A stretch of DNA of 64,000 bases from Lachnospiraceae bacterium. Lineage in GTDB: Bacteria; Bacillota; Clostridia; Lachnospirales; Lachnospiraceae. The position numbers and the translations under genes were made by a program. The stretch is taken from NCBI GenBank assembly GCA_017399685.1, contig JAFQBM010000049.1, positions 1 through 64,000 of the forward strand, in the 5' to 3' direction. Numbering within the stretch: position 1 is the stretch's first letter; each line of letters opens with the position of its first letter. The notes beneath the pieces are model-generated. The model was given only the letters and a program-made list of their open reading frames with translations. It did no database searches and was not told the DNA's origin. Below are positions 1 to 64,000 of the stretch, in pieces.

Positions 1-1853
1 AGGGCTGGAGCGTCGTTTACACCATCTCCGGTCATGGAAACAATATTGCCCTTCTTCTGCCATGCATTTACGATACGAATCTTATTTTCCGGTGAAACAC
101 GGGCATATACAGAGATTTTTTCGATATTGGCATCCAATTCTTCCTCTGTCATCTTGTCCAGTTCCATTCCTGTCACAGCCATGTCACCATCTTCAAAAAT
201 ACCGATTTGTTTTGCAATGGCTGTTGCTGTAATTTTATGGTCACCTGTAATCATAACCGGACGGATTCCCGCACGTTTTGCATCGGTAACAGCATCCTTT
301 GATTCTTCTCGTGGAGGGTCCATCATGGAAATTAATCCAAGGAAGATATAATCCGATTCTTCTTCTAATGAAAGAGTATGATTTTCATCTACCTCACGAT
401 AAGCAAAGGCTAATACACGCAATCCCTGCTCTGAAAACTGTAAATTGGTATCTATAATTTTTTGTTTTTCTTCCTCTGTCATAGGAAGGATGCCTTCGGA
501 AGTACGGATACTTACAGTTCTGTCTAATAAAACATCCACTGCACCCTTGGTTAAAATGGTTGGCACTCCATGTAACAGATATTTGGTAGACATTAATTTT
601 CTATCCGAATCAAATGGAATTTCTTCCATACGTGTCATAATGTCTCTTAATTCTTCCTCTGGTAACTTGATATTTCTTGCCATTTCCACAAGAGCATATT
701 CGGTAGGATCACCAATTCCTTTTCCGTCTACGATTTTGGAATCGTTGGTTAAAATGGCATCATATAATAAATAACGGTGTAACTGGTCATGTAAATCTAA
801 CTCCTGTGCTGACAATACCTTATTATCAATATAAATTTCCTGTACCGTCATCTTATTTTGAGTTAAAGTTCCTGTCTTATCAGAACAAATAACAGATACA
901 CAACCTAAACTTTCTACTGCCTTTAATTCTTTCATAATGGCATGTTCTTTCGCCATTTTCTGTGTACCCATAGCCTGTACAATGGTAACGATAGAACTTA
1001 ATGCTTCCGGTATCGCTGCTACAGCAAGTGCTACTGCAAACATTAAGGAATCTAAAACTGTCATCTCATTATATAAACTAAGGCCAAAGACCAAAACACA
1101 AATTACAATAATTACGATTGCAAGTTTGCTACTGAATTGGTCTAAACTTACCTGTAAAGGTGTTTTCTTTTCCTTGGTGGCATTCATCATGGAAGCGATT
1201 TTACCGATTTCTGTATCCATACCGGTTCCTGTTACTACCACAGTGGCACGTCCATATGTAACCAAACTACTGGTATAAACCATATTAGTCCGGTCTCCCA
1301 ATGGTACTTCTTCATTGATGTCCCCATCCATCTTATCGATGTTCGTAGACTCTCCAGTTAAGGAACTTTCATTTACCTGCAAAGAGAAGTTTTCTAAGAT
1401 TCTTCCATCTGCTACTACCATATCTCCGGCTTCCAGGTTGATAATATCCCCCGGTACTACTTCTCTGGACGGAATTTCCATCACTTTTCCATCTCTCACT
1501 ACCTTAGCACTTGGTGAAGACAGCATTTTTAAGCTTTCCAAAGACTTTTCTGCTTTTTTATGCTGTACGGTTCCAAGTATGGCATTTAAGGTAATAACTG
1601 CAAGAATTACTACGGTACTTTCTACATTGTCAGAAAGCATGGAAATAATCGCTGCAATAATTAAAATTACCACCAGTAAATCAGCAAATTGAGAAAGGAA
1701 AACCTGCAAAGTGCTTTTTTTCTTTCCTTCCTGTAAAGCATTTTCACCTTTTTCTTCCAGAAGCTGCTTTGCCCGTTCTTGGCTTAAGCCTGCAGTGGTA
1801 ACATTCAGCTGTTCTAACACAGACTGTTTTGATTGTTGATACCATTCTTTCAT
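1..1853 (-). CDS. P-type cation-transporting ATPase (Ca2+/Mn2+ type), 3' end beyond window
   Basis: An ATP-driven membrane pump that moves divalent cations out of the cytoplasm. About 617 N-terminal residues are visible. The start is an ATG at 1853 behind AGGAGG. The protein opens with a cation-ATPase N-domain, followed by paired membrane helices. The phosphorylation motif CSDKTGTLT places the acceptor Asp near residue 325, and the frame runs off the window edge just after the hinge motif TGDGVNDAPAL. The order matches P2-type Ca2+ ATPases (PMCA/SERCA/YoaB-like). It lies directly downstream of a yybP-ykoY riboswitch, and P-type ATPases in this setting are known Mn2+ efflux or detoxification pumps. 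Mn2+ export is therefore a reasonable inference, but the residues that decide ion choice lie partly outside the window. Confidence 0.93.
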   Translation of the reverse strand, partial: MKEWYQQSKQSVLEQLNVTTAGLSQERAKQLLEEKGENALQEGKKKSTLQVFLSQFADLLVVILIIAAIISMLSDNVESTVVILAVITLNAILGTVQHKKAEKSLESLKMLSSPSAKVVRDGKVMEIPSREVVPGDIINLEAGDMVVADGRILENFSLQVNESSLTGESTNIDKMDGDINEEVPLGDRTNMVYTSSLVTYGRATVVVTGTGMDTEIGKIASMMNATKEKKTPLQVSLDQFSSKLAIVIIVICVLVFGLSLYNEMTVLDSLMFAVALAVAAIPEALSSIVTIVQAMGTQKMAKEHAIMKELKAVESLGCVSVICSDKTGTLTQNKMTVQEIYIDNKVLSAQELDLHDQLHRYLLYDAILTNDSKIVDGKGIGDPTEYALVEMARNIKLPEEELRDIMTRMEEIPFDSDRKLMSTKYLLHGVPTILTKGAVDVLLDRTVSIRTSEGILPMTEEEKQKIIDTNLQFSEQGLRVLAFAYREVDENHTLSLEEESDYIFLGLISMMDPPREESKDAVTDAKRAGIRPVMITGDHKITATAIAKQIGIFEDGDMAVTGMELDKMTEEELDANIEKISVYARVSPENKIRIVNAWQKKGNIVSMTGDGVNDAPA

Positions 1854-1883
1854 ATTTTTTCCTCCTTTAAAAATACAACGAAT

Positions 1884-1947
1884 AAAGAAAAACGAGACTT
1901 TTAATGTATGAACAAATTCCTTTGTTCTGATACATTAAAAGTCTCGT
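1884..1947 (-). terminator. Riboswitch-controlled intrinsic terminator
   Basis: An 18-bp perfect stem (acgagacttttaatgtat and its complement) around a loop of about 20 nt, followed by a U-rich run on the minus strand. It lies between the aptamer and the ATPase start codon and shares a strand with the aptamer. Confidence 0.85.
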
Positions 1948-2020
1948 AACCTTGTAGGTATGTATTGCCAGGTATCACTACCGGGTCTGTTGACAACACA
2001 TTTTAACTACTCCCTTTTCA
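1885..2020 (-). promoter_or_regulatory. yybP-ykoY (Mn2+) riboswitch with terminator
   Basis: Read on the minus strand, this leader has the signature blocks of the yybP-ykoY family in order: GGGAGTAG, then GTCAACA, then CGAGACT. The CGAGACT strand is also the 5' arm of a long perfect hairpin (1892-1947) followed by a U-rich tract at 1884-1891. Ligand binding would therefore compete with terminator formation. Mn2+ is the known ligand of the family and switches expression on. The same three blocks recur in front of mntP at 46.3 kb, which supports the call. Confidence 0.88.
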
Positions 2021-2043
2021 AATATTCGATTGACTGTTTTTTT

Positions 2044-2072
2044 ATCATACTGAAAAAATTTTAAGAAGTCAA
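2044..2072 (-). promoter_or_regulatory. Promoter of riboswitch/ATPase transcript
   Basis: On the minus strand, TTGACT (2067-2072) and TATGAT (2044-2049) are separated by 17 bp. Transcription would start near 2037, just before the aptamer. Confidence 0.6.
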
Positions 2073-2107
2073 GCATTTTTTTCATCTTAATGATAATTTG
2101 TCGTCAA

Positions 2108-3970
2108 CTACCCTTGATTATTTATCCGATCATTTAAGTCATTTAAATATACCCAGCGTTCCATTTTTTCTTCTAATAGCTGTTCCGCCTCTTCTTTTTC
2201 TTTTACAACCTGATTTAATTTTACAAAATCTGTGGCATTGGCACTGACTTCTTTTCCAAGTTTCTCTATCTTTTCTTCCAGTTTCGCTATGTCTTCGTCA
2301 ATGGTTTCAAACTCTCTTTTTTCATTATAGGTCATTTTTAGCTTTTCTGTTCTAGGCTTTTGACTTGTCTTTTTTCCCTTGTCTTCCGAGTTTCCATTCT
2401 CTTGGTTCGCAGCCATAGACTTACCACCAGTTCCTTTTCCTATGCTTCCTCTTTGGGTATAAAAAGGACTTTTCGCCATATAGTCATCGTAATTTCCTTC
2501 GTATTGGTTGATCTGTACCTGACCGGTAACGGTATCTTTTTCATAAGCAAAAATCCGGTTTGCCATGCGGTTTAAGAAATAGCGGTCATGAGAAACAGAA
2601 ATCACGATTCCCTGGAAAGAATCCAGATAATCTTCCAAAATCATCATAGTAGCAATGTCCAAATCATTGGTAGGCTCATCCAGAATTAGTACATTCGGGG
2701 CTTCCATCAATATCTTTAACAGATAAAGTCTACGTTTTTCCCCTCCTGAAAGGCGGTTTATCATTTGATACTGTAAGGTGCTGTCAAATAAAAAGCGATT
2801 CAGCATCTGGGTTGCTGTGATTACCCCATCTTCTGTCTTTACATTTTCGGCAGTTTCCTTAATGTAGTCCACCACTCTCATATTCTGTGGCAGATGCTCA
2901 TTTTCCTGTGAAAAGTAACCTATCTTTACAGTCTGACCGATTTCAATGGTTCCACTGTCCGGAGTCACTTCTCCCATAATTATCTTCATAAGGGTAGACT
3001 TTCCACAACCATTTTCCCCTACGATACCAATTCTGTCATCGGATAAAAAGATATAATTAAAATCTGTGATAATATCCTTTTCTTCATATTTCTTGGATAC
3101 ATGACTTAATTCTATGGTCTTATTTCCTAATCTGCTGCTGATGGAGTTCATTTCAAGTTTCTGGGTTTCCTTTGGTGCTTCCCTGTCCCTTAATTCTTCA
3201 TATCGTTGAATATGGGCTTTCTGCTTGGTACTTCTGGCTCTGGCTCCACGTTGTATCCATTCCAGTTCCACACGAAGGATGCTTTGTCTTTTCCGTTCGG
3301 AAGCCATAGCAATGTCTTCTCTTAATGCCTTCTCTTCCAGATATTTTTCATAACCTCCGGTATAACGATAGATTTTTCCCTGATCTATTTCGGCGATACC
3401 GTTACATACCCGGTCCAAGAAATAACGGTCATGGGTTACCATAACCAAGGCTGCCTTTGACTTTTTTAAATATTCCTCCAACCAGGAAGCCATGGTACTG
3501 TCTAAATGGTTGGTAGGCTCGTCTAAAATCAGAATGTCACAGTTACTTAACAAAGTGGCTGCAAGGGCTACCCTTTTTCTTTGCCCTCCGGAAAGGCAGT
3601 CCACCTTCTGCTCATAGTCCTGAAATCCAAGGATATTTAAGATATTCTTAGCCTCTCCTTCTACACTCCAATGATTATGTTCTGTGCTGTTTTGGGATAT
3701 CACATAATCATATATGGTAATTCCTTTTTCGAACTCAGGATTCTGTGGCAGGTAGTTGATTTTCACCTTATTTGCTTTCACTACCTCGCCCTCATCTGTA
3801 TCGATAAGTCCCGCCAGCATCTTAAGAAGGGTGGATTTTCCCGTACCATTTACCCCAATGACACCGATTTTTTCTCCTTCGTTAATGGAAAAATCCGTGT
3901 CTTTAAATAGTACTTTATCTGTAATGGATTTTGAAAAATTCTTTATAGTAAGTAGATTCATTGTTTTCAC
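2108..3970 (-). CDS. ABC-F family ATPase (Uup/YfmR-like)
   Basis: A soluble tandem ATPase of the ABC-F class, whose members act on the ribosome (translation factors or antibiotic protection) rather than in transport. It has 620 residues and no membrane segments. NBD1 has Walker A GVNGTGKST at residues 39-47, signature LSGGQRKR and Walker B ILILDEPTNHLD. A linker follows, then NBD2 with GENGCGKST, LSGGEKRR and LILDEPTNDLD. The C-terminal 80 residues are a Lys/Glu-rich coiled coil like the CTD of Uup. The start is uncertain: a GTG at 3970 lies close behind AAAGGA, and an in-frame ATG three codons later is equally possible. The Uup/YfmR assignment rests on length and the coiled-coil tail. An antibiotic-resistance ABC-F cannot be excluded. 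Confidence 0.9.
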   Translation of the reverse strand: MKTMNLLTIKNFSKSITDKVLFKDTDFSINEGEKIGVIGVNGTGKSTLLKMLAGLIDTDEGEVVKANKVKINYLPQNPEFEKGITIYDYVISQNSTEHNHWSVEGEAKNILNILGFQDYEQKVDCLSGGQRKRVALAATLLSNCDILILDEPTNHLDSTMASWLEEYLKKSKAALVMVTHDRYFLDRVCNGIAEIDQGKIYRYTGGYEKYLEEKALREDIAMASERKRQSILRVELEWIQRGARARSTKQKAHIQRYEELRDREAPKETQKLEMNSISSRLGNKTIELSHVSKKYEEKDIITDFNYIFLSDDRIGIVGENGCGKSTLMKIIMGEVTPDSGTIEIGQTVKIGYFSQENEHLPQNMRVVDYIKETAENVKTEDGVITATQMLNRFLFDSTLQYQMINRLSGGEKRRLYLLKILMEAPNVLILDEPTNDLDIATMMILEDYLDSFQGIVISVSHDRYFLNRMANRIFAYEKDTVTGQVQINQYEGNYDDYMAKSPFYTQRGSIGKGTGGKSMAANQENGNSEDKGKKTSQKPRTEKLKMTYNEKREFETIDEDIAKLEEKIEKLGKEVSANATDFVKLNQVVKEKEEAEQLLEEKMERWVYLNDLNDRINNQG

Positions 3971-4063
3971 CGTTTCCTTTTTCTAGTCATGATGGTAGTA
4001 TAACATAAAGTTCCATTATATGCGACGAAATAAATTTGCGAATTTTCTCTTTCATTCAAATAA

Positions 4064-4717
4064 CTATGAAATAATCTCTAACGTATCTTCCGTTACCTTA
4101 CATTCTAAAAACAAAAACTCAATCCCTGCTTTTTCGGCTTCTTCCCATGCCTTGCCAAATTCTTTATGAGTTTCTATATTCGCCCGTACTTCTTTCACGT
4201 CTTCCATCTGAATGACAAAAGCAACCATGCAATGATATCCTTCCTTTACAGCCTTCGTTAATTCTCTAAGATGCTTGACTCCCCGTTCTGTAGGAGCATC
4301 TGGAAAATATCCTACTTTATCTATCTCCAAGGTACAACCTTTTACTTCCATAAGATATTTTTCTTCTCCCTTTTCCATATAGAAATCAATCCGGGATTCT
4401 CCATAGGTGTATTCCGGCTTAATATAGGTATAATCCTGTGTTTCTAACCATTCTTTTACTACTTTATTTGGTGCCTGACTGTCAATGTTTACCCAGCCTA
4501 AATTTTCTTTATATACACAAATTAAATCATATTTGGTTTTTCGTTTCGCCTGGCCTGCCACTTCCAAAATCACTTTACTTCCCGGAAGAAGCAGTTCTTT
4601 ACAACGCCCGGTATTTTTAACATGAACCGTTTCTAATTTATCTTCTATCCACACATTTGCAATAAAACGGTTGGGTCTGCTATGAAAAGTCCCTGTTACG
4701 GTTTCTTTGTATTTCAT
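4064..4717 (-). CDS. sfsA: SfsA family DNA/RNA nuclease
   Basis: A 217-residue protein recognised over its whole length as SfsA (sugar fermentation stimulation protein). It has an N-terminal OB-like part with HVKNTGRCKELL, followed by a PD-(D/E)XK-like nuclease domain containing ESRIDFY and the EVKGCTLE strand, then FPDAPTERGVKHLRELT. Length matches the family. SfsA proteins bind DNA and have nuclease activity; the original link to maltose use in E. coli is indirect. The ATG at 4717 follows an AAGGAG-like site. It is divergent from the toxin-like locus at 4.87 kb and sits upstream of the ABC-F gene on the same strand with a gap of about 90 bp. Confidence 0.92.
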   Translation of the reverse strand: MKYKETVTGTFHSRPNRFIANVWIEDKLETVHVKNTGRCKELLLPGSKVILEVAGQAKRKTKYDLICVYKENLGWVNIDSQAPNKVVKEWLETQDYTYIKPEYTYGESRIDFYMEKGEEKYLMEVKGCTLEIDKVGYFPDAPTERGVKHLRELTKAVKEGYHCMVAFVIQMEDVKEVRANIETHKEFGKAWEEAEKAGIEFLFLECKVTEDTLEIIS

Positions 4718-4813
4718 TGGTAATTCTCCTTATATTTGTTGTTTTTTAAAGCAAACATTAGTTTGTTTTTTAACAAGATATATGTTATTATTACTATAAT
4801 TATTTAAGAAGTC

Positions 4814-4838
4814 GGAGGACAGTTTGATGGTTGTCTCC
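4814..4838 (+). other. Leader hairpin before holin-like toxin
   Basis: GGAGGACA pairs with TGTCTCC across a short loop in the 5' leader of the small toxin gene. A candidate promoter (TTAACA at 4770-4775, TATAAT at 4795-4800, 19-bp spacing) precedes it. Structured leaders are common in type I toxin mRNAs. Confidence 0.4.
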
Positions 4839-4870
4839 TATCGGTGTTTTTTCGAAAGGAGGTATGTATC

Positions 4871-4954
4871 ATGGATACACAAGAAGTATTAACATTGGTA
4901 TTAGTTATTTTTGCTATACTTACATACCTCGATGACCATCAGAATAGAAAATAA
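4871..4954 (+). CDS. Putative holin-like type I toxin (27 aa)
   Basis: A 27-residue ORF with an excellent AAGGAGG site eight bases before its ATG. The peptide has a short polar N-terminus, one hydrophobic helix (VLTLVLVIFAILTYL) and a charged tail DDHQNRK. This is the pattern of the Hol_Tox/TxpA-like peptides, which insert in the membrane and are controlled by an antisense RNA. An antisense promoter and terminator are visible on the opposite strand (next entry). Two further peptides at 37.1 and 38.4 kb share the ALLTFLDKRNKRK-type tail. Function is inferred from this resemblance; no toxicity can be shown from sequence. Confidence 0.72.
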   Translation: MDTQEVLTLVLVIFAILTYLDDHQNRK

Positions 4955-5053
4955 GCTGCCCTCTACCCGCAATAGAGGACAGCTCGTAACTTAAAATTAC
5001 TTTTGTTCCGAAGTTGCAATCATCGAACAAGTACACGTTCTTTGATTTCTTCT
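4945..5053 (-). ncRNA. Predicted antisense antitoxin RNA
   Basis: On the minus strand, TTGAAA (5083-5088) and TATAAT (5060-5065) are exactly 17 bp apart, giving a start near 5053. The transcript would run through 3' sequence shared with the toxin mRNA and end at the hairpin AGCTGTCCTCTA...TAGAGGGCAGCT, followed by a U-rich tract inside the end of the toxin ORF. Convergent antisense RNA overlapping the toxin 3' end is the RatA/TxpA arrangement. Confidence 0.6.
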
Positions 5054-5099
5054 AGAATAATTATAAACGAATCTTGCTAAAATTTCAAGTAGTAATAGT

Positions 5100-5245
5100 T
5101 ATGTAACTATTCACACAGTAACCTGACACTCGCTGTCAGGTTACGTAATAGCATGATTCAGGAGTTGGTTTCTGCTTCGCGAAGCGAATTTGCATGCAGA
5201 AACCAATATGTTACTGTTCGCATGAACAGTAACATATTTATTGGC
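5100..5245. repeat. Intergenic palindromic repeat, copy A
   Basis: Three consecutive perfect or near-perfect inverted repeats: 5118-5144 (GTAACCTGACA arms), 5165-5206 (TTGGTTTCTGC arms, with an inner TTCGCGAAGCGAA) and 5208-5235 (ATGTTACTGTTC arms). A degenerate inverted copy lies at 38,040-38,165, and the last palindrome recurs near 19.8 and 46.2 kb. No protein is encoded. Confidence 0.7.
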
Positions 5246-5314
5246 AGATGCCTAATCGATACCTAATCATCGACATCTGCCATTTTCAATTTATTTCTAA
5301 TGTGGAGGATGTAC

Positions 5315-6172
5315 ATGGTTTATTTATCAAATTTTGAGTTTCCTGATGTAGAAAAAGAGTATGATTTTTTGCTGTCACTAAAAAGAACCTGCTACGATTC
5401 TTTTTATCCTTTCCAGACGGTATCAAAACATAATTTAGAATCTCTCACCTTCGAACCTGTGACTATCCTGTATGGTGGAAATGGTTCCGGAAAGACTACG
5501 GTTTTAAATATCATTGCAGAAAAACTTGGATTAGAGCGGGATGCACTATATAACCGTTCTAACTTTTTTCACGACTACACCCGTATGTGTGATTACGAAT
5601 TAGAACAAAAGATTCCATCCCACAGCAGAATCATAACCAGCGATGATGTATTTGATTTCATGTTAAATTTAAGAAGTATGAATCATGGAATCCATCAGAA
5701 ACGGGAAGAATTATTCAAGGAATATCTGGAAGCGAAATATTCTCATTTTCAGGTAAAATCTTTAGATGATTATGAACAACTTAAAAAAGTCAATGCAACC
5801 CGTAATCATTCCCAATCCAAATATATCCGTGATAATCTTATGGATAATATTCCGGAACATTCCAACGGAGAAAGTGCTTTTCTATACTTTTGCGATAAAA
5901 TAAAAGAAAATGCCTTATATCTGCTGGATGAACCGGAAAACAGCCTTTCTCCGGAAAAACAATTAGAACTGATTCAATTCTTAGAAGATTCTGCCCGTTT
6001 TTTTGGATGTCAGTTTATCATTGCTACCCATTCGCCTTTTATTCTTTCTATGAAGGGAGCAAAAATATACGATATGGACGAAGAACCGGTAACGGTAAAG
6101 CCTTGGACAAAGTTATCCAACGTCCGTACTTACTTTGACTTTTTTCAAAAACATATTAAAGAATTTGACTAG
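5315..6172 (+). CDS. AAA/ABC-type ATPase, OLD-like, unknown role
   Basis: A soluble P-loop ATPase of 285 residues. Walker A is YGGNGSGKTT (about residues 50-60), the Walker B region is YLLDEPENSLSPEKQLEL, and a switch motif ATHSPFIL follows. This is the AAA_15/AAA_21 arrangement found in OLD-like and RecF-like ATPases. The start at 5315 is preferred because GGAGG (5304-5308) is six bases upstream, while ATGs at 5300 and 5309 overlap the site. The gene stands alone between repeat copy A and the peptide operon that converges on it. Single-gene ATPases of this type are common in gut Firmicutes. Some related proteins act in phage defence, but nothing here shows that. Confidence 0.8.
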   Translation: MVYLSNFEFPDVEKEYDFLLSLKRTCYDSFYPFQTVSKHNLESLTFEPVTILYGGNGSGKTTVLNIIAEKLGLERDALYNRSNFFHDYTRMCDYELEQKIPSHSRIITSDDVFDFMLNLRSMNHGIHQKREELFKEYLEAKYSHFQVKSLDDYEQLKKVNATRNHSQSKYIRDNLMDNIPEHSNGESAFLYFCDKIKENALYLLDEPENSLSPEKQLELIQFLEDSARFFGCQFIIATHSPFILSMKGAKIYDMDEEPVTVKPWTKLSNVRTYFDFFQKHIKEFD

Positions 6173-6190
6173 GGATTTTTCCCTAGTCAT
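6168..6190. terminator. Bidirectional terminator between convergent genes
   Basis: GACTAGGGA pairs with TCCCTAGTC around a TTTT loop, at the end of the ATPase gene and downstream of the oppositely oriented peptide operon. Confidence 0.6.
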
Positions 6191-6230
6191 ATAATTTAGC
6201 TTTTCCCACTATAACTCATTTCCACCAGTT

Positions 6231-6332
6231 TTACATAATAATCAGCCAAATAAAACTAAATATGAAAGCAAGTATGAAAGACAAACTACAGTCAAGGTAT
6301 AATCTTTTATTTATTAGTTGTTCACCTTTCAC
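6231..6332 (-). CDS. Small membrane peptide ending the peptide-export operon (33 aa)
   Basis: A 33-codon ORF beginning with GTG, which overlaps the stop of the preceding permease as GTGA. Translational coupling is therefore likely. The N-terminus is polar and basic (MKGEQLINKR). After LYLD comes one strongly hydrophobic segment (CSLSFILAFIFSFIWLII) that reaches the last residues. This fits an N-in single-span peptide. Placed last in a bacteriocin-like operon, a small immunity protein is a plausible guess. No homologue is recognised, and the SD in front of the GTG is weak, so the ORF might be chance. Confidence 0.45.
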   Translation of the reverse strand: MKGEQLINKRLYLDCSLSFILAFIFSFIWLIIM

Positions 6333-7069
6333 ACACCCGGTTCAAACAAATATTTTACTGACACATAATAGAGGCATTGCAACAACAAATACTCAACTGC
6401 AAATGAAATAATAACATACAATGCAACTTCTGCTAAACTCGTACTTACGTTGTCAATTGTGATATTTTCCATTTGAATAAAAATACACATTTTATTAATT
6501 ATTTGCTGTATATTTTCACTGACTATATTTTTTGCTACTTCATTAAACATAGTCTCTATTAACGTAAACTTAACAAATGCGATTATTGCTCCTATAATGG
6601 CATTTTTACAAATTAGAATAAACATTAACACTACTGAAGCAATATGTGATAAGACTAACATGACAAGCAAAAGCCTAAACAAATCGTATTTATCATTTAT
6701 TGCATGAAAAATAAAAAGGTAAACTAATAAGCAAGCAACCACAATAATTGGAACAAATAATCCACAACTAATAGTCTTATCGATACTTATTCTAAAAGTA
6801 CTCATCCCTCGCATTATTTCATAATTCAACGTCTTATTTTTTATTTCTTGTCCAATATATACTGAAACAACAACTATTATCATAAGTAGTATATATACAA
6901 AACAGGTGCCTAACTCCACCCAAGCCTGCATCGCACGGACAGATTTATCCTCACACTCTGAAAAAAGAATGTCCATATAGCAAAGTAATAATAAAACTCC
7001 TGACAATAAAGGCAAATACTTAAAAATAGAAAAAGAATACCTGAAACGATATAATTCTTGTCTACTCAT
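6329..7069 (-). CDS. ABC-2 type permease (LanG/LanE-like)
   Basis: A 246-residue membrane protein with six predicted helices and the motif YIGQEIKNKTLNYEIMRGMS between helices 2 and 3. That motif is typical of ABC-2 permeases of lantibiotic-immunity and bacitracin-type transporters. The ATG follows the stop of the upstream permease immediately (TAG-ATG) with a GGGAG site. It is paired with the next gene and the LanF-like ATPase as an ATPase plus two permeases, the composition of LanFEG self-protection exporters. The two permeases are clearly paralogous (the NKTLNYEIMRG and YKTIYHEIMKG motifs correspond). Confidence 0.82.
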   Translation of the reverse strand: MSRQELYRFRYSFSIFKYLPLLSGVLLLLCYMDILFSECEDKSVRAMQAWVELGTCFVYILLMIIVVVSVYIGQEIKNKTLNYEIMRGMSTFRISIDKTISCGLFVPIIVVACLLVYLFIFHAINDKYDLFRLLLVMLVLSHIASVVLMFILICKNAIIGAIIAFVKFTLIETMFNEVAKNIVSENIQQIINKMCIFIQMENITIDNVSTSLAEVALYVIISFAVEYLLLQCLYYVSVKYLFEPGV

Positions 7070-7804
7070 CTAATAATCTCCCTTCCTTGTACTAAGCGAT
7101 AGAAGTAGCATGAGAACAAAGTATTCAATCACTGTTGAAAATATAATTCCAATATAACATGCCATCGGAATCTCAACACCAGTAGTTGTCAAATAAGACC
7201 ATTGTGACATAGTCAAAAATCCTTTTACCCAAACCAAAATATCATCTGGAAGTAATAAAGCAAGAAAACTAATAAGAACTTCAAAAAATTCAAATCTACA
7301 AAAAGCCAGACACCCTCCAGTTGCTCCATTTCTACACAACATTACATATAAAAGTGTGCATGAACAAATATGAAACAAATAAATATATATCAGAAGAAGT
7401 CTTGTAATAGAAAACTCACTTAAATAACTAGGGTTTATCATCAAAAAAATCAGCACCGAACTCCATAATATAAACGAATAAATAAATCCACAACTAATTG
7501 TTTTTGATAATGCAATTTTTGTTGACGAATATCCCTTCATAATCTCGTGATATATTGTCTTATACTTAAACTCATTTCCAACGTATACGGAAATGCCAAC
7601 TGCTCCAACAATACAAAAAAACATTCCCATCATTTTAAAAATAGATTGTGTTTCACTTCCATAAGACAAATCCGTCTCAAACATAGATGTATCTGAACTT
7701 ATAAGTAACATCACACCCACAGAGCCTACACCAATTAATACAAACATTAATATCGATTTAAAGAACCTATACAACTCCACTTTGCTTAATTTTGAAACGC
7801 TCAT
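7070..7804 (-). CDS. ABC-2 type permease (LanE/LanG-like)
   Basis: A permease of about 244 residues, paralogous to the gene that follows it. The true start is the ATG at 7804 (MSVSKLSKVELYRF), which overlaps the ATPase stop as ATGA. A longer reading frame would intrude 70 bases into the ATPase gene and has no SD. Six predicted helices surround the motif YVGNEFKYKTIYHEIMKGYS. It is expected to form a heterodimer with the second permease, driven by the ATPase encoded just upstream, and to expel or shield against the exported peptide. Confidence 0.82.
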   Translation of the reverse strand: MSVSKLSKVELYRFFKSILMFVLIGVGSVGVMLLISSDTSMFETDLSYGSETQSIFKMMGMFFCIVGAVGISVYVGNEFKYKTIYHEIMKGYSSTKIALSKTISCGFIYSFILWSSVLIFLMINPSYLSEFSITRLLLIYIYLFHICSCTLLYVMLCRNGATGGCLAFCRFEFFEVLISFLALLLPDDILVWVKGFLTMSQWSYLTTTGVEIPMACYIGIIFSTVIEYFVLMLLLSLSTRKGDY

Positions 7805-8490
7805 AAACCAACAATCTCCTTCATATAAAAGTCCTCTAAAGTTCCGTTTACTTCTTCTTTGGAAACACACTTTTGTATTCTTCCTTCCTTAACAAATACA
7901 AAGTCTGTAGAGAGTTGTTCTAGTTCTGATAAGATATGACTTGATAACAACAATGTAATGTTACTATCTTTGTTCAGAGAAAGTAACACTTTCCTAAGTT
8001 CAACGATTCCTTCAGGATCAACACCATTCATAGGCTCATCCAACACAAGGACTTGTGGTTCTGAAATTAAAGCACAAGCAATACCTAACCTCTGTCTCAT
8101 TCCCATCGAAAACTGTTTAACCTTTTTATTTCCTGCTGAATCCAAGCCCATCAAAGATATCAATTTCTTCAATTTATCAATATCATATTCTTCCTTGATA
8201 CTTCCAATGATTTTCATATTTTGAAGGGCTGTCATATTTTCATATAAATATGGACTTTCAATCATAAAACCCGTTTTATTTCTAAATTGTTCAATAGACT
8301 CCCCCGACTTTACTATTATCTCCCCATTCGTTGGTCTTACTAACCCTGCCAACATTTTAAATAAAGTAGTCTTTCCTGCACCATTTGGTCCAACAACTCC
8401 ATAAATATGCCCTTTTTTAATTTCTAAATTTGCATTCATTAACGCAGTATTTTTCTTGTATTTTTTTGTTAAATTATTTATGACTAACAC
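7801..8490 (-). CDS. ABC transporter ATPase (LanF/BcrA-like)
   Basis: A 229-residue nucleotide-binding protein with Walker A GPNGAGKTT, Q-loop region MIESPYLYENMTA, signature FSMGMRQRLG, Walker B VLVLDEPMNGVDP and a SSHILSELE switch. The MGMRQRLG signature and DEPMNGVDP box are characteristic of the BcrA/LanF/SpaF group, which energises bacteriocin immunity and antimicrobial-peptide exporters. The start overlaps the stop of the C39 transporter by a few bases and the stop overlaps the first permease, so the operon is fully coupled. A second, related ATPase lies at 12.8-13.5 kb. Confidence 0.88.
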   Translation of the reverse strand: MLVINNLTKKYKKNTALMNANLEIKKGHIYGVVGPNGAGKTTLFKMLAGLVRPTNGEIIVKSGESIEQFRNKTGFMIESPYLYENMTALQNMKIIGSIKEEYDIDKLKKLISLMGLDSAGNKKVKQFSMGMRQRLGIACALISEPQVLVLDEPMNGVDPEGIVELRKVLLSLNKDSNITLLLSSHILSELEQLSTDFVFVKEGRIQKCVSKEEVNGTLEDFYMKEIVGL

Positions 8491-10589
8491 AGTTTTCCCC
8501 CTTCAACATGATATACCTTATCAACATAATTTTTAAACTTTTCTCTATGTGAAATAATAATTACTGTTTTTTTAGAAAGATACTCATTAATTAAATTTAT
8601 AAACATTTCTTCACTATCTGAATCCATATTGCTAGAACTCTCGTCAAAAATGTACACTGGCGTGTCTCTCATCAATGCTCTCGCAAGTGCTATTTTTTGT
8701 CTTTGACCTCCCGAAAGATCCTTTCCACCAGCACTTAATATATGAGCTAATCCTTCTGTAAATGATTCAATTATTTCACGAACACCCGTCAACTCACACA
8801 CCTGCATCATTTTTTCATACTCTACATTCGTACAACCAAAAACAAGATTGTTATATAAAGAATCATGAAATAAATATACCTCTTGATTTACATAAGTTAT
8901 ATTATTTTTGATTGATTCACGATTAACTTCAGATATGCCATTATATTTTATTTCACCTGTTTGAACCTGATAATCAGCTGATATAAGATGAGCTAATGTT
9001 GACTTTCCACCTCCATTTGGTCCCGTAAGAAGAATTTTTTCACCTTCATTAATTTCAAAAGATAGATTCTCAATAATCTTCTTCCATGGTGTGTATCCGT
9101 ATGTTATGTTATCAGCCTGGATACTCGTTATAACATCTATGTTATTTTTAAAATCACCAACTGACTCATTTTCACATTCGCCAATATCTTCCATTCTCGA
9201 AAAAATGGTTTTAATTTCTGCTATTTCAGGTTGTAAATAAACCAATCTAGATAACGAAGACATAAAATATGTAAAAACCAAGTAAAATAGTATAAGATGA
9301 TCAATTTGTATTTTCCCATTAATGCACAATATTGTACCTAAACAAAGAACAATATAATTTCCCACCTCCGATAAAAACTCTATAATACTATTGTGACTCG
9401 AACCCATCACCATAAATTTTCTCAGTGATTCAGAATATTTTTTTAAGTCACAGAAAAAATTCTCTTTTTTCTTTTCTTCTAAAGCCAACCCTTTAATCAA
9501 TTCTATGCCACAAAGACTTTGTTCAATATCATCAACAATTTTTGCATTGTTATTCAACACATCTAAACTTCTCTTTTTAATCTTTCCATGAAACATACTA
9601 GTAACAATAAAAAGACTCACACCAACTATAAGTAAAACAAACAGTAGTGTTGGTGAAACTACAAATAGAACAATACCAAATCCCATTAAAAACACTATAT
9701 TTGAAATTCCTGATGTAAGAGTATGAATTATATAATTATTGAACTTTCTTATATCTGTAAATCTAGCAATTAACTCACCACTTTTTCTTCTTTTTATTGT
9801 ATCTAAAGGAGTAATAAGTAATTTATCATAGAAATTTCGCAACATATCCGCCTCTATTCTAGATGCTGCAAATGAAAATATAACATTCTGAATGAGTTCA
9901 ACCACTAATTTAGCACAAAAAATCAAACATAATATTATTATAAATTTTATGTCGTAAACATTTTTTAATATATCAACACTCTTTAATGAGTTTTCTTGGG
10001 ATTCAACAAGATAACCCATAGCAGTAGCGACAACTATACTGGCAACAATTCCTAAAAATGTAATCAATACAGAATTTACAAACAAAAAAATGATACCTTT
10101 TCTATTTTGATTAAGACATTTTTTGATTATTTTACCAGTATTACTACTATGCTTTTGCTTTATAAACAATTCATTTGGTTGCAATTCAATTATTACATTT
10201 TCATATACTGAAGCGAATTGTCTATGAGAAATTTTACAATATCCCTCAGCAGGGTCGATGTAATATATTAATTTAGATGTCACTTTATATACTACAATAA
10301 AATGAAAAAATACCTCAGATTTAACTAAAACAATACAAGGTAGGTGTACCTCTTTCTTTTGAATCGACTCCAATAAATTTTCAAAATTCCCTTTCAATGG
10401 CATAGCATTGAAATTTAAACTTTCTGCAACTTGTACAATATCATAAACAGATGTTCCATTGTTGCTAAAACACATAAGGTTACGAAACTTCGCTAACGGA
10501 AGTTTTAAACCATAATACCCTGCTATCATCGCCATACAAGCAGCGCCACAATCTTCCTCATCATGTTGTAAAACAGCTGAAATCTTCAT
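8484..10589 (-). CDS. Peptidase-containing ABC transporter (C39, bacteriocin processing/export)
   Basis: This 701-residue protein cuts double-glycine leaders and exports the mature peptide. An N-terminal C39 peptidase domain (1-140) has the catalytic triad Cys14 (HDEEDCGAAC), His96 (FFHFIVVY) and Asp112 (YYIDPAEG). It is followed by an exporter membrane domain of six helices (about 165-450) and an NBD with Walker A GPNGGGKST, signature KDLSGGQRQKIALARAL and Walker B VYIFDESSSNMD. Ser replaces the usual Thr in the D-loop area, and Walker B ends in DE as expected for an active ATPase. GAGG precedes the ATG. It lies immediately downstream of the 47-residue precursor gene, after a hairpin, which marks that peptide as its likely substrate. 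Confidence 0.93.
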   Translation of the reverse strand: MKISAVLQHDEEDCGAACMAMIAGYYGLKLPLAKFRNLMCFSNNGTSVYDIVQVAESLNFNAMPLKGNFENLLESIQKKEVHLPCIVLVKSEVFFHFIVVYKVTSKLIYYIDPAEGYCKISHRQFASVYENVIIELQPNELFIKQKHSSNTGKIIKKCLNQNRKGIIFLFVNSVLITFLGIVASIVVATAMGYLVESQENSLKSVDILKNVYDIKFIIILCLIFCAKLVVELIQNVIFSFAASRIEADMLRNFYDKLLITPLDTIKRRKSGELIARFTDIRKFNNYIIHTLTSGISNIVFLMGFGIVLFVVSPTLLFVLLIVGVSLFIVTSMFHGKIKKRSLDVLNNNAKIVDDIEQSLCGIELIKGLALEEKKKENFFCDLKKYSESLRKFMVMGSSHNSIIEFLSEVGNYIVLCLGTILCINGKIQIDHLILFYLVFTYFMSSLSRLVYLQPEIAEIKTIFSRMEDIGECENESVGDFKNNIDVITSIQADNITYGYTPWKKIIENLSFEINEGEKILLTGPNGGGKSTLAHLISADYQVQTGEIKYNGISEVNRESIKNNITYVNQEVYLFHDSLYNNLVFGCTNVEYEKMMQVCELTGVREIIESFTEGLAHILSAGGKDLSGGQRQKIALARALMRDTPVYIFDESSSNMDSDSEEMFINLINEYLSKKTVIIISHREKFKNYVDKVYHVEGGKLC

Positions 10590-10603
10590 TTTTCCTCACA
10601 AAG

Positions 10604-10650
10604 AAGTCACAATAGCATTCTCTTCAAATGAAAATACTATTGTGACTTTT
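10604..10650 (-). terminator. Intercistronic hairpin (attenuator) between precursor and transporter
   Basis: GTCACAATAGTATT pairs with AATGCTATTGTGAC in the 80-base gap between the precursor stop and the transporter start. Only a weak U-tract follows, so it is more likely a partial terminator or mRNA stabiliser that keeps precursor mRNA in excess. This is a frequent feature of bacteriocin operons. Confidence 0.55.
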
Positions 10651-10668
10651 ACCTCTCTTTATTTTTTA

Positions 10669-10812
10669 CTATCTTGTGCCTACGCCAGTTTCATCAGCAA
10701 TATGACACCAACCATGTAAAGGGTACGCATACCATGGAATATTCTTTCCACATGCAGGACACTTTACTCCTCCGATTGTTTCAATCTGCTCTTTTTCTGT
10801 CATCTTTGTCAT
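10669..10812 (-). CDS. Double-glycine leader peptide precursor, probable bacteriocin or signal peptide (47 aa)
   Basis: A 47-codon gene with an AAGGAG site eight bases before its ATG and a strong promoter upstream. Residues 1-15 form a leader ending TEKEQIETIGG, cut by C39 peptidases after Gly-Gly. Glu at -8 and Met at -12 fit the consensus, but the two Ile residues sit at -3 and -6, one position nearer the cut than usual. The predicted 32-residue core has Cys18, Cys21 (CPACG), Cys36 and nearby His33 and His37, plus Trp27, Trp35 and two Tyr. Three Cys exclude full disulfide pairing within one chain. A CxxC plus C/H arrangement could bind zinc or form a dimer. No modification enzyme is encoded nearby. 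It is first in the operon before the C39 transporter. I recognise no family. Confidence 0.75.
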   Translation of the reverse strand: MTKMTEKEQIETIGGVKCPACGKNIPWYAYPLHGWCHIADETGVGTR

Positions 10813-10907
10813 TTTTCTTTCTCCTTTCGCATTATTTATAGAAGCCTTCTACTTTTTAGTTAACATGCACGATCACTTTTATGTATTTATACATATTAAC
10901 CAAAATC

Positions 10908-10936
10908 AGTATACAACACTATTTTCATCATGTCAA
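10908..10936 (-). promoter_or_regulatory. Strong promoter of peptide operon
   Basis: On the minus strand, consensus TTGACA (10931-10936) and TATACT (10908-10913) are 17 bp apart, giving a start near 10901 and a leader of about 90 nt. The GACCRTT repeats seen before the LytTR operon are not present here. Confidence 0.75.
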
Positions 10937-11068
10937 CTATACATTTCATAATTTTACACAAACAAACATATTGTGCCAAAAAATCCCGTAAAAAATATTT
11001 TTTTCAACTACAAATGAAATATAGGGTTTGCCACAATGCGACAGCCCCATATAATTCAAGAAATCCGA

Positions 11069-11530
11069 CTAATTTTGTCCAAGATATAAATTAATCGTAT
11101 CTATTTCTTTTTTGGTAATCTTATAACCCACCACTGTCATAATGACATAAGTAGCTATAAACCCGGAAAGAGTTCCATAAAATGCCTGAGGATATCGGTT
11201 TAACTGCCAGATAAACACTACAATCGGAAACCACACAATACCTGTTAATATAAAATAAATAAGATTTTGCAGGATAAACCCTATCTCTACCTTTTCATAA
11301 ATAAACGTCATAAAAGAGAAAGCTGCTCCTATCACACCATAAAGCAGAATATTTACTTCTACTGCAATACTTTCCGAAGGAAACATTGCGATATATTCCG
11401 GTGAAAGTGGAGTAAAATCCTCCATCCCTGTCACCATCCGCACCACTACTTCTATTATTAGATTCATGAATGCCCCCCAGACAGCCGATATAAGGAAACT
11501 GCTAATACTACGTTTTAATACCTCTTTCAT
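11069..11530 (-). CDS. DUF3021 family membrane protein (LytTR-system partner)
   Basis: A 153-residue protein with four predicted transmembrane helices and almost no soluble domain. It matches DUF3021, a family nearly always encoded next to a LytTR DNA-binding protein. In streptococcal LytTR regulatory systems such as HdrRM and BrsRM, the membrane partner holds the regulator inactive, and release of the regulator induces bacteriocin or competence genes. Here it directly follows the LytTR gene with a 17-base gap, which supports the same pairing. The ATG at 11530 lies behind a GGGAG-like site. It is the last gene before the peptide operon. Confidence 0.82.
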   Translation of the reverse strand: MKEVLKRSISSFLISAVWGAFMNLIIEVVVRMVTGMEDFTPLSPEYIAMFPSESIAVEVNILLYGVIGAAFSFMTFIYEKVEIGFILQNLIYFILTGIVWFPIVVFIWQLNRYPQAFYGTLSGFIATYVIMTVVGYKITKKEIDTINLYLGQN

Positions 11531-11547
11531 TTTACATTTTCTCCCTT

Positions 11548-11994
11548 CTATATAATCCCTAACGCCTTCTTTAAACGACTCACATTTCTTCTGGAGGTAT
11601 ATGTTTCTTTGCCGTTGGACAGGATAATTTTAATGGTGCCTGTAAGGCTTAAATCCAGTTTTTTAATCTTTTTCAGATTTACAATCTCTGATTTAGAAAT
11701 ACGCATAAACCGTGTATCTTCTAATATCTCCTCTAATTCGTATAATTTACTTGGAATACTGTAGACTCCCTTTTCATCCTGTGCAAACACTTTCTGCCCC
11801 TGGGCATAAAAACATATCATCCCATTTAAGGTTAAGACACATTTTTCCCCTCGTTCATCCGTACCCATAAGAGAATCGTTCATCCACTGGTCTAGTTCCT
11901 TCACCAAATCAGATACTTCTTGATTCATTTCATTGTTACAAACATGTATTTCCATTGTCTTAAATGCTTTATCGATACATGCTTTTATCTTCAT
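11548..11994 (-). CDS. LytTR-domain transcriptional regulator
   Basis: A 148-residue cytoplasmic regulator consisting of an N-terminal segment of about 45 residues and a C-terminal LytTR DNA-binding domain (about 50-148). Visible hallmarks are LYELEEIL, FMRISKSEIVNL and the final YTSRRNVSRLKKAL. There is no receiver domain, so it is not a classical response regulator. Control is likely through the adjacent DUF3021 protein. A pair of nine-base repeats 21 bp apart lies just upstream of the operon promoter, the spacing expected for LytTR sites, which suggests autoregulation. It follows the ABC-2 permease gene in the same transcript. Confidence 0.88.
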   Translation of the reverse strand: MKIKACIDKAFKTMEIHVCNNEMNQEVSDLVKELDQWMNDSLMGTDERGEKCVLTLNGMICFYAQGQKVFAQDEKGVYSIPSKLYELEEILEDTRFMRISKSEIVNLKKIKKLDLSLTGTIKIILSNGKETYTSRRNVSRLKKALGII

Positions 11995-12015
11995 AGCTTT
12001 TCAATCCCCTTCTTG

Positions 12016-12801
12016 TTATTTAATATCTGCTTTTCTAAATGTCAGCCATGCAATCACTCCACAAATAGCGGTAAATAGAATACTTACTATAATACCCATA
12101 CACATGTCAGAAGTCTCTGCCTGAACACCCAGTTTACTGACACCATAATGATATGGCGTCAACTGATATATATTATCTAATATTTCTACTTTTGATGCAA
12201 GCGTAGAAATTAAGGCAGTCATCATGCCAAAGAAAAATCCGAAAGCAGTTACCACTACGGTCTTCTTCACTTTAATCGCAACAGGAATGCAGATACTCAG
12301 CTGTCCAATATAAACAACAGCAGATGCCACATAGGATAACATCAATTTCGCAATACTGTCCCCATCTTTAAACTGAAGCACATTTCCCATGTAAGCAGAA
12401 ATTACAGTTCCTTCTGCTCCTGTCATATCTGTTCCGGAAATGAGCAGTGCCAGAGAACCTATCGTATAAGGTAATATTAAAATAATCATCAAAACTGCAA
12501 ATACTGTGATAAAATTTATCACTATCTTTTTTCTTCCATAACCAATGGCTCCATGAATGGTTTTATTTTCAAAATCACTTCCTACCAAAATTCCAATTAC
12601 CAAAGAGCCAAATAACCAAAGAATCATGGCATCTCCAAGTCCCGTAATGCTTCCTGCCTGTTCCGCTGCAATGTCACCTTTTGCTACCATATTGGCTGTT
12701 ACATAGTAAAGAATGGCTGCAAAATAAGTAAGAATCACCGCTACCCTTATTCCTGTTGATTTTACTACCCGATACAATGTTGATTGAACTAATTGTTTCA
12801 T
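12016..12801 (-). CDS. ABC-2 type permease
   Basis: A 261-residue membrane protein with six predicted helices and the element VGSDFENKTIHGAIGYGRKK between helices 2 and 3, the ABC-2 hallmark also seen in the permeases at 6.3-7.8 kb. Its start overlaps the ATPase stop (ATGA), so the two are translationally coupled and form one transporter. With a LytTR/DUF3021 pair downstream, the likely role is export of, or protection from, an antimicrobial or signal peptide. The substrate is unknown. Confidence 0.83.
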   Translation of the reverse strand: MKQLVQSTLYRVVKSTGIRVAVILTYFAAILYYVTANMVAKGDIAAEQAGSITGLGDAMILWLFGSLVIGILVGSDFENKTIHGAIGYGRKKIVINFITVFAVLMIILILPYTIGSLALLISGTDMTGAEGTVISAYMGNVLQFKDGDSIAKLMLSYVASAVVYIGQLSICIPVAIKVKKTVVVTAFGFFFGMMTALISTLASKVEILDNIYQLTPYHYGVSKLGVQAETSDMCMGIIVSILFTAICGVIAWLTFRKADIK

Positions 12802-13505
12802 TCTGCTTCTCTCCCTTCGCCTTGAATGACTTCTAAGAAATATTCTTCTAAACTTTCCTTATGTTTTTCTTCTAATTCTTCCTGGGTAATTTCTTTCTTT
12901 ATGCTTCCTTTGTCCATGATAATGAAATCTGTTGCCGTCTGAAATAATTCCGGTAAATTATGACTAGATACCAGGAACGTGATTTTCTTTTCCTGATTCA
13001 GCTTCTTTATCAGATTTCGAATTTCCACCACACCTACAGGGTCCAGCCCATTTACCGGTTCGTCCAGCATCACAAAATCCGGTTTTCCTAAAAGTGCTAC
13101 TGCAATGCCTAGTCTTTGTCTCATTCCTAAAGAAAAGTCTTTTACTTTTTTCTTTCCAACATTGTCTAATCCCACAAGCCTTAAAAGCTCTTCTTCGGAA
13201 TTTTCGTTTTTTCCAGTTTGATAAAGCATGCGATAAAACTTTAGATTTTCTTTTGCACTCATATTACCATTCAATCCCGGTGCCTCGATTAAAGTTCCAA
13301 CCCTGCCTGCATTCACTTTTATACTTCCCTTTGTTGGAATACTTAAGCCTGCTATCATACGCATCATGGAGGTTTTTCCGGCTCCGTTCTTTCCCACCAA
13401 ACCATAAATCTTTCCTCTCTCTAATTGTAAATTAACCTGATTTACTGCCACTGTACCTTTGTATTTTTTCACTACATCTTTTAATGAAACTATGTATTTT
13501 CCCAT
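12798..13505 (-). CDS. ABC transporter ATPase (BcrA/LanF-like)
   Basis: A 235-residue ATPase with Walker A GKNGAGKTS, signature FSLGMRQRLG, Walker B FVMLDEPVNGLDP and the SSHNLPELF switch. It belongs to the same BcrA/LanF group as the ATPase at 7.8-8.5 kb but is not a recent duplicate. It is first in the operon ATPase-permease-LytTR-DUF3021. The start is at 13505 with AAGGAG upstream. Confidence 0.88.
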   Translation of the reverse strand: MGKYIVSLKDVVKKYKGTVAVNQVNLQLERGKIYGLVGKNGAGKTSMMRMIAGLSIPTKGSIKVNAGRVGTLIEAPGLNGNMSAKENLKFYRMLYQTGKNENSEEELLRLVGLDNVGKKKVKDFSLGMRQRLGIAVALLGKPDFVMLDEPVNGLDPVGVVEIRNLIKKLNQEKKITFLVSSHNLPELFQTATDFIIMDKGSIKKEITQEELEEKHKESLEEYFLEVIQGEGREAE

Positions 13506-13536
13506 GTTCTTTAACTCCTTTCCTTAACTTGTTCCT

Positions 13537-13565
13537 ACCATAACAATTTCATTGGAAAGTGTAAA
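13537..13565 (-). promoter_or_regulatory. Promoter of ABC-LytTR operon
   Basis: On the minus strand, TTTACA (13560-13565) and TATGGT (13537-13542) are 17 bp apart. The imperfect boxes fit a promoter that needs an activator. Confidence 0.55.
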
Positions 13566-13576
13566 CGGATTTTAGA

Positions 13577-13606
13577 TGAATGGTCGAAATGGGAATATAA
13601 ACGGTC
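13577..13606 (-). promoter_or_regulatory. Putative LytTR operator (direct repeats, 21-bp period)
   Basis: Read on the minus strand, GACCGTTTA, 12 bases, then GACCATTCA. Two nine-base direct repeats with a 12-base spacer (21-bp period, two helical turns) is the known geometry of LytTR-domain binding sites. The second repeat ends 11 bp before the -35 box. Confidence 0.55.
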
Positions 13607-13749
13607 ACTCTCCCCTTGCATACCCAAAACGCCCTATGTTATAATGGTTTATAACGATTCATGGTTGAAGTATAGAAAATAATTTATAAAAATAGCGATT
13701 CCCTTTCATCTGATTATGAAAAGGAAATCTCACAAAATGAGGGATGTTT

Positions 13750-14502
13750 ATGGAGAAAATATTACCAAATATATTAATCGTGGATGACGATATACAAACC
13801 ATCAAAATTATGAGTCTTTATCTGGAAGAGACTGCTAATGTTTTCAGTGTCTTAGGTGGCATCCAGGCATTGGATTTTTTAAAACAGCACTCTGTAGATA
13901 TGATATTACTGGATGTGGAAATGCCTGATATGAATGGATTCCAAACATTGGAACAAATTCGCAAAATCAAAGAATGCTCCCATATTCCTGTTATTCTTGT
14001 CACAGGGCATCGTGACAGATACGCCAGCCTAAATATAAGGATTTTAGGTATTGAAGGCTATTTATTAAAGCCTGTGAGTAAGGAAGTATTAAACTGCAGA
14101 ATTTCGGAAATATATCAAAAAAACACGGAAACCAGCCATCGTAAAACCATTTTGTTGATTGATGATGACATGGCTTATTTAAAACAGTTAAACAGCCTTT
14201 TAAAGGACTCTTATCATGTCATAATGATTAATTCCGGCAAACTTGCATTAAATTACCTTCTTAAACATACTCCGGATTTGATACTTTTGGATTATCAGAT
14301 GCCCGGGTATAATGGTTCGGATTTTATGAGAGAAATTCAAGAAAAATACCCTGATAAACAGATTCCCGTTATTTTAATGACAGGAACTTTAACCCAGGAA
14401 ATATTAAATGGATTTGATACCTATATTCCTGTTGCCTGTCTGCAAAAACCTGTCAACAAAGAAACTTTGTTTGAACATATTGAAAATGTGTTTAAACCTT
14501 AG
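13750..14502 (+). CDS. Two-receiver response regulator without output domain
   Basis: A 250-residue protein made of two CheY-like receiver domains in tandem and nothing else. The acceptor Asp residues lie in MILLDVEMPDMNG (about residue 55) and LILLDYQMPGYNG (about residue 181). Both domains keep the acidic pocket (VDDD, IDDD), the Thr in VTG/MTG and the KP motif. The ATG at 13750 has GAGGG seven bases upstream, better than the ATG at 13744. It is 17 bases upstream of a hybrid kinase, so it is probably part of the same phosphorelay. It may act as a phosphate relay or sink, or by protein-protein contact. Confidence 0.88.
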   Translation: MEKILPNILIVDDDIQTIKIMSLYLEETANVFSVLGGIQALDFLKQHSVDMILLDVEMPDMNGFQTLEQIRKIKECSHIPVILVTGHRDRYASLNIRILGIEGYLLKPVSKEVLNCRISEIYQKNTETSHRKTILLIDDDMAYLKQLNSLLKDSYHVIMINSGKLALNYLLKHTPDLILLDYQMPGYNGSDFMREIQEKYPDKQIPVILMTGTLTQEILNGFDTYIPVACLQKPVNKETLFEHIENVFKP

Positions 14503-14519
14503 AAGGGACGGAAGATAAT

Positions 14520-17420
14520 ATGAAATTCATTTTTCCCCAGATATTATTTGCCTGCTTTGTTCTGGCACTTTATTTTGCTATTGTAGTTTTTCGCAAAAGA
14601 GAATTTAAATATATGGAAAACCGGCTCTTTTTTGTCTTTTGCCTTTCCAGTGCTGTCTGGAGCCTTGGATTTTATGGGGTAATTGTTCAAACGGTTCCGG
14701 ATCGTGCCTATGCATGGCGTGCTTTAGGAATGATTGGTACCTTTGCCTATTTGATTTCCGTTCAGTTCTTGGTATGCTACCTTTCCGGAATGAAAAAGCG
14801 TTTCCATACTTTTTCAAAAGCGTTTTCATTTTTAGGTGTTATTATTTATTTCTTCACTATCCAGAAGGAAATGGTCACTCACGAATTAAGCGAATTTGGA
14901 ATGACCTACTCTTTTCATTCCGGAATTTGGAACACCCTATACATTACATACTGCGTTGTCCTTGCGATAAATCTGCTTATTATTGTGATTGATATGATAA
15001 GAAACTCACCAAATCGACGTATCAAGGAATTAGGTAAAAAATGCCTTTTGGCAGAAATTATCATTGTTTTTGGAATGATTTTTGACACCATTTTTCCTAT
15101 GATTAGCAACATGGTGATTCCAGGTAGTTCCATTGCTCAGTTTCTTGGACTTATCATCTTTTATCATGCCATTATTTTTATGAGCCATTCCCGTATCACC
15201 ATCGGTAATATGTCTGAGTTTATTTATTATTCACTTACAGTTCCTGTACTGGTTTACGATTCCAAACAGCAGCTCCAGCTATTAAACGACACAGCATATT
15301 CCTTTTTGGGTGTAGAAAAAGAGAATTTATCAAACACTGATATTAAACAATTATTTACACTGAAACAATCTGATATTTTTGATTTCAGTTCCAAATCCCG
15401 GGAAGTAGATGCTGTTTGCTGTCATAATCAGCTATACTGTAGTCTTTCTGTGAACAAAATTCATGATGCTTACGGTGATACCATTGGATATATTATTATT
15501 GTAACAGATCTTTCAGAGCGCATGAAAACCATGCAGGAACTGGAAGAAGCTATGAAAGATGCAGAATATGCGAACCATGCTAAAAGCGCCTTCCTTGCAA
15601 ATATGTCTCACGAAATCCGTACTCCAATGAATGCTATTATGGGATTTTCTGAGCTTGTATTAAAAATGGACATTAATAATGAGGTTCGGGAACATGTAGA
15701 AGATATCAAATGGTCTTCCCATAATCTGCTTGCCATCATTAATGATATTTTGGATATTTCTAAGATTGAATCCGGAAAAATGGAACTGGTGTTAGACCGT
15801 TATGCCACCGGTGACCTTTTAAATGATGTTGCCTTAATTATTTCCGCACAGGCTGAGAAAAAGGGCCTTGAGTTTCATATGCAGGTAGCAGAACAAATGC
15901 CAAAAGAACTCTACGGAGATAAAGTACGAATCCGTGGCATTTTAATTAACATTTTAAATAATGCAGTAAAATATACACAAAAAGGACTGGTTTCTTTCGA
16001 TGTTTCTATTTTAAATCAGACAGAAGATTTCGTTAGACTGGCATTTAAAATCAGTGATACCGGAATTGGTATCCGCCAGGAAAATTTAAAGAATCTGTTT
16101 CAAAATTTTGAACGCTTGGATCACAAAATCAATTATGGAATCGAAGGTTCCGGGTTGGGACTTGCCATTGCCAATGGCTATGTTACCTTAATGGATGGAA
16201 AAATCCAGGTAGAAAGTACCTACGGTGAAGGTTCTGTATTTACGGTAATCTTAGACCAGAATATTATTGATGCCACACCTTTGGAAAAGGATTTCTTCCA
16301 TAAAAAGAAGCCTCTTCATAGCAACAATACTTCCAATATGAAAATCCATGGTTTAGAAGTATTGGTGACAGATGATAATCTGGTAAATCTAAGAGTGGCA
16401 CATGGTATCTTAAGTTACTATGGTCTTTTGGCAGATACTGCTTCCAGCGGAATGGAAGCCATCGAACTTTGCCGTTCAAAAAATTATGACCTTATTTTTA
16501 TGGATCAAATGATGCCAGGATTAGATGGAACACAAACTATGAATCAGATCCGTGACTTGAATTCCCACTATAGCTTTGGTGGTAATTGTAAAATTATCGT
16601 ACTTACTGCAGATGCTATCAAGGGAACCAGAGAACTCTTAATTGATAAAGGATTTGACGAATATCTTGGAAAGCCAATTAATACAACAGAACTGGAACAA
16701 TTATTTTTACGTTTTATCTCTGAGGAAAGAATCACTTATGATACTCCGGATGAAAATTCTTCTGAAAACGGAAGAAATACAGAACATATAGGAAACGCAA
16801 AGAATGAGAAAGAAATATTGTTCTTAAAAGAAAAATTACCTGAAATCAAGGTAGAGAATGGTATTTTAAACTGCGGCGGAGAAATTCAGGATTATTTAAA
16901 CATACTAAAGATTACATATGAATATGGTGAAAAACATCTGGCTGAATTAGAGTATTCCTGGAAACAACAGGATTATGAAAACTATATCATTAAAATCCAT
17001 GCTTTAAAAAGTACATCATTAAGCATTGGTGCTACAGAAATTTCTGATTTTGCCCGTAAACAAGAGGAATCCGGCCGTTCTGGCGACTTTGCTTATATCG
17101 ACCAGAACATGACCACTTTCCAAAAAGACTATCGTGTTCTTTTAAATGATTTAGAAAAAGTCTTGAGTCATTATCAAATGCTGGAATCCATAACCAGAGC
17201 AGACGCTCTTCCAAAATTAGACGAAACCACCCTCCTTCCTATTCTAAATAATATGGAACATTGTATTGATGAATTCGATTTTGGAAAGGTTTTCGAAATT
17301 CTGGAAGAAATGAGGAAGTACTCTCTTCCTGAAAAATATAAATTTCTTTTTACACGGATAGAAGAACTGATGGAAACTATGTCTGTGGAAGAAATCAAGG
17401 AATTACTTCATGATACTTAA
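14520..17420 (+). CDS. Hybrid sensor histidine kinase with receiver and HPt domains
   Basis: A 966-residue membrane kinase with the domain order of a complete phosphorelay. Residues 1-235 hold seven predicted helices (7TM sensor type) and about 240-340 a PAS domain. HisKA follows with the H-box NMSHEIRTPMNA (His364). HATPase has the N-box ILNNAVKYT, G1 DTGIGI and G2 GSGLGLAIA. The receiver has Asp662 in FMDQMMPGLDG. The C-terminal HPt domain has His827 in KIHALKSTS. The N-terminal sensor is built like 7TM receptors of small molecules, but the ligand is unknown. The two-receiver protein encoded upstream is the obvious partner. No DNA-binding output is encoded nearby. Confidence 0.93.
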   Translation: MKFIFPQILFACFVLALYFAIVVFRKREFKYMENRLFFVFCLSSAVWSLGFYGVIVQTVPDRAYAWRALGMIGTFAYLISVQFLVCYLSGMKKRFHTFSKAFSFLGVIIYFFTIQKEMVTHELSEFGMTYSFHSGIWNTLYITYCVVLAINLLIIVIDMIRNSPNRRIKELGKKCLLAEIIIVFGMIFDTIFPMISNMVIPGSSIAQFLGLIIFYHAIIFMSHSRITIGNMSEFIYYSLTVPVLVYDSKQQLQLLNDTAYSFLGVEKENLSNTDIKQLFTLKQSDIFDFSSKSREVDAVCCHNQLYCSLSVNKIHDAYGDTIGYIIIVTDLSERMKTMQELEEAMKDAEYANHAKSAFLANMSHEIRTPMNAIMGFSELVLKMDINNEVREHVEDIKWSSHNLLAIINDILDISKIESGKMELVLDRYATGDLLNDVALIISAQAEKKGLEFHMQVAEQMPKELYGDKVRIRGILINILNNAVKYTQKGLVSFDVSILNQTEDFVRLAFKISDTGIGIRQENLKNLFQNFERLDHKINYGIEGSGLGLAIANGYVTLMDGKIQVESTYGEGSVFTVILDQNIIDATPLEKDFFHKKKPLHSNNTSNMKIHGLEVLVTDDNLVNLRVAHGILSYYGLLADTASSGMEAIELCRSKNYDLIFMDQMMPGLDGTQTMNQIRDLNSHYSFGGNCKIIVLTADAIKGTRELLIDKGFDEYLGKPINTTELEQLFLRFISEERITYDTPDENSSENGRNTEHIGNAKNEKEILFLKEKLPEIKVENGILNCGGEIQDYLNILKITYEYGEKHLAELEYSWKQQDYENYIIKIHALKSTSLSIGATEISDFARKQEESGRSGDFAYIDQNMTTFQKDYRVLLNDLEKVLSHYQMLESITRADALPKLDETTLLPILNNMEHCIDEFDFGKVFEILEEMRKYSLPEKYKFLFTRIEELMETMSVEEIKELLHDT

Positions 17421-17493
17421 ATCAAAACAATCTCTAACTTAGTCAGTGAACTTGATACTGCAAATTCAATTTGTGACAAACTAGATTTCACTC

Positions 17494-17552
17494 ATAAAAG
17501 TCCCTCCGTTTATCGGACAAGATATATCAAATAAACGAAGGGACTTTTTCTT
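17494..17552. terminator. Bidirectional terminator
   Basis: AAAAGTCCCTCCGTTTAT pairs with ATAAACGAAGGGACTTTTT around a 20-nt loop. It lies between the convergent kinase and HTH genes with A- and T-runs on both sides, and can serve both. Confidence 0.8.
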
Positions 17553-17575
17553 ATTCTCTATGCGCTTCTTTTCTC

Positions 17576-17782
17576 TTATTTTTCTTCATACTCCATTAAA
17601 TCTCCAGGCTGGCACTCCAAGACCTTACAAATGGCATCCAGGGTTTCAAAGCGGATACCTTTCATTTTTCCATTTTTTAAATTAGAAAGATTCACGTTCG
17701 TCATCTCTACTTTTTCTGCTAATTCATTTAATGACATCTTTCTATCTGCCATTACCCGATCTAATCTAATAATAATAGCCAT
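17576..17782 (-). CDS. HTH transcriptional regulator (YozG/Cro-CI type)
   Basis: A 68-residue DNA-binding protein composed of a single helix-turn-helix: LNELAEKVEMTNVNLSNLKN is the recognition region, and AICKVLECQPGDLMEY is the usual C-terminal end of this short family. GGGAG precedes the ATG. It follows a DUF2975 membrane protein gene by 28 bases. The DUF2975/YozG pair is a recurrent two-gene unit in Firmicutes in which the regulator probably controls its own operon. Target genes are unknown. Confidence 0.88.
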   Translation of the reverse strand: MAIIIRLDRVMADRKMSLNELAEKVEMTNVNLSNLKNGKMKGIRFETLDAICKVLECQPGDLMEYEEK

Positions 17783-17810
17783 CTTATCACTCCCATATTC
17801 TACTTAAACT

Positions 17811-18452
17811 TTATGCAATCAAATCAGAATCTTCCTGTAATGCACATCCATACTTAAAAATTTCTGCTATCATCCAAATCACTCCACCAATTGCAATCAC
17901 AAATAATCCAGATGGCGTTAGATTTCCAAATATAGTAACACTTTCCAAACATACAATCAATGTCATTAATCTTACAATCCAAGGCACTATGTTTACGCAC
18001 ATTGTTAATATAGCTGCAATTCTAAGACAATCAACGGATCTCTTTTGAAATGGTGTCTTTCCTCTCTTAACATCCATAAAAATAACTAACAAACAAAATA
18101 AAATAAATCCAATAATGACACACTGAATCGCCTTCTCACCTTCATGTGCCACGCAAGTCGCTTTTAAATAATCCGGAACTTTTTCTTCCTCAATATTGCA
18201 ATACTCATTATAATCCAACTCGCCATACTCTACCCCATCAATGTATATGGCATAATAGTTACATGACTTCTTATCATCTTCGCTGTCCTCTTCCACCAGA
18301 ACTACTTCATACGCATCTAAAGATTCCTTACTATAACGAATCGCATTCACCAAGGAATGTGCACTTAAAGAAAAAAACATAATCATCAGTATAAGAATGC
18401 CTGTCGTATCTGCTTTTAAATGTTTTTTTGCCTGTTCTAAAGATTTTATCAT
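17811..18452 (-). CDS. DUF2975 family membrane protein
   Basis: A 213-residue membrane protein with four predicted helices (about 17-37, 114-135, 145-170, 180-200) and a polar loop between the first two that is rich in acidic residues and Tyr. The start at 18452 is chosen because GGAGG is five bases upstream; an ATG four codons earlier overlaps that site. Family and pairing with the downstream HTH gene point to DUF2975. The function of the family is not known. Confidence 0.8.
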   Translation of the reverse strand: MIKSLEQAKKHLKADTTGILILMIMFFSLSAHSLVNAIRYSKESLDAYEVVLVEEDSEDDKKSCNYYAIYIDGVEYGELDYNEYCNIEEEKVPDYLKATCVAHEGEKAIQCVIIGFILFCLLVIFMDVKRGKTPFQKRSVDCLRIAAILTMCVNIVPWIVRLMTLIVCLESVTIFGNLTPSGLFVIAIGGVIWMIAEIFKYGCALQEDSDLIA

Positions 18453-18855
18453 AATTTCCTCCATTCTGAGAACCCCTTTTATGTTCCCTTCACTTCATTT
18501 TTATTGCTCAGAAAATATTTTCTATGTTTAGAACTATAACATTCAAAAAATCATTTGTCAATACATTTTTAAAGTTTTACTTTAATTTTTTATTCTTATA
18601 ATTTATTAGTTTAAATTTTTATTTTAAATTATCGTTATCATACCAACATATTTTTCAAGTTTCCAAGCTTATCTATACACTTAGCTATATTAACAATCGA
18701 AACTGATATATACTGGATTTTCACTGAAACATGTGATATAATCCCTCGAGGAGGTGAAGTTTTTACATATTATACTTATACATAAAATATTATGTTTTTT
18801 ATAACACTATTTTTGAAATACAAAGCATGAACATGTAAAACAGAGGAGAATAATC
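18453..18855. other. Intergenic, AT-rich, divergent promoters
   Basis: No gene seen. A TGn-extended -10 box (TGATATAAT, 18734-18742) points toward the CaCA exchanger gene. A perfect AGGAGG at about 18749 is followed only by a 16-codon hydrophobic frame starting with a GTG that overlaps the site, which I do not call. Confidence 0.5.
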
Positions 18856-19776
18856 ATGATTTTTTTACAAATATTATTATTAGTTTTAGGATTTGCAATG
18901 TTAATCAAAGGTGCTGACTGGTTTGTAGAAGGTACTTCTGGAATCGCCAGAAAAATGGGAATTCCGCAATTAGTAGTTGGTCTGACCATCGTAGCTATGG
19001 GAACCAGTGCCCCGGAAGCCGCAGTTAGTATTACCGCTGCATTAAAAGGAACTGCTAATATAGCAGTGGGAAATGTCGTAGGAAGTAATATTTTAAACAT
19101 TTTTATTATTTTAGGTGTTACTTCCGTAATTACTACTGTTGCAATTCAAAAATCTACCTTAAAAATCGAAATTCCTTACATGATTTTTGTTTCCATTTTA
19201 TTAGTCGTAATGGGTATGAACGATAATAGCATCTCTCGTATCGAAGGCATCATTTTATGGGTACTTTTCATTATCTATTTAGTATACCTATTCATTCTTG
19301 CTAAAAATGGAAAAGAAGAAAATGAAAAGGTAGAAACCAGTACTGTAAAATTAATCATCAGTGCCCTTATTGGTGGTGTGGTTGTTGTCATAGGAAGTAA
19401 TGTAACCGTAGATAGTGCTACTGAAATTGCAAAAACTTTTCATATATCGGATCGTTTTATTGGACTTACCATCGTAGCATTAGGAACTTCCCTTCCTGAG
19501 CTGGTTACTTCAGTTACTGCTGCAAGAAAGGGAAATGCTGATATTGCCATTGGTAATATCGTGGGAAGTAATATGTTTAATGTTTTATTCGTACTTGGTA
19601 CTTCTGCTCTTATTATACCAATCGAATATAAATCAAGTTTTCTGATTGACGGAATCATAGCTGCTACTGCTGGTGTGATTTTATGGATTGCAGTGTTTAG
19701 AAAACTGGAATTAAGACGATTCTGGGGAATTGTGATGCTGATTTGTTATGCAGGTTACTTCATCTATCTGCTGTAA
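18856..19776 (+). CDS. CaCA family Na+(H+)/Ca2+ exchanger (YrbG-like)
   Basis: A 306-residue membrane antiporter built from two inverted halves of five helices. Each half has the alpha-repeat: GTSAPEAAVSITAALKGTAN...GNVVGSNI in the first and GTSLPELVTSVTAARKGNAD...GNIVGSNM in the second. The Glu in each PE is the cation-binding residue. GAGGAG lies seven bases before the ATG. Calcium is the usual substrate; some prokaryotic members carry other cations. An MntR-like regulator is encoded about 200 bases downstream on the same strand, but a palindrome separates them, so a shared transcript is uncertain. Confidence 0.92.
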   Translation: MIFLQILLLVLGFAMLIKGADWFVEGTSGIARKMGIPQLVVGLTIVAMGTSAPEAAVSITAALKGTANIAVGNVVGSNILNIFIILGVTSVITTVAIQKSTLKIEIPYMIFVSILLVVMGMNDNSISRIEGIILWVLFIIYLVYLFILAKNGKEENEKVETSTVKLIISALIGGVVVVIGSNVTVDSATEIAKTFHISDRFIGLTIVALGTSLPELVTSVTAARKGNADIAIGNIVGSNMFNVLFVLGTSALIIPIEYKSSFLIDGIIAATAGVILWIAVFRKLELRRFWGIVMLICYAGYFIYLL

Positions 19777-19806
19777 TCTATCACAATACAAAAATCAACA
19801 GGTAGG

Positions 19807-19842
19807 ATGCGGTTACTGTTTGTGTGGGGACAGTAACCGCAT
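19807..19842. repeat. Palindrome of the GTTACTGT family
   Basis: ATGCGGTTACTGT pairs with ACAGTAACCGCAT. There is no U-tract. The inner GTTACTG...CAGTAAC core is shared with palindromes at 5208-5235 and 46,186-46,213. Confidence 0.6.
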
Positions 19843-19971
19843 GAATTCAATATCATTTCATTTGCAACAAATGCTCATTTATGATATTCTATATTAAATG
19901 TAGTAACAATTTAGAACCAATCTTGTAAATACCTTATATTTAAGAGATTAGTGTATCAAGGAGGATAAAAA

Positions 19972-20352
19972 TTGGAAATTCACGAATCTGCAGAAGATTA
20001 TTTAGAAACCATTCTTATATTAAAACACCGGTTAGGTGAAGTTCGTTCTATTGATATTGTAAATGAGATGCACTTTTCAAAACCAAGTGTCAGTGTTGCC
20101 ATGAAAAAGTTACGGGAAAATGGCTATATTAAAATGAACAAAGATGGCTATATCCATTTAACTGATTTAGGTCACAAAGTTGCTTCTAATGTATATGAAC
20201 GTCACACCCTGCTGACTAAGTTTTTTACGATGCTTGGTGTATCAGAGGAAGTGGCTTCTGCCGACGCATGCAAAATTGAACATGACCTAAGCGAAGAAAC
20301 ATTTATAAAAATCAAGGAACATACCCTTGCAAGAATATCAGAACTTTCCTAG
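19972..20352 (+). CDS. DtxR/MntR-family metal-dependent regulator
   Basis: A 126-residue regulator that starts with TTG behind a perfect GGAGG. The N-terminal winged helix (SAEDYLETILIL, then VRSIDIVNEMHFSKPSVSVAMKKLRENGYI) and the dimer/metal region with VASADACKIEHDLSEET match the DtxR/MntR family. The protein ends without the SH3-like domain, as in MntR. Residues that would bind metal (the E-H pair in KIEHDLSEE) are present, with Cys in DACKIEH. Repression by Mn2+ or Fe2+ of uptake genes is the family role. With two Mn2+ riboswitches in the window, manganese is the more likely effector. Confidence 0.88.
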   Translation: MEIHESAEDYLETILILKHRLGEVRSIDIVNEMHFSKPSVSVAMKKLRENGYIKMNKDGYIHLTDLGHKVASNVYERHTLLTKFFTMLGVSEEVASADACKIEHDLSEETFIKIKEHTLARISELS

Positions 20353-20355
20353 ATA

Positions 20356-20457
20356 AAAACAAAGTTCTTGTAAAATCTTTGTTTTTCCAAAAAAACTGGT
20401 GAAATTTTCTATTAAGAGACAAAAAAGTGGACATCCGCAAGATGTCCACTTTTTTTA
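20356..20457. terminator. Two terminator hairpins between convergent genes
   Basis: A first hairpin (AAAACAAAG...CTTTGTTTT, about 20,357-20,386) ends the regulator gene. A second (AAAAGTGGACATC-CGCAA-GATGTCCACTTTT, about 20,425-20,456) is symmetric, with runs of A and T, and also ends metF from the other side. Confidence 0.8.
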
Positions 20458-21315
20458 AATATTTTCCAGCATATATTTACTTACATCTTTCTTGTTCAAA
20501 GGATATAAATGAATCCCCTCTACTCCAAAACTTCTTAAATCCTGTATTTGTCTTAATGCAAATTCCATTCCTGCCTTTTTTAAATCTTCGGGATTCTCTG
20601 AATACTTTTCTACCTGCTCTAATAAATCCTTTGGCACAGAAGAACCAGACATAGTAATGGTATTTTTAAATCCGGATACGGTAGTAACCGGCATAATTCC
20701 AGCACAGATTGGAGTCTGAATTCCTATTTTCCGAACATCTTCATAAAATCGGTAAAAGATTTCATTGTCATAAAATAACTGGGTAATCAGCAAATCAACT
20801 CCACATTCTACTTTTTTCTTTAATGCCGCTAAATCAGCCTCTTTCGAAACTGCCTCTGTATGTACTTCAGGATAACATGCTCCTGCTACGGTAATGTCTT
20901 TTTTTGCCCATTTATGTATCAATGGAATGATATCACTGGCATAGGTAAAATGTCTGGACTTAAACTGCTCCTCAGTCATGTCTTTCGGCTTATCTCCCCT
21001 TAATGCCAGAACATTCTCAATACCAAGGTTAAGAATTTCGTTTAAATATGTTTCCAAAGATGCTTCATCATGTGCCACACAGGTAACATGTGCCAATGCT
21101 TCTAACTTACATTCATTTTTAATAAATGCTGCAATATCTGCTGTCTTCTTCGAAGTAGAGCCACCTGCACCATAGGTGACACTAATAAAATCTGGTGCAT
21201 ATGGTTTTAGTTCTGTTAATGTATCAAATAACTGCTCCATTCCTTCTTCTGTCTTAGGTGGAAACACCTCAAAGGAAATTAAATTTTTCTTTTGTTTTAA
21301 TATGTCTTTTATCAT
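20455..21315 (-). CDS. metF: Methylenetetrahydrofolate reductase
   Basis: A 286-residue flavoenzyme that reduces 5,10-methylene-THF to 5-methyl-THF for methionine synthesis or one-carbon metabolism. Family hallmarks are FEVFPPKTEEG at the N-terminus (the catalytic Glu), SVTYGAGGS, THVTCV, NVLALRGDKP and DLLITQLFYDNE. The length matches bacterial MetF. The ATG at 21315 has no clear SD, and the upstream 100 bases show no SAM or B12 riboswitch. The gene stands alone downstream of a terminator. Confidence 0.94.
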   Translation of the reverse strand: MIKDILKQKKNLISFEVFPPKTEEGMEQLFDTLTELKPYAPDFISVTYGAGGSTSKKTADIAAFIKNECKLEALAHVTCVAHDEASLETYLNEILNLGIENVLALRGDKPKDMTEEQFKSRHFTYASDIIPLIHKWAKKDITVAGACYPEVHTEAVSKEADLAALKKKVECGVDLLITQLFYDNEIFYRFYEDVRKIGIQTPICAGIMPVTTVSGFKNTITMSGSSVPKDLLEQVEKYSENPEDLKKAGMEFALRQIQDLRSFGVEGIHLYPLNKKDVSKYMLENI

Positions 21316-21404
21316 TTTTAAATTTACAAATTCTGCTTTATCATATTATAAATGCAGCCTTTCTCCTTTCGCTTCACTATACTGGTTTTAGTATAAAGAA
21401 AATA

Positions 21405-21435
21405 AAGGGTCTTTGCAAGCAAAAACCCTTTCGCG
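21405..21435 (-). terminator. Terminator of alanine symporter gene
   Basis: On the minus strand, AAAGGGTTTTTGC-TT-GCAAAGACCCTTT is followed by ATTTTCTTT. It lies between the symporter stop and metF. Confidence 0.75.
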
Positions 21436-21479
21436 TAATATATGTATTTTTTTGAGTTGGCTATAGTTTAAAACTATAA

Positions 21480-22991
21480 CTATTTCTTTTCTGACTGTTC
21501 ATATGATAACAACGGTTCTATATTTTTTCCACAACGGTGGCGGTCTAAATAATTTCTCGTAATCTTTACCACCACTGGAGATAAAACTATGACTGCAATT
21601 AAGTTTGGAATCATCATTAATCCATTAAAAGTATCTGAAATATCCCAAGCCAGGGAAGACGTCAAGGTAGATGCTCCGAAAATCATGACCACAAAAATAA
21701 ACCGATACACCTTTACTGCTTTTACTCCAAGCAGGTACTCAATCGCTTTCGCACCATAATGAGACCACGCCAGCACCGTAGTAAATGCAAACAATAAAAT
21801 AGATATGGCAATAAATGCCTCTCCTGCCTTACCAAAACTTCCTTTAAATACCTGTGCTACCACAGTTTCAGGAACCGTTCCTTCCACCGGAAATCCTGTT
21901 TTCAGATCAATAATTCCGGACGAAAGTACCACCATGGCTGTCATAGTACAAACTACAATGGTATCAGCAAATACTTCAAAGATTCCCCACATACCCTGAC
22001 GAACCGGTTCTTTTACATTAGAATTGGAATTAACCAGTACAGAAGATCCAAGACCTGCTTCATTCGAAAAGACACCTCGTTTACATCCCTGAATGAACAC
22101 TTCTTTCATAGTAATTCCTACCGCGGCTCCTCCAACTGCCCTTACGCCAAAAGCAAACTTAAAAATAGCAGCAAAAACCGCTCCTATCTGGTCAATATGT
22201 AATACTACTGTCACCAAAGCTCCAAGAACGTATGCCCCCGCCATAAAAGGTACAATATTTTCTGTTACAGAAGCAATTCTTTTTAATCCTCCAAGAATAA
22301 TAACTCCACCAATCATCATCAAGGCTGCACCTAGTATTAATTTCGTATAACTGATTTCACCAAAAGCATAATTGGCAGAATATTTCTGGAAAAAAGCGGA
22401 TTCTATGTTTTTTACAATGGTATTTACCTGAGCCATATTACCAATTCCAAAAGAAGCAAGTACCGTAAAACAGGCAAATAAAACTGCCAGAATCTTTCCT
22501 ATCATCTTACAGCCTTTTTTACTGCCCAGCCCATCTTTCAGATAATACATGGCACCGCCGGACCACTCTCCATCTGCGTTTTTCCTACGGTAATAAACAC
22601 CCAGTATATTTTCAGAAAAACTGGTTGCCATACCTAAAATAGCTGCCACCCACATCCAAAAAACGGCTCCGGGACCTCCAATACAAATCGCACAGGAAAC
22701 ACCGGCAATATTCCCGGTACCAATGGTTGCCGCCAAAGCGGTACATAATGCCTGGAACTGTGAAATCGCTCCCTGGTCCGAATTTTCTTTCGCACTGCTG
22801 CTTTTCTTAAACACTCCGCCTACTGTCATACTCCACCACTCTTTTATATTGGTGAATTGAAAAAATCCAGTCCGTACTGTCATTAACATGCCTGTTCCAA
22901 TCAATAAAATCAAACCAACTTTAACCCAGACAACATCTGAAATCTTTCCATTGATTTCGGCTATGGTATCTAATAAATTACTTAAATACAT
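21480..22991 (-). CDS. Sodium:alanine/glycine symporter (AGCS family)
   Basis: A 503-residue membrane transporter with about eleven helices. AGCS hallmarks include the TGNIAGV motif in GTGNIAGVSCAICIGGPGA, FSENILGVYYR, FSNEAGLGSS and the GTVPETVVAQVF loop. It imports alanine or glycine with Na+ (or H+). AAAGGAG precedes the ATG. A clear promoter lies upstream (TTGCCA 23,048-23,053, TATAAT 23,025-23,030, 17 bp). No riboswitch is seen. Confidence 0.93.
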   Translation of the reverse strand: MYLSNLLDTIAEINGKISDVVWVKVGLILLIGTGMLMTVRTGFFQFTNIKEWWSMTVGGVFKKSSSAKENSDQGAISQFQALCTALAATIGTGNIAGVSCAICIGGPGAVFWMWVAAILGMATSFSENILGVYYRRKNADGEWSGGAMYYLKDGLGSKKGCKMIGKILAVLFACFTVLASFGIGNMAQVNTIVKNIESAFFQKYSANYAFGEISYTKLILGAALMMIGGVIILGGLKRIASVTENIVPFMAGAYVLGALVTVVLHIDQIGAVFAAIFKFAFGVRAVGGAAVGITMKEVFIQGCKRGVFSNEAGLGSSVLVNSNSNVKEPVRQGMWGIFEVFADTIVVCTMTAMVVLSSGIIDLKTGFPVEGTVPETVVAQVFKGSFGKAGEAFIAISILLFAFTTVLAWSHYGAKAIEYLLGVKAVKVYRFIFVVMIFGASTLTSSLAWDISDTFNGLMMIPNLIAVIVLSPVVVKITRNYLDRHRCGKNIEPLLSYEQSEKK

Positions 22992-23024
22992 TTTTTTACT
23001 CTCCTTTTTTGCGTCACACTAGAA

Positions 23025-23053
23025 ATTATACTATAAGAAATAAGGAATGGCAA
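23025..23053 (-). promoter_or_regulatory. Promoter of alanine symporter gene
   Basis: On the minus strand, TTGCCA and TATAAT are separated by 17 bp. Confidence 0.6.
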
Positions 23054-23161
23054 GAATTTCTAGATTTTCTATTGACAAAAAAGCGTATTCCTTTACATAA
23101 AATCGATGCAAAAAGGAAATACTCTAGGTAATATCTTTTAACATTGACAAAGAAAGGAATT

Positions 23162-23242
23162 ATGCGAATTGCCCATTCTTTCAACCAATTATTTGGGCAG
23201 TTTCGTAAGCAGGCTTACGAAATGCATGGGTATAAACTATGA
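23162..23242 (+). CDS. Leader ORF coupled to lactate dehydrogenase (26 aa)
   Basis: An ATG behind AAAGGAA opens a 26-codon frame (MRIAHSFNQLFGQFRKQAY at the N-terminus) whose TGA overlaps the ldh start as ATGA. The ldh ATG itself has no SD, so its translation probably depends on ribosomes arriving through this ORF. The frame spans two hairpins: GCCCA...TGGGC, and TTTCGTAAGC-AG-GCTTACGAAA at 23,198-23,221. The peptide is basic, of unknown function, and may only serve coupling. Confidence 0.55.
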   Translation: MRIAHSFNQLFGQFRKQAYEMHGYKL

Positions 23243-24216
23243 AAGAACAAACTATCCATACCGAATCTCCATATGTAAACCTACGGAAAGTTGCCATTAT
23301 TGGCTGCGGATTCGTAGGAGCCGCCACTGGCTTTAGTTTATTGCAAAGCGGACTTTTTTCCGAAATGGTTTTAATTGATGCAGACAAGGATAAGGCAGAA
23401 GGTGAAGCCTTAGATATCAGTCACGGCGAGCCCTTTACCAAGCCGATGGAAATCTATGCCGGAGACTATGATGACATTGTAGACGCTGCCATTATCATCA
23501 TTACTGCAGGAGCAAATCAGAAACCCGGAGAAACCCGTTTAGATCTGGTTAAAAAAAATATTCAGATTTTTAAATCCATTATTCCAGAAATCACCAAAAG
23601 AAACTGCAAGGGAATCCTTCTTATTGTTTCCAATCCTGTGGATATCCTAACTTATACAACCTTAAAACTAAGTGGATTCGCAGAAAACAGAATCATTGGT
23701 TCCGGTACGGTTCTTGACACTGCCCGCTTGAAAGAAAAATTAGGTTCTTATCTATCTGTAGACAGCAGAAGTGTGCATGCCTATATTATTGGGGAACACG
23801 GAGACAGTGAAATTGCCGCACTAAGCAGTGCCAATGTATCCGGTATTTCCCTTCACGACTTTTGTGAAATGCGGGGATTTCAAAATCCGGAAGAAACTAC
23901 AAAGGAAATCGAAGAAATGGTTAAAAACAGCGCTTATGAAATCATTGATAAAAAACAGGCTACCTATTACGGAATTGCCATGTCTATACGAAGAATCTGT
24001 GAAGCCATCGTCCGGGACGAAAAATCCATCTTACCAATTTCCAGTATGATGCATGGTGAATATGGTATTCACGACGTAGTCCTTAGTATTCCTGCTGTCA
24101 TAGGAAAAAATGGTCTGGAAACGAAGGTTCCTATTTCTTTAAATAACGAGGAAATGTCAAATCTCCACAAATCAGCCAAAGCTCTGCAAAAGGTCATCAT
24201 GGAAAATGATATTTAA
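23239..24216 (+). CDS. ldh: L-lactate dehydrogenase
   Basis: A 325-residue NAD-dependent enzyme converting pyruvate and L-lactate. It has a Rossmann fold with GCGFVGAATGF near residue 20 and VLIDAD-like LIDADKDKAEGEALDI. The catalytic loop contains Arg, ITAGANQKPGETRLDL, and the active-site His187 is in IIGEHGDSE. LDH rather than malate dehydrogenase is supported by the QKPGETRL loop and by overall similarity to Firmicute Ldh. Translation seems coupled to a leader ORF because no SD precedes this ATG. A TTGACA at 23,082-23,087 may be its -35 element, but the -10 is unclear. Confidence 0.92.
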   Translation: MKEQTIHTESPYVNLRKVAIIGCGFVGAATGFSLLQSGLFSEMVLIDADKDKAEGEALDISHGEPFTKPMEIYAGDYDDIVDAAIIIITAGANQKPGETRLDLVKKNIQIFKSIIPEITKRNCKGILLIVSNPVDILTYTTLKLSGFAENRIIGSGTVLDTARLKEKLGSYLSVDSRSVHAYIIGEHGDSEIAALSSANVSGISLHDFCEMRGFQNPEETTKEIEEMVKNSAYEIIDKKQATYYGIAMSIRRICEAIVRDEKSILPISSMMHGEYGIHDVVLSIPAVIGKNGLETKVPISLNNEEMSNLHKSAKALQKVIMENDI

Positions 24217-24264
24217 CCGAGATTCTTCATGTTCTGAATCATATACATTATTTTAAATCTATGC

Positions 24265-24292
24265 TTGACAAATCAAATTTGTGGAGTATAAT
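24265..24292 (+). promoter_or_regulatory. Promoter of T-box/trpB transcript
   Basis: TTGACA (24,265-24,270) and TATAAT (24,287-24,292) with a 16-bp spacer. The start is near 24,300, just before Stem I of the T-box. Confidence 0.75.
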
Positions 24293-24299
24293 AAAAACA

Positions 24300-24600
24300 A
24301 TTCATTAAAATAAAAATAAACCGTTGACGTGGAGATAAAAATAAAAAATGCGCTTACAGAGAGCTGGGATTGCTGAGAACCGGCAGAATGCAGTTTATTA
24401 AATGGACCACTGAGGGCATGGTCAAAGAAGCCTTTGGGCTTTGAGTATTCCATGACGTGAAGGCATACGTCAGTTGCCGGGAATATGTTAGTATTCTGGT
24501 GAGAGTGTGGATTCCACAAATCAAGGTGGCACCGCGGTATAGAGAAAATTTACCGTCCTTGACAATAGATAATTCTATTGTCAGGGACTTTTTTATTTCC
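24300..24600 (+). promoter_or_regulatory. T-box riboswitch, Trp specifier
   Basis: A complete T-box leader. It has the AGAGAG bulge region at the start of Stem I and a TGG codon followed by A at 24,403-24,405 in the specifier loop position. The T-box sequence AAGGTGGCACCGCGG is at 24,523-24,537, and the terminator GTCCTTGACAATAG...CTATTGTCAGGGAC with a T-run is at 24,554-24,597. Uncharged tRNA-Trp would favour the antiterminator and switch trpB on. The codon assignment rests on position and the flanking A, not on a folded model. Confidence 0.88.
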
Positions 24601-24679
24601 TGTGAAATTAAAAACGCTCCGCTAAGGATATGGACTTCATTCACTATAAAACACCATAACACAGAAAGGATGAAAAAAG

Positions 24680-25864
24680 ATGGAAAAAGGAAGATTTGGA
24701 ATTCACGGAGGTCAATATGTACCGGAAACATTAATGGAAGAAATACATAAACTTGAAAAAGCCTATGAATTTTATAAAAATGATGCTGCCTTTTTAAAAG
24801 AACTGGATACTTTATTAAAAGAATATGCTGGTCGTCCTTCTTTGCTGTACTTTGCAGAAAAAATGACAAAGGATTTAGGGGGAGCTAAAATTTATTTTAA
24901 GCGGGAAGATTTAAATCACACCGGCTCCCATAAAATCAATAACGTATTAGGCCAGGCATTGCTTGCGAAAAAAATGGGAAAAACCAGAATTATCGCGGAA
25001 ACAGGGGCCGGACAGCATGGTGTGGCAACCGCTACTGCTGCTGCGCTTCTTGGTCTGGAATGTGAAATCTTTATGGGAAAAGAAGATACCATCCGCCAGG
25101 CACTGAATGTATATCGTATGGAATTACTGGGGGCGAAGGTTCATGCTGTAGAATCCGGAACCCAGACCTTAAAGGATGCAGTAAACGAATGTATGAGAGA
25201 ATGGACTCAGAGGGTAGATGATACTTTATATGTATTGGGTTCTGTTATGGGACCTCACCCATTCCCTACCATTGTAAGAGATTTTCAGAGTGTTATCAGC
25301 CGAGAAGCCAGAGCTCAGATTTTAGAAAAAGAAGGAAAACTTCCGGATGTGGTAATGGCATGTGTCGGTGGTGGAAGTAACGCCATGGGTATGTTTTATG
25401 AATTCATTCAGGATGAATCGGTTCAGTTAATTGGATGCGAAGCCGCAGGACACGGTGTACATACTGATAAAACTGCCGCTACCATCGCAACAGGTACAGA
25501 AGGAATTTTCCACGGGATGAAATCCTACTTCTGCCAGGATGAATATGGCCAGATTGCTCCTGTATATTCTATTTCTGCCGGTCTTGATTATCCCGGAATT
25601 GGTCCGGAACATGCACATTTACATGATTCGAAAAGAGCCCAGTATGTACCGGTAACAGATGAAGAAGCCGTAAATGCCTTTGAATATATTGCAAAAACAG
25701 AAGGAATTATTGCTGCCATTGAAAGTTCCCATGCTGTGGCGCATTTAATGAAAATTGCTCCAAAAATGAAAAAAGACCAGATTATTATTTGTTGTTTGTC
25801 TGGTCGTGGAGATAAGGATGTGGCTGCCATCGCCAGATACCGTGGAGTTAACTTAAATGATTAA
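24680..25864 (+). CDS. trpB: Tryptophan synthase beta chain, encoded alone
   Basis: A 394-residue PLP enzyme joining indole and serine. It is of the canonical TrpB1 type: [16 protein letters not shown] at the start, [14 protein letters not shown] with the PLP lysine near residue 85, [11 protein letters not shown], and the phosphate-binding [12 protein letters not shown] (here ACVGGGSNA). A good AAAGGA site precedes the ATG. No trpA or other trp gene is adjacent; a bidirectional terminator follows at once. With a Trp T-box in front, it may salvage indole from outside or join a TrpA encoded elsewhere. TrpB1 normally needs TrpA for channelling, so the lone position is notable. Confidence 0.95.
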
Positions 25865-25874
25865 AATGAAATAA

Positions 25875-25930
25875 AGAAAAAGAAACTGCCCAACCAAGTC
25901 TTTGAGAGACTTAGTTGGGCAGTTTCTTTA
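25875..25930. terminator. Bidirectional terminator
   Basis: AAAGAAACTGCCCAACTAAG-type arms form a stem of about 20 bp (one mismatch) with A- and T-runs on either side, between convergent trpB and the DHHW gene. Confidence 0.85.
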
Positions 25931-26914
25931 TTTTAATGTTTCACTATTATTTAGTACCAAAGTACTATAAAGAAATAATACATCCTGATTTTCAAAGGTA
26001 ATAAATTTGTTTAACATATCACTTCTAAGATAGCGTATGTCCACCAAAGTGATTTTTGCATAGCCTTCTACCAAAAGTGGTGCAAGACTGCTTCCGAAGG
26101 AATCCCGGAATATAATTAATTCCTTCTCTGTGGTGGCATTGGGGTTTTCAATGGTGATAAGGGAAATGGCACCGGATAGATACATTTCATACGGGTCTCT
26201 TCCCTGTACTTTTTCCATATCATAAATTGAAATTTCTTTGTTATTTTGAAAATCATACACCTTGCATTGCTCTAAAGTATCATTGGTGAAATAATATATG
26301 GTATCTGCCGGAAGAGACGATGCTGCCTCTTTATAGTAAATTCCATAAAATGGTGTTTCCAGCATTTTCTCTTCATAATCCGCATTTAAAGATACTCCCA
26401 TCTCTTCTGACAGTTTTTTCGCAACCTTTTCTAATCTTTCCTGCCTCCAATGAGTATCCGTTTTATAATAATCTTCTATGCTTAATAACCCTGTAATATC
26501 AACATACTCCATAAAATCGATATTTTCCTTCAAAACGGAATAAAAAACATCGTAATCCATAACAAGCTGCCCAGCCTCTTCCGCCAGAAAGTAATTTTTA
26601 TCCGGTATCACGGAATAATAGACTTTCATGTCTTTTCCTTTTATATTTTCGTCGTAAATATATCGAAAGCGTTCTGCTGCACGACGGATGGAATCCTCAT
26701 CCATGGGATATTCCATTTTGCTTAAATATCCATTACTTTCATAAATCTTATTCTCATCCGTCTGTTGAATCTCGGAGTCTGTTACCACTTCCTCAGATTT
26801 TTCATCCTCATTCCATAGCGGCCAATGAGAACTCTTCACCAGATAAAAAGTGAAAAATAATACCAAAAGCAACAATGCTATAAGGCCTAATATTTTTAAA
26901 ATTCTATGTCCCAC
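25928..26914 (-). CDS. DHHW-family, SGNH-like exported protein
   Basis: About 328 residues with an N-terminal signal anchor (GLIALLLLVLFFTFYLV) and an extracytoplasmic domain. The motif YYKTDTHWRQERL is the DxHW core of the DHHW/AlgX-like group, and RDSFGSSLAPLL is the block II-like Ser motif seen in SGNH-type acyl-transfer proteins. The start is probably the GTG at 26,914 because AAGGGAG is six bases upstream, rather than the GTG at 26,932, which lacks an SD. Relatives act in polysaccharide O-acetylation, but no acetyltransferase partner (MBOAT) is encoded here, so the substrate is open. Confidence 0.75.
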   Translation of the reverse strand: MGHRILKILGLIALLLLVLFFTFYLVKSSHWPLWNEDEKSEEVVTDSEIQQTDENKIYESNGYLSKMEYPMDEDSIRRAAERFRYIYDENIKGKDMKVYYSVIPDKNYFLAEEAGQLVMDYDVFYSVLKENIDFMEYVDITGLLSIEDYYKTDTHWRQERLEKVAKKLSEEMGVSLNADYEEKMLETPFYGIYYKEAASSLPADTIYYFTNDTLEQCKVYDFQNNKEISIYDMEKVQGRDPYEMYLSGAISLITIENPNATTEKELIIFRDSFGSSLAPLLVEGYAKITLVDIRYLRSDMLNKFITFENQDVLFLYSTLVLNNSETLK

Positions 26915-26967
26915 TTTCTTCTCCCTTCTCACTGATTCGCCGGCACCAAGACCATTTGCAGGCTAAA

Positions 26968-27564
26968 TTAATGAATTGCCTCTTCAAAAAGAACCTTGGA
27001 ATCACTATATTCTGCCTGTAATTTTGTCAAAAAGTTATCCATAATTTCTCCATTACCAAATGCAGTTACCAAATAGTCTTCCCCAATCTGAACCACGATT
27101 AATTTATCCGGGAATCCGCACATCCATTGTCTTGCTAAAATATTATCCTTAATAGCATTGGCAAGAGAATCCAGATTTCCGGCATCCGTTACATGATAAG
27201 CGGCTCCTGTAAAGGTATTTGCATTCATCATATGCATAATAGACGCAGCATCGTCAATCTCTGAAACATTACCCTGTGGAAATCCTAGGGTAGCATCTAA
27301 ATCCTCTGCTTTGGAAATGTCAAAAGCTCCTGGTGCATTATCCACAGGATGTTCCATATCTCCACCAATGGCTGCAAACTTTTCTTCCTCCCCATAAGTT
27401 GTCCAGACATTGGATAAAATTTCCACCGCATCCTTAGCAACTTCTTCTTTCTGAGTTTCTTCTACTCTCTGATTGTTCTCAGTGGTGCTGTCTGCTTTAT
27501 CTCCACATCCTGTAAATCCTAATGTCATCATGGCTACTAAAATAAGTGCAATTTTCTTTCTCAT
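26968..27564 (-). CDS. Lipoprotein, unknown function
   Basis: A 198-residue exported lipoprotein. The signal peptide is MRKKIALILVAMMTLGFTGC, with lipobox FTGC and Cys20 as the lipidated residue. A charged linker follows, then a compact domain of about 150 residues with the repeated feel of DNILARQWMCGFPDKLIVVQ. AAGGAG precedes the ATG. It sits between the DHHW gene and an anti-sigma-like gene on the same strand, so it may belong to the regulon of the adjacent ECF factor. I do not recognise the domain. Confidence 0.75.
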   Translation of the reverse strand: MRKKIALILVAMMTLGFTGCGDKADSTTENNQRVEETQKEEVAKDAVEILSNVWTTYGEEEKFAAIGGDMEHPVDNAPGAFDISKAEDLDATLGFPQGNVSEIDDAASIMHMMNANTFTGAAYHVTDAGNLDSLANAIKDNILARQWMCGFPDKLIVVQIGEDYLVTAFGNGEIMDNFLTKLQAEYSDSKVLFEEAIH

Positions 27565-27665
27565 TATCGTTTTCTCCTTGTTCTTTTTTCATTGTTTTAT
27601 GCATTACCTATTCATACTCCGAGTAGGAATCTATGGTATTTGTTCCGTCTTTGTCAAGCAGTATC

Positions 27666-28310
27666 TCACTTTTTATATAAAGTATAACTTTGCTTTTCCT
27701 CATCAAAACTTAAACCATAAACCTGCTGATTTCCATTTTGTTCTAGCGTCATCTCAGGGGAATCTTCTTCATTTGGAATCATACACCAACAAATCGACTG
27801 ATTTTCCTTTATCTCCAAAGGGTTTCCACTCTCAATTACCTGCTCTGTTTCCTTATCTATCACTTCGATGGTTCCATAAGTAACAGTAATCCTGGTGTTT
27901 TCCACAACCTCTATATCCAATGGAATCTTCATATCAGGACTTGACCTCTCATATAAAGCCGCCACTGCAACGGTTGGTGTAGAAATTTCAATGGGTTCCT
28001 TGGTAACCTGTGTTCCATAAAGATATAAAACCGCATTGGGTTGGCTTGAAGTTTGATGATTTGCTCTTTGAATGCAGAATACTCCAATCAGCAGAATCAT
28101 ACAGGATGCACAGACAACAGCCACTTTCCGGTACTGCTCCCATCTGCCGAATGGAAATTTACCTCTCATTCTTTCTGTAACAGGATTTGAAACCGCATTT
28201 CCCGCTGTTTCCATATCATTGTTTTCTTGAAAAGATGATATAATTTTATCTTTCAATTCTGGTGGTGCTGTGATTTTCTTATATTCTTCTTTCTCTTTTT
28301 CTTGAAACAT
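27666..28310 (-). CDS. Probable anti-sigma factor (membrane)
   Basis: A 214-residue protein with a cytoplasmic N-terminus of about 60 residues (APPELKDKIISSF resembles the start of many anti-sigma domains), one membrane helix (VAVVCASCMILLIGVFCI) and an extracellular C-terminal beta-rich domain. It follows an ECF sigma gene with a 62-base gap. Position and topology together suggest it holds that sigma factor at the membrane. There is no clear zinc-binding HxxxCxxC motif, so a ZAS-type mechanism is unlikely. AAGGAGG is placed well for the ATG. Confidence 0.65.
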   Translation of the reverse strand: MFQEKEKEEYKKITAPPELKDKIISSFQENNDMETAGNAVSNPVTERMRGKFPFGRWEQYRKVAVVCASCMILLIGVFCIQRANHQTSSQPNAVLYLYGTQVTKEPIEISTPTVAVAALYERSSPDMKIPLDIEVVENTRITVTYGTIEVIDKETEQVIESGNPLEIKENQSICWCMIPNEEDSPEMTLEQNGNQQVYGLSFDEEKQSYTLYKK

Positions 28311-28372
28311 GACCTTCCTCCTTCTAATATATTGTTTACCAAATACCTCATATCAACCATATAAACAATGTA

Positions 28373-28843
28373 CTAGATATCATCCTTTAACAACAATCTC
28401 CCTCGGGAAAGTCTCATTTTTACTGCTGAAACAGAAATTTTTAACATTGAAGCAACTTCTTTCACATTGTATCCTTCCAGATAATGTAATGTGATTACCG
28501 CCCTGTATTTTTCCGGGAGCCCGGATACCAATTTACAAACATCACATTCCAACTCTTTTTCTTCAGAAGGGATTTCTTTTATTTCGTCTAAAGATTCATG
28601 CATACGATACTTTTTCTTACGCAACATATCATGGCACTGATTAATGGTACATCGAACAAACCACGCGCGCTGGTGTTCTTCTCCCTCAGGTTTATGAACC
28701 GCATGTAAATATTTTATAAATACATCGTGTACCGCATCCTGAGCATCTTCCCTGCAATTCAGGTATGAAAGTGCCAATCGATATAGCATATCCGCATATC
28801 GGGCATAAGCATAATCAAAGTCCTCTTTCTTATCCTGGAGCAT
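28373..28843 (-). CDS. ECF-type RNA polymerase sigma factor
   Basis: A 156-residue sigma factor with region 2 (YADMLYRLALSYLNCREDAQDAVHDVFIKYL) and region 4 (LPEKYRAVITLHYLEGYNVKEVASMLKISVSAVKMRLSRGR), connected by a short linker, the typical two-domain ECF layout. GGAGGG precedes the ATG. A sequence resembling an ECF promoter lies just upstream (next entry), compatible with autoregulation. Likely controlled by the adjacent single-span membrane protein; the signal is unknown. Confidence 0.93.
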   Translation of the reverse strand: MLQDKKEDFDYAYARYADMLYRLALSYLNCREDAQDAVHDVFIKYLHAVHKPEGEEHQRAWFVRCTINQCHDMLRKKKYRMHESLDEIKEIPSEEKELECDVCKLVSGLPEKYRAVITLHYLEGYNVKEVASMLKISVSAVKMRLSRGRLLLKDDI

Positions 28844-28866
28844 GTTTCATCTTCCCTCCTATTAAG

Positions 28867-28894
28867 AAAACGTATCAACCTAAAAAAAGGTCAC
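28867..28894 (-). promoter_or_regulatory. Candidate ECF-type promoter
   Basis: On the minus strand, TGTGACC, 15 bases, then CGTTTT. A TGxxAC-like -35 and a CGT -10 core at this spacing are typical of ECF sigma promoters. A standard -35/-10 pair is not seen here. Confidence 0.4.
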
Positions 28895-28944
28895 AATAAA
28901 AATAAAAATTTTTTATCTCAATTTTTCACGACATCTCGGTTTCA

Positions 28945-29937
28945 TTATTCCTCAGAAATAAAGATTGGAAAATCTAATTCTCCCGAAACATTCGTATTAT
29001 ATCTTCCATTTTCAGTTTCGGATAAATAATACCATCTTCCATCTTCCACCATCAGCAGTTCGAATTCATATCCACCCATGGTTGGAACAAATGCCTCATA
29101 ATACTTTGCTTTCATTCCATCTTCTAACGTACCTTCTGTTACAGAAAGAACACCATTTCTTACTACCCAGGCAAAACACTCTTCATAAACATCTTCTCCT
29201 AATACACTCTTTAAGCTCTCTAACTCTTCCTGGGTAAAGTTGTCCTCTAAGATAGTGGCATTGGTATATATCGGTTCTCCTGTTACATATTCCCCATCCG
29301 CAAATACATTCGCCCCAAAACCAAGGGAAGCTGAACCGTCTGAAGCTGTAACTTCCATTTTATCTCCATTCATTTGAAATATTATATACTCGAAATATTC
29401 TTCTCCCATGTCATCGTATCTGTAGATAGCGGTATTTTGAGAAAGATAATATGCTTTTCCTTCCATACTGCCAGAATGGGAATAGTAATATAACTCCCCT
29501 TCAAACTCAAATCCTTCCTCATCCTGATTTTCTATCACAATGGTTCCACTCAACCCGGATACGGTATTGGTGCGATTCCAGTCGCCGATAAATGATTCTG
29601 CATCCTTTACTACCACAATTTCATCGTAACACGTTTCAAAAGCACTTTTTCCCTCATCCTCAATTTTCTGAAGGTCAATTTCTTTCTTCTCAGGGTTTGA
29701 GACCTCTGAATCTTGTTCTTCTTTCTTTTCTTCTGTGGAAGACACTTCTTTGGTATTCTTTTCTTCCGTATCTTTTCCTTCTGTATCTTTTTCTCTTGTA
29801 TCTTCTACTTCCACATTTCCCTTTGCAGAATCCCGTTTCTTTTCTTCTTCCTTTTCTCCACAGCCTGTCATCATCATCAATATAGACAAACATGCAGCAC
29901 TAAACAAAACCTTTTTTCTTATTATTCTCTTTTTCAT
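28945..29937 (-). CDS. Lipoprotein with Lys/Glu-rich linker
   Basis: A 330-residue exported lipoprotein. The signal peptide is followed by lipobox MTGC (Cys26). Then comes a low-complexity stretch of about 60 residues rich in K, E, D and T (short repeats such as EKDTEGKDTEEKNTKE), probably a wall-spanning linker. The C-terminal domain of about 230 residues starts with SFIGDWNRTNTVSGLSGTI, reminiscent of lipocalin-like or DUF-type ligand domains, but I cannot assign it. AAGGAG precedes the ATG. It is encoded upstream of the ECF sigma gene on the same strand. Confidence 0.78.
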   Translation of the reverse strand: MKKRIIRKKVLFSAACLSILMMMTGCGEKEEEKKRDSAKGNVEVEDTREKDTEGKDTEEKNTKEVSSTEEKKEEQDSEVSNPEKKEIDLQKIEDEGKSAFETCYDEIVVVKDAESFIGDWNRTNTVSGLSGTIVIENQDEEGFEFEGELYYYSHSGSMEGKAYYLSQNTAIYRYDDMGEEYFEYIIFQMNGDKMEVTASDGSASLGFGANVFADGEYVTGEPIYTNATILEDNFTQEELESLKSVLGEDVYEECFAWVVRNGVLSVTEGTLEDGMKAKYYEAFVPTMGGYEFELLMVEDGRWYYLSETENGRYNTNVSGELDFPIFISEE

Positions 29938-30071
29938 ATAGTTTCTCCTTCGTTTTTCTTCATCATCATTTTATGACAGATTATACTTTATTAGCATCAT
30001 ACTGTGAACTACCCATTGTCTAAAGCCAACGAAATTGCGGTCGTAATATTTCAAGGAGTGAATCATCCCTT

Positions 30072-31388
30072 TTACTGTGAATCCTTTAACAATTCCACCT
30101 TTTTACCCTCTAAGATTAAGTTAGTAGTTCTCACTGCACACATTTTACCACACATAGAGCAGGTATGTCTATCTGTTGGTGGCGTACTTTCATAATATTC
30201 TCTAGCCTTTTCCCCATCTATGGAAATTTTAAACATTTCTTCCCAATCCACATTATGGCGGGCAACTGCCATTTCATTATCCTGTTCTTTTGCACCTGGA
30301 ACTCCTTTTGCAATATCCGCAGCATGGGCAGCAATTTTACTTGCCATAATTCCTTCCTTTACATCCTGTAAGTCCGGTAATCTTAAATGTTCTGCAGGAG
30401 TTACATAACAAAGGAAATCTGCTCCACTGGCAGCCGCAATAGCTCCCCCAATGGCAGCTGTAATATGGTCATATCCTGGTGCAATGTCTGTTACAATCGG
30501 TCCTAATACATAAAAAGGTGCATTATGACACAAACGTTTTTGCAACTTCATATTGGCTGCAATTTCATTCATTGCCATATGTCCCGGTCCTTCCACCAAA
30601 ACCTGCACATCCTTTTCCCATGCCCGTTTGGTTAAATTACCCAACTCAATCAATTCTGCAATCTGACCTGCATCTGTACTGTCATCAATACATCCAGGTC
30701 TAAGGGCATCCCCAAGGCTAATGGTAACATCATATTCTCTTAAAATCTCCAGCACTTCATCGTAATATTCGTAAAAAGGATTCTCATTTCCTGTCATCAT
30801 CATCCATGCAAAAAGCAAAGAACCACCTCTGGAAACAATATTCATCTTACGTTTATCCCGCCTGAATGCCTCCACTGCCTGACGATTGATTCCGGCATGA
30901 ATGGTCATAAAGTCTACTCCCTCTTTTGCATGGGCCCGTATTACTTCAAAAAAATCAGAGGCAGTAATTTCAAGCAAATCTTTTTCCAAATAGCCTATGG
31001 CATCATACATGGGAACGGTTCCAATCATGGCTGGTGACTTCTCAATCAGTTTCTTACGGAATACATTGGTTTTTCCGTAATTACTTAAATCCATGATGGA
31101 TTCTACCCCATGCTTTATTGCCAAATCCACTTTTTGCATTTCTACATCATAGTTTTTACAGTCCCCGGAAATACCAAGATTTACATTAATCTTGGTACGA
31201 AGCCCATTTCCTATTCCCTCTGGAGAAATGGAAGTATGATAAATGTTACTAGGAATTACAACTTCTCCCTTGGCAATTAGTTCTCTTAATTTTTCCACAT
31301 CCATAGATTCTTTCGTAGCAACAATCTCCATTTCCGGAGTAACAATCCCTTTCTTGGCTGCTTCCATTTGTGTTTTGTAAATTCTCAT
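30072..31388 (-). CDS. thiC: Phosphomethylpyrimidine synthase
   Basis: A 438-residue radical-SAM enzyme turning aminoimidazole ribotide into hydroxymethylpyrimidine phosphate (HMP-P). Hallmarks are the [19 protein letters not shown] start, [28 protein letters not shown]-like [18 protein letters not shown] and the C-terminal cluster motif [12 protein letters not shown]. The cluster reads CX2CX3C, the spacing I associate with the short clostridial form rather than the CX2CX4C of the long enterobacterial one. It is last in the thiamin operon and controlled by the TPP riboswitch at 36.9 kb. Confidence 0.95.
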
Positions 31389-31414
31389 CCTGTGTGTCCT
31401 TCCTGATTCTTATC

Positions 31415-32056
31415 TTACTGTTTTGTGATTTTTCTGCTTTCTTCACATAAAATTCTACATTCTCTTTCTATATCTTCCGCTGCGAAAATTCCAGATACTA
31501 CTGCTACACCACAAATCCCCGTATGGCACAATTGGAAAATATTATCTTTATTGATTCCTCCAATTGCTACAATAGGAATGGAAACAGTATCTGCAATCTT
31601 CTTTAATTGTTCTTTCGTAATAGGAATGGCATCCTTTTTGGTGGTAGAGCCAAAGACTGCGCCAACCCCTAAATAGTCCGCACCTTCTGCCTCTGCTTTT
31701 TTTGCCTGTTCTATGGTTTTTGCAGTAGCTCCTATGATTTTATCCTTTCCCAGAATCTTTCTTGCTTCTGAAATACTCATGTCTTTTTGCCCCAAATGTA
31801 CTCCATCCGCATTACAAGTCAAAGCAATATCCACCCGGTCATTGATAAGAAAAGGAACCTGGTAGCTTCTACATAACTCACCCATTTTTAAAGCTTCTTC
31901 CAATAATTCCTTCTCTTCCATTTCTTTTTCCCGTAACTGTACACAGGTAACACCGCCTTTTATGGCACTTTCTATCTGTTCAAATAAAGTCTGCTTTTTC
32001 GTCCATGTCCTGTCAGTAACAGCATAAAGCAATAATTTTTCACTGTTCCAATCCAT
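31415..32056 (-). CDS. thiE: Thiamine-phosphate synthase
   Basis: A TIM-barrel enzyme of about 213 residues joining HMP-PP and thiazole phosphate. Motifs are LLYAVTDR, CVQLREKEMEEKELL, FLINDRVDIALTCNADGVHLGQKD and IGATAKTIEQAKKAEAEGADYLGVGAVFGSTTKKDA, ending with IVAIGGINKDN, all of the ThiE type. The start is set at 32,056 because GGAGG lies five bases upstream. The SATTK-type GSTTKKDA loop and GVGAVF support synthase activity rather than the TenI tautomerase encoded next to it. Confidence 0.93.
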   Translation of the reverse strand: MDWNSEKLLLYAVTDRTWTKKQTLFEQIESAIKGGVTCVQLREKEMEEKELLEEALKMGELCRSYQVPFLINDRVDIALTCNADGVHLGQKDMSISEARKILGKDKIIGATAKTIEQAKKAEAEGADYLGVGAVFGSTTKKDAIPITKEQLKKIADTVSIPIVAIGGINKDNIFQLCHTGICGVAVVSGIFAAEDIERECRILCEESRKITKQ

Positions 32057-32115
32057 ATGTTCCTCCATTTTATCCGCTCTCTGTTTTATCGGTTCTCATC
32101 CATGTTATATTTTTG

Positions 32116-32670
32116 TCAAATCATATAACCACTCATGATACAGCCTCCCTCGGCTCCTGCCTTACATACTTTTTCTATATTTTCCATAGATATTCCACCA
32201 ATGCCCCATACCGGAAGTTCCACACTTTCACAAACCTCTTTCAGAAATTCCAAACCACGGGGCGGCATATCTTTTTTACAATCCGTTGCAAAAATATGTC
32301 CTGCAATGATATAAGTGCAGTTTAACTCCTGTGCCTCTTTGGCTTCCTCTACCGAATGACAGGAAGTTCCCAAAATTCGAAAAGACACTCTTTCTTCTTT
32401 TGTCAAAGAACGTAACTTGGGTAAAGGAAGGTGCAAGGCATCACAGCCTAAGTCTTTTGCAGTCATTTCAAAATTATGCAGAATACATAAGGTTCCCTGT
32501 TCCTTGCAGATTCTCATAACCTCTTTTGCTAACACCTTATACTCTGCTTCCGGTAAGTCTTTTTCCCGCAGAATGATTCCTGCCGGTTGTGTTTTTGCAA
32601 TCTCTTCTATCTTTTTAATGAAATCACCTTTACATAATTTCCGGTTCGTTACACACATCAACTTATACAT
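32116..32670 (-). CDS. tenI: TenI-like thiazole tautomerase / ThiE paralogue
   Basis: A TIM-barrel protein of about 184 residues, related to ThiE but diverged. It keeps VTNRKLC, GIILREKDLPEAEY, DALHLPLPKLR, GTSCHSVEEAKEAQELNCTYIIAGHIF and PVWGIGGISMENIEKV. The CHS-type motif with His and the GHIFAT loop resemble TenI, the aromatising tautomerase of the thiazole intermediate. The start may overlap thiH: an ATG at 32,670 overlaps its stop by eight bases, and a later ATG at 32,658 is also possible. It sits between thiH and thiE, the usual place for tenI. Confidence 0.8.
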   Translation of the reverse strand: MYKLMCVTNRKLCKGDFIKKIEEIAKTQPAGIILREKDLPEAEYKVLAKEVMRICKEQGTLCILHNFEMTAKDLGCDALHLPLPKLRSLTKEERVSFRILGTSCHSVEEAKEAQELNCTYIIAGHIFATDCKKDMPPRGLEFLKEVCESVELPVWGIGGISMENIEKVCKAGAEGGCIMSGYMI

Positions 32671-33916
32671 AGAGATAATCATTCAGCACGGGCTGAAGTC
32701 CTTCCTTTGAAATATCCTGGTACATGGTTTCAAAACTTCTGCCATCGTTGATTTCAAATTGTTCATCTCCCTCAAGGTCAGCACTTTCTTTTCCGGTATA
32801 TTTACTTTCATGGTCACCAATTCCGGTAGAAACTCCGGCAGAAACCTTTGTGGCTGCAATTTTTACAATGCCGTCCCGAAAAGTTGCACTTTCTCTGGAA
32901 GAAACCGTAATCCCCACATAAGGAAGGAAAATGCGGTAAGCACAAATAATCTGGCATAACTGTTTTTCATGCACATCCAAAGGATTGATTTTATCATTGT
33001 TTACGATGGGTCTTAATCTAGGGCAGGACAAGGACAATTCTGCATGCGGATATTTTCTTTGAATATAGTAAGCATGCAGTCCCGTTGCCAATGCATCCTT
33101 TCTAAAATCCGACAACCCAAGCAATGCAGAAAATGCCACTCCACGCATACCTCCCATTAAAGCCCGTTCCTGGGCATCAAAACGATAGGGCCATACTCTT
33201 TTATGTCCCATTAAATGTAATGTTTCATATTTATCTGCATCATATGTTTCCTGAAATACCGTAACATAATCCGCTCCACATTCTCTTAAGTAACGATATT
33301 CCTCCGTATTAACTGGATAGATTTCAAGACCCACCATACGGAAATATTTTCTCGCCAGTTTACAAGCCTCGCCAATGTAATTTACATCGCTTTTGCTTCT
33401 GCTTTCACCGGTTAAAATTAAAATTTCTTCCATCCCGGAATCTGCAATGACTCTCATTTCATGTTCGATTTGTTCCATGGTAAGGCACATACGGTTTATG
33501 TGGTTATAACAGTTAAATCCACAGTAAACACAATAATTCTCGCAGTAATTGGCAATGTAAAGCGGGGTAAACAAATATACCGTGTTTCCAAAACGTTTTC
33601 TGGTTTCCATCCTTGCCCTTTGTGCCATCTGCTCTAAATAAGGTTCTGCTGCCGGCGAAAGCAATGCCTTGAAATCCTCAACGGAACATACTTCATGCTG
33701 CAATGCTGCCTCTACATCTTTTGCGGTGTAGGTGTGATAGTCATAAGAATCCATCTGTGAAATCACCTTTTCACAAATATCAGACTTTATCTGCTCCATT
33801 CCCTCCATATATTCCATATGATTGGTACGGGTGGTGGGATCAGTTTCTAACTTGTGTTTCTTCTCTAATGCTTCCTTTGAAAGATATTCCGAATCCACAA
33901 AAAATTGATTTTCCAT
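32663..33916 (-). CDS. thiH: 2-iminoacetate synthase (tyrosine lyase)
   Basis: A 417-residue radical-SAM enzyme that cleaves tyrosine to dehydroglycine for the thiazole ring. The cluster motif is CENYCVYCGF (CX3CX2C) after PLYIANY. Other ThiH features are ILILTGESRSKSDVNYI, EIYPVNTEEYRYL and the C-terminal TKVSAGVSTGIGDHE, which is close to the ThiH sequence A-x-S-x-T-x-x-G-G. The anaerobic-type thiazole route (ThiH instead of ThiO) fits a strict anaerobe. HydG is similar but would carry a C-terminal second cluster domain that is not present here. Confidence 0.93.
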   Translation of the reverse strand: MENQFFVDSEYLSKEALEKKHKLETDPTTRTNHMEYMEGMEQIKSDICEKVISQMDSYDYHTYTAKDVEAALQHEVCSVEDFKALLSPAAEPYLEQMAQRARMETRKRFGNTVYLFTPLYIANYCENYCVYCGFNCYNHINRMCLTMEQIEHEMRVIADSGMEEILILTGESRSKSDVNYIGEACKLARKYFRMVGLEIYPVNTEEYRYLRECGADYVTVFQETYDADKYETLHLMGHKRVWPYRFDAQERALMGGMRGVAFSALLGLSDFRKDALATGLHAYYIQRKYPHAELSLSCPRLRPIVNNDKINPLDVHEKQLCQIICAYRIFLPYVGITVSSRESATFRDGIVKIAATKVSAGVSTGIGDHESKYTGKESADLEGDEQFEINDGRSFETMYQDISKEGLQPVLNDYLYV

Positions 33917-34025
33917 GTTTCCTCCATTACGATACTCTCATACAGCAAAACAAAGACTCAACTTTAAAATCTTCTTAATTACTGCAAATGTTTTGACATT
34001 TCGAGTTCTCATCCAATTTTTTCAC

Positions 34026-34841
34026 TTACTCATCTCTTAAAAATCCGGTCAACGGGTCAGAGGCTGCTGCTCCACGGACAAGTACCCTGCCAAGTCCGGA
34101 TAAATACGCCTGTCTTCCTGCTTCGATGGCTTTACGGAAGGCAGATGCCATAAGAGGTAAATCCCCTGCTGTAGCCAATGCAGTATTCGCCATAATGGCT
34201 GCCGCACCCATTTCCATGGCTTCACAAGCCTGGGATGGTGCCCCGATTCCTGCATCTACAATTATTGGTAAATCGATTTCATCAATTAATATCTGAATAA
34301 ATTCTTTTGTGGTTAAGCCCTTGTTGGAACCAATAGGAGATGCCAGTGGCATAATCGAAGCTGCTCCGGCATTCACCAAATCTCTGGCAACATTCAAATC
34401 CGGATACATATATGGCATTACCACAAAACCTTCTTTTGCTAATATTTCTGTGGCTTTGATGGTTTCTGCATTGTCCGGAAGAAGATATTTCATATCTCTC
34501 ATAATTTCAATCTTAACAAAATCTCCACAGCCTAATTCCCTTGCCAGCCTTGCAATACGAACTGCTTCTTGGGCATTTCTAGCTCCAGAAGTATTTGGGA
34601 GCAAAGTAACTCCCTCCGGAATAAAGTCCAAAATATTCTCCTGTTCCTTGGTATTGGCTCTGCGGACTGCCAATGTAATAATTTCTGCCCCAGCATCCCT
34701 TACTGCTGCCTCAATCAAATGCAAAGAGTATTTCCCGGAACCAAGAATGAATCTTGAGGAAAATTTATGCCCTCCTATGGTAAGCGGGTCGTTATTTAAA
34801 GTATTGTCATTTGGGTTGTTTCTTATATTATTTTCCTGCAT
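34026..34841 (-). CDS. thiG: Thiazole synthase
   Basis: A 271-residue TIM-barrel enzyme assembling thiazole phosphate from deoxyxylulose phosphate, dehydroglycine and ThiS-thiocarboxylate. Motifs include [54 protein letters not shown], the active-site [13 protein letters not shown] and [14 protein letters not shown]. About 20 extra Asn-rich residues precede the family start; an AAGGAAG site favours the ATG at 34,841. It lies between thiF and thiH. Confidence 0.94.
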
Positions 34842-34875
34842 TTTGCTTCTATCTTCCTTTCGCTATCTCTATTAT

Positions 34876-35511
34876 TTAAGGTTCGAACTCCCCGGCAATA
34901 ATGCGTAAGACCATGTTAGCCTCCTGGGCTGCACACACCATTACTCTGGAAGAAAATAGCCCTAATCCGTCTTTAATGTCGCTTACTTCATCTCCACAAA
35001 GATACAGATGGCTTAATACTTTTCTGGTTTTTATGGTATTTGCAGAAGAAATTCCTGCCATTCCAGAGCCGGATACTACATATTTTCCCGGAAATTGCTC
35101 CAAAACACCTTCCACCAGCATTGCCTTGGCTTCTGCTTTATCAAAGGCCTCACATATAATATCTTCCTGTTCCAATAATTCTTTGATAGCATCCCTTGTT
35201 ACTTTTATAGTGGTGGTTTTTACCTGACAATAGGGTGCAATCTGTTTTAAAGTCTCTGAAAGTGCTTCTGTTTTGTATTGTCCCAACTGATGAACAAAAT
35301 ACTGCTGGCGGTTCAGATTGGTAATATCCACCTTATCAAAATCAATCAGATGTAAAGAGCCAACTCCTGCCCTAGCTAAAGCAATGGCAATATTAGAGCC
35401 TAAGCCACCTAACCCTAAAACAGCCACTTTGGCATTTTGAAACTTCGCCTGTAATTTAGCTCCATGCCGTTCTTCCAATGCCTGATACATTTCTTCTTTG
35501 CTGGGTATCAT
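34876..35511 (-). CDS. thiF: ThiS adenylyltransferase
   Basis: A 211-residue E1-like enzyme that adenylates the C-terminal glycine of ThiS. The nucleotide-binding GLGGLGSNIAIALARAGVG and the DFDKVDITNLNRQQYF motif with NLNRQ are diagnostic. The CxxC zinc pairs of MoeB/ThiF are absent, as in the short clostridial ThiF. The start at 35,511 is eight bases after GGAGG and overlaps nothing; a GTG three codons earlier overlaps thiS. The preceding thiS gene encodes the substrate. Confidence 0.92.
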   Translation of the reverse strand: MIPSKEEMYQALEERHGAKLQAKFQNAKVAVLGLGGLGSNIAIALARAGVGSLHLIDFDKVDITNLNRQQYFVHQLGQYKTEALSETLKQIAPYCQVKTTTIKVTRDAIKELLEQEDIICEAFDKAEAKAMLVEGVLEQFPGKYVVSGSGMAGISSANTIKTRKVLSHLYLCGDEVSDIKDGLGLFSSRVMVCAAQEANMVLRIIAGEFEP

Positions 35512-35512
35512 A

Positions 35513-35707
35513 TCAGCCACCTCCTACAAAGCTTACTACTTCTAATGTATCTCCATCATTTAACATGGTACTTTCATAAAGTGCCTTGGGAACGATTTCC
35601 CCATTTCTTTCGATGGCAATTCTTTTTTTATCATAATTTGTGGTTTCTAAGTATTCTAAAATCGTTTTTCCCTCTGCTTCTACCGGGATTCCATTTACTT
35701 TTATCAT
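35513..35707 (-). CDS. thiS: Sulfur carrier protein ThiS
   Basis: A 64-residue beta-grasp carrier ending in Gly-Gly(-Gly), the site of adenylation and thiocarboxylate formation. [35 protein letters not shown] is the typical C-terminal half. It is followed at once by thiF, its activating enzyme. The terminal sequence has three Gly. Confidence 0.93.
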
Positions 35708-35811
35708 TGCTGCCTCCTTTTAATTTTCTTAAATAGGCGTTTGTGAAACTATAATATTTTATACGAAAGTGATGTCATCACTCAACATATGTTTTGATAG
35801 TTTGTAATTAC

Positions 35812-36597
35812 CTACTTTTCAAAAACAAATGCATGGTTCATTGGTCCGCTGCCTTTTCCTAGATCCAACATTGCCCGTAACGCTCCAGAAATATATTCTT
35901 TCGCATTCTCTACGGACTGTTCCAGGGAATATCCTTTTGCCAGATTAGAAGCTATGGCACTGGATAGGGTACAGCCGGTTCCATGGGTATTCGGATTATC
36001 AATTCGTTTTCCGTTAAACCAACGAAAAGTACCTTTTTGATACAATAAGTCATTGGCATGATTTATCTGATGTCCGCCTTTACAAAGTACAGCACAGCCA
36101 TAGGTTTCATAAATAATTTTTGCCGCCTGAATCATGTCTTCTTCGGATTCTACGCTGATTCCAGCCAATACTTCAGCCTCCGGTATATTGGGAGTAATCA
36201 CTGTTGCCAAAGGAAACAATTCTTTTTTTAGGATTTCTATTGCATTGTCACTGATTAGTTTTGCCCCGCTGGTTGCCACCATGACTGGGTCTATCACGAT
36301 ATTTCCTGCGCGATACTCCTTTAATTTTTTACCAATCATTTCAATCAGTATTTTTGAGGACACCATTCCGGTCTTTATCGCATCAGGATAAATATCGGTA
36401 AAAATACAATCAAGCTGTTCTTCTAAGAATTCCGGCGTTACCTCCATAATGCTTTTTACTCCCAAGGTGTTTTGTGCTGTCAGTGCGGTGATGGCACTCA
36501 TGGCATAAACACCGTTGGCGGTCATGGTTTTTATATCTGCCTGAATGCCAGCTCCTCCACTGGAATCACTACCGGCTATGGTTAATGCTGTTTTCAA
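35812..36597 (-). CDS. thiD: Hydroxymethylpyrimidine/phosphomethylpyrimidine kinase
   Basis: A 261-residue ribokinase-fold enzyme that phosphorylates HMP and HMP-P. Motifs are TIAGSDSSGGAGIQADIKT at the start, ALTAQNT, DPVMVATSGAKL, TPNIPEAE and the anion hole GTGCTLSSAIASNLAKG. It is the first gene of the operon after the TPP riboswitch. A gap of 104 bases separates it from thiS, with a short GTGATGTCATCAC palindrome but no terminator. Confidence 0.95.
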   Translation of the reverse strand: MKTALTIAGSDSSGGAGIQADIKTMTANGVYAMSAITALTAQNTLGVKSIMEVTPEFLEEQLDCIFTDIYPDAIKTGMVSSKILIEMIGKKLKEYRAGNIVIDPVMVATSGAKLISDNAIEILKKELFPLATVITPNIPEAEVLAGISVESEEDMIQAAKIIYETYGCAVLCKGGHQINHANDLLYQKGTFRWFNGKRIDNPNTHGTGCTLSSAIASNLAKGYSLEQSVENAKEYISGALRAMLDLGKGSGPMNHAFVFEK

Positions 36598-36682
36598 AAT
36601 TTTTTCCTCCTGTTTCTGTCATCTCATACGAAAAAGAACGAGTTAAGAAAGTAAGGCAACTTCCACTATTTTGCTACTATGA

Positions 36683-36720
36683 AAAAAAGCTAAAATGAAC
36701 GAATTCACTTTAGCTTTTCC
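36683..36720 (-). terminator. TPP riboswitch expression-platform terminator
   Basis: On the minus strand, AAAAGCTAAAGTGAA pairs with TTCATTTTAGCTTTTTTT, with a T-run. It lies between the aptamer and thiD. Confidence 0.8.
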
Positions 36721-36837
36721 CTGTTTTATATTGAACAAATCAAGGCACCCGTTTTCAGGTACCAAAATCATTCTTCCCCGCGAAATATAAGAATGCCTCT
36801 GGCATTCCACTGCGAGTTACGTGTATCACGCGTTCCA

Positions 36838-36921
36838 TATTTCCCTACGTTGGCATTATCCAAATCAGGTCACAGGTTTAAAGCATCCGCTTACTCTCAG
36901 CCCATCTACATGAGCACCCTT
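36838..36921 (-). promoter_or_regulatory. TPP riboswitch (THI element)
   Basis: On the minus strand, the conserved blocks GGGTGC, GGGCTGAGAGTAA, ACCTGTGACCTGAT and TTGGATAATGCCAACG followed by TAGGGAA are all present in order. Binding of thiamin pyrophosphate would favour the downstream terminator and shut the thi operon. A promoter (TTGCAT 36,952-36,957, TATACT 36,930-36,935, 16 bp) precedes it. Confidence 0.96.
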
Positions 36922-37004
36922 TTTTTCTAAGTATAACACGTCTTTCGAATAATGCAAGAAATTTTCTTTCCAAAATAATTGAAATATCTTAAATGTAATT
37001 TTAT

Positions 37005-37208
37005 TATAATAACATAAGTGGAAAGCACCCACTCCAAAGTGGATGCTCCCAGCGGGTTTTTTACCTCTTAATTAAGAGGCACCTCCCCTGTTTGCCGGCA
37101 AGAGAGGCATTTTTATTTTCGCTTATTTCTCTTATCGAGAAAGGTAAGCAATGCTATAATTAAGCCACCAAAGAATGTCAATAAAGACAATATTCCTAAG
37201 AAAACCAT
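37005..37208. repeat. Direct repeat, copy 1 (toxin/antisense cassette)
   Basis: About 195 bases nearly identical to 38,251-38,456 in the same orientation, starting at TAAGTGGAAAGCACC and ending at GAAAACCAT. It contains an antisense promoter, an antisense terminator and a small membrane-peptide ORF. The two copies bracket the methyltransferase gene. Confidence 0.85.
37017..37118 (+). ncRNA. Predicted antisense RNA, copy 1
   Basis: TTGAAA (36,979-36,984) and TATAAT (37,005-37,010) lie upstream with a long 20-bp spacer. The transcript would contain the hairpin around GGAAAGCACCCACTCCAAAGTGG and end at an imperfect GC-rich hairpin followed by TTTTTATTTT, which is the 3' end of the toxin ORF on the other strand. 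Confidence 0.5.
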
Positions 37209-37211
37209 CAT
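37113..37211 (-). CDS. Holin-like toxin peptide, copy 1 (32 aa, leaderless)
   Basis: A 32-residue peptide (MMVFLGILSLLTFFGGLIIA at the start, then LLTFLDKRNKRK) differing from copy 2 by one substitution and a shorter N-terminus. It has no SD and no own promoter: its ATG follows the methyltransferase stop by nine bases. It may therefore be silent, or translated only by read-through of the methyltransferase mRNA. The membrane helix plus basic tail is the Hol_Tox/TxpA-like pattern. Confidence 0.55.
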   Translation of the reverse strand: MMVFLGILSLLTFFGGLIIALLTFLDKRNKRK

Positions 37212-37220
37212 TGAAACTTA

Positions 37221-38015
37221 TTATTTCTTTACCTTTAATTCAGCAAATGCACCATAATGTAACACTTCGAAAGATTCCGGTGCAATTTTATTTAAAAGAC
37301 TGACATGTTCCTGCTCCCAATTTGATAGTTCTTCGGCACTTAGTGATGCTCCAACTCCTCTGCAGGCTTTCATTCGTCCATGCCAGGTTTCTCTTGTAAA
37401 TGGCACCAACACTTCAAATTCTTCCTGTTCTACCATCTCAAAATATTCATATACTACATCCGGAATGCCAATTGGCTTTTTCACTTCTCTTGCTCCGGAC
37501 CAGTCAGGACTATATTTTAAAACCAGCTCTTCACTGGCACCGGCAATTTTATCTTCAAAAGGCAGCCATGCCATATATAAAATCAAAAGTTTTCCGTCTT
37601 TTTTCAGAATATCTGAAAGTACAGGCATTAATTTAGGATGGTCAAAATACCAAAAACATTGACAGGCTGTTACCACATCAAAGGTGTCTCTTGGAAAACT
37701 GATATCTTCTGTCGCAGTAACATAATATTCAATCTCCATATTCTTTTGTTCTGTGAGTATTCTCGCCTGCTCAATCTGTTCCTTAGAAATATCTGTTCCA
37801 ATCCATTTCGCCCCATACTTGTATAGATTTCTCGGAAGTACTCCTGTGCCAGTACCTAAATCTAATACTTTCTGGTCTTTTATGCATAATCCTCTGTCTA
37901 CAATCTTTTTATAAAATAGTTCAGGATAAATGTCCCTGTATTTTGCATATTCCCTGGAAGTTCGCCCCCAATCAAACGCCTTCCCTGCATCAATTCTATT
38001 ATCTCTAATCTCCAT
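37221..38015 (-). CDS. Class I SAM-dependent methyltransferase
   Basis: A 264-residue methyltransferase of the UbiE/Methyltransf_11 group. Motif I is VLDLGTGTGVLPRNL (about residue 50), with GTDISKEQIEQAR as motif II, DVVTACQCFWYFDH as motif IV and LLILYMAWLPFE following. The first 15 residues contain FDWGRTSREYAKYRDIYPELFY, a common opening of clostridial small-molecule methyltransferases. The substrate is unknown. It lies between two direct copies of a toxin/antisense cassette, which suggests it was captured with, or inserted into, that locus. Confidence 0.88.
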   Translation of the reverse strand: MEIRDNRIDAGKAFDWGRTSREYAKYRDIYPELFYKKIVDRGLCIKDQKVLDLGTGTGVLPRNLYKYGAKWIGTDISKEQIEQARILTEQKNMEIEYYVTATEDISFPRDTFDVVTACQCFWYFDHPKLMPVLSDILKKDGKLLILYMAWLPFEDKIAGASEELVLKYSPDWSGAREVKKPIGIPDVVYEYFEMVEQEEFEVLVPFTRETWHGRMKACRGVGASLSAEELSNWEQEHVSLLNKIAPESFEVLHYGAFAELKVKK

Positions 38016-38039
38016 TCCATCTTACCTCTAAAAAATATG

Positions 38040-38165
38040 TATCTGTTCACACATAAGCAATAACATATTGGTTTCTGTATGCAAAAATTCGCTTCACGAA
38101 ACTTAAAACCAACCCTTGAATCATACTATTACGTAACCTAACCGCATGTATCAGCTAACTGTATG
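38040..38165. repeat. Intergenic palindromic repeat, copy B (degenerate, inverted)
   Basis: On the minus strand it follows copy A (5,100-5,245) through GGTTACGTAATAGTATGATTCA, TTGGTTT, TTCGTGAAGCGAATTTTTGCAT and CAGAAACCAATATGTTA. The palindromes are partly decayed. No protein is encoded. Confidence 0.65.
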
Positions 38166-38250
38166 GACGGTAACAAAATTTTCATCTTAAAATATCATTT
38201 TTATCATTTTTATTTTAAATATACTTGCAATATGTCAATTACAATGTTAT

Positions 38251-38456
38251 TATACTTATATAAGTGGAAAGCACCCACTCCAAAGTGGATGCTCCCAGCG
38301 AAGGTTTATTTACCTCTTACCAAGAGGTGCCTCCCCTGTTGGCCGACAGGAGAGGCATTTTTATTTTCGCTTATTTCTCTTATCGAGAAAGGTAAGCAAT
38401 GCTATGATTAAGCCGCCAAAGGATGTCAATAAAGACAATATTCCTAAGAAAACCAT
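38251..38456. repeat. Direct repeat, copy 2 (toxin/antisense cassette)
   Basis: The intact copy of the cassette at 37,005-37,208. Most differences lie in the middle, around the antisense terminator, and some are compensatory. Confidence 0.85.
38263..38366 (+). ncRNA. Predicted antisense antitoxin RNA, copy 2
   Basis: TTGCAA (38,225-38,230) and TATACT (38,251-38,256) at the same 20-bp spacing as copy 1. The transcript ends at a near-perfect terminator GCCTCCCCTGT-TGGCCG-ACAGGAGAGGC followed by ATTTTTATTTT. It overlaps the 3' end of the toxin mRNA. Confidence 0.6.
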
Positions 38457-38477
38457 AATAGTTTTATATGCTGTCAT
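38361..38477 (-). CDS. Holin-like type I toxin peptide, copy 2 (38 aa)
   Basis: A 38-residue peptide starting MTAYKTIMVFLG with a GGAGG site eight bases upstream. A hydrophobic span (LSLLTSFGGLIIALLTFL) is followed by the basic tail DKRNKRK. The upstream leader is GC-rich and strongly folded, and a convergent antisense RNA overlaps the 3' end. All three features match type I toxins of the TxpA/Hol_Tox kind. This copy appears intact, in contrast to copy 1 at 37.1 kb. Confidence 0.75.
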   Translation of the reverse strand: MTAYKTIMVFLGILSLLTSFGGLIIALLTFLDKRNKRK

Positions 38478-38555
38478 AAACATCACCTCCCTCTTATGTA
38501 TTCTGGCGAACCAGTTTCAAAACCGGGAGGCTACCTTCTACGCTCCGCTCCGGTC

Positions 38556-38590
38556 GGCGCTGAACAAGCGTCCCCCGGACGCTTAGCGCC
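38556..38590 (-). other. GC-rich leader hairpin of toxin copy 2
   Basis: On the minus strand, GGCGCT-AAGCGTCC-GGG-GGACGCTT-GTTC-AGCGCC forms a 14-bp stem. The surrounding 100 bases are far richer in G+C than the rest of the window. A TGn-extended -10 box (TGATACAAT, TACAAT at 38,617-38,622) sits upstream, which would give a leader of about 130 nt. Confidence 0.6.
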
Positions 38591-38811
38591 CTGTCATGGG
38601 TACTTTCCGTAACGATATTGTATCACACATGCAGCCAAAAAAACAACACTTTTTTTCATTTTGCTTTTTGCAAATATGACATTTCAAAAAGCAGCCATTA
38701 CGGCTGCCTTCCTTAAAATTTTCTTCTACATTTATGCACTGTTCCTATTACTGATATAAAATTGAACATACTTAAGCACTAACCGAATTACTGGAATAAA
38801 GTTGATAATAT

Positions 38812-40725
38812 TTACGCACCAATGGAATTACCGGTATAAAGCTGGTAATACTTACCTTTTTCTTCCAGTAATTCTTCATGGGTTCCTCGTTCAATGATTC
38901 TTCCTTGTTCTAATACCATGATACAATCGGAATTCTTAACAGTGGAAAGTCTATGGGCGATTACGAAAGTGGTTCTTCCGTGCATTAACTTATCCATACC
39001 TTCCTGTACAATTCGCTCTGTTCTGGTATCGATGGAAGAAGTGGCTTCATCCAGAATCAATACCGGTGGGTCTGCAATGGCTGCACGGGCAATGGCAAGC
39101 AACTGTCTTTGTCCCTGGCTTAAGTTTGCACCATCTCCTACCAGCATGGTATCGTATCCATCTGGAAGCTTACGAATAAAACTATCTGCATTGGCAAGTT
39201 TTGCTGCTGCGATAATTTCTTCTTCCGTAGCATCCAATTTACCAAAACGGATATTATCCTTAATGGTTCCTGTAAACAAGTGGGTATCCTGAAGAACGAT
39301 ACCTAAAGAACGACGAAGGTCACTCTTTTTAATTTTGTTAATATTGATTCCATCATAACGGATTTTACCATCTTGAATATCATAAAAACGATTGATTAAG
39401 TTCGTAATGGTAGTCTTTCCTGCACCTGTCGAACCTACGAAAGCAATCTTCTGTCCTGGTGTGGCAAATAATTTTACATCATGTAACACAATCTTTTCAT
39501 CGTTGTAACCAAAATCCACGCCATCAAATACCACATCACCCAGAAGTTCCACATAATCCACACTTCCATCTGCCTGATGTACGTGTTTCCATGCCCATCT
39601 TCCTGTCCTTTCCTTGGTTTCTGTCAGCTTTCCATCTACTTCCTTGGCATTTACCAAAGTTACATATCCTTCATCTACTTCTACCTCGGCATCCATCAGC
39701 TTAAAGATTCGGTCCGCTCCTGCTAATGCCATTACTACGGCATTAAACTGTTGGGATACCTGATTGATTGGCATACTGAAACTTTTATTTAAAGCTAAGA
39801 AACTTGCCAATCCTCCAAGGGTTAAACTACTGTTTCCGGAAAGCGCTAAAAGTCCACCTACAATGGCACAAAGAAGATAACTTAAATTTCCTAACTGTCC
39901 ATTTACCGGTCCCATGACATTTACGAATTTATTGGCACGGTTTGCACATTCACATAACTTATCGTTTAATTCCTTAAATCTTTCTTTACTTTCTTCTTCA
40001 TGACAAAATACTTTTACTACTTTTTGTCCGTTCATCATTTCTTCAATGTAGCCATTTACTGCACCAAGGTTCGTTTGCTGTTCCACAAAATACCGGCTGC
40101 TTTTTCCTACAATGAATTTTGCAGCAATGAACATAATCACTACCATGATTAAAGTTACTCCTGTAAGTGGAAGGCTGAGAAAACACATGCTGACAAAAAC
40201 ACCAACTATGGTTACTGCACTGTTAATCATCTGTGGAATACTTTGACTAAGCATTTGTCTTAAAGTATCAATATCATTGGTATACACTGACATGATATCT
40301 CCATGGGCATGGGTGTCAAAATACTTAATTGGAAGCTTTTGCATATGCTCAAACAATTCGTTACGAATCTGTTTTAAGGTTCCTTGAGTAACAATAACCA
40401 TAATTTTCGCATATGCGTAAGTAGATGCCGCACCTATCAGATAAAACACAGCTACTTTTCCAATTGCCTTTGCTAAAGGGCCAAAGTCAGGATTATCTGT
40501 TAATAAAAACGGCGTAATATAATCGTCAATCAGATTTTTAGTGAAAAGCATACCTTGTAAACTGGCAAACACACCTAATAAAATTCCAATTAACACTATG
40601 ACACAATGCACTTTATAATAACGAAACACATACTTCATTACCCTTACAAATAATTTCCCAGGGTTTTCAATTTTCGGTTTTGGTCCTCGTGGTCCTCTTG
40701 AACCTGGTCCCATTGGTCCTGCCAT
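38812..40725 (-). CDS. ABC exporter half-transporter (heterodimer subunit B)
   Basis: A 637-residue fused membrane domain and ATPase. The start is the ATG at 40,725 with GGAGG nine bases upstream; the open frame extends further but overlaps the preceding gene. The N-terminus is Gly/Pro/Arg-rich (MAGPMGPGSRGPRGPKPK). Six helices follow, then an NBD with Walker A GSTGAGKTT, signature LSQGQRQLLAIARA and Walker B VLILDEATSSID. Residues Asp-Glu-Ala show a canonical catalytic Glu. Together with the upstream gene it forms a multidrug-type heterodimer (LmrCD/BmrCD/EfrAB class) under a MarR regulator. Confidence 0.9.
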   Translation of the reverse strand: MAGPMGPGSRGPRGPKPKIENPGKLFVRVMKYVFRYYKVHCVIVLIGILLGVFASLQGMLFTKNLIDDYITPFLLTDNPDFGPLAKAIGKVAVFYLIGAASTYAYAKIMVIVTQGTLKQIRNELFEHMQKLPIKYFDTHAHGDIMSVYTNDIDTLRQMLSQSIPQMINSAVTIVGVFVSMCFLSLPLTGVTLIMVVIMFIAAKFIVGKSSRYFVEQQTNLGAVNGYIEEMMNGQKVVKVFCHEEESKERFKELNDKLCECANRANKFVNVMGPVNGQLGNLSYLLCAIVGGLLALSGNSSLTLGGLASFLALNKSFSMPINQVSQQFNAVVMALAGADRIFKLMDAEVEVDEGYVTLVNAKEVDGKLTETKERTGRWAWKHVHQADGSVDYVELLGDVVFDGVDFGYNDEKIVLHDVKLFATPGQKIAFVGSTGAGKTTITNLINRFYDIQDGKIRYDGININKIKKSDLRRSLGIVLQDTHLFTGTIKDNIRFGKLDATEEEIIAAAKLANADSFIRKLPDGYDTMLVGDGANLSQGQRQLLAIARAAIADPPVLILDEATSSIDTRTERIVQEGMDKLMHGRTTFVIAHRLSTVKNSDCIMVLEQGRIIERGTHEELLEEKGKYYQLYTGNSIGA

Positions 40726-40726
40726 A

Positions 40727-42493
40727 TTACTTATCCTCCTTCGAGTCAAAATCTCCCGAACCTTCCGTCTGGGATTCGTATACTTCACGATAAATTTCAT
40801 TACCTGCAAGCAATTCTTCATGAGTGCCAAAGGCATTTACCATACCATTATCCATAACAATAATTCGATCTGCTTCCTGTATAGAAGAAATACGCTGGGC
40901 AATGATAATCTTTGTAGTGTCCGGAATTTCGTCCCGAAACGCTCTACGAATCTTAGCATCCGTTGCAGTATCAACTGCACTGGTGGAATCGTCCAGAATC
41001 AAAATTTTCGGTTTTTTCAGCAATGCTCTGGCAATACAAAGACGTTGCTTTTGTCCACCGGATACATTGGTACCACCTTGCTCAATGTGGGTATTGTATC
41101 CATCCGGGAAGCGGTTGATGAACTCGTCAGCACAGGCTAAGGCACAGGCTCTCTGACATTCCTCATCCGTTGCATTTTTATCTCCCCAACGAAGATTTTC
41201 GTAGATTGAACCGGAAAATAATACATTGGCCTGTAATACCACAGATACCTGGTTACGAAGGGATTCCATGTCATATTCTTTTACATTTCTTCCGCCTACC
41301 AGCACTTCACCCTGATTTACATCATACAAACGACTAATAAGGTTTACCAGACTGGTTTTGGCACTACCGGTTCCACCGATAATTCCAATGGTTTCTCCAG
41401 ATTTAATACTAAGATTAATGTCCTTTAATATCGGTTCCTCTGCTCCTTCTTTGTATGCAAAGGTAACATTTTTAAATTCAATGTTTCCATTTTCTACTTC
41501 AAATACAGGTTTTTCCGGATTATGTAAATCACTTTCTTCCTCCAGAACTTCTGAAATACGCTTGATACTTGCGGTACTCATGGATACCATAACGAAAATC
41601 ATGGAAACCATCATAAGATTCATCAAAATATTCATACAGTAAGTCAAAAGACTCATTAATTCACCTGTAGAAAGTGAATCCGACACAATCATTTTTGCCC
41701 CAATCCAGCTAATCAGAATAATACAGGTATATGCTGTAAGCTGCATGATTGGCTGATTTAAAATAACATTGTTTTCTGCTTTTACGAAAATCTTATAAAT
41801 ATTTTCGCTGGCTTTATGAAATTTACTGGTTTCTTCTTCTTCTCTTACATAAGCCTTTACTACACGAATGGCAGATACATTTTCCTGTACCGACGCATTC
41901 AAGGCATCATACTTTGGAAATGCCTCGGAGAAAGTACGCATTGCCTTTTTTACAATAAATCCAATAATAAATGCCAGAATGATTAAGGCGATTAAATAAA
42001 TAGAAGCTAATCTTCCATTTATCATAAATGCCATAATCAAAGCACAAATCATGCTGGCAGGAGCTCTCATTGCCATACGTAAAATCATCTGATACGCATT
42101 TTGTACATTGGTTACATCTGTGGTAAGTCGGGTTACCAGACCTGCAGTACTGAACTTGTCAATATTTGAGAATGAATATGTCTGTATTTTGCTAAACATA
42201 CTTTCTCTTAAATTCTTTGCAAGACCTGTAGATGCCTTTGCTCCGTATACTCCACCCAGGACACCACCTAAAAATCCAATGGCTACTGCCACAAGCATAA
42301 TGGCACCTATCTTTAAAATGTGATTCATATCACCGGCATTCACACCTTTATCAACGATGGATGCCATAAGAAAAGGAATCATGGTTTCACAAACTACTTC
42401 CACCAGCATCCATATAGGCGTGGCAATGGATGAAGCTTTATATTCCTTTACTTCTTTTAAAATTCTTTTTACCTGATGCATTTTTACCTCCAT
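40727..42493 (-). CDS. ABC exporter half-transporter (heterodimer subunit A, degenerate site)
   Basis: A 588-residue protein with six helices and an NBD: Walker A GGTGSAKTS, signature VSGGQKQRLCIARAL and Walker B ILILDDSTSAVD. The catalytic Glu after Walker B is Asp (LDDS), and the P-loop has Ala for Gly (GSAKTS). These are hallmarks of the degenerate site in asymmetric heterodimeric ABC exporters. It is therefore the non-equivalent partner of the downstream subunit. The stop is one base before the partner ATG. Confidence 0.91.
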   Translation of the reverse strand: MEVKMHQVKRILKEVKEYKASSIATPIWMLVEVVCETMIPFLMASIVDKGVNAGDMNHILKIGAIMLVAVAIGFLGGVLGGVYGAKASTGLAKNLRESMFSKIQTYSFSNIDKFSTAGLVTRLTTDVTNVQNAYQMILRMAMRAPASMICALIMAFMINGRLASIYLIALIILAFIIGFIVKKAMRTFSEAFPKYDALNASVQENVSAIRVVKAYVREEEETSKFHKASENIYKIFVKAENNVILNQPIMQLTAYTCIILISWIGAKMIVSDSLSTGELMSLLTYCMNILMNLMMVSMIFVMVSMSTASIKRISEVLEEESDLHNPEKPVFEVENGNIEFKNVTFAYKEGAEEPILKDINLSIKSGETIGIIGGTGSAKTSLVNLISRLYDVNQGEVLVGGRNVKEYDMESLRNQVSVVLQANVLFSGSIYENLRWGDKNATDEECQRACALACADEFINRFPDGYNTHIEQGGTNVSGGQKQRLCIARALLKKPKILILDDSTSAVDTATDAKIRRAFRDEIPDTTKIIIAQRISSIQEADRIIVMDNGMVNAFGTHEELLAGNEIYREVYESQTEGSGDFDSKEDK

Positions 42494-42593
42494 TCCGGGA
42501 ATTATTTTTCTATTACAGATACTGACGATTCCAAGTCATTTTTTCTTTCAGTGTACTTTGAACGTAAAAACATGACCTTTTTCTGGTATCCTA

Positions 42594-43031
42594 TTATCCT
42601 AAGTTTTCCCTTATTTTTTTTAGAATCTGATACAGGGTTTCCACTTCCTCTTCTGTAATTCCTTCTATCATTTTCAGATTTGCCTCCTGAATGGCTTCAC
42701 TGATGGACTTATGTACCTCTTCGCCTTTCGGCATTAAAATCACCCGCTTTAATCTGGCATCATTTTCTACAGAAGTGCGGCTGATATAGCCTTTTTTCTC
42801 CATAATCTTAATCGTGGCTGTGACCGTGGAACGACCAATATGAAAGTGTTTTTCGATGTCCTTTTGATAGACTTCTTTTTCTTTGTTATCATAAAGATAT
42901 TTTAAAATCCATCCATTACTGGCAGTATATTCATCCAGTCCTAATTTTTTCAGTTTTCCATCGATTCGTCTTTTCATGGCACAGTCTAAACGATGCAGTT
43001 CGTATCCTACCCATAAATCTTTTTCCGTAAT
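42594..43031 (-). CDS. MarR-family regulator of ABC exporter (possible AUU start)
   Basis: A winged-helix repressor encoded upstream of the two ABC genes. The ATG at 42,977 gives 127 residues, but the same frame continues upstream for 18 codons that read like the normal MarR helix 1 (DLWVGYELHRLDCAMKRRID). The frame opens at an ATT (43,029-43,031) directly after a TGA, with GAGGTG close by. The gene probably starts at that ATT or another rare codon; I have included it. The HTH is EKHFHIGRSTVTATIKIMEKKG and the wing ENDARLKRVILMPKG. It likely represses its own operon; repeated GAAC half-sites lie downstream of the promoter. Confidence 0.8.
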   Translation of the reverse strand: MTEKDLWVGYELHRLDCAMKRRIDGKLKKLGLDEYTASNGWILKYLYDNKEKEVYQKDIEKHFHIGRSTVTATIKIMEKKGYISRTSVENDARLKRVILMPKGEEVHKSISEAIQEANLKMIEGITEEEVETLYQILKKIRENLG

Positions 43032-43171
43032 TCACACCTCATTTCTTCTTGGAATATTTTGTTTTTGAAACTTTCTTTTTCAATCAAGTATTACGGTCAT
43101 GAACCAAAAGCGGAAAGCAAAAGGCAGAAGAATTTGAATTTTATCCATCCCTTTTAGACATCTTCCAGTGT

Positions 43172-43224
43172 TGTTCATAAACCGTTCACATTTTGTTCAT
43201 TTTCGAATTGTTCACAAATGAACT
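43172..43224 (-). promoter_or_regulatory. Putative MarR operator array
   Basis: On the minus strand, four (A/G)TGAAC half-sites occur in 53 bases. One is part of the palindrome GTTCATTTGTGAAC. They lie just after the predicted start of transcription, a good place for repression. Confidence 0.5.
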
Positions 43225-43236
43225 ATTTCGTTAGTA

Positions 43237-43264
43237 ATTATAGCATGTTAGTTTTAGATGTCAA
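43237..43264 (-). promoter_or_regulatory. Promoter of MarR-ABC operon
   Basis: On the minus strand, TTGACA (43,259-43,264) and TATAAT (43,237-43,242) with a 16-bp spacer. Confidence 0.75.
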
Positions 43265-43307
43265 GATGAAAAAACAAATACGATTCCAAAATCCTCCACA
43301 TATTCTA

Positions 43308-43335
43308 TTGACAAATCATCTGGATAATCTATAAT
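43308..43335 (+). promoter_or_regulatory. Promoter of DUF234 ATPase gene
   Basis: TTGACA (43,308-43,313) and TATAAT (43,330-43,335) with a 16-bp spacer, about 40 bases before the ATG. Confidence 0.7.
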
Positions 43336-43382
43336 TAACTTTAGAGTAAATTACTTTTATTTCACTTTAAGGAGATGATACT

Positions 43383-44789
43383 ATGCCTGAAACCTTTATC
43401 GGCAGAGAGCAAGAACTTGCTGATTTGAACGAACTTTATTCACAAGATAAGTTTCAGCTTTTTGTTCTATATGGTCGTAGACGTGTTGGTAAGACAACTC
43501 TGCTCAACGAATTCTGCAAAGACAAGGATACCATTTTCTATTCCGCTGAGCAGAGCAACAACAAGCTTAATCTTGAAAAATTTTCATCAAGAGTTTTTAA
43601 CTATTACGACGAAAACAATTTAGAACCTTTTTCCTCCTGGACTAACGCATTGTCCTATATCGACGAACGTCAAAAGAGTGAAAAACTGGTGCTTGTAATC
43701 GATGAGTTTCCCTATATTGTGAAAAAGAACAAGGCTCTGCTTTCAGAACTTCAGCATTTGATTGACCATAAGCTTACAAAAGGAAATCTTTTTATGATAC
43801 TTTGTGGAAGCTATATGGGATTTATGGAAAAGGAAGTCCTCGGTTCAAAGAGTCCCCTATTTGGAAGAAGAACCGCACAGCTTCATATGAAACCCTTTAA
43901 CTATCAGACCAGTTCCATTTTCCTAGATGGCTTCTCTGATACGCAAAAGCTTGAGCTATACGGTGCATTCGGTGGCACTCCGCTATATTTACAGCAGATA
44001 AATCCTAAAGAAAATTTTAAAGAAAATATTAAGAGAGCATATCTTAAAGTGACTTCTTATCTTTATGAAGAAACACTACTACTTCTTCGTCAGGAAGTAC
44101 AGGAACCGGGTGTTTACAGTGCAATTATTGAAGCTATCGCAAGTGGACATACAAAAGCAAATGAGATTTCTACCAAAATCGGTGAAGATTCTGCAAAATG
44201 CCTGAAATATATTAAGACTTTATGCGAACTAGGCATACTACACAAGGAAACTCCGTTTGGCGAAAAGGACTCCTCCCGAAAAACTATTTATGGCATTTCT
44301 GATTTTATGTTCCGATTCTGGTATCGTTATGTCTTTGCAAACAGAACACTTATTGAAACCGGCGCACAACAAGCTTTATGGACCAAACGTATTGAACCTG
44401 ATTACAACAGCTATATGGGACTTGTTTTCGAGAAAGTCTGTACTGATTATCTTAGTGTAAAAAACGCAAAGGGAGAGCTTCCGATTCTCTTTACTTCTAT
44501 CGGAAGATGGTGGGGAACTAACCCTGCTACTCATGTTCAGGAAGAAATTGATCTAATTGCAAATGATGGAAAGGATTATATTTTTGGTGAGTGCAAATGG
44601 AGAAATGAGAAACTTGACCTTTCCGTTCTTCGTGAACTAAAAAATAAAGCTGACATATACAGTAAAAACAGAAAACGTACTTATTATGTCCTTTTTTCCA
44701 AATCAGGATTTACCGACGCTGTAATAAACGAGGCAAATTCCGATAACAGCATTATGCTTATAGAACTGAGTGATCTTATGAATTTCTGA
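43383..44789 (+). CDS. DUF234 AAA ATPase with nuclease-like C-terminus
   Basis: A 468-residue protein of the archaeal-type ATPase/DUF234 group. An N-terminal AAA module (FIGREQELADL; Walker A YGRRRVGKTTL at 30-40; Walker B VLVIDEFPYI) is followed by a winged-helix region and a C-terminal PD-(D/E)XK-like domain with EIDLIANDG and FGECKW near residues 385-405. The function of the family is unsettled; a link to DNA processing or mobile elements is inferred from the nuclease fold. AAGGAG precedes the ATG. It is a stand-alone gene between the MarR operon and a broken response regulator. Confidence 0.9.
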   Translation: MPETFIGREQELADLNELYSQDKFQLFVLYGRRRVGKTTLLNEFCKDKDTIFYSAEQSNNKLNLEKFSSRVFNYYDENNLEPFSSWTNALSYIDERQKSEKLVLVIDEFPYIVKKNKALLSELQHLIDHKLTKGNLFMILCGSYMGFMEKEVLGSKSPLFGRRTAQLHMKPFNYQTSSIFLDGFSDTQKLELYGAFGGTPLYLQQINPKENFKENIKRAYLKVTSYLYEETLLLLRQEVQEPGVYSAIIEAIASGHTKANEISTKIGEDSAKCLKYIKTLCELGILHKETPFGEKDSSRKTIYGISDFMFRFWYRYVFANRTLIETGAQQALWTKRIEPDYNSYMGLVFEKVCTDYLSVKNAKGELPILFTSIGRWWGTNPATHVQEEIDLIANDGKDYIFGECKWRNEKLDLSVLRELKNKADIYSKNRKRTYYVLFSKSGFTDAVINEANSDNSIMLIELSDLMNF

Positions 44790-45143
44790 TATAAGCCCGG
44801 ACAGTGCTTTCTTATTACAAAGAATTCCAAAAGATATTTAGGTTAGTTTTTACCAAAATATCTTTTGGAAACGTATGTAATAATTTTAAATCCAAATCTA
44901 TCTTTCAAACCAACATTACCATCATATAATTTAGAATTTATTCCATCAAGTATCAAATATGGTATAGTTATCGAAATACAAAAAGCACCTGGATTTCTCC
45001 AAATGCCCTATTGATTATTATTTAATTAAAGATATAATAAAAGCGTAATTATTCAGGATGGGCGGTGTATCCATCATCTTTTATCGCATAAGTGGATTTT
45101 TTGCATGAAATCTGACTATTTTATTGCGAAAAGTTTTTATTCC
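44790..45143. other. Intergenic region with long inverted repeat
   Basis: A near-perfect inverted repeat at about 44,822-44,871 (TTCCAAAAGATATTT pairs with AAATATCTTTTGGAA) follows the ATPase stop. It lacks a U-tract. No gene is seen in the rest, which may hold decayed remains of the two-component locus to its right. Confidence 0.5.
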
Positions 45144-45461
45144 TCAAAGCTGGCGTAAACGGTCACCAATCACCCCTCCAATGTCAAACCCTGTAATTCG
45201 ATCAGTTTCACTGGTTCTTGCACTGGCAAAAATAACAGGAACTGTGGACACCTGTCTCAGTTCCTTGCATAACTCAAATCCGGTTGTATCCGGCAAGTTA
45301 ATATCCAATAATATCAAATGATAGGTATTGTCTGATAAAAGTGCAAAAGCCTCATCACTGTCTTTCGCACAGGCCACCTCATAACCATAGCCTTCTAACA
45401 TATCTGAAATGATGAAGGAAAGGTCTTCGTCATCGTCGATGATTAATATTTGTTTTTTCAT
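45144..45461 (-). pseudogene. Truncated response regulator (receiver only)
   Basis: A 105-codon frame with a sound SD (AAGGAG) encodes a normal OmpR-type receiver up to DRITGFDIGG: LIDDDEDLS, acceptor Asp in LILLDINLPDTTG, and SAR where Thr/Ser is expected. After GFDIGG, where DDYLxKPF should follow, the frame ends in unrelated residues (VIGDRLRQL) and stops. The switch Lys and the DNA-binding domain are missing. No histidine kinase is adjacent. I treat it as a remnant of a two-component regulator. Confidence 0.7.
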
Positions 45462-45482
45462 ACGTGCTCCTTGTCCTTTCCA

Positions 45483-46067
45483 TTAAAAAATGCCTTTTAG
45501 AAATATTTCTACTCCAATAAAAATTAAAATAAGTCCTCCCAAAATAGTAGCCTTATTAGAAAACTTTGTACCAAATCGTTTTCCAATTCCAATACCTGCC
45601 AGGCAAATCACAAAGGTTACTACTGCAATGATCAATGCACTCACCAATGCCATAGGCAGGTTATATCCTGAATTAGTAACACCTACAGACAAGGCATCGA
45701 TGGAAGTAGCCACCCCTTGAACCATTAAAGCCACGAATCCCAATGCGGGACTTTCTTCTTCCTCATCCTTGTTTTTGATTCCATCCATTAACATCTTTCC
45801 ACCAATAAAAACAAGTAAAATCAGTGCAATCCATGGTACAAACTTTTCAAATGCCTCAAAATACTGCATCACGGTATGCACACATATCCACCCAATCATG
45901 GGCATTAACGCCTGAAAACCGGCAAATACACCTGCAACACCCGCCATTTTTGACTTTTTCATTTTCGGGTCCTGTAATCCATTCGCTAAGGATACGGAAA
46001 AGGCATCCATCGCCAATCCAACACCTAGTAAAATACTGTTGATAAAAAAAACTAAGTTCCAATTCAT
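45483..46067 (-). CDS. mntP: Manganese efflux pump MntP
   Basis: A 194-residue membrane protein with six predicted helices and two internal repeats, each with an acidic motif: GLAMDAFSVSLANG in the first and ATSIDALSVGVTNSG in the second. These Asp residues bind the ion in MntP/YebN. It exports Mn2+. Expression is predicted to be switched on by Mn2+ through the yybP-ykoY riboswitch in its leader. GAGGAAG precedes the ATG. It is encoded alone. Confidence 0.95.
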   Translation of the reverse strand: MNWNLVFFINSILLGVGLAMDAFSVSLANGLQDPKMKKSKMAGVAGVFAGFQALMPMIGWICVHTVMQYFEAFEKFVPWIALILLVFIGGKMLMDGIKNKDEEEESPALGFVALMVQGVATSIDALSVGVTNSGYNLPMALVSALIIAVVTFVICLAGIGIGKRFGTKFSNKATILGGLILIFIGVEIFLKGIF

Positions 46068-46185
46068 TGGTATCTTCCTCCGTGTAATAAAGTAAGCCTT
46101 GATGATTCACAATGCTTGCATACCATATTTTATGGTTAAGGCCGTGAATCATCTTGGTTAAATCATGGTCTTTATTGAATATTTT

Positions 46186-46213
46186 TGTTACTGTTCACGT
46201 GTGGACAGTAACA
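46186..46213. repeat. Palindrome of the GTTACTGT family
   Basis: TGTTACTGTTCAC pairs with GTGGACAGTAACA, closely matching the palindrome at 5,208-5,235. It lies between the mntP start and its riboswitch. Confidence 0.6.
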
Positions 46214-46273
46214 TATTTTCTGGCATAGAAAAACTCAGGCACAGCATTGCCACACCTGAGTCAAACATTCCAA

Positions 46274-46317
46274 TAAAAAAGACTACACGTATAGCATAAA
46301 AGTTATACATGAGTCTC
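46274..46317 (-). terminator. Riboswitch terminator before mntP
   Basis: On the minus strand, AGACTCATGTATA pairs with TATACGTGTAGTCT, followed by TTTTTTATT. The 5' arm overlaps the conserved CGAGACT strand of the aptamer. Confidence 0.8.
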
Positions 46318-46398
46318 GCATTTTAAAACAAGCCAGGCCAAAAGGCCAGTATGTTGACTTGTTACGTGCCGAAACACGCTTGCTACTCCCTCACCGGA
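46306..46398 (-). promoter_or_regulatory. yybP-ykoY (Mn2+) riboswitch of mntP
   Basis: On the minus strand, GGGAGTAGCAAGCGTG, AACAAGTCAACATACTGGCC and GCGAGACT are in the family order. The promoter lies immediately upstream (TTGAAA 46,434-46,439, TATACT 46,411-46,416, 17 bp). The association with mntP is the classic genetic context of this riboswitch. Confidence 0.93.
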
Positions 46399-46497
46399 AA
46401 ATATAATGGTAGTATATCATTTAAGGAGGATTTTTTCAAGATGTTTTTGTAGTAAATGACATTTGTTCACCCCTTCACTCATAAACTTTTCTAATTC

Positions 46498-47199
46498 CTA
46501 TCGTTTCTCAATCATCAAATGATGAAAAAACGCAATATCCTTATATCCATCCATATCAGATACCCGCATTTCGACCTCTACCATTTTCTCCTGCCAATCA
46601 GCATCTTTATGTATCTCTTGATTCTGCTGCATGTCCCAGAACGTTCTCATACCAAGTGTCTTTGTAATCCTAAGTTCCGGACACCATGTTTCAATATCAG
46701 AATCTTCATAATAACGAATCGCTCCGTACTTGGAAGCCATACCATCATTTCCATCTAACAGACTGTGTGCATGTTCAAAATCATTTAAAAGTACAACCAT
46801 CTGCATCACTCTTCCTGCGCGGTTATGTTTCACAATGGAAATCTTTCCATCCGATTTTAGAACTCTTGCAAGTTCCTTAACAATATCTTCTCTATCCTCA
46901 GCGTACTCTAAGACATTATGGCAAATAACCAAATCAAAGGTCTCATCAGCAAATTTATGCACTTCCTCGGTACTTCCGGTAATTTGTGTATATTGATTAT
47001 CTGCCCATCGTTCCTTTATACTTTCTTCATCCGGTTCAATGGCTGTTACATCATTATGTTCTGCCAGATAATTTGCAGTTATTCCAATACCACTGCCAAA
47101 ATCAAGTATCTTCTTATCATGAATGTTTCCTAATTGTTTCCACACAATTTTCTTCATGAGACATTCCCATGGTTGTAAATCTGTCACTTTTCTACTCAC
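46498..47199 (-). CDS. Class I SAM-dependent methyltransferase
   Basis: A 233-residue methyltransferase with motif I KILDFGSGIGITANYL, motif II VTAIEPDEES, motif IV FDLVICHNVLEYAEDRE and ELARVLKSDGKISIVKHN. It starts with GTG, which overlaps the stop of the upstream GNAT gene by one base, with GGAG positioned eight bases before. The C-terminal part (RTFWDMQQNQEIHKD) resembles methyltransferases acting on tRNA or small molecules, but the substrate cannot be named. Co-translated with the acetyltransferase, it may act on the same molecule. Confidence 0.86.
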   Translation of the reverse strand: MSRKVTDLQPWECLMKKIVWKQLGNIHDKKILDFGSGIGITANYLAEHNDVTAIEPDEESIKERWADNQYTQITGSTEEVHKFADETFDLVICHNVLEYAEDREDIVKELARVLKSDGKISIVKHNRAGRVMQMVVLLNDFEHAHSLLDGNDGMASKYGAIRYYEDSDIETWCPELRITKTLGMRTFWDMQQNQEIHKDADWQEKMVEVEMRVSDMDGYKDIAFFHHLMIEKR

Positions 47200-47666
47200 T
47201 ATACCAGCTCCATTTCATCCTGCATTTTTACGAATCCGTATTTCTCGTATAATGGTCGTCCCATATCTGTTGCCTCTAATGCAATCTGTAACACACCTTG
47301 TTCCTTCGCATCCTTTACCAGTAAATCCAATGTATGAAATGCAATTCCCTGTCTACGGTATTCCGGGGAAGTATACATATTCATAATATAAGCCTTTTTG
47401 CCCCTTGGATTATGATAAGTGGGCATAACCTGATAAAAGCTGACACCACCTGCACCGATAAACGTTCCGTTATCATATACCAGATATGCTATGTGTTCTC
47501 CAGTTTCCAATGCCCGCTTGTAATATGTATAAGATTCCTTCTCTACCATAGACATATCCACATCATTGGACAACTTATTTGCTGCACGAAGAACGATAAT
47601 TCTTGTTCTTACCAGTTCTTCGATGTCATCTATGGTTGCTTTTTTGTATTCAAAAATAGTATTCAT
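47199..47666 (-). CDS. GNAT family N-acetyltransferase
   Basis: A 155-residue acetyltransferase with the acetyl-CoA loop YRRQGIAFHTLDLLV and the preceding strand KAYIMNMYTSPE. An N-terminal sequence ATIDDIEELVRTRI is usual for GNAT proteins. A GGGAG site precedes the ATG. The gene overlaps the downstream methyltransferase by one base. The substrate is unknown. Confidence 0.88.
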   Translation of the reverse strand: MNTIFEYKKATIDDIEELVRTRIIVLRAANKLSNDVDMSMVEKESYTYYKRALETGEHIAYLVYDNGTFIGAGGVSFYQVMPTYHNPRGKKAYIMNMYTSPEYRRQGIAFHTLDLLVKDAKEQGVLQIALEATDMGRPLYEKYGFVKMQDEMELV

Positions 47667-47710
47667 TTCAATCTCCCTTCTAACACATACATAATCACAT
47701 CATAATTCTT

Positions 47711-48811
47711 CTATTCCACCGGCTCTTGGCTTAGTAATACGACTCCTTCTTTACAATGGGTAAGCTTAAGTAAAACACTTCCATAGGTGGTTTTCGCCGA
47801 AACATTACCTGCAGGATATTCGTATAACATCACATTCCCACGATTCCACTCATATACTTTTATTATTGCTACTTTATTATGAATAATATAAGAATGAAAA
47901 ACAACTTCCTTTGCGTAAATAAACTTTGCTTTTCTTTTACTATTCACCCTCTTAATAAGAGTCAGCAACCAATAAAATACCGCCAGTCCCGCAAAACAAG
48001 CCATTCCAAACGGCAGTATCTTCCATAAAGGATACTCCTCGTTTATGCTTATAACAACACTTATGATAATCATACAAACAATGATTATGATACTGTAAAT
48101 CTTTGCCTTTTGCAACGCTGCTCTTTGCACCATTTTAACATACCGGTTCGCAAACGATTCTTTCTCTTCATCAGAAAGTGAATGTCCGTTTTTATCTATT
48201 TTTAACACGCTTGGGTGTGGAACTCGTATGCCTCGTTCTAATACGTCAGTAGGTACCAACGCATAATTTGATATCATTCCCCTTAATTCGTCATTCAATT
48301 TTACCAATTGAAAATCCGTATCTGAGGAATATAGAATGATCATTCTCTTACCTATGTCTTCCGGCATAATATCATAAGCACAAGAAGGATAATCGATAAC
48401 AATCGGTCTTCCATCTTCATTTAACACATCATCTTCTATGTAAGAAAATCGATCTGACGTATCTACTGCAACAATGGTGACACCATTTATCATAATATTC
48501 TTTTGTTTTGTATACTTCTTTGCTAATTTATTTGCCCAAAAGACATACATCATCCTGGAAATAGCAATCTTTAAAGGGAAAATTAAGGCTATCATAAACA
48601 GTTTCATTCCTAACTCTATTCCCTCGTTGTTAATTCCAATTCTTTCCTCAAATACAGAGAGCAAAGCAATTGTTAATATAACAGAAATAACTACACTCAT
48701 AATAAGCGGTGCAGACTTACTATCCGATGCTGTCTGAAAAATACCTTTTAACATTTGTTTTCTATTTTTGTATAATAATCGCTTTTCTTCTTTTGAACAT
48801 AATCGTTTCAT
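47711..48811 (-). CDS. Integral membrane protein, unknown
   Basis: A 366-residue protein with four predicted helices in two pairs (about 38-58 and 68-90; 240-262 and 270-290) and two soluble parts, one between the pairs and one at the C-terminus. No domain is recognised. The middle section (RMIILYSSDTDFQLVKLND) and the tail (VVFHSYIIHNKVAIIKVYEW) look like small beta-rich domains. GAGG lies ten bases before the ATG. It is upstream of the GNAT-methyltransferase pair on the same strand, separated by 44 bases. Confidence 0.7.
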   Translation of the reverse strand: MKRLCSKEEKRLLYKNRKQMLKGIFQTASDSKSAPLIMSVVISVILTIALLSVFEERIGINNEGIELGMKLFMIALIFPLKIAISRMMYVFWANKLAKKYTKQKNIMINGVTIVAVDTSDRFSYIEDDVLNEDGRPIVIDYPSCAYDIMPEDIGKRMIILYSSDTDFQLVKLNDELRGMISNYALVPTDVLERGIRVPHPSVLKIDKNGHSLSDEEKESFANRYVKMVQRAALQKAKIYSIIIIVCMIIISVVISINEEYPLWKILPFGMACFAGLAVFYWLLTLIKRVNSKRKAKFIYAKEVVFHSYIIHNKVAIIKVYEWNRGNVMLYEYPAGNVSAKTTYGSVLLKLTHCKEGVVLLSQEPVE

Positions 48812-48861
48812 ATTTTCTGTTCCTCAAGCCTAATATAGTTATTGATATCCTCTTTTGTAAC

Positions 48862-49923
48862 CTATTTATCCAGATATATCTTTTTCTGTTTCATGTCTAC
48901 TTTTGCAATAACACCATACTGCAATGCACATCGTGGTGTTGCATGTCCAAAATTCACATTATAAACAATGGGAAGTTCCTCATTATCTATCACTTTTATA
49001 AGAATATCTTTATATTCCTGATAATAAACTTCGTCCTGTGGTTTTCCCACCAACACGCCATTTATCACATCGAATACACCTTTTTCTTTTAGTAACAAAA
49101 TTTCCTTTTCAAATAATTCCGGAATTGGTTTTTCTTCGCAGGTTTCTATAAACAAAATTTTTTCGGTCCACTCTTTTTTATCCGGAAACAGCCCATATCT
49201 TTCGCAAATTTCCTTTTCATCTTCATATCGGGTATTTGTCAATATATCATAAAAACTTTCCAGACATCCTCCTAATAATTCCCCTTGAAAAATTTCACTT
49301 CCTTGCAAAAGTTCAAATCCCCGTTCTTCTTTATGTGTGATTCTATCTGTTCCTATTGCAGCACGGGAAAAATCTTCTCTTTCTTCATACCATATTTCAC
49401 TGGATACAATTTCACTGGATTCATATCCTTCCAAATAGCTTTCAAATGCCATTTTGCTATATGGTAACATCTCATTTGCAATTTCTCCCAAGTCACAAAT
49501 AAAAGTTGGACCATAATAAGTAGACAAGCCCAGCTTGTAAAGCATTAAATGATTTACCGTAGTGTCTGAAAATCCAGTAAATAATTTAGGATGTTTCTCT
49601 ACCGCTTCTATAAATTCAGCATCTTCCATCAAATAGGGTAAAAGTCTGTATGTATCATCGCCACCGATTGCACAAATAATGCCTGCAATAGAATCATCTA
49701 AAAAAGCATCTTTTAAATCCTTCGCTCTTGCCTCCGGATGAGCCTGTAAATATTTAATTCCTTTCAAAGCATTGGGCATAAATACCGGCTCCAAACCATA
49801 GTCTTTTAATCTTTTTACACCGATTTCTATATTATGACTGCAAAATTCCTCCCCTAACATTCCGCTTGATAAACTGACAATTGCTACCTTGTCACCTTTT
49901 CTTAATTTTCTTGCATAGTTCAT
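48862..49923 (-). CDS. S66 family LD-carboxypeptidase (MccF-like)
   Basis: A peptidase of about 353 residues. The start is set at 49,923 (MNYARKLRKGDKV) with AAAGGAA upstream. The S66 fold is marked by VAIVSLSSG, the nucleophile Ser in FTGFSDTT, Glu in GGCLESF and His in NFGHATPR, completing the Ser-Glu-His triad. Members cleave LD-tetrapeptides of murein or, in the MccF branch, inactivate microcin C-like nucleotide peptides. Length and the central insert (SSEIWYEERED...) favour the MccF-like subgroup, but the substrate is not determined. Confidence 0.88.
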   Translation of the reverse strand: MNYARKLRKGDKVAIVSLSSGMLGEEFCSHNIEIGVKRLKDYGLEPVFMPNALKGIKYLQAHPEARAKDLKDAFLDDSIAGIICAIGGDDTYRLLPYLMEDAEFIEAVEKHPKLFTGFSDTTVNHLMLYKLGLSTYYGPTFICDLGEIANEMLPYSKMAFESYLEGYESSEIVSSEIWYEEREDFSRAAIGTDRITHKEERGFELLQGSEIFQGELLGGCLESFYDILTNTRYEDEKEICERYGLFPDKKEWTEKILFIETCEEKPIPELFEKEILLLKEKGVFDVINGVLVGKPQDEVYYQEYKDILIKVIDNEELPIVYNVNFGHATPRCALQYGVIAKVDMKQKKIYLDK

Positions 49924-49965
49924 ATTTCTATTCCTTTCTGTACGTATATCTCTCATCCTGCTAAT

Positions 49966-50079
49966 TCATTTCCAACCTTGCATTTTGCAAATACTTTCCG
50001 ATACCATAACACTATCTCCCCAGCTTTTATCCTGCTGTTTCGGGTCTATTTTATAATTCCAATAATGTTCATCTACCAT
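49966..50079 (-). other. Short unassigned ORF (37 codons)
   Basis: A frame opening at ATG 50,079 (MVDEHYWNYKIDPKQQDKSW) and ending at 49,966, in the gap between the Schlafen-like gene and the S66 peptidase. The frame is open further upstream into the end of the previous gene, and its composition looks protein-like. There is no SD. It may be the tail of a lost gene. I do not recognise it. Confidence 0.3.
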
Positions 50080-50129
50080 ATCTATCGTAATTTCACAATC
50101 TTCGCCACATATTTCTCTTGCTTTTCTCT

Positions 50130-51653
50130 TTACAACTCTATAAATTGGTATTTGCCAAATCCAGCACCTGATACTGCCTTAATTACCTTTGCAGACTTCA
50201 TCGCCCTCATTACATTTGCAGACTTGGACTTTGAGCACTTTAACCATTCTTGAACATCTACCTGTCCAAATATTGCATCTGTACCACATATAATAAAAAC
50301 TTTTTCAATACTTCCTATAAATTTATCTGTTATTTTTGCTTCTTGTAAAAAAGGAATATATTTATCAAATTTACTGCTTACTTTTTCATCTTTACTGCTT
50401 ACTTTTCCATCTTTACTGCTTACTTTTCCATCTTTACTGCTTACTTTTCCATCTTTACTGCTTACTTTTTCATCTTCACTGCTTACTTTTCTAAACATAG
50501 TAACCTTAATACCATCGCCGAATTCTTCAAACAAAGGCTCTGGCAAACCATATTCTGCACTTCTATTATATAATCTTGGAATTCCAGTACCCCAAGACTC
50601 AATAATGTGCATATAATGAAAAGCTTCTGCAATTGCTTCATTTCTACATCTGGATTTACCCATCTTAGCTGTTGCTATATCAAGTCCACCATATAACATT
50701 CCTGGTGATAATACTTCAATTCGGTCATCAAACACACACACCTGCACACAAGATTCGTCAAGATAACTTCTATGCACAACCGCATTTGCTACCATTTCTC
50801 TAACAGCCTTTGTAGGCAGTTCATATTCTTCGCTTCTATATACGCCATTAATCTCTGCCCCCAAATTAATGTGTCTTAAAACAAAATGATATGCCTCATC
50901 AACCTGCTCATAAATAGGTCCAGTAAATTGTTTTTGATCAATAAATATATCTCTTGTTGTTCCTTTAAATAACGCACATTGAACTTTTGCATTTCTATTC
51001 TTGTTATCCGTCATAAGATCAAATGCATGTGTCACACTAAACTTTTTGCCTGTTTTACTTAACACTCCAAAATCTTCAAGCTTTTCAAGTGTCATATCCT
51101 TCACTTCCGCCTTTTCGTCTTCAGATTTACAAGCTTCTAATGCAATTCGTTTCATCTCTTTGCATAAATGCAATGCTTTTTCTTCATCATATTCTTTACC
51201 GATACAAAGCATCTTATCATAGGCTAGATTTTGTCCTTCAAGTTCTAATTCCTTTAATCTCCTTGCATCCGCTGGTCTACTCGTTCCATTTATTCTGATA
51301 TATGAAGTAGTTTCTTTTCCTTTACTCTCAATATAATACGGTCTAAATTTACCTGGCACAACATCTATTTCAAGTACTGTTTTTCCCTCCAAGGTTCTCA
51401 TAGTAATATCAGGATCTATCTGTGGTGTACAAGCATCAGAAATCATATTGGAAATACTGTCTGATAATTTAAACGGGTTCTGCTCACCAATACCATATAC
51501 AATATTGGTTTTATCCTCGATACCTATAATCACTTTGCCACCTGATGTGTTGGAAAACGCAATAATATCCTTAAGGAATTTCTAATGATTACTCGGTATC
51601 TCTCTTTTGAATTCTATATTTTTATCTTCGCCAAAAAATTCTTTTTCTACCAT
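50130..51653 (-). pseudogene. AlbA_2/Schlafen-type putative DNA-binding protein, interrupted by an in-frame TAG
   Basis: A gene of 508 codons encoding an N-terminal AlbA_2 domain, a helicase-associated GHKL-like middle (VREMVANAVVHRSYLD, ESWGTGIPRLY) and a C-terminal winged helix. The true start is ATG 51,653 behind GAAGGTG. The frame reads MVEKEFFGEDKNIEFKREIP, then SNH, then a TAG at 51,582-51,584 (codon 24). It continues without any shift as KFLKDIIAFSNTSGGKVIIG, the expected AlbA_2 core. A single nonsense change is the simplest explanation. Restart at the GTG 51,533, behind AGGTGG, could give a shortened protein of 467 residues. A heptad repeat near residue 380 is described separately. 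Confidence 0.82.
50370..50495 (-). repeat. 21-bp tandem repeat coding KVSSKDG heptads
   Basis: Six consecutive units of about 21 bp (tttactgcttacttttccatc and variants) within the Schlafen-like gene. They encode repeated Lys-Val-Ser-Ser-Lys/Glu-Asp-Gly/Glu. The length is a multiple of three, so copy-number change would keep the frame. The unit count may vary between strains. Confidence 0.85.
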
Positions 51654-51996
51654 GTTTTCACCTTCTTTTTATTGCTAATGCTGAATTATTTTAATCCCTG
51701 CACATTAGTCTTTCACATTTTTATATTTTTCATTTCCATCGAAATCACAAACTATCTTTTATTATATTCCGTTGCCCGTACATATTCAACAAAAAATATA
51801 CAATACCTACCAACTTTTGTATAAAAAAAGCAGAAACAACACGCCCTTTCCGCGACGTCCTGCCTCTGCCATTTTCATGTCTTCTAACCTCTTTTTCTTC
51901 CTGGGTTTCCACAGTCTTATCATAAATTTCCTGATAATCCTTACATGGTTCTTTCATCATCGTTGTGCCAATATGACACCCCTTGCACCTAAACTT
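51654..51996. other. Intergenic, no confident gene
   Basis: AT-rich with one 71-codon minus-strand frame (51,745-51,960) that lacks an SD and matches nothing I know. A short GC-richer stretch near 51,845 may be a remnant. Confidence 0.4.
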
Positions 51997-52863
51997 CTAC
52001 GCATGTGCCAAAGTTGGAAACATAAGTTTCTTTCCCGTAAAGCCTTCCATTGCAGCTTCTTTCACAAACAAAGTAGTATCTTCTTCCTCTACTTCTGTGA
52101 CCTGATATCCGCTTGCATCCTTTGGTACAAATCCCAGCACAACTTTCTTTATTTCCTTTCCGAATGCATTTATGATATCATCCAGTTCTACCTGTTTCTT
52201 TGAAAAAATGCTATGTATCATAAGCTCATTTCCGTCTACTTCAGCAATGACATAAGTATCTGTTTCTTCCTGATAATATACGCATTCCTGCATAAATTTT
52301 GATACATAGAACATATAAAGACCGTTGTTGTTTACCATGTCAAACTGTCCATGGAAGGTATTTTCGTTCATGGCTTTCTCCAAACGTTCCCATTGTTCGG
52401 CATTGTCCATCAGGACTTGTTTCATGGTCTGTTCCCCTGTTATTTCTACTTCTTTTGAATATTGATATTCCAAAACCTTTTTATAACCGAATTTAGGATA
52501 GAATTCTACCACACTGTCATTTGCAAAAAGATACATTCCGTCCACTTCGGTTCCATAATCCTTTTCTACTTCTTCCATTAACTGACGTATCAATCCTTTG
52601 TTTCTGTGGGTTTCTTCTGTCATGACGGTTCCAAGCTGAATCAATTTTTTGATTTCACCATTCCATAAAATATCAGTAATATTTACGGATACGTTTGCAA
52701 TGACTTTTCCATTTTCTACGAAGGAATATGGAACATAGTTTTCTCTCCAGAATCCATTTTGGTACCAGTCTTCAAAGTCCAACCCAAAAGTTTTTCCGGC
52801 TAATTCATTAAAGCTAAGTCTTAATGCTTCGTTTTCTTTATAATTTTTCATCATTTCATACAT
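51997..52863 (-). CDS. GNAT acetyltransferase, Eis-like architecture
   Basis: A protein of about 288 residues. The start is set at 52,863 (MYEMMKNYKENEALRLSF) because AAAGGAG lies upstream; the longer frame has no SD. The N-terminal GNAT domain has LGTVMTEETHRNKGLIRQLMEEV as the acetyl-CoA loop and YPKFGYKKV near its end. The C-terminal part (VYYQEETDTYVIAEVDGNEL) forms a second domain as in Eis/YkcA-like enhanced intracellular survival proteins. Substrates of such enzymes include aminoglycosides and protein amines. None can be chosen here. Confidence 0.82.
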   Translation of the reverse strand: MYEMMKNYKENEALRLSFNELAGKTFGLDFEDWYQNGFWRENYVPYSFVENGKVIANVSVNITDILWNGEIKKLIQLGTVMTEETHRNKGLIRQLMEEVEKDYGTEVDGMYLFANDSVVEFYPKFGYKKVLEYQYSKEVEITGEQTMKQVLMDNAEQWERLEKAMNENTFHGQFDMVNNNGLYMFYVSKFMQECVYYQEETDTYVIAEVDGNELMIHSIFSKKQVELDDIINAFGKEIKKVVLGFVPKDASGYQVTEVEEEDTTLFVKEAAMEGFTGKKLMFPTLAHA

Positions 52864-53002
52864 GTTAAATTTCTCCTTTTTTCTTTCCTCATCGTTTATG
52901 TTATGCTCTACTGCCAAACCCCTTACACGAATCATTATAACTTACTTTCTGATTTTTTTAATACCTCATATTTAAATAGAAAAAAACATGTTCCAGATAT
53001 TA

Positions 53003-54748
53003 TTATGATAACACCATATCCAAAAATTCTTCCACCGTCATACTTCCTAAGTCTCCCTCTTCTCTGTTTCTTACAGATACATGACCTAATTCCTGTTCTT
53101 TTTCTCCTACCACAAGGATGTATGGGACTCTTTCCATTCTTGCTTCCCGAATCTTATAGCCAATTTTTTCTGTTCTTTGGTCCATTTCGCAACGCAAACC
53201 GGCACTTTGTAATTTCTTCATTGTTTCCTTAGCATAATCATTGAATTTATCAGAAATTGGAAGAATTTTCACCTGCACAGGAGATAACCATACCGGAAAC
53301 TTTCCTGCAAAATGTTCAATTAAAATACCGATAAATCGTTCAATGGAACCGAATACCACTCTATGAATCATAATCGGACGATGTTTTTCTCCATCCGGGC
53401 CAATGTATTCTGCTTCAAACCGTTGTGGAAGCTGAAAATCTAATTGTATCGTTCCGCATTGCCATGTTCTTCCGATAGAATCTTCTAAATGAAAATCTAT
53501 CTTTGGTCCATAAAAAGCACCATCTCCTTCATTGATAACATATGGCAATCCTAAATCATCTAATGCACCTTTTAATCCATTGGTTGCAAGTTCCCAGTCC
53601 TCATCACTTCCGATAGAATTTTCTGGTCTTGTGGATAATTCTACATGATATTTGAAACCGAATTTTGAATATACTTCGTCGATTAGTCGAACAACACCTT
53701 TTATTTCATCCGGAATTTGTTCCTGAGTCATAAATACATGGGCATCGTCCTGTGTAAAGCATCGTACACGCATCAATCCATGCAATTGACCGGATTTTTC
53801 ATGTCTATGCACCACTCCAAGTTCTCCTACCCGCATTGGCAAATCACGGTAAGAACGTGGCTCCATTTTATATACCAGCATGCCTCCCGGACAATTCATT
53901 GGCTTAATGGCAAAATCTGTTTCATCAATGGAAGTTGTATACATATTTTCTCGATAATGCTCCCAATGACCGGAAGTTTCCCAAAGCTGTCTGTTTAACA
54001 TCATCGGAGTAGAAATTTCCACATAACCTTCTCTGGTATGAATGTTTCTCCAGTAATCAATGAGAAGATTTTTTAATGCCGTTCCCTTAGGTAAGAAAAA
54101 TGGGAATCCAGGCCCTTCCTCCAATAATGCAAAAAGCCCCAATTCTTTTCCTAATTTTCTATGATCTCTCTTTTTCGCTTCTTCCATGCGGTTCAGATAC
54201 TCTTCCAACATTTCTTTCTTCGGAAATGAGATTCCGTAAATTCTTGTAAGCATCTTATTTTTTTCATTCCCACGCCAATAAGCGCCTGCAACGGATAATA
54301 ACTTAAATGCCTTCACTGCACTGGTATATGCAACATGAGGACCTGCACATAATTCCACATATTCTCCTTGTTGATAAAAACTTAATTCCTCATCTTCCGG
54401 AAGTTCCTGAATCAATTCTACTTTGTAACTTTCCTGTTTTTCTTCCATCAGTTTCAAGGCTTCTTCTCGGCTCATTGTGTAATGCCGTAAGGGAAGATTT
54501 TCTTTGACTATCTTTTTCATTTCTGCCTCAATGGCTTCAAAATTCTCTGCTGAAAAATTAAAATCAAATTCAAAATCATAATAAAATCCATTTTCGATTG
54601 CCGGCCCAATGGCACATTTCGTAGTCGGATATAACCGTTTTACTGCCTGTGCTAAAATATGGGCAGTAGTATGGTGGAACGCCTTTCTCCCTAATTCCTC
54701 TTCAAATGCTGCTTCTTTCATAGAACCATCTTTCATGCTAATCTTCAT
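53003..54748 (-). CDS. thrS: Threonyl-tRNA synthetase lacking TGS domain
   Basis: A class II tRNA ligase of about 581 residues. The start is at 54,748 (MKISMKDGSMKEAAFEEE) with AAAGGAG upstream. The usual N-terminal TGS domain of about 60 residues is missing: after nine TGS-like residues the sequence jumps to the editing domain. The editing site is intact, with HHTTAHILAQAV and ELCAGPHV. The catalytic core has motif 2 RVGELGVVHRHEKSG, the zinc ligands including MNCPGG, and the anticodon domain at the C-terminus. Expression is controlled by a Thr T-box. It may be a second, stress-induced ThrS, or the only one. Confidence 0.93.
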   Translation of the reverse strand: MKISMKDGSMKEAAFEEELGRKAFHHTTAHILAQAVKRLYPTTKCAIGPAIENGFYYDFEFDFNFSAENFEAIEAEMKKIVKENLPLRHYTMSREEALKLMEEKQESYKVELIQELPEDEELSFYQQGEYVELCAGPHVAYTSAVKAFKLLSVAGAYWRGNEKNKMLTRIYGISFPKKEMLEEYLNRMEEAKKRDHRKLGKELGLFALLEEGPGFPFFLPKGTALKNLLIDYWRNIHTREGYVEISTPMMLNRQLWETSGHWEHYRENMYTTSIDETDFAIKPMNCPGGMLVYKMEPRSYRDLPMRVGELGVVHRHEKSGQLHGLMRVRCFTQDDAHVFMTQEQIPDEIKGVVRLIDEVYSKFGFKYHVELSTRPENSIGSDEDWELATNGLKGALDDLGLPYVINEGDGAFYGPKIDFHLEDSIGRTWQCGTIQLDFQLPQRFEAEYIGPDGEKHRPIMIHRVVFGSIERFIGILIEHFAGKFPVWLSPVQVKILPISDKFNDYAKETMKKLQSAGLRCEMDQRTEKIGYKIREARMERVPYILVVGEKEQELGHVSVRNREEGDLGSMTVEEFLDMVLS

Positions 54749-54840
54749 AATAATTTCTCCTTTCAAATTTGAAAACCTGGATGATTGCGAAACTTTAAGA
54801 ACCACAAATATCCGTTTGAATGATTGTTGATTAACATAAG

Positions 54841-55105
54841 AAAAGCACCCTCAAAGACACAGATACCTATGTCTTTAAGGGTGCATAAAATTGCACGGTT
54901 CCACCTTAACTTTTCGCTTCAGATTCCAACAAATCCTAACCTTTAACGCAGGTATACGGCAATACATACTGGGAATAAATTCCGCATTGCAGCTCTAGAA
55001 TGGTTTTCACATATCTCTTTCATAAACAGATTCCACCAATCTCTGTTCTCTCTGGATGACTTCTGATATGTTACTTCTTTCCGTCATTGCTTTTCTCATG
55101 TTAAT
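54841..55105 (-). promoter_or_regulatory. T-box riboswitch, Thr specifier
   Basis: On the minus strand, Stem I contains AGAGAGAACAGAG. A Thr codon ACC followed by A (55,002-55,004) is at the specifier position. The T-box sequence AAGGTGGAACCGTGC is at 54,893-54,907, and the terminator (GCACCCTTAAAGACATAG and complement, with TTTTCTT) is at 54,841-54,885. The specifier agrees with thrS downstream. Confidence 0.88.
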
Positions 55106-55111
55106 GATAAA

Positions 55112-55140
55112 ATGATATACCTTTTCTAAGTTCGTGTCAA
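55112..55140 (-). promoter_or_regulatory. Promoter of thrS T-box transcript
   Basis: On the minus strand, TTGACA (55,135-55,140) and TATCAT (55,112-55,117) with a 17-bp spacer. Confidence 0.65.
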
Positions 55141-55262
55141 GCATGGAATTTTAAAAAATATTTAAGCAAAAATATTTAAGATATGTCGTGAATAATTAAA
55201 GTTTTCCTTTTCTTTTGCAACTTCTTGATGCTTCACTGTTCATTCTTATTTTGTATTTCTTC

Positions 55263-56306
55263 TTATTCATTTTCAATTATTTCAAATTCTGCTGTTAATG
55301 TGTGAAAGGAAACTTCTCCTGATTCTTGCCAAACTTGAACTTCTTTTACAACACGATACTTTCCTTCCTCAAGTTCACCATAAAGATTCATCCAGTCTGC
55401 AGACCATGTGCTGTTTTTTCCCTTCTCAACCGGATAGGCAATATCATGGAATCCTATATCTGAATTCAAATAGGGAACACCTGTCCATGTATCAATATCT
55501 TCCTCATATTTTTCTAAAGAATAATCGTCTCCATATTGCAACTTTGAATCGGTAGTATTTTTTATTTCCATGGTTATGGTATGCTTTGTATTCTCTGTCA
55601 CTTCCATGGTAACACCTTCTAAATCATTTTCCTGATAGGCAAATACATGCCACACATCATCAATGCAAATCTCAACTCGATTCTCCCTAATACTATACTG
55701 TCCTGCATATCCGGTTCCGAAATTTGTCTGATAATTTTGGGTTGGTTTCCCCTTTTCTACCGAAGAATCAAAACCAAAATCTGCATTTCCACACCTTAGC
55801 ATGGAAGAAGTTTCTTTGGTGTCAACATAAAGCTTATCATTGAGCATTACCATACGGACAAATTCTTCGCCATCCATGGCATCTGACTCATTTATTGTAG
55901 TATTCGTAACATTTTCTTTGGTACTATTCACATTTTCACTGGAATCTGCTTTATTTAAAATAGTGATTTCTAAAGCCGTAATTTGTGCAGGGTACGTTTC
56001 TGCAATCATTCCATCATATCCAATGCTTACTGTGTCTCCTACTCCAATCTGTTCCATGATTTTTAAGGATTCTTCATCCTCCATGTTCTTCCTGCTTACT
56101 ACTATTTTATCTGCTGACTTTTTCTCATTGGATTCCTCTTTTGGTTCCACGAGGAAAGAACTTTCATTTACTTCCAATACAACAGCATCGAAATATACTT
56201 CTGCTGTTACTCCTGTCTTGACTTTTTCCTCTTCCTTTCCGCACCCGGCCAATAAAATAAAAATGGACATCATGCTAATAAATAAAATTTTTTTCATCTT
56301 TTTCAT
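55263..56306 (-). CDS. Lipoprotein with C-terminal Ig-like domain
   Basis: An exported lipoprotein of about 347 residues. The start is set at 56,306 with GGAGG five bases upstream. The signal peptide ends in the lipobox LAGC. The N-terminal half contains a small OB-like domain (DAVVLEVNESSFLVEPKE...VGDTVSI) of the DUF3221 type. The C-terminal 110 residues (VTMEVTENTKHTITMEIKNT, LQYGDDYSLEK) look like the bacterial Ig-like domain found in regulatory lipoproteins. The role is unknown. It lies upstream of the thrS leader on the same strand. Confidence 0.75.
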   Translation of the reverse strand: MKKMKKILFISMMSIFILLAGCGKEEEKVKTGVTAEVYFDAVVLEVNESSFLVEPKEESNEKKSADKIVVSRKNMEDEESLKIMEQIGVGDTVSIGYDGMIAETYPAQITALEITILNKADSSENVNSTKENVTNTTINESDAMDGEEFVRMVMLNDKLYVDTKETSSMLRCGNADFGFDSSVEKGKPTQNYQTNFGTGYAGQYSIRENRVEICIDDVWHVFAYQENDLEGVTMEVTENTKHTITMEIKNTTDSKLQYGDDYSLEKYEEDIDTWTGVPYLNSDIGFHDIAYPVEKGKNSTWSADWMNLYGELEEGKYRVVKEVQVWQESGEVSFHTLTAEFEIIENE

Positions 56307-56609
56307 AGGTTCCTCCATTCCGAAGCATAGATATCATACGGAACATAAACTTTTTTCTTTCTGCATATAAAAAAGCTTTTGTGATGCTTCTGCACAAAAT
56401 TTCTGTTGAACATCTGCACTATGACAATGAAGCCAACATAAATTGTCCCTCTTATTATAATAGTGTAAAGAAACCATTGAATTGTTGCATTCAATTCCAT
56501 TTTCAGTTTGCAATTAAGATTTCTCAAATCATACAAAAAATATCAATCCCACAAGTTTGTTTGTAACGAAATAAACTTATATCACTCGTAATTTACAAAT
56601 CCTTAAGAT

Positions 56610-57206
56610 TTAAAGTTTTGATATCTTATCAATTAACGAAACATCTGCAGGAAGCCAGTCTACGCTATAAAGTGTTTCTTTGGACAGCCATTTTGCTGCT
56701 TTATGTTCTTTTAATACAAACTCTCCTGATTCTATCTTGCACCAATAACATTTCATGGATAAGTGAAATGCAGGATAATCGTATTCAATGGTATCAAGCA
56801 GTTCCTCAACTTCTATCTTAACATCCAGTTCTTCCTTAATTTCACGCATCAAAGCTTCCTTCGGTGTTTCTCCTTCTTCTATCTTGCCCCCTGGAAACTC
56901 CCATCCTCCTTTGAATTCTCCATAACCACGCTGGGTTGCTAAAATCTTTCCTTCATTTTCTCCATTTCCTTTTATGATTGCTGCTACAACTTCTACTACT
57001 TTCATTAATCTTTTCGAGGGGTCTATGATAACCTTATTTCCTTCCTTTATTTTATTGGTGATGAGCCAGGCATCTTCTGCTTCAAGAGTCATGACTTCTC
57101 CGTTTTCCTCTTTTAACTGTACCATTACTTTCAATGGTTCTCCTTCTCTAAGCCCTTCACAGCCATAATCGGCTTCATATATGTTGGTAATCGTGTATTT
57201 TTTCAT
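56610..57206 (-). CDS. NUDIX hydrolase (MutT-like) with N-terminal extension
   Basis: A 198-residue protein with about 70 extra residues before the NUDIX domain. The NUDIX box is GGKIEEGETPKEALMREIKEELDV (GX5EX7REUXEE fits exactly), preceded by QRGYGEFKGGWEFPGG, which is typical for (8-oxo-)dGTP-cleaving MutT enzymes. The N-terminal part (YEADYGCEGLREGEPLKVMV) resembles a small S1/OB-like domain seen on clostridial MutT proteins. Sanitising oxidised nucleotides is the likely task. Confidence 0.87.
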   Translation of the reverse strand: MKKYTITNIYEADYGCEGLREGEPLKVMVQLKEENGEVMTLEAEDAWLITNKIKEGNKVIIDPSKRLMKVVEVVAAIIKGNGENEGKILATQRGYGEFKGGWEFPGGKIEEGETPKEALMREIKEELDVKIEVEELLDTIEYDYPAFHLSMKCYWCKIESGEFVLKEHKAAKWLSKETLYSVDWLPADVSLIDKISKL

Positions 57207-57271
57207 TGGTGGTTTTCCTTTCCAAATAAATAATATTTATAAAATACCATATGTCATGTATCTACATTAGA

Positions 57272-57303
57272 AAAAAATCCTCAGCAACCGCTCGAGGATT
57301 TCT
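57272..57303 (-). terminator. Terminator after antitoxin/toxin remnant
   Basis: On the minus strand, AAATCCTC-GAGCGGTTGCT-GAGGATTTTTTTC is a short stem with a strong U-tract. Confidence 0.75.
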
Positions 57304-57342
57304 TCTAATTGTTTCGTTTTTATTTTTCGGCTATTTTACCAA

Positions 57343-57429
57343 TTAAATCAAATGAAGTTCATTCGCAAAAATTCCTTCATAATCCTGTAATTGTTTTGCA
57401 CTTGGCATGATGATTACTTTATAAGCCAT
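57343..57429 (-). pseudogene. Truncated RelE/ParE-type toxin (28 codons)
   Basis: The ATG overlaps the antitoxin stop by eight bases, as in intact ParE operons. The peptide begins MAYKVIIMPSAKQLQDYEGI, the usual first strand and helix of ParE/RelE toxins, then reaches FANELHLI and stops. The catalytic C-terminal strands are absent, and no continuation is found in other frames before the terminator. The toxin appears inactive. Confidence 0.55.
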
Positions 57430-57649
57430 ACTTCGCACTAATTTCATCAATGGCACTGTCGAAATTTTCTCCCTCACCATTATTGTAACTGTTTCTTGCT
57501 TCTGCAAGTTCAGATAGAATTTCCTTTGCACTTAATGTTTTATACGGATTGTTTGTACAAAAGTTCATCAACAAATAGGCGTGTATTTCATCCTGACATT
57601 CTTCCGGAATCGTTGATAATAATGCTAAATTAGCTTCCAATGTACTCAT
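57419..57649 (-). CDS. Antitoxin-like protein (RelB/ParD-type)
   Basis: A 76-residue acidic protein starting at ATG 57,649 with GGAGG eight bases upstream (MSTLEANLALLSTIPEECQD). Upstream frame extension overlaps the site and is not used. The C-terminus (LSAKEILSELAEARNSYNNGEGENFDSAIDEISAKYGL region) is the flexible, toxin-binding type with conserved DEISAKYGL. It is followed by a toxin remnant in the expected overlap. It is thus an orphaned antitoxin, perhaps kept for other regulation. Confidence 0.62.
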   Translation of the reverse strand: MSTLEANLALLSTIPEECQDEIHAYLLMNFCTNNPYKTLSAKEILSELAEARNSYNNGEGENFDSAIDEISAKYGL

Positions 57650-57919
57650 AGAAATATCCTCCATTTTTATTCTATATATGCTATCCATCATACTCACATT
57701 ATTTATAATACTACTATATTACCTATTTTTATTTTATCACGAAACATATAAAACACAACTAATTTTTCTTGACCTCTCCAAAATTATCCAAACAAGTTCT
57801 TTATAACTTTATAAACAAAGTCGAATATGCTTGTTATTAACTGATTCTTTTTGAAAAATCCCTTTTTTCCTTTATTCGAACATCAACCTGTTGCTTAAGC
57901 TTTTTAATCCTATGTTTTT
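57650..57919. other. Intergenic, AT-rich, no gene seen
   Basis: A stretch with strong A/T bias between the antitoxin and the small broken ORF that follows the helicase. No promoter stands out. Confidence 0.4.
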
Positions 57920-58088
57920 TTACTTTTTCATATACAACCATATCATATATACACACAGCATACTAACAAATTCCAAAATTGCACGACAAGACAATTTCTT
58001 TTGTCTCTGATTTTTATTAATATCTGGCATGGTTTTAATTATTCGATATATTTCTGCTGGTGCTGTAGAATTTGTTTTCCCTGTTCAT
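57920..58088 (-). pseudogene. Frameshifted small ORF downstream of helicase
   Basis: An ATG at 58,088 has a strong AAAGGAG site and begins MNRENKFYS, but stops after 17 codons. In the neighbouring frame the sequence stays open from the same place (TAPAEIYRIIKTMPDINKNQ...) to 57,920 and ends in a hydrophobic helix (AILEFVSMLCVYMIWLYMKK). One base insertion would explain both. The reconstructed product of about 56 residues would be a small single-span membrane protein encoded directly after the helicase gene. Unrecognised. Confidence 0.4.
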
Positions 58089-58109
58089 TTTTCTCCTTTC
58101 CAAGTTTTA

Positions 58110-61049
58110 TCACTTCGTTAAATACTCATAAATATCTTCCCTTACCGACTGCTGCATACGATAAATAATATTCACAATCGGCAACTTTTTCCCTTTATCA
58201 TCTTGAATCGTTGTTTCCTTACTAGCTTCTTTTATTGGTTCTACTTTTCCAAGATAATAAAAGTCACGTCCCTCACCATCAGCCTTCTTCACAAACAAAT
58301 GAATATCTATTCCCATTTCTTTATGATTAAAAATCGCGGTTGGCTCTTTGCTATCCCAACGTACATTATTACGTGTCAACCAACTAAATAATTGTGGATT
58401 AATAAAGGCATCCTCATATTTGGTACTGGTTGCAATATCATCACTTTTATTATATGTAACGAATATCACGCAAGTATTATGTTTAATTTTATAACCGTAC
58501 ACCGTGGAGGATTCATCACTGTCCCAGTTCAGCAAACGACAAACATCCCTTCTGCTATATTTTTCATACAGCACCAAATTAGTATCTCCATAGCGATGGC
58601 TATATTTATCTTTATAAATTGTCTTTCCAAGAGAAATAACATCCTGAATCATATTTTTTAAATTCATATTATTGATTCTATCTTGATACCACTCACAGAT
58701 TTTTGCCTGATTTTTATGTGTATTCTGCTCGTATTCTATTTCAACCACATTTTGCTTCCAGTCATACAAGGAACAATCCGAATAACGAACCTTATCTGCA
58801 CCACTTAAAAATCCACCATTTACCTGCGAAAATGCCTTCTCCACTGATAAATCATCATTGATAATCTGATACTCTTCTTCCAAACGTTTGATAATTGACT
58901 CCTTGCTACATTCTCCCTGCATTTGAAGTTCGTCTAAAATTAATAATTCATGTGGACGCTTACCATTTGCAAACTGGGTAGAAACATATTCCAAAGCCAA
59001 TAATTCTTCCGTATTTAACAAAATCGTATTATCTTTGTCCACTTTCGTTACAAAAGTATAATATGATTTATACTTATCAATAAAAATAAGTGGGTCAACG
59101 GAACCATTTTCGTAAAAATTCATAAGAGAAGGGATATGACCTAATCTATTCTTTAAATTAAAATACTCTTCTTTTAAAGTCTTTAAAGTAGTCAGATTAT
59201 TATCATTTATCGACTGGTAAATTCTTTCTTTTGTAATCACATCAAAATTTACTGTGGAACATCCTGGAATAACACGATTTCCTTCAGAAACATATTTTCT
59301 AATGGAATCTTTGTTTAAAGAACGGTCTCCGGAAAGTGCAATCGGAATCAAAAAATTATTCTGATAGTTTCCAATAAAGTCAATTACAACCACATATTCT
59401 TTCTTCGAATATTTACGCAAACCACGTCCTAATTGCTGGACGAAAATAATAGATGACTGGGTTGGACGCAACATAATTACCTGATTAATTGCAGGAATAT
59501 CAACACCTTCATTAAAAATATCTACCGTAAATATATAATCATACCCATTTTCATATTCGTCCTGTTCTAACTTTGCAATGGCATATTCTCTTTCTTCTTG
59601 ACTATTTTCTCCGGATAATGCAACAGTTCTATAACCACGATGGTTGAATTGTTTTGATAGCTCATTGGCTTCTTTATTACTACTACAAAAAATCAGCCCT
59701 TTCACACGATTTCCACTAAAACCATAATAGTTCGCCTGTTTTATGATATGTGATACCCTCTCATCTGAAATTAAATAACGAAATTCGGTACTATCATCTA
59801 TCAGTTGACCATTGATGCTTAATTCAGAAATACCAAAATAATGAAACGGACAAAGAAGATTCGACTCCATGGCTTGCTGCAATCGAATCTCATAAGCAAT
59901 ATTATGGTCAAATAATTCATAAATATCAAATCCATCGGTTCTCTCCGGACTTGCTGTCATTCCCATCATAAATTGTGGCTGAAAATAATCAATGATACGA
60001 CGATAACTTTCAGCTCCGACCTTATGGGTTTCGTCAATTACGATATAATCAAAATGATTTCTGAAATATTGACGCATTACATCATTTTTTGACATTGTCT
60101 GCACTGTGGAAAATAAATAATCCGCATCATATTCTTTGTGATTTCCTGATAATAGACCTACATTGATGCTTTCTCCCAATACATCCTTAAAACTCTCCAT
60201 GGCTTGTTTTAAAATTTGTTCCCGGTGAACTAAAAAGAGCATTTTCTTCGGAGCAAAATTACGGACATCAAAGGCGGATAGGTAGGTTTTTCCAGTACCC
60301 GTTGCACTAATCAACACTGCCTTTTTTGCTCCATCTGCACGTAATGTTTCCAAATTCTTTAGTGCTGCTTCCTGCATTGCATTCGGCATCAAGCGGTACT
60401 GCTTCATACGAATTACTTTTTGTTGTTCACGTACTCTTTTACTTGCTTCATATTCTTTTTCGTATTCTTGTATCCATTCTTCTGTAAGAGGTATTGCTTC
60501 TTCCCACATTACCTCATATTCAGCTACCGTATCCTTTAACAACTCGCCTTTTTCCAAGGAAGTAACTTTCAAATTCCATTCTTTGTTTGCCCGTAATGCG
60601 TTCTGCGTTAAATTTGCACTTCCGACTATAAGACTATACACTTCTCCCGTCTGAAATATATAACCTTTTGTATGCAAATCGTCATTCCCTGTATTACAAT
60701 CTTGACTGTAAATTTTGACTTCCAAATTAGGAAATTTCAACAATTCACGCAATGCTTTTGGCTGATTAAAATTGTTCATTTTAGAAGTGATAATTCTACC
60801 TTTTATTTCGTCATTCACTAATCTTTTTAATACTTCTTTCAGAACAATTAAACCACTTTCAGAAACGAATGCGACTGACCACATAAATGAATTGCATTTT
60901 GATAATTCTCTTTGTATTTCTGATGCAATTGTATTCCCCTTCTGAATATTGTTATATATTAATTTCGGTCTATACTTTTCAAGTGATTCAAATTCACTAT
61001 CAATACAACCAGTCTGCATTGCGTTGATAATCTCTTTTGCTAACTCCAT
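58110..61049 (-). CDS. PLD nuclease-SF2 helicase-DUF3427 protein
   Basis: A 979-residue fusion. Residues 1-200 are a phospholipase D-like nuclease domain with one HxK motif (DLHTKGYIF) and GSANLT. Residues 225-600 are an SF2 helicase: Walker A SATGTGKTY, DETH box VIDETHKVG, TASPERTDG, SRR-type VALSGENS, and motif VI QQLGRGLRK. Residues about 640-979 are DUF3427, including SYTFVTKVD and TVYGYKIKHN. This architecture occurs as a stand-alone gene and is suspected of a restriction-like or repair role. GGAG is five bases before the ATG. A small broken ORF and a disrupted gene neighbourhood surround it. Confidence 0.9.
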   Translation of the reverse strand: MELAKEIINAMQTGCIDSEFESLEKYRPKLIYNNIQKGNTIASEIQRELSKCNSFMWSVAFVSESGLIVLKEVLKRLVNDEIKGRIITSKMNNFNQPKALRELLKFPNLEVKIYSQDCNTGNDDLHTKGYIFQTGEVYSLIVGSANLTQNALRANKEWNLKVTSLEKGELLKDTVAEYEVMWEEAIPLTEEWIQEYEKEYEASKRVREQQKVIRMKQYRLMPNAMQEAALKNLETLRADGAKKAVLISATGTGKTYLSAFDVRNFAPKKMLFLVHREQILKQAMESFKDVLGESINVGLLSGNHKEYDADYLFSTVQTMSKNDVMRQYFRNHFDYIVIDETHKVGAESYRRIIDYFQPQFMMGMTASPERTDGFDIYELFDHNIAYEIRLQQAMESNLLCPFHYFGISELSINGQLIDDSTEFRYLISDERVSHIIKQANYYGFSGNRVKGLIFCSSNKEANELSKQFNHRGYRTVALSGENSQEEREYAIAKLEQDEYENGYDYIFTVDIFNEGVDIPAINQVIMLRPTQSSIIFVQQLGRGLRKYSKKEYVVVIDFIGNYQNNFLIPIALSGDRSLNKDSIRKYVSEGNRVIPGCSTVNFDVITKERIYQSINDNNLTTLKTLKEEYFNLKNRLGHIPSLMNFYENGSVDPLIFIDKYKSYYTFVTKVDKDNTILLNTEELLALEYVSTQFANGKRPHELLILDELQMQGECSKESIIKRLEEEYQIINDDLSVEKAFSQVNGGFLSGADKVRYSDCSLYDWKQNVVEIEYEQNTHKNQAKICEWYQDRINNMNLKNMIQDVISLGKTIYKDKYSHRYGDTNLVLYEKYSRRDVCRLLNWDSDESSTVYGYKIKHNTCVIFVTYNKSDDIATSTKYEDAFINPQLFSWLTRNNVRWDSKEPTAIFNHKEMGIDIHLFVKKADGEGRDFYYLGKVEPIKEASKETTIQDDKGKKLPIVNIIYRMQQSVREDIYEYLTK

Positions 61050-61143
61050 CTTTTCTCCGACCTTTCATTTATTCATATGTATATTACCGCACAATTTCAA
61101 TAAATCAAATACAAACAAAAATTTTCTTTATTATTTTATACCA

Positions 61144-61838
61144 TTAATAAAAATCACAATGCACCTTCCATTTCCCTTCTTTTTCATTATAAAAGAAATA
61201 AAAATTACCATCATCTACAATATTAAACTTCGCTTTTTCATCCGATGAAATCTGAAATACATACTCATAACCTTCATAATCTTCAAAACGATAGGGTTGC
61301 TGGCAAAATGATGGATAACCTCCTATTTTGTGTTTGTCATAGTTTTCTTCAAAAATATCTTCATAATAATCAATATCATCATCCAAAGCCCAAATCGCAT
61401 CAAATATCTCTTGTGAAATAACCATTTCGTCATCCAGCATAGGATAATCATTTGTTACAAGTACTGGCACTAAAGGAAATACTTTGACTCCTCCTGCCTC
61501 CCAATCACAAGGTATCAACTCTTCCAGTTTATCATAGGTTCTAATACAAAACCAATCGCTGACATCTCCTAAGTGTTGGAACACATCCTCAGACACAAAA
61601 ACAGTTATCAACTCTATCCTTTCTAATTCTTTCGGAATTGGTGTTAAGCCCTTTATAAAAAATGTTGCAAGGGGTGCCATCTTTTCCCATTTGGATCTTT
61701 TGGTACTTCTTCTCCGGCTTTTTTCCACCCTACTCTTCCAAACCAACTTTCCATTATGTCATAAGTTGGTTGGATTCCTCCTGTTTGAAATATAATTGCG
61801 TTTTTTTCTAATTGTTTTCTTATTTCTTCAAGTGTCAT
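61144..61838 (-). pseudogene. DUF1963 (YwqG-like) gene with -1 frameshift
   Basis: Two overlapping frames encode successive parts of one DUF1963 protein. The first starts at ATG 61,838 behind AGAGG (MTLEEIRKQLEKNAIIFQTG) and reads EEVPKDPNG, then leaves the family sequence and stops at 61,653. The second frame resumes at once with KMAPLATFFIKGLTPIP and runs to HKIGGYPSFCQ and FNIVDDGNFYFFYNE. The break is at an A-run (GGGAAAAG, 61,682-61,685 on the plus strand as TTTT). One extra A would restore DPNGKKMAPL. This is a pseudogene or a sequencing error in a homopolymer. Confidence 0.8.
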
Positions 61839-62272
61839 TACAGTATCCTCTTTTCCCCATATATATCCTATTTTTCTTAATTTTATCCTTATTTTATTCT
61901 TTTCCGCCCAATATTGCAATACGCTAAACCTCATTTCATCAAATTTCTTATATGCATACTTTTCAATCAATACTTTCACTCCAATAAATCCCTCTATTCT
62001 CTAAAATAAGAATAAATTAATTAAATAAATCCAGAAAACTTTTAATCCAATTGATTTTTTAATGGAAAAACATGTCATAAAAATTGGCATCCGCAACCAA
62101 AACCTCACCAATGACTTATACCTTCTCCACAGGCATATCTGCTTCCAAAACACCACCCAAATCCTATTTTTCTTTCACCTATCATAAATACTTCCTTCAA
62201 GAAAAAGTTTCCCCTCCCGCCCTTTTCCATGCTATAATACTACAAACCCCCAAAGAAAGAAGCGATTACATC
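61839..62272. other. Intergenic, AT-rich with one promoter element
   Basis: No gene seen. A TATAAT at 62,233-62,238 lies 35 bases upstream of the nucleotidyltransferase start. The -35 is weak. An open frame upstream of that start has no SD and an unusual composition, so I treat it as non-coding. Confidence 0.4.
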
Positions 62273-63292
62273 ATGATAAATTTCAAAACCCTTATGAATA
62301 CACCCCAATACGATTTTTTACGCACCAACGAAAGACTTGGTAAGCGAATCATCCTTTTGGGACTTGGTGGCAGTTATGCTTATGGTACAAACACTGAAAG
62401 CAGTGACATTGACTTTCGTGGCATTACTTTAAATATGCCTTCTGATTTACTTGGTCTGACGGAATTCGAACAATATGAAGACGAACATACCGACACCGTG
62501 ATATATTCTTTTAATAAAATAGTCCGTCTGCTGTTAGAGTGCAATCCTAACACCTGTGAAATTCTTGGATTAGATGAGGAACAATATCTAATTAAAACAC
62601 CTCTTGGACAGGAACTTATAGATCACAGTCACCTTTTCTTATCCAAAAGAGCAGCAAAGTCTTTTGGTGGATATGCAAGTGCCCAATTAAGAAGATTACA
62701 AAATGCCATTGCCAGAGATTCCATGCCACAACCAAAGCGGGAGCAGCACATTCTAAATTCAGTATCCAATGCTTTAGAGGATTTTAATCGCAGATATGAA
62801 AACTCACAGCATGGCAGTATTCGATTATACATTGATAAAGCGGTAAATCCTGAATTAGAAACAGAAATTTTCGTGGATGCAACTTATAAACATTATCCCT
62901 TAAGAGATTACGAAAAAATGTGGGCAACCATGAGTAATGTAATAAGAGATTATGATAAAATTGGAAAACGAAACAAAAAGAAGGATGACAATCATTTAAA
63001 TAAACACGCCATGCATTTAATCCGCTTATTTATGATGGCAATTGATATTTTAGAAAAGGGTATCATTCAGACCCATAGAAAAGATGATTTAGACTTATTA
63101 CTGAACATCCGTAATGGAGAATTTTTAAAAGACGACAAAACCTTTCAACCTGAATTTTATGATATTCTCTCCCACTACGAAGAACGATTAGAAAAAGCAA
63201 CCAAAGAAAGTACCCTTCCTGATAACCCTGACATGGAAAAGGTGGAGGCTTTCGTGGAATATGTAAACAAAAAAGCGCTAGAAGACTTCTAG
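62273..63292 (+). CDS. Predicted nucleotidyltransferase (COG3541-like)
   Basis: A protein of about 339 residues with a nucleotidyltransferase core. GGSYAYGTNTESSDIDFRGI supplies the GS and the DxD metal ligands. The start at 62,273 (MINFKTLMNTPQYDFL) fits the family; the longer open frame reads as non-coding. The SD is weak. The rest (DYEKMWATMSNVIRDYDKIG, HLNKHAMHLIRLFMMAIDIL) matches the helical C-terminal domain of the YcgL/COG3541 group, whose substrate is unknown. A partial copy of its codons about 75-130 lies 0.9 kb downstream. Confidence 0.85.
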   Translation: MINFKTLMNTPQYDFLRTNERLGKRIILLGLGGSYAYGTNTESSDIDFRGITLNMPSDLLGLTEFEQYEDEHTDTVIYSFNKIVRLLLECNPNTCEILGLDEEQYLIKTPLGQELIDHSHLFLSKRAAKSFGGYASAQLRRLQNAIARDSMPQPKREQHILNSVSNALEDFNRRYENSQHGSIRLYIDKAVNPELETEIFVDATYKHYPLRDYEKMWATMSNVIRDYDKIGKRNKKKDDNHLNKHAMHLIRLFMMAIDILEKGIIQTHRKDDLDLLLNIRNGEFLKDDKTFQPEFYDILSHYEERLEKATKESTLPDNPDMEKVEAFVEYVNKKALEDF

Positions 63293-63403
63293 CTGATTGA
63301 AACAAATGATAACTAGTTATTACGAAAATCCATTTTCAAAAATAACACTACAAATAAGGAAAGGGATCTAGTAAACAGTCAAACAAGATTTATTCTTCTA
63401 CCA

Positions 63404-63577
63404 TAATGACACGTGATATATTCTTTTAATAAAATAGTCCGTCTATTGTTAGAGTGCAATCCTAACACCTGTGAAATTCTTGGATTAGATGAGGAACAAT
63501 ATCTAAGTAAAACACCACTTGGACAAGAACTTATGGATCACAGCCACCTATTTTTATCCAAAAGAGTAGCAAAAACA
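63404..63577 (+). pseudogene. Partial duplicate of nucleotidyltransferase gene
   Basis: About 170 bases nearly identical to 62,494-62,660, covering IYSFNKIVRLLLECNPNTCE through DHSHLFLSKR, with a handful of base changes, some silent. It lacks both the catalytic core and the C-terminal domain, and no SD fits its first ATG. A frame continues briefly into unrelated sequence. It is a duplication remnant. Confidence 0.85.
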
Positions 63578-63942
63578 ATACATGAATTCCTTTCCGCAAG
63601 GAAGATACCACCACATCCCACTCCATAGCAAACAATATCCTTTATATCAAAAGTAGAACCAATTAGTATTCTTAAGAACGTATTGTCTTCTACTCCCAAA
63701 ATCTTTACAATTTCAAAATACTGCAATACTTCTACCCCTGCTGCAAAAAGAAATACATAAAGTGGCAATAACTTCAATTTATCCGGTATCCAAATCCGAA
63801 GAAAAGTATAAATAACCACAACCACCAGCATATCCCCTACATAAGGACGGATAAACCGGTCATGTACAAACAAAGCAATCAGTATTTCTATCAGTAAAAA
63901 AATGATTGTTAATAAAGCATAAAATGTTCTTTTTCTCTTCAT
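63538..63942 (-). CDS. DUF2809 family membrane protein, 3' end replaced
   Basis: A protein of about 134 residues with four predicted helices. The start is set at 63,942 (MKRKRTFYALLTIIFLLIEI) with AAGGAG upstream. Features RPYVGDMLVVVVIYTFLRIW, FAAGVEVLQYF and STFDIKDIVCYGVGC are those of DUF2809. The last dozen codons run into the duplicated nucleotidyltransferase fragment on the other strand (63,538-63,577), so the original C-terminus was probably lost in that event. Function unknown. Confidence 0.8.
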   Translation of the reverse strand: MKRKRTFYALLTIIFLLIEILIALFVHDRFIRPYVGDMLVVVVIYTFLRIWIPDKLKLLPLYVFLFAAGVEVLQYFEIVKILGVEDNTFLRILIGSTFDIKDIVCYGVGCGGIFLAERNSCIVFATLLDKNRWL

Positions 63943-64000
63943 GATATATTTTTCTCCTTGTGTTTCATTAAACATAGTTTGAGCCTAAAATGAATAAAAG

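Follow-up and report, generated by a model that had tools for sequence, protein, structure and literature searches.

Within the window, the 64,000-nucleotide stretch of DNA that was analysed, a compact group of genes on the minus strand encodes a small peptide with a Gly-Gly leader, an exporter with a C39 peptidase domain, an ATPase, and two permeases (Table 1). Along the exporter, ATPase, and permease genes, the starts overlap or touch the preceding stops, and the group can thus be read as one operon. The operon stretch is AT-rich, with 28–32% GC against 35–40% in its surroundings, which is compatible with horizontal acquisition.

Table 1. Features of the peptide operon and of the adjoining LytTR unit, in the order of transcription on the minus strand.
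Feature	Position	Strand	Remarks
LRS-type promoter ACCGTTTAT-12-ACCATTCAT-10-TTTACA-17-TATGGT	13537..13605	-	
ABC ATPase, permease, LytTR regulator, DUF3021 membrane protein	11069..13505	-	outside the peptide operon
Promoter	10908..10936	-	-35 TTGACA, 17-bp spacer, -10 TATACT
Ribosome binding site AAAGGAG	10821..10827	-	8 nt 5′ of the ATG
47-aa precursor peptide ORF	10669..10812	-	ORF list, shuffles, codon usage
Hairpin, 18 bp, in the gap between peptide and exporter genes	10604..10648	-	folding; genome-unique
PCAT/LanT-like exporter, 701 aa (C39 + TMD + NBD)	8484..10589	-	Pfam, alignment
LanF-like ABC ATPase, 229 aa, GTG start overlapping the exporter stop	7801..8490	-	TIGR03740 best, below cut-off
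ABC-2-like permease 1, ATGA overlap with the ATPase gene	7070..7804	-	six predicted TM
ABC-2-like permease 2, homologous to permease 1	6329..7069	-	six predicted TM
33-aa GTG ORF, 4-nt overlap with the permease 2 stop	6231..6332	-	single predicted TM; doubtful gene
Terminator-like bidirectional hairpin, 10-bp stem	6166..6189	.	common to the convergent gene 5300-6172

The consensus promoter claimed in a preliminary description of this DNA is present at 10936-10908, where TTGACA-17-TATACT scores 11/12 and lies about 90 nt upstream of the ribosome site; across the region, promoter-like sites show no excess (47 found vs 42.6 expected). The hairpin after the peptide ORF, also claimed there, is a strong one: its 18-bp stem folds at −27.4 kcal/mol (z = −7.4) and occurs once in the genome. 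It has no strong U-run, and an Rfam search returned sub-threshold matches alone. It is probably an mRNA end-stabiliser or a partial terminator. At the 3′ end of the operon, the 33-codon ORF has an uninformative coding score (−0.009 bits/codon); it could encode a tiny immunity peptide or be due to chance. The convergent gene at 5300-6172, on the plus strand, encodes a 290-aa AAA ATPase with partial similarity to defence ATPases of the PtuA, AriA, and AbiL types.

Upstream of the peptide promoter lies a separate unit, 11069-13605, that is a putative LytTR Regulatory System operon. The spacing in its promoter, repeat-12-repeat-10-(−35), is exactly that of the published layout (PMC6193735), with 1 match in the sequence vs 0 in 100 shuffles. 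In Streptococcus mutans, bacteriocin and competence genes are controlled by LytTR systems. No LytTR direct repeats were found upstream of the peptide promoter, so any LytTR link to the peptide operon would depend on read-through or be indirect. The DNA between the two units showed no terminator-like site.

The precursor ORF translates to the leader MTKMTEKEQIETIGG (10768-10812) followed by the 32-residue core VKCPACGKNIPWYAYPLHGWCHIADETGVGTR (10672-10767). It has the 47 codons and the Gly-Gly, at residues 14–15, that had been attributed to it, and a strong Shine–Dalgarno sequence precedes it. To estimate how often such an ORF would arise by chance, the 479-bp intergenic region was dinucleotide-shuffled 5000 times. 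Of the shuffled sequences, 6.4% contained an ORF of 30 codons or more that had an ATG and a Shine–Dalgarno sequence, 0.7% contained one of this length with a Shine–Dalgarno sequence and with Gly-Gly falling in the leader zone, and 0.3% one that had three Cys besides. The codon usage of the precursor in frame scores 0.24 bits/codon vs 0.25 for the exporter gene; in the two remaining forward frames the score drops to −0.63 and −0.75, and no wrong-frame sample reaches the in-frame score. The ORF is taken as a gene. No further Gly-Gly ORF is listed in the intergenic region.

The final 12 residues of the leader, MTEKEQIETIGG, are identical at 7 of 12 positions to the leader of pediocin PA-1, LTEKEMANIIGG, as read from plasmid pSMB74. 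When the ten variable residues were permuted, at least 5 matches were obtained in 0.6% of cases (a fraction of about 0.006), a figure that is indicative only, since pediocin was chosen post hoc. Of the positions that contact a C39 domain, −12 is a fitting Met, but Gln occupies −7 and Thr −4, where hydrophobic residues are usual. The leaders of PCAT1, ComA, and LahT depend on hydrophobic residues at −7/−4, and an Ala at −7 reduced binding to PCAT1. In LahT150, a C39 protease from the Lachnospiraceae, a V-4T leader change was fully processed and a charge at −7 was harmful. The Ile residues of the present leader, at −6 and −3, are one place later than the usual hydrophobic positions. Cleavage after Val16, which these residues would suit, is unlikely because of the narrow cleft in PCAT1. 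The leader is imperfect yet recognisable, and export by the C39 exporter appears likely from the sequence. Of the marks of a double-glycine peptide, a Gly-Gly (or GA/GS) leader on a small ORF and an adjacent intact C39 exporter are found at this locus, and the third, hydrophobic residues at −12, −7, and −4, is matched in part.

The exporter carries Peptidase_C39 (4e-32), ABC_membrane, and ABC_tran domains. Its Q8, C14, H96, and D112 align with those of all eleven relatives examined, so the Cys-His-Asp triad is intact, as had been stated; the ABC signature, the Walker B Glu, and the H-loop His align likewise. Among solved structures, PCAT1 is the nearest to it in sequence (1.3e-86). The leader-binding residues A55 and I59 of PCAT1 correspond, in our own mapping, to V48 and V52, both hydrophobic, and the hydrophobic leader groove thus seems to be kept. 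In this the exporter resembles that of the PCAT1/CtA system of Clostridium thermocellum, from which the present system differs in a leader lacking a hydrophobic −7 and in a core of 32 residues with CxxC/HxxC. At a threshold of 1e-100, the window’s own copy is the only one in the family genomes. Among the matches listed, relatives in the phylum draw are 27–31% identical, and those on plasmids reach at most about 29% identity. No relative was found in IMG/VR and no DNA match in plasmids. By these comparisons, the exporter is a divergent branch.

The peptide operon also includes the LanFEG-like set announced in the preliminary description, made up of the ATPase and the two permeases that follow. 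The best family of the ATPase is TIGR03740 (lantibiotic protection), at 8e-67 and 225.1 bits vs a cut-off of 309.75; it falls short of a LanF assignment and is called LanF-like here. With another ATPase of this kind, encoded upstream at 12798-13505, it shares 43% identity. The permeases share 29–31% identity, and six TM segments are predicted in each; neither scores above cut-off for any Pfam or NCBIfam family, and permease 1 has no relatives in 397 family genomes beyond its operon partner, permease 2. As in lantibiotic LanFEG, an ATPase is joined by two permeases that have six TM segments each and are homologous to each other, and the set closes a Gly-Gly peptide operon at its 3′ end. It differs in the sub-threshold score of the ATPase, in permeases that match no LanE/LanG family, and in an operon without LanM/LanC. 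LanFEG-type immunity is chiefly known from lantibiotics, so the presence of the set is no proof of the peptide being the toxin. By analogy, self-protection would be the natural reading of its role.

The core has the 32 residues, three Cys, two Trp, and two Tyr reported for it. It is near neutral rather than strongly cationic (three Lys/Arg, two Asp/Glu). No Ser is present, and there are just two Thr, Thr42 and Thr46, both C-terminal to the last Cys, an arrangement that makes lanthionine chemistry unlikely. Neither the YGNGV(x)C sequence of class IIa bacteriocins nor any family match was found in the core. The Cys and His residues are arranged as C18-x2-C21-x11-H33-x2-C36, two x2-spaced pairs with the spacing of a zinc knuckle. 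A CxxC..[CH]xx[CH] pattern arises in 0.9% of shuffled cores; the pattern was chosen post hoc, and the figure is therefore indicative. The odd number of Cys had been taken to suggest a dimer, a free thiol, or metal binding. Neither a dimer nor a free thiol is required, and C18/C21/H33/C36 is a candidate four-ligand metal set that would give a simpler answer. The pair C36-H37 had been put forward as metal ligands; H33-x2-C36 is the better candidate partner of C18-x2-C21, as it mirrors that pair and completes a symmetric four-ligand set.

Zinc families yielded no profile above cut-off for the peptide; the best in Pfam, Zn_ribbon_3, reached 13.8 bits vs 27. The best match overall is NF001604, the zinc ribbon of archaeal RNA polymerase subunit P, which spans the Gly-Gly (19.4 bits, E 0.00056, cut-off 103). 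AlphaFold without an alignment gave a pLDDT of 59.8 for the peptide, and both AlphaFold models are of low confidence. The genome-wide matches to CPACGKNIPWY are metal motifs of prepilin peptidases. In the N-terminal domain of these A24 peptidases (PF06750), CPxCGKNIPWY is near-identical to core residues 18–28, but A24 is a membrane enzyme with CxxC..CxxC and the likeness ends after 11 residues. The paired CxxC motif of the A24 N-terminal domain is a metal-site pattern. With a similarity that short, descent is a less likely origin than convergence on a metal knuckle.

The peptide is in other respects an orphan. No curated family exceeds its cut-off for it, in agreement with its earlier description as an unrecognised precursor, and the matches overall are weak or frame-broken. 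No convincing homologue was found in 397 family genomes and 391 class genomes, in plasmids, phages, and IMG/VR, or in 84,980 species genomes, the last scanned with exact eight-residue patterns that reach close relatives only. Weak matches in the 397 family genomes were read in frame and rejected, and two listed matches from the 84,980-genome scan are prepilin peptidases and not homologues of the peptide. The short flanks of other C39 loci, searched with a strict motif, held no Gly-Gly/CxxC peptides. By these searches, the core is an orphan.

The main genes scanned, from about 2 to 23 kb of the window, included no lanthipeptide or radical-SAM enzyme, and the cluster contains no LanB/C or LanM, by which a lanthipeptide locus would be recognised. 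The preliminary description, which had listed LanB, LanC, LanM, and radical-SAM enzymes as absent, is right for the neighbours scanned; for LanM it does not extend to the genome, since two LANC_like/LanM proteins are encoded on another contig. That LanM cluster (6186-14827 of the contig piece 14001-33900) has its own candidate precursors and C39 exporter.

We propose that the locus is probably a self-contained secreted-peptide operon made up of the peptide, a PCAT exporter, and ABC proteins for self-protection, and that its product is most likely a class II-like bacteriocin without modifications. The operon type is known and genuine; its peptide is an orphan. The precursor would be transcribed from its own promoter, and the hairpin after the gene would probably raise the peptide mRNA above the downstream mRNA. 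Judging from its family, the C39 domain of the exporter would bind the leader and cut after Gly15, with the ABC part exporting the 32-residue peptide. The LanF-like ATPase and the two permeases would then clear the peptide from the membrane of the producer. What stabilises the mature peptide may be a single disulfide or a metal at C18/C21/H33/C36. For a core released after Gly15, the calculated monoisotopic mass is 3541.685 when reduced, 3539.669 with a single disulfide, and 3603.598 with Zn(II), and an all-disulfide dimer would have 7077.322; release after Val16 would give 3442.616 in the reduced form. In support of this proposal are the coding signal, the chance tests, the conserved catalytic residues, the kinship with PCAT1, the leader match to pediocin, the tolerated V-4T change in LahT150, the overlapping starts, and the lack of a modification gene among the neighbours scanned. 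Gln −7 and Thr −4 in the leader weaken it, as does the lack of a homologue that would reveal a conserved leader, core, or exporter pairing. A killing activity of the peptide is plausible.

The pediocin PA-1 operon (pSMB74, NC_004832.1) is similar in its short Gly-Gly leader, its single C39 exporter, and its unmodified Cys-bearing peptide. Here, however, the YGNGV motif, a PedB-type immunity gene, and a disulfide isomerase are all absent; an ABC three-gene set is present instead, the core is unrelated, and the exporter is about 27% identical.

The same genes could also be read with the peptide as a secreted signal (a pheromone) or another non-killing Gly-Gly peptide, the downstream ABC proteins sensing or detoxifying something else. 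Gly-Gly peptides and PCATs serve signalling too, as described in PMC7018657; the LytTR/DUF3021 system lies directly upstream, recalling the control known in S. mutans, and the near-neutral charge of the core would be in keeping. Against this, the operon has no receptor kinase or Rgg-like receptor, the peptide promoter has no LytTR direct repeats, and a dedicated LanF-like three-gene ABC set is more typical of self-protection, so that we regard a signalling role as unlikely. It is more improbable still that the ORF encodes a small zinc-ribbon protein of the cytosol, 47 aa long and with a coincidental Gly-Gly, and that the exporter’s substrate lies elsewhere. The span of NF001604 across the Gly-Gly, the prepilin peptidase motifs, and the imperfect leader fit would agree with such a protein, but every zinc-family score is far under its cut-off, the leader is like that of pediocin, the gene is the first in an exporter operon, and no second Gly-Gly ORF is listed that might supply the exporter with a substrate from the intergenic region.

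Modification in trans by the LanM enzymes of the other contig, which would make the peptide a lanthipeptide or another RiPP, deserves very little credence. The two LanM proteins and a core with three Cys, Thr42, and Thr46 would allow it, but the precursors and exporter of the LanM cluster are its own, and the core offers no Ser and no Thr ahead of a Cys. For the bacteriocin reading, one could go a step further and propose a secreted bacteriocin with a metal knuckle of 30 residues, CX2C-X11-HX2C, as its active fold, its activity or stability dependent on a metal, zinc or another, acquired within the cell or outside it. We hold this as a doubtful proposal, and metal binding by the core as a minority hypothesis drawn from the spacing of its residues. 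To our knowledge, no metal-knuckle Gly-Gly bacteriocin has been described, and none appeared in the titles and abstracts of the open-licence literature searched.

Gly-Gly operons without modification enzymes are easily missed, as the precursor is short and no curated family exceeds its cut-off. The 47-mer would be an orphan bacteriocin, and its divergent leader probes the strictness of C39 leader recognition. If the core binds metal, it would be a peptide weapon tied to metal availability.

Elsewhere in the genome, the LanM cluster is of the lantibiotic two-component type, with LanMs of 996 and 938 aa (counted from their GTG codons), a pair of candidate precursors, and a 710-aa C39 exporter. 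A separate cluster (7284-14420 of the contig piece 12000-30000) encodes two Gly/Ala-rich Gly-Gly peptides, class IIb-like by eye, together with ABC genes, a C39 exporter, and a 550-aa HlyD-like protein.
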